A DNA stretch of 25,986 nt from a virus: positions 1-25,986 of IMG/VR virus record IMGVR_UViG_3300008952_000265; one strand, written 5' to 3'. The notes under the pieces were generated by a model. The model did no database searches and was not told where the DNA came from. It saw only the letters and a list, made by a program, of their open reading frames with translations. Positions 1-25,986 of the stretch are shown here, in pieces; positions within the stretch are counted from its first letter, which is position 1, and the number at the start of each line of letters is the position of its first letter. Both the position numbers and the translations under genes were made by a program.

Positions 1-689
1 AACGGCTGACCCCAGGCCCCGGCAGATGACACCTGGCCGCCAATATTCCACTCTGCGTTGGCTCCTCCGCCTGGGGTGTTCCAGGTGCCCGATTGAAGGC
101 CCATCTGCTCTATGAATCGCCCGTTCACGTACAAATCATAATCAACCTGGGAACCCCCGTTGGCCTTCCTGACAAAGCAGACGTATATCCATCTTTTCAC
201 AGGTGGCTGATATGTGGACCTCCACGTGCTGATAGAGCCAGCGCCATCCTCTGTGAAAATCTCAAACACGGGGTCGGTTGTGATGCTCAACCTGAAAAGA
301 CAGTTATCCGCAGCGGCTGCCGAGTCGCTTGGCCCGCTGAACTTTAAAGCCGTGTTGAAAACAGGTACTGCAAGGTCGGCCACATACAACCAGCACCCGA
401 CTGATACCGTTTGCGTCTTAAATGCCGCTATAGATGCAGTGTCAGACCCAGGCGTTTCGGTTGCTAGACCCATCACATCGGCACCAACAAACTCGCGGCC
501 CATGCCTATGGGGGATGCGCACATGTATGGGGGATCTACGGTCGCTGTTGGGTGGTCTATAAGGTTCTCTCCAGTTGTACCCCATACAGACGGGGATGCA
601 ACACCTGTGGTTTCGTCAAAAAACCACGCCCGCAGAGATGAAGACCTCTGCTTTGGATGCGCTCCGCGTCTGTTTGAGGGCATTCTCAT
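1..689 (-). CDS. LamG-like tail/fibre protein (partial, runs off the left edge)
   Basis: Open frame of at least 229 codons entering from the left edge, so the C terminus is missing. The ATG at 689 overlaps the stop of the preceding 80-aa gene as ATGA, with GGTGA about 8 bases upstream. The visible protein looks like a concanavalin A-like (LamG) beta-sandwich: a strand ending VSVGCWLYV, a central RWIYVCFVRK strand, then DYDLYVNGRF and WNIGGQV. These match the usual 'W..v..v.. .....lYvNG......iGg' spacing of LamG domains. It follows tail-tip genes that carry the same fold, so a role in a tail fibre or tail-tip decoration that binds host surface glycans is inferred. Function is not proven; the fold call is moderately secure and any receptor specificity is unknown. 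Confidence 0.7.
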   Translation of the reverse strand, partial: MRMPSNRRGAHPKQRSSSLRAWFFDETTGVASPSVWGTTGENLIDHPTATVDPPYMCASPIGMGREFVGADVMGLATETPGSDTASIAAFKTQTVSVGCWLYVADLAVPVFNTALKFSGPSDSAAAADNCLFRLSITTDPVFEIFTEDGAGSISTWRSTYQPPVKRWIYVCFVRKANGGSQVDYDLYVNGRFIEQMGLQSGTWNTPGGGANAEWNIGGQVSSAGAWGQP

Positions 690-928
690 ATTACATCTTC
701 ACCTGATTCAGACTGCACTATTGTTACGGCAGCGGTCGTGCATCTAATGTTAACGGTTATTTCTGATGCCTCACCCCGCTTCATGGAAGCCTTAAACCCG
801 GAAACAACAGGGGCACTCATTGCAAGCGAAACAGCCTGCCCGATAAAGTTTCCACCCGGAGCTGGAACGTCCAGCTCTCCATCAACTTCAATGATTATTT
901 TTCTTATTGGTTGTCGTATTCCTGACAT
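686..928 (-). CDS. Small tail-cluster protein of unknown function (80 aa)
   Basis: An 80-residue protein starting at ATG 928, preceded by AGGAGAGAGC, a strong ribosome site that settles the start. That site lies in the 8-base gap after the upstream LamG protein (stop at 937). Its stop overlaps the next start as ATGA, so it belongs to the tail operon. The sequence is beta-rich and compact with alternating hydrophobic residues (IIIEVDGELDVP, ITVNIRC). It has no signal peptide, membrane segment or recognisable catalytic motif. Lying between two LamG-like proteins, it could be an adaptor or a structural part of the tail tip. I do not recognise the family. Confidence 0.7.
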   Translation of the reverse strand: MSGIRQPIRKIIIEVDGELDVPAPGGNFIGQAVSLAMSAPVVSGFKASMKRGEASEITVNIRCTTAAVTIVQSESGEDVI

Positions 929-936
929 GCTCTCTC

Positions 937-3216
937 CTATCTAAAAATCCGTCTATCGTATCCCTTGCGAAAAGTGGTTACGATCTCATCCATCTCAATC
1001 ACCCTTTTCCATATCATGACCGACTTGATTTTCCCGTCGAAATTCTGCGGTACGTCGTTCGTTCCGATTGCGCTCCCATGGGTGGTTCCGGCACCGGTCC
1101 CGCCGTTCTCGGCAGAGAAAGTGGTCCGACCAAAAGACAGTCCGGCAGCTTCATCCAACAGCGAAACCATTGTTTTCGACGCCACGTTTGCGTATATAGA
1201 GGCAGTAGCATTCGGGAGGTCAAGCGTACCCAGAATGAAATACCATTCCCCGGTAGAAACGACATCTGTGTTGCTGGTTAATCCTTCAAATGAATCACCA
1301 ATCTCTGACCTGCCGCCCCATTGGATAGATCCACCACCATCCGTGTGGACGTTCAAGGCGACCTTGCTGAAAGATGAGCCAGCTTTTATGGGAATATTCA
1401 GTATTGATCCGACGGTCATATTCTCAACATAAATCCAGGCACCGACACTTACCCCGGAATGGCCACCAAGATCTGAAGACAGGTTGGAGAGCCCAGAGTG
1501 GTCGCTCGGTAGATCAAATCCCTGTGATGCGGCTGGATCAAAGCTCTGGCAGAACCCAAACCCGTCGTCTATGTCGTAGACAAGCGTGGGCGCTGCGGGT
1601 GCCAGCTTCTTTTGATAGAGATATCCACCAGCAGCGTCTAAGCTATAGGGACCATTCAGTTGGTCAATGACAAACTCTGGCTCCAGTATAAAGTTGGCAT
1701 CTGGCCTGGAAACGCCACCTTCCTGCACCGGGGAAACCTCTTGGAGTATAAGATTTATGGACCTGTCGTTGGAGGAATACGTCCCACCGTGCTGGACATA
1801 TGCTTCAGAATCGACCTTGCCGATAACTTCTTTAGGGTGCTGGCTGCCGATGCAATCGCCCGACACCAAGAGTCGTGGCAGCTTAGAGAATGCCCGGTCT
1901 TGCGGGGGTATGAAGTCGTACCCATAAAGACCCTTCTGGTATATCTCGGCAATCTGGTAAACATCAAGAGCCTGCCTGTAATACCTGAAGTCGTCTACGC
2001 TGCACAGAGCGCTGTCGCCAGATATGGTCGGCACGGCTGCCTTGTCGCCTATATATATATTTTCAGCAAACTGTGCTGAATCTGGTGTTGCCGTATCCGT
2101 CCCAACGAGTACCCCATTTTTATACAGCGACAATGTGGGTGTCGTCGTCGGGGATGAATACACCATGGTCAAGTGTGCCCACTCGTCCGCGACTAGCGTG
2201 TCGGGATCGTTAATCGCAGCGCTGGTGCCATCTAACTGGTAAAACACTCTGGCGTTTCCGGTTGCCATAGAAAACACCCAGCCATGGGTGACGGCAAACT
2301 GCTCTGCCAGATCTGGGGAAGCAACGAGAAGGGATCCGGCAGATGGGTTTACCCAGAAGCATACGGTTATTTCATCGTCAGTGTTTAGCTCTATTGGGTC
2401 GCCAAGAGAAACAGGGAACTCTACGTTGTCGGTTGCATCTGTATTTAAAAGAGCACCGTCGCCGCTTTTGCGGGTCAAGTTGCCAGCCGCAATGTTGTCG
2501 GAAGTCGGAACTCCCTCCACGCCATTAACCCTGTCCGCGAAGTCACCCGGATAGTCAAACGGGCACTGCATAACGACGCCGTTGTCGTTTTGCCACGCAT
2601 AAAGATCGGCAACAAAGGATGCGTCCACATTAAATGGAAGCAGGACTAAATCGTCCATATCTTTCGATACAGTCCCGGCGGGAAAGTTTGTATAGTCAAT
2701 GGTCACGATGCCATCTGCTACGGTGATAAAAGATGTCACCGCTGTGGCAACCCCATCCTGGTATGTGTCACCGGTCGCAGTTTCAACATGCTGATGCCAT
2801 TCTCCAGACCCAGTGTTGTCTGCCCAGACAATAACCGTCCACTTCTTTGTCGGAAATCCAACGTCAAATGACATGTCTGCGGTAAAACTCGCATGACCGG
2901 TTCCGAATCGCTGTAGCCCGCCGCCTTCGACAATGGACTTGCTCGCCAGAGACGTTGGTGCCACCCCAGAGTCGCTCCAGAAGTTTGTATTCAACGGGAA
3001 GTGGTGCCCGCGACCCATCAGAAGGCCCTCGACCGTATCGGCCACAGAGGGCGTCTGGAACAGCATGCTGCCGCTCCAGGTTCTTGGATTCATTCTTCTG
3101 CGAATCAGTGCCCTGTTCGTAAAAGACTTGCCAGAGTTCCCATATTGCGTCGATGTTTCCGACATGCCGCCGTTTACAATCGGAACATTCCATCCGTTGA
3201 TGTTAAAGAAGCTCAT
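937..3216 (-). CDS. Tail protein with two LamG/concanavalin-like domains
   Basis: A 759-aa structural protein. Residues 1-90 (NGWNVPIV near the start, later SFTNRALIRR and RTWSGSMLFQ) match the N terminus of the preceding 336-aa gene, so both share a probable attachment module. Residues about 215-430 form a LamG-like domain (TVCFWVNPSAG, EWAHLTMVYS, LSLYKNGVLVGT, IYIGDKA, VDDFRYYRQAL, EIYQKG). Residues about 545-759 form a second one (VSVGAWIYVENM, GEWYFILGTLDL, KIKSVMIWKRV, FRKGYDRR). Such domains occur on phage tail fibres and typically bind carbohydrate. The start overlaps the preceding stop as ATGA. A tail-tip or fibre role is inferred from the gene order after the tape measure. The receptor cannot be read from the sequence. 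Confidence 0.82.
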   Translation of the reverse strand: MSFFNINGWNVPIVNGGMSETSTQYGNSGKSFTNRALIRRRMNPRTWSGSMLFQTPSVADTVEGLLMGRGHHFPLNTNFWSDSGVAPTSLASKSIVEGGGLQRFGTGHASFTADMSFDVGFPTKKWTVIVWADNTGSGEWHQHVETATGDTYQDGVATAVTSFITVADGIVTIDYTNFPAGTVSKDMDDLVLLPFNVDASFVADLYAWQNDNGVVMQCPFDYPGDFADRVNGVEGVPTSDNIAAGNLTRKSGDGALLNTDATDNVEFPVSLGDPIELNTDDEITVCFWVNPSAGSLLVASPDLAEQFAVTHGWVFSMATGNARVFYQLDGTSAAINDPDTLVADEWAHLTMVYSSPTTTPTLSLYKNGVLVGTDTATPDSAQFAENIYIGDKAAVPTISGDSALCSVDDFRYYRQALDVYQIAEIYQKGLYGYDFIPPQDRAFSKLPRLLVSGDCIGSQHPKEVIGKVDSEAYVQHGGTYSSNDRSINLILQEVSPVQEGGVSRPDANFILEPEFVIDQLNGPYSLDAAGGYLYQKKLAPAAPTLVYDIDDGFGFCQSFDPAASQGFDLPSDHSGLSNLSSDLGGHSGVSVGAWIYVENMTVGSILNIPIKAGSSFSKVALNVHTDGGGSIQWGGRSEIGDSFEGLTSNTDVVSTGEWYFILGTLDLPNATASIYANVASKTMVSLLDEAAGLSFGRTTFSAENGGTGAGTTHGSAIGTNDVPQNFDGKIKSVMIWKRVIEMDEIVTTFRKGYDRRIFR

Positions 3217-4223
3217 GGCAGCACCGGATATCTGGTTGGCTCGCCTTCTCCCTCTGAGAGAACGGAACCACCAAGACGAAGCACTGGAAGATTGAACGGG
3301 GAAACCGGTACTGCAACATCCGGGTCATACTTATACCCTGGTAGGTACTCGGTAAGCTTGAAGGAGACAGTTTTGGCGTTGTTGGAGCCCGGCTTCTGAA
3401 TGTAGGCTATAGATGTGACCTCGCCAGTTACGGGGACACTCGGCTCTGCCACCACGGGAGTAGTGTATCCTGTGCCCACGCTCAACTGCTCGATAAAGTA
3501 GTCCGGCATTACATACGGAACAATGAACATGTCCGATATTTTTGCGGTCAGTGACAGCCCTGTTTCGTTGAAGTCAAACTCTATCGACAGGTAGAGGACT
3601 CCTTCACGAACTTCAGCAGAATAGCCAATCCCACCAACGGGAATAGACTTACCAGTGCTAATATACGTATTATCATAACTTTGTTTTACCCCGGCGAGAT
3701 AAACCTCACCATCAGATCTAAAGAACATTGGGTCATATTCCGTGGTGTCATCATTATAAACAAGGAACATGGCTGTCCACTTGTCGTCTTGAAGTTGACA
3801 GTCCCACGCAAACATGTCGGAAAAGTATGTGGCAAAAGGGGCGTTGAAGTTCACCTCAAGACACCCGCTTGACCAATAGTCCCCACCTGTTCCAGAGAAT
3901 GTCAAGCCGTCTGTCGGGCTGGTGGCGAGTTCCATCAGCTCGCGGCCCGTGTAACCGGGGACCAAAGACATGCCCGTGTCGGACGTCGAGCCGTTTTCTA
4001 GTGCCCAGTAATGCCCCTCACCGTTAATCAGGTTGATGAACCCGTCGGCTATATCAAAGTCTTGGAATAGCGCAGTCGCTTCCCATGTTCGCCTGTATCC
4101 ACGTCCAGCATTGCGAAGCTGCCCACCGAAAGAACGGCTGACACCTTGTATTTTATCTTCACCGCGTGAACATTGGTTCATCACGATTGGGATATTTATG
4201 CCGTTTAAGATGAGGAACTGCAT
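3213..4223 (-). CDS. Distal tail/tail-tip structural protein
   Basis: A 336-aa protein directly after the tape measure. The frame is open further upstream, but ATG 4223 is the best start: the tape measure stop and this start form TAATG, and GGAGGCGGAAGG sits 5 bases before it. The N terminus (NGINIPIV, SRSFGGQLR, RTWEATALFQ, INGEGHYWAL) is clearly related to that of the following 759-aa LamG protein (NG.N.PIV, SF.NR, RTW...LFQ, G.GH...L). Here it continues into a beta-rich body without an obvious LamG repeat. Position after the tape measure suggests a distal tail or tail-tip component, but similarity to a named Dit or hub family is not evident. The last codons overlap the next gene as ATGA. 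Confidence 0.78.
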   Translation of the reverse strand: MQFLILNGINIPIVMNQCSRGEDKIQGVSRSFGGQLRNAGRGYRRTWEATALFQDFDIADGFINLINGEGHYWALENGSTSDTGMSLVPGYTGRELMELATSPTDGLTFSGTGGDYWSSGCLEVNFNAPFATYFSDMFAWDCQLQDDKWTAMFLVYNDDTTEYDPMFFRSDGEVYLAGVKQSYDNTYISTGKSIPVGGIGYSAEVREGVLYLSIEFDFNETGLSLTAKISDMFIVPYVMPDYFIEQLSVGTGYTTPVVAEPSVPVTGEVTSIAYIQKPGSNNAKTVSFKLTEYLPGYKYDPDVAVPVSPFNLPVLRLGGSVLSEGEGEPTRYPVLP

Positions 4224-7200
4224 TATGACCTTCCGCCTCCGCCTTCGTTGCCACCCCACCAGCCAGAGCCTGACTGATGACTTGGGAACGGAGTTCCTGC
4301 CTGGGCCATTTGGTTGCGCGTAGACCTCTCTGCAATCATATTGGCGAGCTGGTCTGGGTTTGCCGCATCGGCAATGCTGAGTTCGTTGATGTTGATGTTC
4401 ATGGTGTTGTTGCCGGAAGTTATGTTTCCGCCAGCCTGTCTTCCGCCCATCGCGGCCCCCATTCCTCCTCCACCCTGGAATGCTTCCTCCGGGCCAAGCA
4501 GTGCAAGGCCGAGGGTGTTGGTCAAGGAGTCGAATGCGTTGCCAAGCTCGTTTGACATGCGATCCAGTGGGTGGCCAAAAATATCCTCCCAGTTGTCTGG
4601 CCTTATAACGTCATCAAGAGAACCTATCGCATCAGTCAAAGACCCTAGAGACTGCGCCGTTCCTGAGCGAACAGCCTCAGCCATGCGGCCAAAGAAGTCC
4701 GTAGCGTCAATATCCATAATGCTGCGACCACCGCCCATGTCAACTGCACCACCTTCGCCGTCAGCATCCATTGCTTTGAACCGAGCGAGGTTTACCTTGA
4801 ATCCAGATGGGACGTTGGTGAGCTGTTCGCCGAATTCTTTGGCCGAATCTGAAGCATCCCGGCCTATCTCGTCCAAAAGGTTAAACCTGTCTAAGCCGTC
4901 CTGAAATGATGAATTCTCAACTTTGTCCCGAAGTGACTCGAATCGCGAGAGATCAATAGGCTCAGAAATATCGCTCACAAGATCGTTTATATTTCCCTGC
5001 ATATCAATAACCCACTGGTCCCAATCATTAACCACCGCCCCTAGACCAGCATCAGTCGTTAGCACTGCGGCCTGGTCGATAAGATCGGCACCCAGGCCGC
5101 CACCTGGGACAAGATTATTCGCGAAAGTGCCCACGGCAGTAAGTATGGAAACCATTATGTCTCTCAACATTACTCGAAAGTCCAGAAACCCCTGCGCGGC
5201 GTTAAGCATATTCTCGTTAACTTTAGCGTGAACTTGCGCCCCAAACACCATAATGTTGTGCATATGCGCCAGCGCGGTTATTACATCAAGAACAACAAGC
5301 GCAAGCTGCTTGAACACATCATACAACGTCTCCCCGAAGTCCAAGTCACCCAGGGAGTCAGCAATGATAACAAAAGCCTCCATCACCATGTCAAAAAGCC
5401 CAACAAGCGCGAACAGATTTTCATAAAATGGACCCATGGCGTAAATAACCCGGTCGATAGACGCAGCAAGTGCATCCATAATGCGCATCCATGGGGTTCT
5501 GTGGTCGTCGTCAAGTTCTGTGACTCCGGGGTCATCGTCGAGAGCAGAGCCAAGAATCTTTTTATTCTTAAGTTCCTTGGTGCCAAGAGCAAGAAGGAAC
5601 GAGGCTATGGCACTACCCGCAGCGGTTGACAATGCCGCGATTATGGTTGCGGGAGCTGCCACCAGGGCTGCTGCAAAAGTGGCTACTGCGGCAATGGCAA
5701 CAGGTATCCATACATACCACTGTCCCACTGCTGACGCTCCAGCGGCAATGGCAATAATGATCGCCCCGATAGCGATTATGGCCATCCATATGGCCGGGAT
5801 AAGGACCGCGCCGATTGCTGACCCGAGAATTGTCACCGTTGCCGCGACAGAAGAGAAAATTTTAGCTGAACTCGCGAATGCGCCCTGAAACCTTTTCTCC
5901 GGCACCAGAGTGGAAGCCTTTTTTGCCAAATCCCCAATAGCCTTATAGAAGGAGTTCACCTTCTCAACAAAGCCCATAACCAGACTCTCAAACATGTTCC
6001 CGATAGACTTTCCTATTTGCGATCCTATCATTGGGTCGCTTGCGAAAGACCCGATAAGGCCGCCAAGCGCAAGGCCAATAGACGAGCCCACCCCGGAAGT
6101 TTCGCCGCCCACCTGCCCAATCATGTCAGAGAAAACATCTCTTGCCTCTGCGAGATTCTTTGAATCGAATTCCTTTCCGAGCACTTTGGTTTTCAGCGTT
6201 TGACTCTCCTGGTCAAAGCTGGTCGTTGAGATTGAATCAATGACAGAAGATATCGACTCCTGCAGCGAGGCAAACATAGAATCTGCGTCCGCTGAAAGAC
6301 TAGAGAAGGGTATGGAGGATAGAGACTTGTTTACTTTGTCGAACCCGATCTTCCCGAGAGACGTGGCTTCTATTATGGAATCTTCTATATCTGATATGTT
6401 TCCGCCCCCGCCAAGTGTTTTAAGGAATTCCGTTTCGCCTCTTATGTCCGCCCATGATTTTAGCTCTTGGCCCTCTTCCTTCAACGTGGTCATGCGGAGA
6501 AGATGGTTCTTATTTATTACGTCCGCCTCTATTTTGGATTGGGCGAATGAGGCTCTTTGTACCTCCTGGTAATTGGCCAAAGCCTGACTGTACTCACTCT
6601 GGCTCACTCCGCCCTCAGTCTGGATCTTCTCAGCCCTCATCCGGACAAGTTGCTTGGCCAGGGCGTTCTCATCAAAGCTCAAATAAGTCTCTTGAAGCTT
6701 GTCAGATGGGATGTCTCCCCGGACAGCCGCAGTGTTGTCAGACACGGCAGACGCAAGGGTTTTCATTTCTAGCCCAAGACCACCAATGTTATTAGAAAGC
6801 TCAGAGAAGCCAAGGTTGTTCATTGTCGCAACCATAAGCTCTGACGCTGACGACTGAAGGCCAAGCGCCTCGTTTAATTCTAAAAGTTTTATTTCGTGCC
6901 GTCTTAATGCTTCAGCGTTATCCATGGCACCCTTTACCATAAGGTCGATGCTCTTCTTTTGCTCGTCAACGCCGTGAAACAACCGCATGGTTTCCGGGGA
7001 TCGGGACTCTAAAACAGCTATCTCAAGCTGTATTTCATCCCTTTTTTCGGACAAGGCTGCCAGTGAATCTTGATAGGACTTTTCATGCTTATCTACGGAA
7101 GAAGATGCAGACTCAATCTTTTTCTTGAAGTCTTCTTGGGCTATCGCCATCGCGTAAACAACGTCTGTCAGGTCACCAAATGCAATCTGAACTCCGCCGA

Positions 7201-10048
7201 CACTTTTCGAAAATTCATTAAGCCTGTCTATGTGCGGAGCCATTCCCTCTGCTATTTGGTTTACCTGGTCATGGGCAGCACTGCTGAACCTGACACTGCC
7301 GTCCGCAGCCTTCACGAAAGAGGATGCCAACCTCATAGCCTCCATGCCCACCAGGCCAACGGCTTTTCTGAATTTACCAATCTCCTCTGAACTTCGCCCT
7401 GAAAGCTTACCCCCGCCAGGCTCTTTAGCTATGCGGTCAAGCCTCTTTCCCGCATCAGCAATAAATTTATCAATAAAGGCACCAGCCTGAATTGATGGTT
7501 TCATGGACGGCTTAAAGGCAGATATAAGTTTGGCAGACAAAGACCTTATTTTTCCGCCAATCCAGTCGAAAAAAGAATCCCAGAGCTTGCCAATTTTATC
7601 AACCCGGTCTTCCTGCTTTGCAGACGCCTCCGTTGCCTTAACAAGCAGTTTGCCTATGCTTTTGTCCCCTTCGTTGATCATATCGTTGATTTTTTGAAGA
7701 GTTTTCTTGAGGCGCTCCATCTCAAGCTCTTTAAGGGGGTCTAGGAATGCCTGAAGGACAGGAGAAACTTCTCTTGCCTTTTCCACTATGGCTTCAGTCC
7801 GACCTTCCGTTTCAACGGTGACCTTAACTTTTGCGGCGATTTCCTCAATGTTCGATACATCCACCTTTATTTCACCACGCAATTGCTCTAGCTGGTTAAC
7901 GAAATTGTCAAGGTCTTCTTCGGCCTTCGCAATCTGTTTCGGTGTGAGGTCAACCCGGCTAAGGAGCTTTGACGTCGTCGCTATATTTCCTACTATTTCG
8001 TTCAGCCTATCCTCATAAACATCCATTTGAGCGGGGTTTAATGCTTCTTCAAAAAGGCCACCGCTATCTTTTCCTATCGAATCAAAAAGTTCTTTGTAAA
8101 ATTTCTTAAAGTCACTCACCTTGTCAAACGACGTTGTCTCTGCGCCAATTTGTACCGTCAGAGCCTTCTGGAAAAGACCTGAGCTTGCAGTGCCAAGAGC
8201 CGCCATGTCATCCATCATCGCATCAAGGCGCAAGTCGGCAGACGAGAGCCTCATCGCAGCATCCGCTCCCTTGAAAATTTCTTGGTTGAGTTCCATTCTG
8301 TCTATTTCGTTAGACAGGCCGACAAAGGCTTTCATCTGTTTTATTATGCCCATAAACCCAAACGATGCCGTATCCAGGGCGTAGCCAAGGTCAATCGCCG
8401 CCATCCCCTGCCTACCAAGTGCCGCATTGAATAATTCTGCACCCAGGAGGGCAGTTCCTACCACCAGACCGAACCCCGCGACTGCAAAAGCGGCCCCTCC
8501 TGCGGCTGTGGCCATTGATCCGAAAGTGATGCCAAGGGTGGAGCCGACATATCCGTAAAGTGCAAATGCTGCAATGGAACCAGTAGCAACAACTGCAAGC
8601 GAGGCAAATGCAGCGCCTACAGCAAGGACCACCAACGCCGCCTGCCCATAATTCGCTATAAATCTTATAAGAGTACCATCTCCCGCAGAAAAGGAATTCA
8701 CTACGTCCTTAACCCTATCGACAAGGTCATTCAATTTTGGCAGCAGAAGGTCGCCAATGGCAATGGCAAGGCTTTCTACATTGCTTTTTAGTATCTTGAG
8801 TTTTCCGGTTGTCGTCTCGTGCTGGATATTCTGGAGGAAGGTTGTGATGTCGTCAAACTGAGCCTGTTTTGTCGCTACGGACAAGTCGATAAAGGCATCG
8901 GTGCCCTGCTTAACCAGTGCGGCCATGCCTGGACCGGACCTCTCACCAAACACCTCCATAAGGTCCGCGACGTATTGGGTTGTCTTCCCAGTCTCCGCAT
9001 ACTTTTTCTTCATTTTCTCAAGAATCGCGATAACTCGAAGCATCCCAGATGCTTGACCCTTCTGCCTTTCCCTAAGCACTTCCGTTGTGAGCCCTAAGCG
9101 CCCCATCGCCTTGGCTGACTGTTTGGTGGGTTTCACAAGGGCAGAAAAAGCTCGCTTAAGTGAAGTACCGGCAAGAGTGCCCTGTATGCCCACGTTGCCC
9201 AAGAGGCCGATGGATACAGCAACGTCTTTAAAGCTTACGTCAGCGGCGCTGGCAACCGCGCCCACAATCTTAAATGCTTCACCAAGCTGGAGCACATTCA
9301 CATTGGAATTAGTGAATACGCCAACAAGGATATTGTTCACATCGGTCAACTGCCTACCAAGCTCTTGTGCGACCGCAGCCTGGTCCACCATGCCAGCAGT
9401 GGTCCGTGTCAGCTCCGACCTCACATTAACCGCAGTAATGCCAAAGGTGGACATAATGTTTGTTAAAACATTGCCGCTTTCAGCCATTGTTATATTGGCC
9501 GCAGTGGCCAGCTTCCCGACCTCGCCAATGGTTGCAATCACTTCGGCAGCATTGAAACCGGCCATTGCCATAAATTCCATGGCCCCTGTGACTTCCTTGG
9601 CGGTATGGATGGTAGTGTTCGCTGTCTTAATAGCCTCTTTGCGCATAGACTTAAATGCGCCTCCAAAGGCGAGCGAACTACCGGAAGCAACAGCAGCAGC
9701 CTTTGACATCCCAAGCTCAAAGTCTGCCGATATCTTAACGATGACGGAGGCTGTCGCCGCAAGCGCACCAAAGGCTGCCACGGCACCAATGGATATTTTC
9801 CTGAAAGACTCCGACAGGCCGGTCATGTTGGACCTAAGCGACCCCAATCGCTTCTCTAGCGTTTTTGCGCTAGACGCCATCGACTTTGTTCCCTTGCTGA
9901 ACTCCTTTGACGACTTCTTGGTTGCGGCTGAGGTTTTCTGAAGACCAGCCACAAGCTTGGTAATCTTGTCAACAGCCTTAGTGAGGTCTGTTACGGCTTT
10001 TTGGACATCAGCGTTTAGCTTTACAGTTACTTCTCTTGCCACAGTCAT
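4223..10048 (-). CDS. Tail tape measure protein (TP901 type)
   Basis: A 1941-aa protein, by far the longest here, in the standard place after the tail chaperones. Residues 1-60 are Lys/Thr/Ser-rich helix. Residues about 105-420 carry the TP901 tape-measure signature (MAMAGFNAAEV, AANITMAESGNVL, later VFGERSGPGM). A hydrophobic stretch lies near residues 465-535 and a longer, multi-helix one near 1390-1485 (AIWMAIIAIGAIIIAIAAG and following). Such segments are thought to help DNA cross the host membrane. Between them are long Glu/Lys coiled-coil helices. The C terminus is Gly-rich and ends NININELSIAD plus a Gly tail. By the known scaling of about 0.15 nm per residue the tail would be up to roughly 290 nm. 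The start has AGGTGAG upstream. Confidence 0.95.
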   Translation of the reverse strand: MTVAREVTVKLNADVQKAVTDLTKAVDKITKLVAGLQKTSAATKKSSKEFSKGTKSMASSAKTLEKRLGSLRSNMTGLSESFRKISIGAVAAFGALAATASVIVKISADFELGMSKAAAVASGSSLAFGGAFKSMRKEAIKTANTTIHTAKEVTGAMEFMAMAGFNAAEVIATIGEVGKLATAANITMAESGNVLTNIMSTFGITAVNVRSELTRTTAGMVDQAAVAQELGRQLTDVNNILVGVFTNSNVNVLQLGEAFKIVGAVASAADVSFKDVAVSIGLLGNVGIQGTLAGTSLKRAFSALVKPTKQSAKAMGRLGLTTEVLRERQKGQASGMLRVIAILEKMKKKYAETGKTTQYVADLMEVFGERSGPGMAALVKQGTDAFIDLSVATKQAQFDDITTFLQNIQHETTTGKLKILKSNVESLAIAIGDLLLPKLNDLVDRVKDVVNSFSAGDGTLIRFIANYGQAALVVLAVGAAFASLAVVATGSIAAFALYGYVGSTLGITFGSMATAAGGAAFAVAGFGLVVGTALLGAELFNAALGRQGMAAIDLGYALDTASFGFMGIIKQMKAFVGLSNEIDRMELNQEIFKGADAAMRLSSADLRLDAMMDDMAALGTASSGLFQKALTVQIGAETTSFDKVSDFKKFYKELFDSIGKDSGGLFEEALNPAQMDVYEDRLNEIVGNIATTSKLLSRVDLTPKQIAKAEEDLDNFVNQLEQLRGEIKVDVSNIEEIAAKVKVTVETEGRTEAIVEKAREVSPVLQAFLDPLKELEMERLKKTLQKINDMINEGDKSIGKLLVKATEASAKQEDRVDKIGKLWDSFFDWIGGKIRSLSAKLISAFKPSMKPSIQAGAFIDKFIADAGKRLDRIAKEPGGGKLSGRSSEEIGKFRKAVGLVGMEAMRLASSFVKAADGSVRFSSAAHDQVNQIAEGMAPHIDRLNEFSKSVGGVQIAFGDLTDVVYAMAIAQEDFKKKIESASSSVDKHEKSYQDSLAALSEKRDEIQLEIAVLESRSPETMRLFHGVDEQKKSIDLMVKGAMDNAEALRRHEIKLLELNEALGLQSSASELMVATMNNLGFSELSNNIGGLGLEMKTLASAVSDNTAAVRGDIPSDKLQETYLSFDENALAKQLVRMRAEKIQTEGGVSQSEYSQALANYQEVQRASFAQSKIEADVINKNHLLRMTTLKEEGQELKSWADIRGETEFLKTLGGGGNISDIEDSIIEATSLGKIGFDKVNKSLSSIPFSSLSADADSMFASLQESISSVIDSISTTSFDQESQTLKTKVLGKEFDSKNLAEARDVFSDMIGQVGGETSGVGSSIGLALGGLIGSFASDPMIGSQIGKSIGNMFESLVMGFVEKVNSFYKAIGDLAKKASTLVPEKRFQGAFASSAKIFSSVAATVTILGSAIGAVLIPAIWMAIIAIGAIIIAIAAGASAVGQWYVWIPVAIAAVATFAAALVAAPATIIAALSTAAGSAIASFLLALGTKELKNKKILGSALDDDPGVTELDDDHRTPWMRIMDALAASIDRVIYAMGPFYENLFALVGLFDMVMEAFVIIADSLGDLDFGETLYDVFKQLALVVLDVITALAHMHNIMVFGAQVHAKVNENMLNAAQGFLDFRVMLRDIMVSILTAVGTFANNLVPGGGLGADLIDQAAVLTTDAGLGAVVNDWDQWVIDMQGNINDLVSDISEPIDLSRFESLRDKVENSSFQDGLDRFNLLDEIGRDASDSAKEFGEQLTNVPSGFKVNLARFKAMDADGEGGAVDMGGGRSIMDIDATDFFGRMAEAVRSGTAQSLGSLTDAIGSLDDVIRPDNWEDIFGHPLDRMSNELGNAFDSLTNTLGLALLGPEEAFQGGGGMGAAMGGRQAGGNITSGNNTMNININELSIADAANPDQLANMIAERSTRNQMAQAGTPFPSHQSGSGWWGGNEGGGGRS

Positions 10049-10050
10049 AA

Positions 10051-10518
10051 CTACTCACCTTCCCCGAAACCGCTAAAGTCAACCTCTTCATCATATTGTA
10101 TCGCCTCTGGCTCCCGCATACCAAGGATTACGAACGGGTCGGCGTCACTGCCAGCACTTCTGACCTCTGCATCCTCCACCCTACGTCGCATCATAGCCTT
10201 AAAGTCTCCGATGGACCCCGGCGACATTGATACGCGTTGGTTCTCATAGTCTGAAGCAACACCCTTCTCTTTAGGGAGAAGGTCTTTTGGTTTAATGCTC
10301 TTCTTGGACCAGCAATTCATGATATTGGCACACGCCCACGCAAGCATCTCCATTTGCCGCTTTTGCTGCACCTGATGTCCCTTAAACATAACACTAAGTT
10401 CGCGCAAGGTAACACCCGTCCCAATATCATCAGGTCTGCCCCAGAATGATTCTGGGGTCATACCTATTTCAACAGCAGAACTCAGGAGTTCTTGGAAGTC
10501 GAAACGCTTTTGCTCGCC
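10051..10518 (-). CDS. Tail assembly chaperone T extension, made as a -1 frameshift GT fusion
   Basis: This frame is -1 relative to chaperone G and is open from the slippery site at 10518-10524 to the TAG at 10051. It gives 155 residues fused to the first 137 of G (GT about 292 aa). The first ATG inside it, at 10461, has no convincing ribosome site, and the residues before it are conserved-looking (FDFQELLSSAVEIG). With MTPESFWGRP they form the family pattern 'A...lGl.P..FW..t..El', which supports translation through frameshifting rather than from 10461. GT proteins of siphophages bind the tape measure and recruit tail tube subunits, and are absent from the virion. A 2-base gap separates it from the tape measure. 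The frameshift is inferred and not measured. Confidence 0.85.
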   Translation of the reverse strand, partial: GEQKRFDFQELLSSAVEIGMTPESFWGRPDDIGTGVTLRELSVMFKGHQVQQKRQMEMLAWACANIMNCWSKKSIKPKDLLPKEKGVASDYENQRVSMSPGSIGDFKAMMRRRVEDAEVRSAGSDADPFVILGMREPEAIQYDEEVDFSGFGEGE

Positions 10519-10928
10519 TTTTTTGGCGGGACGAAAGGGTCCGGCTCTTTTTCTTCACCGTCTTCCTCTTCGTCATCCCCGTCTTCTTGTGCGCCGGGGA
10601 TACCCAAGGCAACTGCTTCCATAACTGTTGACATAAGCTCACCAAGGTCTTCACAATCGTCAATCCAACGACCAACCTTGGCCAGTGTAAGCCGCGCTTC
10701 CTTGCCCTTTTTACCGGCATATTCATGCGCAACGCCCACTAGAATCGCCTCACGCAGAGTGCGAATGCCGAGCTGAGACTCTGAAAGGATATTCGTAATC
10801 GAAGACCCAAGCCTTTCCTCCAGCATCGCAATCTCGTGAGTACGGAAGCGAAGGGTATGCATCCGTCCGCCCATGCGCACTTCAACCATACCCCTCGTTT
10901 TGTTTTTTAAACCTACAACACTTCCCAT
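10482..10928 (-). CDS. Tail assembly chaperone G (GTA gp10-like)
   Basis: A 148-aa protein. ATG 10928 is preceded by AGGAGG at 5 bases. The N-terminal half (RGMVEVRMGGRMHTLRFRTHE, IAMLEERLG, then a helix with AILVGVAHEYAG) resembles the small tail chaperones placed between tail tube and tape measure in siphophages and gene transfer agents. The C terminus is very acidic (residues about 115-128 are almost all D/E/G) and then turns Lys/Ser-rich, where the slippery codons lie. In known systems G is produced in large excess over GT and coats the tape measure during tail assembly. The last 11 codons are G-specific. Confidence 0.85.
   Translation of the reverse strand: MGSVVGLKNKTRGMVEVRMGGRMHTLRFRTHEIAMLEERLGSSITNILSESQLGIRTLREAILVGVAHEYAGKKGKEARLTLAKVGRWIDDCEDLGELMSTVMEAVALGIPGAQEDGDDEEEDGEEKEPDPFVPPKKASKSVSTSKNS
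10518..10524 (-). promoter_or_regulatory. Programmed -1 ribosomal frameshift site, A AAA AAG
   Basis: In the G frame the codons read CCA AAA AAG GCG, giving the heptamer A AAA AAG, identical to the efficient E. coli dnaX slippery sequence. Slipping back one base lets both tRNAs re-pair on AAA AAA and continue GGC GAG CAA in the open T frame. G ends 12 codons later at 10482. A short GAACT-CCTG-AGTTC hairpin lies about 24 bases downstream and overlaps the G stop region. It is weaker and further away than the dnaX stem, so its stimulatory role is uncertain. Confidence 0.88.
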
Positions 10929-10945
10929 CGTTTCCTCCTGTTAGA

Positions 10946-10962
10946 AGCCCCCCTTTGGGGCT
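10946..10962 (-). terminator. Intergenic hairpin after the tail tube gene (attenuator or weak terminator)
   Basis: AGCCCC and GGGGCT pair around a 5-base loop in the 52-base gap between the tail tube gene and chaperone G. On the transcribed strand it is followed only by TTCTAA, not a full U-run, so it is at most a partial terminator. It could reduce transcription downstream of the highly expressed tube gene or protect the upstream mRNA end. The G ribosome site begins a few bases after it. Confidence 0.45.
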
Positions 10963-10980
10963 GTTTGTTTAATGTGCATA

Positions 10981-11580
10981 TTACGCAGTAAGCGTAACAA
11001 TGTCTGTGCCGCTTAGGCGAAGTGTTACATCGAATGTAGTCACATCGTCAAGCGGGCTACCTGGAGAGAAGCTTGTCGAAAACGCCTTGCCATAAAAAGC
11101 ATTTGCGCCGACTGTGCCCTGACCCAACGGTGTGCCACGATTCGCCACGGATATATTCGACGGATCTGCATCCATAACAAACGCTTCGCCGTCAGGAACA
11201 TACCAGAAATGGAACAAAAAACTGTTCAAAGCACAAACCAAGACACCCATCGATTCTTCATCTTCTTCATCATATCGAAACGATACGTCCAATGTTTCAT
11301 CGTGAAAGTTTGGTATGTATGTCCTAGCTGTACCATGTGTTGGGCTGGCTCCACTGGTGTTATGCACCGTTGTTTCCAGCTCATCGACGTTACCGTTCAT
11401 GGTAGCGTCAACAAGCGCCCCCGTGGCCGTACCGGGGTTTGCGGTAAGGCCATCGTTCTCAAGCTGGTCTAGCGCAAATGGCTCCGTGTCATTTGTTGCG
11501 CTCCCGGACAAGGAAGTGACCGGAAAGCCACCCTCACACGCAACCCACAATTCTCCTAAACGTCCTGCTATTCCTGACAT
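10981..11580 (-). CDS. Major tail tube protein, second copy
   Basis: A 199-aa protein in the tail tube position, before the chaperone pair. It is a close paralogue of the gene just upstream. Both begin with .IAGRLGE.W, share a run of 37 identical residues in the middle (from TMNGNVDELE to PNFHDET), share FRY.EED...M...LCA.NS.LF.FWY.PDGEA, and end with KAFSTSFSPGSPLDDV (Q for K in the other copy) and FDVTLRLSGT. This copy carries an extra loop of about 18 residues after PDGEAF (near residues 135-155). Tail tube subunits polymerise into the hollow tail. Which copy is the main one, or whether both enter the tail, cannot be told. It follows the upstream copy by 9 bases; the start has AGGAGG in that gap. 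Confidence 0.85.
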   Translation of the reverse strand: MSGIAGRLGELWVACEGGFPVTSLSGSATNDTEPFALDQLENDGLTANPGTATGALVDATMNGNVDELETTVHNTSGASPTHGTARTYIPNFHDETLDVSFRYDEEDEESMGVLVCALNSFLFHFWYVPDGEAFVMDADPSNISVANRGTPLGQGTVGANAFYGKAFSTSFSPGSPLDDVTTFDVTLRLSGTDIVTLTA

Positions 11581-11589
11581 TTTTTCCTC

Positions 11590-12114
11590 CTACAGTGTAT
11601 TAATTAAAGTTCCGCTGAGTCTCAGCGTCACGTCAAAAGTGCCAACGTCATCCAGCGGACTTCCCGGAGAAAAGCTCGTCGAAAACGCCTGGCCACGAAA
11701 CTGGTTTGCGCCAGTGGTTGCAGCATCATATGCCTCACCGTCAGGGCGATACCAAAAGTTAAAAAGCCAACTGTTCATTGCACACAACAAAATGGCCATG
11801 GATACACGATCCTCTTCGTTATACCGAAAAGTTACATCCTGGGTTTCATCGTGAAAGTTGGGGATATAGGTTCTGGCTGTGCCATGCGTGGGAGAAGCTC
11901 CGCTAGTATTGTGAACAGTGGTCTCCAATTCGTCTACGTTGCCGTTCATGGTTGAGTCAACCAGTGCCCCCGTTGCGTACCCGGTCGCCGGGATAATCGC
12001 CGCCGGAAAAGACGTAACGCTCCCCGATGGCGGAACATACGGGTTAGGGTCTACATCAATATCCGTGTTAAACTCCGCCCAAAATTCTCCTAATCTACCT
12101 GCTATTGCTGCCAT
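11590..12114 (-). CDS. Major tail tube protein, first copy
   Basis: A 174-aa tail tube protein, transcribed before its 199-aa paralogue. It has the same N-terminal motif (AIAGRLGEFW), the same 37-residue identical core and the same C-terminal STSFSPGSPLDD...FDVTLRLSGT. The segments that differ are the N-terminal 15-45 residues and the loop after PDGEAY. Although the protein core is identical, the DNA differs at nearly every third codon position there, so the copies diverged long ago or came from different phages. The start at 12114 has CAGGAG about 7 bases upstream, just below a small hairpin. Structural tube role is inferred from position before tail chaperones and tape measure. Confidence 0.85.
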   Translation of the reverse strand: MAAIAGRLGEFWAEFNTDIDVDPNPYVPPSGSVTSFPAAIIPATGYATGALVDSTMNGNVDELETTVHNTSGASPTHGTARTYIPNFHDETQDVTFRYNEEDRVSMAILLCAMNSWLFNFWYRPDGEAYDAATTGANQFRGQAFSTSFSPGSPLDDVGTFDVTLRLSGTLINTL

Positions 12115-12128
12115 TTCTTACTCCTGCT

Positions 12129-12142
12129 GGGGAAATATCCCC
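12129..12142 (-). other. Small hairpin just before the tail tube ribosome site
   Basis: GGGGA and TCCCC pair around a 4-base loop, placed a few bases upstream of the CAGGAG ribosome site of the first tail tube gene. There is no U-run after it, so it is not a terminator. A 5' hairpin here could stabilise the abundant tail tube message or mark an RNA processing point. This is inference from position only. Confidence 0.35.
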
Positions 12143-12149
12143 TATGTCA

Positions 12150-12272
12150 CTAAGGACAAATCCCCCCAAAAGGTTCACAAAAAAGGGTGGCAACCGTTAG
12201 GTCACAGCAATCACAAGGGGGGGAATGATTGCCCGCAAATGCGCACCCCATAAAAAGTTTATTGTCCTTCAT
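12150..12272 (-). CDS. 40-aa Cys-rich small protein between tail terminator and tail tube genes
   Basis: A short reading frame that fills most of an otherwise empty gap. Its ATG overlaps the tail terminator stop as ATGA, and GGAGG lies 4 bases before it, an unusually good ribosome site for translational coupling. It ends at TAG 12150, 35 bases before the next start. The 40 residues contain six cysteines (10, 20, 22, 23, 32, 39), with a CDCC core, one histidine at 16 and Pro/Gly-rich ends. The C.C spacing would suit metal binding or disulfide bonds. No family is recognised. The DNA includes a 7-base G/C run and the inverted repeat GCAATCA/TGATTGC (12207-12232). Coding is supported by the start context and overlap; function is unknown. 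Confidence 0.6.
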   Translation of the reverse strand: MKDNKLFMGCAFAGNHSPPCDCCDLTVATLFCEPFGGICP

Positions 12273-13003
12273 GTTACCTCCACGGTTTTTGCGCCAAGGT
12301 TTGTCAATGTTGACTCCCAAAGCTGATAGGTAATGCCACTTACCGTGGCCGTGGAGGTCATAGAAAACGTACTTGCATCGCCTACTATATTGAACGCAAC
12401 TGCCCCTTCTGTAGAGAAATCGACAGGGAATGCGTAATACATGGATTCGCCAACGCCGGACGTTAAAGTCATCGTCCTATATCTAAATGGAGCATATTCG
12501 TTGGTGGCAAGAGCCTCAATAAAGGCTGCACCAGTGCTGGCGGCAGGCCCGATGCCCCAGTATACAACTCTTTCCTGCAGCGCATATGTCAAGTCAACGC
12601 TGACGACCCAGTTGTGGTGCCCATCCTCGTCCATGCCCAAATACATCGGTGTCCCAGTAACAACCTTTGAGTCAATATACCCCTCAGGCGTCTTTCTATC
12701 GAGCAGATTGAATATCGCGTTAGCTAAAATCTGGCCGCCTGGGAAATCAAAAGGATTTGATCTCACATGAACCTCAACCGTAGGGTAGACAATCTGCTTT
12801 CGGTACTGCCCGCCAACCATAAACGTAACAGGATTGAATCCACCACTTTGCAGGCAAAACGTAGCCTGATGCGGGATACCTGGACCTTCGCTTGGGTTTA
12901 TGTACGGCCTGACTGGACCGGCAAACAAATTTGCCCCAGTTGAAAATTGAGGTAGCGTCGAGCTAATATGGTTAACCATGTCTATATCTGGCTGGATAAA
13001 CAT
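12269..13003 (-). CDS. Tail terminator protein with extra C-terminal domain
   Basis: A 244-aa protein in the tail terminator position, between the gp10-like neck protein and the tail tube. Residues 1-155 fit phage tail terminator/minor capsid proteins: ATFCLQSGG followed by P..F..GGQY, then YPTVEVHVRSNP, GGQILANAIFNLLD and, later, NWVVSVDLTYAL. Terminators cap the finished tail and join it to the head. Residues about 165-244 are an added beta-rich region (TSTATVSGITYQLWE) beyond the usual length of roughly 130-160 aa, perhaps an accessory Ig-like or decoration domain. The start is adjacent to the upstream gene, sharing base 13003. The end overlaps the small Cys-rich gene. Confidence 0.72.
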   Translation of the reverse strand: MFIQPDIDMVNHISSTLPQFSTGANLFAGPVRPYINPSEGPGIPHQATFCLQSGGFNPVTFMVGGQYRKQIVYPTVEVHVRSNPFDFPGGQILANAIFNLLDRKTPEGYIDSKVVTGTPMYLGMDEDGHHNWVVSVDLTYALQERVVYWGIGPAASTGAAFIEALATNEYAPFRYRTMTLTSGVGESMYYAFPVDFSTEGAVAFNIVGDASTFSMTSTATVSGITYQLWESTLTNLGAKTVEVT

Positions 13004-13602
13004 TATTTGCCACCCTTAACCATTCTGTAGGACCTGGATGGTTTTTGCTTTGCGTCGCTGGAATACTTCCTGCTCGACTTCTTGCTGTGCCATACGCTAC
13101 CGGAATGCGGGGAAGAAGCGCTACCAAGGATATCCTTCAGCCCGGCAACGCGAACCTTATCATCGATAGCCTTCTGGATAGCCAAGCTAAGGCTTGCCTC
13201 AGACCCTCTGGTGGCAATCGCCACGGACGCTGCTCGCTGCAGATAAAGGGCGACTTTTCCATGATTGAACTTTACCCCGGTGGCTTCGTGGACTTTGACC
13301 GCATAGTTTACCTCGTCTTTTCCCTCGTTTGTTTTGACTGACGGGAGTATCCCTCCGTATGACACTGTGGTTGTGTAATCATTCGCCTTGTTTGGGGGTC
13401 GCAGTATACCTGTGCTTCTAAGAGCGCCGGTATCGATAGGAACAAGCTCCTGGCTTCTTCTTAGTACATATTTACCAAGGTGGTTGTAGATTACATATGC
13501 GGTTGCCGCTGGAGCCCGCTTCGCAAGTTCCTTAATGTCAAGGACAAGCTTGTTCCAGTCGTTTCCTATACGCAAACTTATGTCAAGACTACCTTTTGCC
13601 AT
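13003..13602 (-). CDS. HK97 gp10-like neck/minor tail protein
   Basis: A 199-aa protein. An upstream extension of the frame overlaps the previous gene, but ATG 13602 (MAKGSLDISLRIG) is the natural start: it lies 7 bases past the stop of the head closure gene and has TAGG upstream. The family marks are an N-terminal helix (ELAKRAPAATAYVIYNHLGKY), then RRSQELVPIDTGALRSTG and VSYGG..., NYAVKVHEATG. The 'vPvdTGaLr.S' and 'YA..vHe' motifs are characteristic of HK97 gp10-type proteins. Members sit at the head-tail interface and help complete the tail. The C-terminal 40 residues are basic, Ser-rich and probably disordered. Confidence 0.82.
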   Translation of the reverse strand: MAKGSLDISLRIGNDWNKLVLDIKELAKRAPAATAYVIYNHLGKYVLRRSQELVPIDTGALRSTGILRPPNKANDYTTTVSYGGILPSVKTNEGKDEVNYAVKVHEATGVKFNHGKVALYLQRAASVAIATRGSEASLSLAIQKAIDDKVRVAGLKDILGSASSPHSGSVWHSKKSSRKYSSDAKQKPSRSYRMVKGGK

Positions 13603-13609
13603 GATATAC

Positions 13610-13933
13610 CTAGAAGAAAGTAAGATAAAACGTATAAGAAGCTGAAGGGGTTTCAGCGGAAGACAATGCGATTGGGGTGAGCGCTTCATTCGGATCAGAT
13701 GTATCTCTGCCCGGAAGCCATACCCGGTCAAACTCTCCTATTGGGGTGTTTGTACACACCTGGGTTTTGCTTACACGCTCATCACCCTTGCGATCACGTA
13801 TAAGCTCCATCTTTGTTTCAACCCTGGATTTCAAGACGACAGAGGTGGTTGAATATGTTGGCTGACCATACGTGTTCCGGCCCGTTAAAGCCTGAACCGT
13901 TATACTCTGAGTTAATAGACCAGCTAGAGACAT
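13610..13933 (-). CDS. Head closure / head-tail stopper protein
   Basis: A 107-aa protein in the usual stopper slot after the connector. It starts at ATG 13933 directly after the connector stop (TAAATG). The N-terminal QSITVQALTGRNTYGQPTYS followed by V.LKSRVE, then RDRKGDERVSKTQV and FDRVWLPG is the beta-barrel pattern of phage head closure proteins that plug the connector and give the tail a docking surface. No catalytic motif is expected. The assignment rests on length, gene order and these motifs. Confidence 0.75.
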   Translation of the reverse strand: MSLAGLLTQSITVQALTGRNTYGQPTYSTTSVVLKSRVETKMELIRDRKGDERVSKTQVCTNTPIGEFDRVWLPGRDTSDPNEALTPIALSSAETPSASYTFYLTFF

Positions 13934-14629
13934 TTATGCCCCCGGTATGCGCCGATGTGGCACGAGCATCTGGGTCACTTGGGTGGAAAATGGAGAAGCA
14001 GGATACATCTTATGCAATGTTGCCTCGCCCATTCCTGTTCTTTCATATGTAATGCTGTATGACATAAGCTTTTCGCTTTTGATGTTTCTATCTTTTCCGC
14101 GCATTCTGTACTCGGAAGCAACAGCAATAGTGCAAGCCCTTTGGATGTCAGCGGGCAGTGTCGGTGACGCAGAGGATGGCATATCGTAGCCAGCGTCATA
14201 TGTAACTTTAATGGATGGCCACTCTTGGCCAGTAACGGGATCTCCAGCGATAGACCCAGGAGGGCATGGAACCGTCCATGGCCAGCCAGCGGGATAATAA
14301 AGTATCCCTGCATCCGGGTTTTGTATCTGAAGGTTTGTTAAATCGAAATCATAATAGACAGATGGAACAGATGACTGAAGCATCTCGACGCTTGTCACGG
14401 AAAGGACAGGCGTCCTGCTCACAACCAGTTTGTAAAGACCATGCCCAGGGACCATTTCTTCAAACGCAGTCACTCTTTCGAGCTTGCGCTGCAAAAATGT
14501 CTCGACCTGAGCGGACACGGTATTGATCAAGCTTTCAATGTACCTATCGTTAGATACATCTGTGCTCGCAACACCAAGCTCAAGCTTGACATCTTGTAAT
14601 GTGGTCAGGGCGTTTGCACTCAAAGCCAT
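13934..14629 (-). CDS. Head-tail connector (gp6/adaptor-like) protein
   Basis: A 231-aa protein. The N-terminal helix LTTLQDVKLELGV, the helix RYIESLINTVSAQVETFLQRKL and the strand TRTPVLSV-like segment (SRTPVLSVTSVE) fit the gp6-like connector family, where helices bind the portal ring from below. A long middle loop rich in Pro/Gly (GWPWTVPCPPGS) is followed by IKVTYDAGYD and the helix DIQRACTIAVASEYRMRGKD, another typical motif of these proteins. It is longer than the smallest family members (about 100 aa). Its start overlaps the preceding stop as TGATG. Position after capsid genes and before the closure protein supports the call. Confidence 0.82.
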   Translation of the reverse strand: MALSANALTTLQDVKLELGVASTDVSNDRYIESLINTVSAQVETFLQRKLERVTAFEEMVPGHGLYKLVVSRTPVLSVTSVEMLQSSVPSVYYDFDLTNLQIQNPDAGILYYPAGWPWTVPCPPGSIAGDPVTGQEWPSIKVTYDAGYDMPSSASPTLPADIQRACTIAVASEYRMRGKDRNIKSEKLMSYSITYERTGMGEATLHKMYPASPFSTQVTQMLVPHRRIPGA

Positions 14630-14910
14630 CAGCTATCCTTTTTGAATATACGAGCGCGTTTCTTTTTCTTGGCCGCTTTCTTTTTGGGCCGCTTTTCTTC
14701 TGCTGCTGGGGAAGGTGGAGATGGCTCGGAGTCAACCGGCTCACTTGATGGTGCTTCCTTTGTCACGGGGGAGGCAGTGACCGCAGTAGTGACATATCGA
14801 GCAACGCCCGTTCTCACATATTTGTCTGCAATCGGACTGGTAAAACCAGCCTTGTCGCCCTCGTTGTAAGGTGAACAACATCGAATAAACTGAATTGATA
14901 CTTTCGCCAT
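14629..14910 (-). CDS. Small Lys-rich protein of the head module
   Basis: A 93-aa protein. A TTG two codons upstream is possible, but ATG 14910 has AAAGGGG at good spacing. Residues 1-45 form a small folded part (VSIQFIRCCSPYNEGDKAGF, DKYVRTGVARYV). The pattern 'YN.GD.AGF....A..Yv..GvA' recurs in short phage proteins encoded between capsid and connector. The rest is Pro/Ser/Glu-rich and then almost all Lys/Arg/Ala (residues about 75-90), likely disordered and nucleic-acid-like in charge. A structural or DNA-contacting role inside or on the capsid is possible but not shown. The stop overlaps the connector start by one base. Confidence 0.7.
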   Translation of the reverse strand: MAKVSIQFIRCCSPYNEGDKAGFTSPIADKYVRTGVARYVTTAVTASPVTKEAPSSEPVDSEPSPPSPAAEEKRPKKKAAKKKKRARIFKKDS

Positions 14911-14926
14911 CTCCAAACCCCTTTGC

Positions 14927-15421
14927 CTATACAGGCTTTCTTACGTTACCGGTGCTGATTGCTGCACAGTGATAATCCACCGTGTCAGCGCCGCCGCTAA
15001 CCGTCCACAAAGCTTGAACACGAACATGTCGTCTCAAACGATGAAGAGGAACAGTGAACGAGAAACTACCAGCCTGTGTTGCGTTATCGAGAGAGATAAC
15101 GGGGTTGGCGGGCAAGCCGTCAGCTCCGTCAGCAGCTCCCATAAACACGTCAGCAGCTACGTCAGCGAAAGCACCGGGAGCCCCAGTGCCGTCATCGGCA
15201 GCATCCTGAAGCGTAATGGCCAGGGTTGCAGTTTCAGCTACAGCAATCGTTCCAGCGGCATCACATTGGATGATAGCTGAACCAAGTTGCTGGTCGCCAG
15301 CGGGAATGGTGTCAACAGAGGCACCATCTGCTTCGGGGTCGCCAGTGGCGAACCTTGCTTGTTGCAGCAGGTTCGATACGACATAAGCCCCTGCGTCATG
15401 AATATTTGATACTCCAGACAT
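14927..15421 (-). CDS. Probable capsid cement/decoration protein (Bbp16-like)
   Basis: A 164-aa protein right after the major capsid gene, with AAGGAG 6 bases before ATG 15421. The start motif MSGVSNIHDAGAYVVSNLLQ is followed by a beta-rich body: TATLAITLQDAADDGTG, then PGAFADVAADVF and SFSFTVPLHRLRRHVRVQAL. The 'L.lqDSaD...F.dv' and 'vPl..lRRyvRl' patterns are those of small jelly-roll capsid cement proteins such as Bordetella phage Bbp16. Cement proteins bind the expanded capsid at symmetry axes and strengthen it. Position and motifs agree, but the family assignment is by eye. The gap to the capsid gene contains a GGCTTAAGCC palindrome at 15437-15446. Confidence 0.68.
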   Translation of the reverse strand: MSGVSNIHDAGAYVVSNLLQQARFATGDPEADGASVDTIPAGDQQLGSAIIQCDAAGTIAVAETATLAITLQDAADDGTGAPGAFADVAADVFMGAADGADGLPANPVISLDNATQAGSFSFTVPLHRLRRHVRVQALWTVSGGADTVDYHCAAISTGNVRKPV

Positions 15422-15450
15422 ATTTTTCTCCTTAAAGGCTTAAGCCCGTG

Positions 15451-16689
15451 TTAGATGCCCCAATCGACGTCAGTGATGACTGCGATTTCGTTTCCTCGTT
15501 GACGTGCGCCAAAATCGTGCCGTGCGATTGCTCGGATCACAGTTTGGTCAGTGCTGATACCGGATACAACTCCAGCACCATCATTGAACGCACCACCCTC
15601 GTAAACGCTGACTTGCAGGCTGCTGCTTTCAGCGATAACCAGGCTACCAAAACTAGCGAAGTAAACTTCAGTTTGGTTTCCAGGGCCACCAAGGTTGGTC
15701 GGGATTTGAGTGGTGGTTTCGTAGCGAAAACCGAGCAAGTTGCCGCGAAGCATCTCATCCCGATAAACGAACTGACCATTCACATCACGGATACGCATAA
15801 GACCAGACTTCGTTCGAGGAGTCAGGATCCAACCCGCAGTGTCGAGAGGAATGTTGTTGTTTTCAAGTAACAGCATTGCGTTAAAAAGATCGTTAGTGAT
15901 CTCATCAAGCGTTGCAGCTCCAGGGCCACCAGCAGCAGTACGTGCAAAGACGTTAGCAGCAGGAGCCCAGTTACGCATACCCTTTGGAGTATTGCCAGCA
16001 CCCGTGTCACGGATAAAAGCGATATCTTCGCGGAGAGACATGGTGCGAACCATGTCATTGCGTACCAATGAATCAACGCTGAAGGAAGAATCCGAAAGGA
16101 GGTCATTGGAAATCGGAACCAAGTTAACAAGCTTCTTGGCAGACAAGGTGAGCTGACCATATGAGGGCTGGCTCGGCGGAATGTTTTGAAGCTCTCCAAT
16201 GTAGTTGGCAGTGCTGGCGGTATCTTGGAAAGGCATCGTCAATGAACCACGGTTCATAGGGATGCTTTGTGCTCCAAGGGAACGCACAACAGTCTTAGCG
16301 CGAAGAAGAGGGATCAACTCGTTCATGAACTCTTCAGGAACAAGGGCACCACCAGCGGCGAAGACACTTTCGTTTAAGCTCTTTGCCATGTAGTTGTCGC
16401 CCCAGCCTTTTGCGATTTTAGCCGCACGTTCTGGGTCGCCTTTACCGGCAGCCAAAAGACGAAGGTACCGAGCAGCCATCACACCTTTTTCATGGGTGCG
16501 AGTATGGACAGCGGCGGACTCTTCTTTGCCGACGAAAGCATTTGCATACTTACGCTCGGATCGCTCTTTGTTATTTTTAGCGAGGGTTTCTACTTCCTCT
16601 TTGAGGGACTTGAGCTGCGCGACAACATCAGTGTTGTCAACAGCCTCATCCACAATCGATTGCACATCATCTTTAGTCTCGATGCTCAT
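15451..16689 (-). CDS. Major capsid protein (HK97 fold)
   Basis: A 412-aa protein with an N-terminal coiled-coil delta region (residues about 1-60, DVVAQLKSLKEEVETLAKNN), which normally acts as an internal scaffold. It then has the canonical shell domain: SLNESVFAAGGALVPEEF, the E-loop region (GSLTMPFQDTAS), KLVNLVPISNDLL and a long spine helix, AFIRDTGAGNTPKGM, then GWILTPRTKSGL, and LLGFRYETTTQIP near the P-domain. These are diagnostic for HK97-type capsids. The start overlaps the protease stop as ATGA. The delta region is expected to be removed by the protease encoded just upstream; the exact cut site is not certain, but the segment before SLNESVFAAGG is the likely location. Confidence 0.96.
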   Translation of the reverse strand: MSIETKDDVQSIVDEAVDNTDVVAQLKSLKEEVETLAKNNKERSERKYANAFVGKEESAAVHTRTHEKGVMAARYLRLLAAGKGDPERAAKIAKGWGDNYMAKSLNESVFAAGGALVPEEFMNELIPLLRAKTVVRSLGAQSIPMNRGSLTMPFQDTASTANYIGELQNIPPSQPSYGQLTLSAKKLVNLVPISNDLLSDSSFSVDSLVRNDMVRTMSLREDIAFIRDTGAGNTPKGMRNWAPAANVFARTAAGGPGAATLDEITNDLFNAMLLLENNNIPLDTAGWILTPRTKSGLMRIRDVNGQFVYRDEMLRGNLLGFRYETTTQIPTNLGGPGNQTEVYFASFGSLVIAESSSLQVSVYEGGAFNDGAGVVSGISTDQTVIRAIARHDFGARQRGNEIAVITDVDWGI

Positions 16690-17816
16690 CGGTCTACTCC
16701 TCTGCTGATCTCACCGACTAGGCTCTTCAGCTCTTGGGTTAAAGACAAGACTCTTCGCTCAAATGTAGCCTGCGCTAATCTTCGCAAATCGTCATCGTTT
16801 GTTTCTACCTCATCTTGCGAATCGGCTTCTTTTGCCTGACTTTCATCAAGCGTAAGTTCTTTTTCTTCAGTCTCTACTTTGGCTTCTTCTTCGCCAGCGG
16901 AAGACGCCATTTCTTCAGCGTCTGCGGACTTTTCTTCTGCCTCTATCTCATGGGACTCTTCCACTACGTCTTCCTCGTGGGTGAAATGCTCATGTGCATC
17001 TTCCGTAAAAGACTTCACCTGTTCTTCAACCTTCTCCGAGAAACTCTCTTCAACCCTAAACATGTCGAGTTGAATGGATGAATCCTTATTCAAAATGAAA
17101 ACCTTGGATGAAGCGTTCTTCCTGACTTCCTCAAGCAAGTGCCGGGGGAGGATTAATGAACCCTCGCCGTCAAGGATCTTTTCTGCCCATGTCACCATCG
17201 GAGCCAAGTCAATCCCTGCGCTACGTGCCTGGACCAAGCCTTCAGGGTTGCTTGGCACGGGAACCGCAGACCACTCCAAAAGCTTCTGGGACTTAAAGTC
17301 AACGGGGGAGAAACCCTCCCGCTCTCTATTGATTTCGTATTCAACTGGCAAGAAACCTACTGACGCCCCATGAAGAAAACCATTTTTATAAAGACGTCCA
17401 ACCATATTCCCAAAAGGATAAAGGTCTCTAGAGGGGAACTCCGCAACAGACATAAGGTGGACTGCGTCTTCTCCCACGTTCTTTGAAACGGTTTCAGCAA
17501 GATAAGTAGCGTTAGCTTTTGCCACGGGGGGAGCCGAGGAGTCATGCGCCCATAAGACGACGGGGTTCTTCTTGTATTCAGATAGATCCCAGCCGCTTTG
17601 CTCAATGGTGTCGCCATCACGGTCTATGTGGTCCGTGGAGATAGTAAAGAAAAGCTTAAGGCCAGACTCTTCCTGAACACCATCGTCCTCGCCATCCACA
17701 GACACTTCCATGAACTTTCTTACGCCATCATGGGATTCCATTTCATCAGCGTAATCCCCCTCGCTATACTTATCATCTGAACTAAATTTCTTGGATGAAA
17801 TATCAAACCATTTCAT
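16686..17816 (-). CDS. Prohead serine protease (HK97/S78 type) with acidic scaffold-like C terminus
   Basis: A 376-aa protein. ATG 17816 is preferred over longer starts because GGAGGAAG lies just before it; it overlaps the portal end by 14 bases. Residues about 50-195 form the protease. STDHIDRDGDTIEQSGW and YKKNPVVLWAHD hold the probable catalytic His91, GASVGFLPVEY holds Ser152, and LLEWSAVPVPSNP places Glu181 where the family's third residue sits. Residues about 240-375 are a very Glu/Asp-rich, coiled-coil tail, much longer than a bare protease (about 200-220 aa). This could act as an internal scaffold that is later cut, as in phages with protease-scaffold fusions. It presumably trims the capsid delta domain during prohead maturation. 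Confidence 0.92.
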   Translation of the reverse strand: MKWFDISSKKFSSDDKYSEGDYADEMESHDGVRKFMEVSVDGEDDGVQEESGLKLFFTISTDHIDRDGDTIEQSGWDLSEYKKNPVVLWAHDSSAPPVAKANATYLAETVSKNVGEDAVHLMSVAEFPSRDLYPFGNMVGRLYKNGFLHGASVGFLPVEYEINREREGFSPVDFKSQKLLEWSAVPVPSNPEGLVQARSAGIDLAPMVTWAEKILDGEGSLILPRHLLEEVRKNASSKVFILNKDSSIQLDMFRVEESFSEKVEEQVKSFTEDAHEHFTHEEDVVEESHEIEAEEKSADAEEMASSAGEEEAKVETEEKELTLDESQAKEADSQDEVETNDDDLRRLAQATFERRVLSLTQELKSLVGEISRGVDR

Positions 17817-19197
17817 TTTCTTCCTCCAGTGGGACATCGCCACCCTGCTCAACTTCTTCTTGAAGCAAATCGTCTTCCTCTTGCTCTTCGGGGTCGCTTG
17901 TTATGTCTTCGGTTATACTTCCATTAAGCGGCACCCAGTAAGCCTCGCCTTCATCACCAGAAAGGGGCGCATGGTCTGCCATCGCTCTTATTTCATTTAT
18001 GCTAAATGCAAACGGAAAAGATTTCGCAACACTTAAGTTGTGCTCTTTGTCGTCGGGAACCGGATTGATATACTCAATGGTAAACCCATCGCCAAACATT
18101 GGCGCAAGATACTTCTGCATCTCAGTGCGCCAGAACTCAAGCCTTGGAACAATCACCCAGCGCGTAAAAAGATAATCCGCACTCTCAATGGTGGCGCGGT
18201 TACTGTTTTCTAGGATGCCGAGGATTTCGGGAGGAACACCAAACGTGTTCACAATAATGTCCCGCTCGAACTCTCTGAACTGGACAAGTTGTTGGTCTGC
18301 AAATGTTTGACTGAGCTGTGTCACCTGAAGTTCGCCCGAATGCCAATGGGAACCGTATGCGCGTTTAAACCCACGGTTATTATTTTCCCAGGCTTGCTTC
18401 GCACCCTTTAGCTGGTCTTCGGATGCGCCCTTAACACCAACGAGAAGGTCGGGTGTTGCTCGATTATAAAACCAGGACTTGACATGTTTGGCTGCATACT
18501 CATCAGCATCAAGCTCATCACCAAGGGCCTCGCCAATACCAGTCCCGCGACCGTATGGGTTAGACGGGTCTGCCATTTTCATCCAAAGCATGTCGTCATC
18601 TTCAACAATCATATTTAAGCTTTGGTGCTGCACCACATAATATGGCTTATCGCCTCGCGGGATATCTTTGACCCAAGTCGGGGGAATCGACCAAAGTTCA
18701 AATGGTCTCCCGTTCTCATCGCGCTCAATAAGCAAAAACGCCTCACCAATAAGCTCAAGATGCGTTTGCGATAAAATGCGAAGCTGCCTGCCGGTCATGC
18801 AGGGGTTTCCATTTTCGATAAGATTGGAAAAAGGCGTATTTAGCGCCAGTGGGGTCGCATGACTAAGGTGGTCCTTCAGTATCTTCTGCCGAGTGCTAGG
18901 GTCTGAAGTTATGTTAAGCTGCCTTAAAACACTGGACTCTGATGTATCAACCACCACCCATTTAACAGATGCTGTGGCGTTTGATATTCGGTCAACGACA
19001 CTTCGCAGCCAAGGCAAAGTCTTATAAGCATTTAAAAGCTCCGGCGTTCCGCGTCTTGGCGCATTGGTATTCTGAAGTGCCGATGATATCAGCCCATAGG
19101 CGGGGTTTGAGCTTGATGGAAGCATTTTGATCTCCGAATCTGCTTCAGATCCAGAGCCCCCAAACCAGTTTTTCCACATGTCAAGAAATCCTGCCAT
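17803..19197 (-). CDS. Portal protein (HK97 family)
   Basis: A 464-aa protein between terminase and protease, the standard slot. Diagnostic segments include KTLPWLRSVVDRISNATASVKW, LIERDENGRPFELWSIPP, YGRGTGIGEAL followed by EYAAKHVKSWFYN, an ATPDLLVGVKG strand, LSQTFADQQLVQFREF and DIIVNTFGVPPEILG, typical of HK97-type portals. The 12-mer ring forms the DNA entry vertex and the base for the connector. The C terminus is acidic (EEQEEDDLLQEEVEQ). The Shine-Dalgarno before ATG 19197 is weak (AGGTTG), unlike its neighbours. A TATAAT lies in the 53-base leader. Confidence 0.95.
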   Translation of the reverse strand: MAGFLDMWKNWFGGSGSEADSEIKMLPSSSNPAYGLISSALQNTNAPRRGTPELLNAYKTLPWLRSVVDRISNATASVKWVVVDTSESSVLRQLNITSDPSTRQKILKDHLSHATPLALNTPFSNLIENGNPCMTGRQLRILSQTHLELIGEAFLLIERDENGRPFELWSIPPTWVKDIPRGDKPYYVVQHQSLNMIVEDDDMLWMKMADPSNPYGRGTGIGEALGDELDADEYAAKHVKSWFYNRATPDLLVGVKGASEDQLKGAKQAWENNNRGFKRAYGSHWHSGELQVTQLSQTFADQQLVQFREFERDIIVNTFGVPPEILGILENSNRATIESADYLFTRWVIVPRLEFWRTEMQKYLAPMFGDGFTIEYINPVPDDKEHNLSVAKSFPFAFSINEIRAMADHAPLSGDEGEAYWVPLNGSITEDITSDPEEQEEDDLLQEEVEQGGDVPLEEENEMV

Positions 19198-19239
19198 AAA
19201 TTCAACCTATCTGTGAAAAATCCCAAATACAAGTAAACA

Positions 19240-19270
19240 ATTATACTATGCTAAACAAAGAAGAAGTCGA
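19240..19270 (-). promoter_or_regulatory. Candidate promoter before the portal gene
   Basis: On the minus strand the leader after the terminase stop has a perfect TATAAT (19240-19245). The best -35 match is TCGACT, 19 bases upstream and still inside the terminase coding end, so the spacing is long. This is the only sizeable gap (53 bases) between MTase and the head genes, so an internal promoter for head and tail genes is plausible. AT-rich leader DNA alone could also give such a match. Confidence 0.3.
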
Positions 19271-20651
19271 GCCTTCTCTGCATAGACATGGCCATTACTA
19301 CTGCGTCAGCCTCGTCAGGAGACTTAACGCCCCGTTTTTTCATATCTTCTTTCGACTCTATCTGGATTAAGCCCCTCGAATTAATCTTCCATTTAATGGA
19401 TGAAAGCTGGGCTATTAGTTTCTGGTTATTTGGTATAAAAATTGGGTTATCGGAATCTGGATCTAAAAGTTCCCTGAGCGTGAAATACCATTCTGCGCGT
19501 CGGTTAAGGTACCTTTCGTTGTTTTCAGCCCTCATGCCGCCCCTCATTTCCACGGTTATGGAGCCGAGCTGCTCGTTTAGGCGGTCAAAAACACCTGCAC
19601 CGAGGCCGTCTGCGTCAACCCTGATTTCCGTTATCCGCTCAAACCCGCCTCTTTCCTCAAAAGATTTAAGCACATGTCCAACAGTCTCCATTGTGTCGCA
19701 TTTGGGAACAGTGATCATTTCTTTAACACCATTCTCGTCCGCAAAGGCAAAAACGGTGGTGTCGGCACCGAATCGGGCCACATCGACCGACATAACCATG
19801 GGGCCAATGCTTTTTTTCGACTGTTTCTGGAACCTTGATGCGGCTTCTTCTGCCCAGGAAAGCGGTATGACCGTGGCGTCTGAGGTATCTGGAAAGTTTC
19901 CAAGGACACGGGACTGCCACATTGGGGTGTTTTCCATCCATTCCTTTTTTCGGTCCTCCACCCACTCTCTTGTGCAAAGACCCGGTATCACGGTCTTGCC
20001 CTGCTTCACGTTGGGTACGTCATATGCACTGATATGGAATGTTTTTGCCGAGTTTTCCTTGTTAAACATGTCGTAAAACGGCCCGGATGTTTCGGTGGGG
20101 TTGCCGATGCAGAGCAACCGGTCATTTTCGCCAACAATCACACCCTGAACCGCATCCCATATGTCTGGCGCAACACCTGGGGCTTCATCGAACACTGCCA
20201 GGACGCCTCCTGGGGAATGCCAGCCCTGAAAGCTGGTGGGGTCATCGGTGGAGAACCCAATACAGAGCCAATCGTCATCAATGGTCAGCTTGGGCGCTTT
20301 CGGCAGCATTTCGCCACCTATTTTCATGCCCATCGCCTCAAACCTGGACTTTGCATTCTTAAATGACTTGCGTATCTCTTTCCAGAGAAGTTCATTGACC
20401 TGTCTGCCGGTTGGTGCGGTAGTAACCACCGTGGAATAGGGTCTAGTTAGCACCCACCACAGTGCGATTTGCGCAGCCATAAAGGTTTTACCGCTACCGT
20501 GGCAGCTCCGAATGCCCACAACCCGGTTATCCACCAGCGCATTGGCTATATCTCTCTGTTTGCCCCAAAGCTCTACCCCAAAAAAGTGCTGTATGAACCG
20601 CACTGGGTCTTTTTGGGCGTTAAGCACGTCTTCTTTTGTAATGTCACTCAT
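19251..20651 (-). CDS. Terminase large subunit (packaging ATPase and nuclease)
   Basis: A 466-aa protein. The ATPase domain has a Walker A motif at residues 46-56 (GIRSCHGSGKT), a Walker B at about 150-156 (VLAVFDE) and the coupling motif CIGNPTETSGPFYD from 181. The C-terminal RNase H-like nuclease begins with MSVDVARFGADTT (Asp290), continues with IRVDADGLGAGVFD (Asp346/348) and ends with SPDEADAVVMA (Asp446/449), the three acidic positions of terminase nucleases. It cuts concatemeric DNA and drives it through the portal. The start overlaps the methyltransferase stop as ATGA. The small subunit is not adjacent but lies on the other strand at 22818-23348. Confidence 0.96.
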   Translation of the reverse strand: MSDITKEDVLNAQKDPVRFIQHFFGVELWGKQRDIANALVDNRVVGIRSCHGSGKTFMAAQIALWWVLTRPYSTVVTTAPTGRQVNELLWKEIRKSFKNAKSRFEAMGMKIGGEMLPKAPKLTIDDDWLCIGFSTDDPTSFQGWHSPGGVLAVFDEAPGVAPDIWDAVQGVIVGENDRLLCIGNPTETSGPFYDMFNKENSAKTFHISAYDVPNVKQGKTVIPGLCTREWVEDRKKEWMENTPMWQSRVLGNFPDTSDATVIPLSWAEEAASRFQKQSKKSIGPMVMSVDVARFGADTTVFAFADENGVKEMITVPKCDTMETVGHVLKSFEERGGFERITEIRVDADGLGAGVFDRLNEQLGSITVEMRGGMRAENNERYLNRRAEWYFTLRELLDPDSDNPIFIPNNQKLIAQLSSIKWKINSRGLIQIESKEDMKKRGVKSPDEADAVVMAMSMQRRLDFFFV

Positions 20652-22207
20652 TCATTCCCCTTTGCTTTTCTGATTCTGGCTCTTGCAATCTTGGCGTATT
20701 CTGTTGATTTCTCCATCCCAATGCTGCGTATGCCTTCCCTTTGAGCTGCAATGCAAGTGGTTCCAGAGCCCAAAAAGGTATCCAGTACAACCCCATTCTT
20801 TGGGGTTACCAGGCGCACCAGCCATCGCATCAGATTGATGGGCTTTACGGTTGGGTGGTAGTTTTTAACGTGTTCAGCCGTTCTGCCTGCACCAGCTCGC
20901 GGGTTTTTCAATCCCTTGCTGTCCTTTTTTCTGCCGGTTGCCTCATGCCCGGTGGTGCCTTTTAGGTCTTCGCAGCCTTCTTCCTTTTCGCTGCGGGCTG
21001 GCTTTGGACAGTGGTAGATATTTGCCGGCCATCGGTCCTGAGATTCACCCGTGCGCGGCCCAGGCCATGCGGGGTCTGATTCGACTATCCTGCAACCGTC
21101 AATATTCAATCCGCCCGTCCCCCACTTGGTGACATTTTGTGCGACCGTGCCTTCAAGCGGTTTGCGGGCAAGCATGGCAGGCTCTTGTGATGGCTTAAGC
21201 GCTGTGCCCCAGCCGACCCATTCTTCGGCCTCCTTGGTTTTTGGCTCATACGGGCCAACCGGGTTTGATGTTAGCTTGTTTTCCATGTCCGTATCACACG
21301 CCTGATAGGAAGATGCGGTAGGTATGGCGCGTCCCCGGTTCGGATGACCTTCCCCTTTGTCAATAGACAGGCTGATATTTTTCGATTTCGGGAACCCCTG
21401 CCACTGTATCCAGGCTATTTGATCCCGTATTTCAAATCCTGCATCTTCCAGCGCAATGGCCAGCCGATGCACGGTGCGCGTTGCGGCAAATGCGATGATA
21501 TGCCCACCCGGCTTCAGGATACGCAGGCATTCTGCTGCCCAAGCATCTCCCGGCACATCCTGGTCCCACTCTTTTCCCATAAACCCGATTCCATATGGTG
21601 GGTCGGTCACAATGGCATCCACAGAGCTGTCTTCCATTTCTCCCATCAGGGCAACACAATCCCCGCATATAAGCGTGGCATCCCCAATCAACTCCATATG
21701 GTTTTCCTCTATCTCTTCGTCTTCTTCTGTGGGCTCATAATATTCCCCATCAAGCTCATCAGGGGCAGCTGCAACTTTTTCCTTTTCATAGGTATCAATA
21801 TGGGACACATTGTCACTTCCAAAATCATCGAATCGCAGCTCATCGAAATCTGGGTATTCGCCAGCTTGCAATTCGTCCATCAGGTCATGGAGTTCATCTG
21901 TAAAAGTGCCCATCAAATGGGGGGAGTTTAATGCAATGTTGAGTGCTTTTTCATCATGGTCATTCAGGTCCACATAGGCGACATTTGCCTTTGTGACACC
22001 CGCTGCCCGCATGGCTTTTACACGCTGATGACCACCAACAATCTTATTATTGCGCTCATTGACAACAATTTCCTGCACCAAACCGAATTTCTCGATAGAA
22101 CTTTTCAACGCAGAAAGCGCATCATTGCTAATGTTTCTTGGGTTATATTCGCTATTTAGCAGCTTATCGATACCCACGGTGGAGCGTCTTACTTTGGGGA
22201 GTGCCAT
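20648..22207 (-). CDS. ParB-like domain fused to a DNA methyltransferase
   Basis: A 519-aa two-domain protein. Residues 8-110 are a ParB/Srx-like domain (LNSEYNPRN, ALKSSIEKFGLVQEIVVN, KIVGGHQRVKAM), followed by an acidic linker (about 115-170). The methyltransferase has motif IV DPPYGIGFMGKEW at 202 and ends with PTVKPINLMRWLVRL and motif I VVLDTFLGSGTT at 473-484. Motif IV before motif I and the DPPY form indicate a beta-class adenine-N6 or cytosine-N4 amino methylase. A variable region lies between (residues about 285-450) with ALKPSQEPAMLARKPL. No restriction enzyme accompanies it, so protection against host restriction or a packaging-related mark is likely. It is the first gene of the leftward operon, with GGAG before ATG 22207. 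Confidence 0.93.
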   Translation of the reverse strand: MALPKVRRSTVGIDKLLNSEYNPRNISNDALSALKSSIEKFGLVQEIVVNERNNKIVGGHQRVKAMRAAGVTKANVAYVDLNDHDEKALNIALNSPHLMGTFTDELHDLMDELQAGEYPDFDELRFDDFGSDNVSHIDTYEKEKVAAAPDELDGEYYEPTEEDEEIEENHMELIGDATLICGDCVALMGEMEDSSVDAIVTDPPYGIGFMGKEWDQDVPGDAWAAECLRILKPGGHIIAFAATRTVHRLAIALEDAGFEIRDQIAWIQWQGFPKSKNISLSIDKGEGHPNRGRAIPTASSYQACDTDMENKLTSNPVGPYEPKTKEAEEWVGWGTALKPSQEPAMLARKPLEGTVAQNVTKWGTGGLNIDGCRIVESDPAWPGPRTGESQDRWPANIYHCPKPARSEKEEGCEDLKGTTGHEATGRKKDSKGLKNPRAGAGRTAEHVKNYHPTVKPINLMRWLVRLVTPKNGVVLDTFLGSGTTCIAAQREGIRSIGMEKSTEYAKIARARIRKAKGNE

Positions 22208-22275
22208 ATTTTCTCCAGTTTTCGACTATTTGTGACTTACTATATAAAATAAACACCGACGACAGTGACTATCAG
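22208..22275. promoter_or_regulatory. Divergent intergenic region with candidate promoters and repeat
   Basis: This 68-base, AT-rich gap separates the leftward packaging operon from the rightward block, so both must start here or nearby. A TATATAAAATAA core at 22241-22252 could supply a -10 in either direction, but no convincing -35 pairs with it. GTGACT occurs twice, at 22232-22237 and 22265-22270, 33 bases apart (about three helical turns), and could be an operator. The small protein encoded next is a candidate binder. This is inferred from layout. Confidence 0.4.
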
Positions 22276-22518
22276 ATGACAAAAAAGAAACCAGCATCCG
22301 AATGGATTATAAAAAGGAACAGGGAATTAATATATGAACTCTATACAAAAAAAGTCGGTGTTATGTCTATTGCCGTTCGCCTTGGCGTTCCGGCCTATCT
22401 TGTCAGGTATGTTTTAGATGGGCAACCTGACCCTATTACTGGCGAACCTATCGATTATGACAGTAGTATGTATATGCCTGAAAACTATTCCGTTGGATCT
22501 AAGAAAAGAGATGATTAA
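22276..22518 (+). CDS. Small putative helix-turn-helix protein
   Basis: An 80-aa protein. Translation from ATG 22276 gives MTKKKPASEWIIKRNRELI; the frame is open further upstream, but that part overlaps the methyltransferase start. Residues 12-45 (ELIYELYTKKVGVMSIAVRLGVPAYLVRYVLDG) look like a helix-turn-helix: a helix, VGVMSIAVRLGVP as the first HTH helix and turn, then a recognition helix. The rest is polar and short. It is the first gene of the rightward block, next to the divergent gap with a repeated GTGACT, so it may regulate it. The ribosome site is poor. The next start follows its stop codon directly. Confidence 0.7.
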   Translation: MTKKKPASEWIIKRNRELIYELYTKKVGVMSIAVRLGVPAYLVRYVLDGQPDPITGEPIDYDSSMYMPENYSVGSKKRDD

Positions 22519-22800
22519 ATGACACCTTGGATATCATTACTGCTCAGTGCCGGGACAAGCTTACTTTTGTTTGGCGCAGCCTACGGGACGCTTTTGGCCC
22601 GCTCGAAACAGAACTCTACCCTAATCAAGGAGGCAGCAGAAAGCATGAAAGAGCATGTTCAAGAAATCAAGCAAACAAAGGCATCAAATGAGCGCATGGA
22701 TGCTTTTGCTGACCGGATAGACCGGCTAGAGGAAGGGATGAACCAAAAGTTTGAAGAACTGAAAGAATCGATCAAGGAGCTGTCAAGGCGCAGTCTTTGA
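22519..22800 (+). CDS. Membrane-anchored coiled-coil small protein
   Basis: A 93-aa protein starting immediately after the previous stop (TAAATG). Residues 3-26 are one hydrophobic segment (WISLLLSAGTSLLLFGAAYG) followed by basic residues, so the tail should lie in the cytoplasm. Residues 35-93 are a Glu/Lys coiled coil (DRIDRLEEGMNQKFEELKES). A single membrane helix plus coiled coil beside the terminase small subunit recalls DUF2730-type phage proteins and also some holin or spanin components. No cell wall hydrolase is nearby, so lysis is not supported. Function is unassigned. Confidence 0.72.
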   Translation: MTPWISLLLSAGTSLLLFGAAYGTLLARSKQNSTLIKEAAESMKEHVQEIKQTKASNERMDAFADRIDRLEEGMNQKFEELKESIKELSRRSL

Positions 22801-22817
22801 GAAAGGTATAAAGGGGC

Positions 22818-23348
22818 ATGACAGAGAACTTAGGTAAGTATGGGCGTTTGCAACGTCGCATTGAGATAACCGAACCACAAATCGAAGAGCTGGTCCGCGC
22901 ATTGCGGGCTGGCAATCGGATGCAGACTGCTTGCGAGCTTGCTGGTGTCCAGCATAGGACTGTTGCTGGATTGCAGCGAGAGGCATCAAAAGCAGCAGTT
23001 GAGCATGAAAATGGCCGTTTGACGCGCCATGAAGAAGAAATCTTAGATATTGACCGGCGTTTGCGCAGGGCCATGGCTGAAGCTGAGGGTCGTGCGGTCA
23101 ACACTATTGCCCGTGCTGTTGCGGAAAACGACTGGCGGGCTGGCGCTTGGTTCCTTCAATACGCTCGCGGCTGGACAAAGATGGACGTTCAGGTCAGTAC
23201 GGACGCAACGCAGGTTGGCGGATCTTGGGCGGCCACCTTGAAGCAGGCGTTATTGGGTGAAGGCAGCGGAGAAAAGGTGCCAGAAAAATCTGATGACGAA
23301 ACTTCTGAAATCATAGAAGCGGAAGTCTTGACAAAGGTTGAATCATGA
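22818..23348 (+). CDS. Terminase small subunit
   Basis: A 176-aa protein. Residues about 15-60 (EITEPQIEELVRALRAGNRMQTACELAGVQHRTVAGLQREA) form a helix-turn-helix of the kind used by small terminases to bind the packaging site. Residues 65-115 are an oligomerisation helical region (EEEILDIDRRLRRAMAEAEGRA, then IARAVAENDWRAGAWFLQYA), with the family's 'd.raa.w.L.r..p.' pattern. The C-terminal 35 residues are acidic and flexible and may contact the large subunit. It selects viral DNA for the large subunit, which is encoded 2.2 kb away on the opposite strand. AAAGG lies about 13 bases before ATG 22818. The stop overlaps the next start as ATGA. Confidence 0.82.
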   Translation: MTENLGKYGRLQRRIEITEPQIEELVRALRAGNRMQTACELAGVQHRTVAGLQREASKAAVEHENGRLTRHEEEILDIDRRLRRAMAEAEGRAVNTIARAVAENDWRAGAWFLQYARGWTKMDVQVSTDATQVGGSWAATLKQALLGEGSGEKVPEKSDDETSEIIEAEVLTKVES

Positions 23349-23614
23349 CCACATTTGGGTTTTGCGAGTTTTGCAACGCCCAATGCTTCGGGAGCAAAAA
23401 AGGCACCTACGTTTGCGTTTCTTGCTATAAGCCTGAAAACCCCACATTTGGCTGGATGGTCAGCGAATACATGCGGCGCGGCCTATGCTCCTTGCAGTTT
23501 TATAAGGCCAGCCGTGAGACCAAGACACGTCTTGAGACATTCCTGCGTAAAGCGTTAGACATCAAGCGTGTGCGGGAAGTCAAGCCTAAGCGCGGCGACA
23601 CTGGGGACAGATAA
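23345..23614 (+). CDS. Zinc-ribbon small protein
   Basis: An 89-aa protein translationally coupled to the terminase small subunit by an ATGA overlap. Residues 7-27 give FCEFCNAQCFGSKKGTYVC and SCYK: two CxxC pairs (7/10 and 24/27) 13 residues apart, as in a zinc ribbon. The remainder is helical and very basic towards the end (RKALDIKRVREVKPKRGD). A zinc ribbon plus a basic tail suits binding of nucleic acid or protein partners. The operon link hints at a packaging or late-expression role, but this is not shown. No named family is assigned. Confidence 0.75.
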   Translation: MTTFGFCEFCNAQCFGSKKGTYVCVSCYKPENPTFGWMVSEYMRRGLCSLQFYKASRETKTRLETFLRKALDIKRVREVKPKRGDTGDR

Positions 23615-23675
23615 TTCTTTATTTCCGGCTTTTGCGGTCTTATGATTTAATTCAACATATACTCAGGGGAGCCCT
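23615..23675 (+). promoter_or_regulatory. Leader of the DUF1874-like gene, possible own promoter
   Basis: The 61-base gap between the zinc-ribbon gene and the next gene is AT-rich. It holds TATGAT (23640-23645), a possible -10 with a poor -35 (TTTATT, 17 bases upstream), and TATACT, a second -10 candidate nearer the gene. CAGGGGAG lies just before ATG 23676 as the ribosome site. The gene also has its own terminator, so independent transcription is plausible. Confidence 0.3.
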
Positions 23676-24014
23676 ATGCTTTTTTTAACCGACAACTTTT
23701 CATTTAGCTGGCTTGAGAACAAGACAGATTCCACCATTACAACCAAGGTCATCGAAGCGCCAGAGGCCCAGCGCATCATGAACGGCAACGATTGGCACGT
23801 TTCTTTCGTTTCTGGTCAGATGAAGATGGCTATTTCCACGGAGCTTGGATTCAGATTCGAGGAAGACGTAACAATCAACCTGCGTTCGGGGGACAAGCTT
23901 ATTATTTCATCCTTTAGCGAGTTTGACACATATAAGGATCATGCGATTTCCATGTTTTCTGAGAATTTTCCAGATGAGATGAAAAGCAGCTTTCTTTTAT
24001 TAGAGGTTTCATGA
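23676..24014 (+). CDS. DUF1874/STIV-B116-like protein, possible anti-CRISPR relative
   Basis: A 112-aa protein with GGGGAG before ATG 23676. By eye it lines up with the STIV B116/DUF1874 family, which includes the phage ring nuclease AcrIII-1. The start MLFLTDNFSFSWLE matches FLTNAFSINML; an STITTKVIE strand matches TTITIDKLD; SFVSGQMKMAISTELGF occupies the place of NAIGHDSTINLVNTLCG; and DVTINLRSGDKLII matches VEVKMNEGDEALII. The catalytic Gly-His of the family is not present; Val-Ser-Gly sits there. If the alignment is right, this may bind cyclic oligoadenylate without cutting it, or have another role. The gene is separated from its neighbours and closed by a terminator. The resemblance is remote and the function is unproven. 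Confidence 0.5.
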   Translation: MLFLTDNFSFSWLENKTDSTITTKVIEAPEAQRIMNGNDWHVSFVSGQMKMAISTELGFRFEEDVTINLRSGDKLIISSFSEFDTYKDHAISMFSENFPDEMKSSFLLLEVS

Positions 24015-24079
24015 TAGTCTCCATTTAGGATAAAGGTTTTCCGTTCCTTTGTTCCCTTTCTTTTCCTCGCCAGTGGCTC

Positions 24080-24100
24080 GCCCCGTTGGCGGGGTTTTTT
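24080..24100 (+). terminator. Intrinsic terminator after the DUF1874-like gene
   Basis: CCCCG and CGGGG pair around a TTGG loop, followed directly by six T residues (24095-24100). This is a textbook rho-independent terminator for the rightward genes, 66 bases past the stop. The rest of 24015-24197 shows no gene; the opposing metallophosphoesterase gene ends at 24198. Confidence 0.88.
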
Positions 24101-24197
24101 ATTGCGGGTATCTTGTTTCCGGTTTACGGTGTTTGTTCGCGCCCCTGGTCCGCATTAACTTAGGAGTGGGTCTTAAATTACTGGCGGGCCATGGGCA

Positions 24198-25364
24198 TTA
24201 AGCATCCAGTTGCCCGATGCAGCCTCTGTCCCTATCAATCAAATAAGCCGACAGCACACGTTTGCTGCCCACAAATCCTTTGCGACTGTGCCATCGGTCT
24301 GTCCCGGATAGGCTCCCCATCTGGTACATCATCACGCCTTTGTGTTCTTTGACTTGCTGGTGGTGGAGGTGGCCCGAGAATACCATCCGGTGTTCTGCCT
24401 CGCCCCATTCTTGCGCAGCCTCATACGCCATGATGCCTGGGATATCCGTACTCCTGGCGTTGTCGCCATGGGTTACGCAAATCAGGCTATTGCCATAAGT
24501 CACGTACTGTCGCTCCGCAGGGGTCGTGGTTGTGGTCATCCCTTCCGTATCCTTATACATATGGGTCAGCAGAGTCATCAGCCCCAGGCTAGAAGTCCGG
24601 TCATGGTTACCCGGCATGAATATCAGGTTGATGCTAGGGCAAAAAGAGCGCAGCATCTCCACGAAGTCCACAAAGAGCTGGCAGCCTTCAGAGAAAATCT
24701 GCGCATAGCTGCCATCCGTATCCTGTGGCGTACCGGCAGTTGTGGTCGCGCTGTCTGTGTCGATATGGAACCAGTCTGAACCAACTCCAACGTGCATCAC
24801 ATCCGGCTGGCCATACTTGGCCACCAAACTCAGCAGGTCATCTGTCCGCTGCATCAGGAGCGTTCTTGCCTCATCCCGCGAATATCCCGTGTTGGTTTCA
24901 ACTGACCACCCGTATTTCCCATAGTGAAAATCAGTCGGCGTACAGAAAACCGCAAATGGGTCTTGGTCCTTCTTTAGCCTTAGCCTTGGAAGTCTAGGTG
25001 GCGGCTCTAGCTGGATATCCTGTATTGGCAGTCGGTCGCCTTCAATCGCACGGATATGCCTATATATCCAGCCTTCGATTATGCGGGGTCTGCGTTTGTC
25101 TGTCTTAATCACATAGACATCACGCGGTGCGTCATAGTAACCCCTGTCTGCATCATGGGCCTGGTTGCGCTCGTCAGACTCATGGAGAGCCTCTATATCA
25201 TCCAGAACCGATTCCCTGTTACCATCATCCACTTTGTAAACATACGTGCCGCGCAGGGTGTCCCACTTGCGCTCAATCGTTCCTCTGCGCCCACGTTTGC
25301 GCAACGCTTCCGGGGAAGATATCCCCAAAAGGCGCGCAGCATCCACTGCCTTATGCCATGCCAT
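24198..25364 (-). CDS. Calcineurin-like metallophosphoesterase with N-terminal HTH-like segment
   Basis: A 388-aa protein. Residues 3-45 (WHKAVDAARLLGISSPEALRKRG) look like a helix-turn-helix, often an adaptor to DNA. The phosphoesterase motifs follow in order: TDFHYGK (Asp145, His147), GSDWFH (Asp197), PGNHD (252-255), VTHGD (298-301) and SGHLHH (331-335). These are the metal-binding motifs of the calcineurin/Mre11-type superfamily and all appear intact. The substrate is not visible; with a DNA-binding-like N terminus, processing of nucleic acid ends is possible but unproven. The gene converges with the DUF1874-like gene. It is two bases from the small gene upstream, so they are likely cotranscribed. 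Confidence 0.9.
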   Translation of the reverse strand: MAWHKAVDAARLLGISSPEALRKRGRRGTIERKWDTLRGTYVYKVDDGNRESVLDDIEALHESDERNQAHDADRGYYDAPRDVYVIKTDKRRPRIIEGWIYRHIRAIEGDRLPIQDIQLEPPPRLPRLRLKKDQDPFAVFCTPTDFHYGKYGWSVETNTGYSRDEARTLLMQRTDDLLSLVAKYGQPDVMHVGVGSDWFHIDTDSATTTAGTPQDTDGSYAQIFSEGCQLFVDFVEMLRSFCPSINLIFMPGNHDRTSSLGLMTLLTHMYKDTEGMTTTTTPAERQYVTYGNSLICVTHGDNARSTDIPGIMAYEAAQEWGEAEHRMVFSGHLHHQQVKEHKGVMMYQMGSLSGTDRWHSRKGFVGSKRVLSAYLIDRDRGCIGQLDA

Positions 25365-25365
25365 A

Positions 25366-25572
25366 TCAACCGTCCTCTGGGTTTACCACGTTCGATTCAA
25401 TCACGTTTAAGCATTGAACCGGGGTGCGCTCAGGGAATGATAGCGCCATCTCCTTGCCTAGGTGAGCCATTAGAAATCTGGCATCCACACTCGAATGCAC
25501 ATAGAGCTGCACCCGCCAACCCTCACCCTCGTCTTCAGGCTCACAACCTACAGGACATATTTTAACTATCAT
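25366..25572 (-). CDS. Small protein of unknown function upstream of the phosphoesterase
   Basis: A protein of 68 residues if it starts at ATG 25572, which has GGGTGA about 6 bases upstream. A TTG at 25599 and an ATG at 25584 are possible but lack a ribosome site. The sequence is compact and has no membrane segment (GEGWRVQLYVHSSVDARFLM, PERTPVQCLNVIE). Its stop is one base from the phosphoesterase start, so the two are cotranscribed and perhaps work together. No family is recognised. Confidence 0.65.
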   Translation of the reverse strand: MIVKICPVGCEPEDEGEGWRVQLYVHSSVDARFLMAHLGKEMALSFPERTPVQCLNVIESNVVNPEDG

Positions 25573-25659
25573 GTATTCACCCATGACGCTCTGCGTCAAC
25601 TAACCGTCACGCTGCCAGGTGCAGCAAGCTCATGTTAACGGGCCGAACGCCCATTCGGT

Positions 25660-25697
25660 AACAGAATTTTTTTGGGGAAAATTTGGCAACAGAATTT
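25660..25697. repeat. Direct repeat AACAGAATTT, two copies
   Basis: Identical 10-base copies at 25660-25669 and 25688-25697, 28 bases apart, each followed by T- and G-rich sequence. They lie about 90-125 bases upstream of the leftward small gene. Spacing and identity would suit a protein binding site, but two copies of a short AT-rich word is weak evidence. Confidence 0.5.
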
Positions 25698-25739
25698 GGT
25701 GTGGGATTTTTTCGGGGGGTAATATAGAGAGAAGTGGGT

Positions 25740-25766
25740 GGGATTGGGGGGCATCCCCCCTATCCC
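25740..25766. repeat. Strong G/C hairpin
   Basis: GGG-ATT-GGGGGG pairs with CCCCCC-TAT-CCC around a CAT loop: 11 of 12 pairs, with one T-T mismatch. No T-run follows on either strand, so it is not a normal terminator. It could be a replication or transcription pause structure, or an effect of homopolymer-rich noncoding DNA. Confidence 0.6.
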
Positions 25767-25986
25767 TCAATATTCCCATACGTTCTACGTTAATTGAGCT
25801 TTCGCGAAAAGTAGAATAAAATAGAGCATTTATTCCTAATTTTGCATTCGTTTCTGGTGTTCTGGTGTTTTTGTTTTTGTTTTAGTATCTTATCGTTTCT
25901 TTTTTGTTCTAGTTACAAATTATCTCAACACGAAAAAATTTTATTTTTTGGGCTGGTCTCCGCTGGTGGCCAAGCGCGCGCCAAGC

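Follow-up and report, generated by a model that had tools for sequence, protein, structure and literature searches.

The window analysed here (an IMG/VR virus record; 25,986 bases) carries on its minus strand a set of late genes aligned in the order capsid, connector, neck, tail terminator, tube A, tube B, two chaperone-like genes and tape measure. The tail terminator gene (12269-13003, minus strand; PF12691-like) is the conserved 5' neighbour of the tube genes, and TAC1 (10482-10928, minus strand), a tail assembly chaperone-like gene of PHROG 2115 with a Phage_TAC_11 match below the Pfam cut-off, is the conserved 3' neighbour. The tape measure-like gene (4223-10048, minus strand; 1941 aa) was identified by its length and position. 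In 18 locus maps, incomplete loci included, the order terminator-tube(s)-TAC1-TAC2-tape measure was constant, and a tube gene was located between the tail terminator and the chaperones/tape measure in every locus long enough. The terminator of the window has about 100 additional aa at its C-terminus, a region missing from the short-tube relatives L018 and L029. Downstream of the tail genes, the region 937-3216 (minus strand) encodes a 759-aa protein with a Laminin_G_3 (concanavalin A-like) domain, possibly a component of the tail tip or fibre. Another record, G001 (57,291 bases), encodes tube and tape measure proteins identical to those of the window.

Tube gene A (11590-12114; 174 aa) is the first of the pair in transcription order and tube gene B (10981-11580; 199 aa) the second, both being located on the minus strand with a gap of 9 nt; these coordinates, strand and lengths were correct as first given. 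A is shorter and faster evolving, and B has a shorter branch in the tree and carries an extra exterior-type loop. The two are separate genes, each with its own start and its own ribosome-binding site, AGGAG for A (12115-12131, minus strand) and AGGAGG for B (11581-11596, minus strand). The TAG stop codon of A lies within 11581-11596 (minus strand), in frame with B and with no further stop between them in the window, and read-through from A to B, if it occurs, would yield a T5-like double tube protein. Programmed read-through into an A-B fusion was rejected as a candidate: L009 and L015 lack the in-frame arrangement with a single TAG that the window and L006 show.

The assignment of A and B as tail tube genes, proposed from the letters of the DNA, was upheld by the fold of predicted models and by synteny. 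Both models show a beta-sandwich with one helix and a long beta2-beta3 loop, and both retrieved by Foldseek the solved siphophage tubes, including monocin MttP, phage 80alpha, R4C, RcGTA, lambda gpV and SPP1, with best E values of 4e-5 for A and 2e-8 for B from models of moderate confidence (pLDDT 70 and 64, lowest in the loops). PHROG 1407 ('major tail protein') gave weak matches to B (E = 0.006) and A (E = 0.73). Pfam gave no match for A or B, a PDB sequence search of the tube proteins gave no match worth reporting, and sequence-profile alignment to the R4C and JBD30 tubes gave nothing significant. In fold, gene order and stacking loop, A and B resemble the siphophage major tail proteins of the GTA/SPP1/80alpha fold. 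Except for the presence of two copies per genome, in two clades, they are ordinary members of this group.

Each time viral_contigs was rescanned, the same few records came up. No sequence relative of the tube was detected among 50,697 records of named phages (tblastn, E 0.01), and no relative was found in bacterial or archaeal genomes. Tube gene pairs were found in the clade of the window (the L003-L011 set, in which some records end at the pair) and in a second clade (L012, L014, L015 and L016), and a single tube gene, after the whole records were checked, in L013, L017, L025/L026, L018, L028, L029 and L030. All the records of both pair clades that are long enough to tell carry two copies. 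The genes of pair-bearing loci are 9-55 nt apart on the same strand, each with a good ribosome-binding site, and A and B are in frame only in some pairs. In the protein tree the two pair clades stand apart, and a single shared duplication for both was rejected by the protein data (AU 3e-5), by a test that coordinated change can mislead; together these results suggest that the tube gene was probably duplicated twice, separately. Longer tails were also considered as the reason for two genes and found to be unsupported, the tape measure frame of the single-copy record G002 being 2066 aa as compared with 1943-2255 aa for the pairs. L010 and L005 are contigs of one metagenome, both breaking at the tube pair, and the end of L010 overlaps with the start of L005. 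The capsid protein of L013/L024 is 98% identical to that of the window, while the terminator (49%), the single tube gene (48%) and the chaperones are 48-53% identical, indicating an exchange of head and tail modules.

A and B are 70% identical and share, as already recognised in the sequence-only reading, one run of 37 identical residues, TMNGNVDELETTVHNTSGASPTHGTARTYIPNFHDET, corresponding to residues 55-91 of A (11842-11952, minus strand) and residues 60-96 of B (11293-11403, minus strand). This core takes in the last part of beta2, the whole of the beta2-beta3 stacking loop and the first part of beta3. The beta2-beta3 loop of known tubes touches the adjacent ring and makes most of the ring-to-ring contacts (PMC8718954). 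Within the core, 25 of the 37 codons differ between A and B, 24 of them at the third base, and the fourfold sites differ at 14 of 17 positions. Independent draws from the phage's own synonymous usage would give 23.2 differing codons per 37. The silent sites of the core are indeed saturated, and the serine codon switch (TCT/AGC) is present, but the claim that nearly every third position differs was an overstatement, the count being 24 of 37 (65%). For the whole pair, codon comparison gave a dN of about 0.2 and a dS beyond NG86 estimation (3.6-4.0 by ML). Because most of the 37 residues are invariant throughout the family, single-copy relatives included, the identity of the core is largely a matter of ordinary purifying selection. 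Specific to the pair within the core is NTSGASPT, a loop that differs from phage to phage and is the same in both copies here.

Silent saturation rules out a fresh duplication, in agreement with the first reading, which had left a choice between an old duplication under strong selection and a second copy derived from a related phage. The silent codons of the window and L009 favoured the orthology A:A and B:B and rejected per-phage pairing (AU p = 0.003), as did the third positions alone (p = 0.014), although what these silent data reject is per-phage pairing only, the third topology still standing. The fourfold difference was 0.84 within the L009 pair as against 0.50 between window B and L009 B, indicating that the duplication is older than the window-L009 split. 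The old duplication under strong selection is thereby substantiated. A recent import of the second copy is contradicted, since L009/L011 carry an orthologue of each copy at the corresponding place and the pair predates the split; an ancient import may have taken place. Neither copy is decaying in any pair-bearing relative, as the first reading required.

When the window was compared with L009, six amino-acid columns were found to be matched per phage, whereas the control pattern had none. When sequences were simulated along the orthology tree, about 0.9 matched columns were expected, and six were reached in none of 500 simulations, under two models. For these two phages the protein data prefer per-phage pairing and, taken alone, leave orthology unrejected (AU p = 0.105 and 0.054). 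Four of the six matched columns are located within the patch SFSPGSPLDDV, which covers the end of beta5 and the tip of the beta5-beta6 hairpin (residues 147-157 of A, 11644-11676, minus strand; residues 170-180 of B at the same position, 11041-11073, minus strand). The equivalent patch of L009 is GFPVGSPLDDT in both copies. SFSP is present in almost all the outgroups, indicating that three of the changes are derived in L009, and position 157 is V or T among the outgroups, leaving the direction of that change unpolarised. Over a 13-codon patch of L009 (STGFPVGSPLDDT) the protein is identical in both copies, while the genes use different codons at 12 of the 13 positions, and each of the four informative silent sites in the patch follows the A:A/B:B orthology. 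On account of these codon differences, gene conversion is unlikely to be the cause of the matched patch, and the pattern argues for selection that keeps the A and B proteins matched. The effect concerns six columns in one pair of lineages; quartets within the second pair clade showed no coordinated change.

The assembly elements were more alike within a phage (106 of 120) than between orthologues (90 of 120; p = 0.012), and the exterior loops showed the reverse relation (38 of 94 within a phage, 71 of 114 between orthologues; p = 0.002), this contrast being defined after seeing the data, from comparisons that are not independent, and taken as supportive only. The copies do differ, as first noticed, in the exterior-type loops beta1-beta2 and beta4-beta5.1. 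The beta4-beta5.1 loop of B contains a specific insert (about residues 135-154; 11119-11178, minus strand), which A lacks and which the L009 orthologue of B shares.

Based on the tube fold, the conserved place in the operon, the age of the pair, the intact state of both copies and the coordinated protein change without DNA exchange, we consider it reasonably probable that A and B are divergent, functional major tail subunits derived from an old tandem duplication, most likely within the same tube. The coordinated evolution favours such a two-subunit tail, in which A and B probably co-assemble. Beta2, the beta2-beta3 stacking loop, beta5 and the beta5-beta6 hairpin would have to fit both subunit kinds; for this reason the elements of ring assembly would stay alike, and any change in them would happen in both copies together. 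The hairpin would face the stacking loop of the next ring, a ring-ring contact that we infer from the topology of the models, and the same topology places the loops beta1-beta2 and beta4-beta5.1 on the predicted exterior. There they would be free to diverge, and the tube exterior would then carry two kinds of decoration. A constant stacking loop, a co-changing hairpin and free outer loops are the pattern expected if A/B rings or subunits stack in one tube. In JBD30 two subunits of the adjacent ring receive the stacking loop between their residues 217-227 (PMC11445458), and in R4C the stacking-loop residue W36 meets K107 of the next disc (PMC10276861), K107 being located in the last, C-terminal hairpin. 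The coordinated patch would correspond to this same beta5-beta6 hairpin, by position rather than by sequence profile. A more far-reaching model is offered tentatively, and we regard it as doubtful: an obligate two-component tube of mixed A/B hexamers or alternating rings, made from paralogues with genes of their own and at least two independent origins, with a ring-ring interface that co-evolves between them and with expression set by the new RNA leader described below.

In our estimation, a division of roles in which the tube consists of one copy while the other makes up a specialised ring, terminal or initiator, is unlikely. Afp5, found alongside Afp1, is a protein of such a special ring. 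In T4, gp19 polymerises on a hub made of gp48 and gp54 (PMC8718954). In such an arrangement both proteins would still need matching ring-ring surfaces, and the shared stacking loop would be kept because the special ring must stack on the tube rings; the faster evolution of A than of B in the tree also fits this possibility. Initiator and tube proteins, however, are usually far less alike than 70% with an identical stacking loop, so that A and B are closer to each other than the usual initiator/tube pair, and two adjacent genes, each with a strong ribosome-binding site, are arranged as for two abundant proteins. The coordinated change could also be driven by a shared outside partner, such as the terminator, the distal tail protein, a chaperone or the tape measure, instead of A-B contact. 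Marks like those of co-assembly would be expected from such a third partner, and likewise from a special ring.

We consider it highly unlikely that gene conversion made the copies alike and that the shared residues are relics of old tracts. Residue sharing per phage is the usual sign of conversion, and the protein tree pairs L009 A with L009 B, but the codon differences and orthologous silent sites of the L009 patch speak against it, as does the saturation of silent sites in the 37-residue core of the window. The converted tract would have to be very short and older than the silent saturation, yet younger than the window-L009 split. Very improbable is the reading that the second copy was acquired from a related phage and that recombination now and then yields such a pair, whose members have no function in common. 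Recombination of tail modules does occur among these phages, as seen for L013/L024, and transfer was proposed for one of the two genes of Gordonia DJ (PMC12859696). However, each clade keeps both copies in constant position and order, their fourfold-site base composition is similar, no pair-bearing relative has a lost or broken copy, and coordinated change needs joint function.

The usual view of a major tail tube is that of a homopolymer made up of hexameric rings. For the window pair, sequence evolution alone provides a testable answer to how the functions of the two copies relate: coupling between them at the assembly interface, together with freedom on the surface. If this answer is true, the pair would be a naturally occurring case in which to study hetero-oligomeric tube assembly. 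Actinophages are already known to have two genes for major tail proteins per genome, and the window pair is a variant of this arrangement. Homologous copies in one operon, group-wide, have been described for Gordonia DJ and Microbacterium EL and also for the clusters AM, AU, AW, BI and CC; all these pairs are known from annotation only, the authors leaving overlapping versus divergent function open (PMC12859696, PMC11080557). As in Gordonia DJ, two homologous genes are fixed in the group, but the DJ copies are 43% identical with a gene between them, whereas A and B are adjacent and 70% identical, with an identical stacking loop and coordinated change. The window tubes gave no tblastn match to the actinophage pairs at E 0.01 in the phage collection, indicating the same kind of arrangement and not, by sequence, the same lineage. 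The open-licence papers searched included none on closely matched tandem tube genes or on coupled evolution.

SPP1 builds one tail from gp17.1 and gp17.1*, frameshift isoforms at about 3:1, the latter with an added FN3 domain (PMC8718954). One tube core with two exterior forms would be common to both systems, the mixing of A and B being a proposal; SPP1 uses one gene and a frameshift, in contrast to the two genes with different surface loops in the window. In T5 pb6 and phiCbK, tube domains are fused in double form and assembled into trimeric rings (PMC8718954), and two differing tube domains could likewise alternate around a ring of A and B. The two domains of pb6 are within one chain, whereas A and B are separate chains and their in-frame layout is not conserved. 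By this analogy a tandem tube gene pair represents a possible stage before fusion to a double-domain tube like T5 pb6.

Ahead of the tube genes, directly 3' of the terminator gene, an untranslated and structured RNA leader was identified. Its 5' domain (12184-12249, minus strand), supported by covariation, includes P1 (GGGGUG/CACCCU), P3 (9 bp with a seven-C loop) and the P4 hairpin. The 3' part (12115-12183, minus strand) includes a conserved G-run, which could pair with the C loop of P3, and then a predicted hairpin ending just 5' of the ribosome-binding site. A similar fold was found in 12 family loci, comprising the window and its clade (L006 5332-5397, L009 1325-1390 and L011 3979-4044), the second pair clade (L012 4812-4872, L014 5282-5342, L015 5024-5087 and L016 5885-5946) and single-copy loci (L013 5881-5933, L017 2676-2728, L018 5163-5230 and L025 5880-5932), and it was present once per genome in all nine matching whole records. 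Changes on both sides were observed for 13 of the 21 pairs, and covariation exceeded all 500 shuffles and all slid controls, counts that lean towards the model to which the alignment was fitted; compensatory changes are visible in the raw alignments. The folding energy is not unusual (z = -0.75). Rfam gave no match for the leader at gathering and none at E 10. A wider RNA search gave 31 pattern matches in viral_contigs, of which those scored outside the tube family were near chance in the covariance model, and matches in bacterial genomes were scattered over unrelated phyla and read as chance from the pattern alone. A 56-aa Cys-rich ORF in the leader was judged to be spurious on account of its overlap with the RNA element and its absence beyond the near clade. 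The natural guess is that this putative leader controls tube expression; it is also a clue, separate from the tube pair and open to testing, to the way in which phages adjust the amount of a very abundant virion protein.

In L018 the leader is located ahead of two small genes that precede the tube gene. Small genes encoding related-looking proteins of 112-117 aa are found directly ahead of the tube gene in the short-tube relatives, one or two per phage: a single gene in L029 (5552-5905) and tandem pairs in L027 (5220-5558 and 5569-5922) and L028 (2014-2358 and 2368-2712). The tandem small genes of these last two phages possibly represent another duplication at the same spot.
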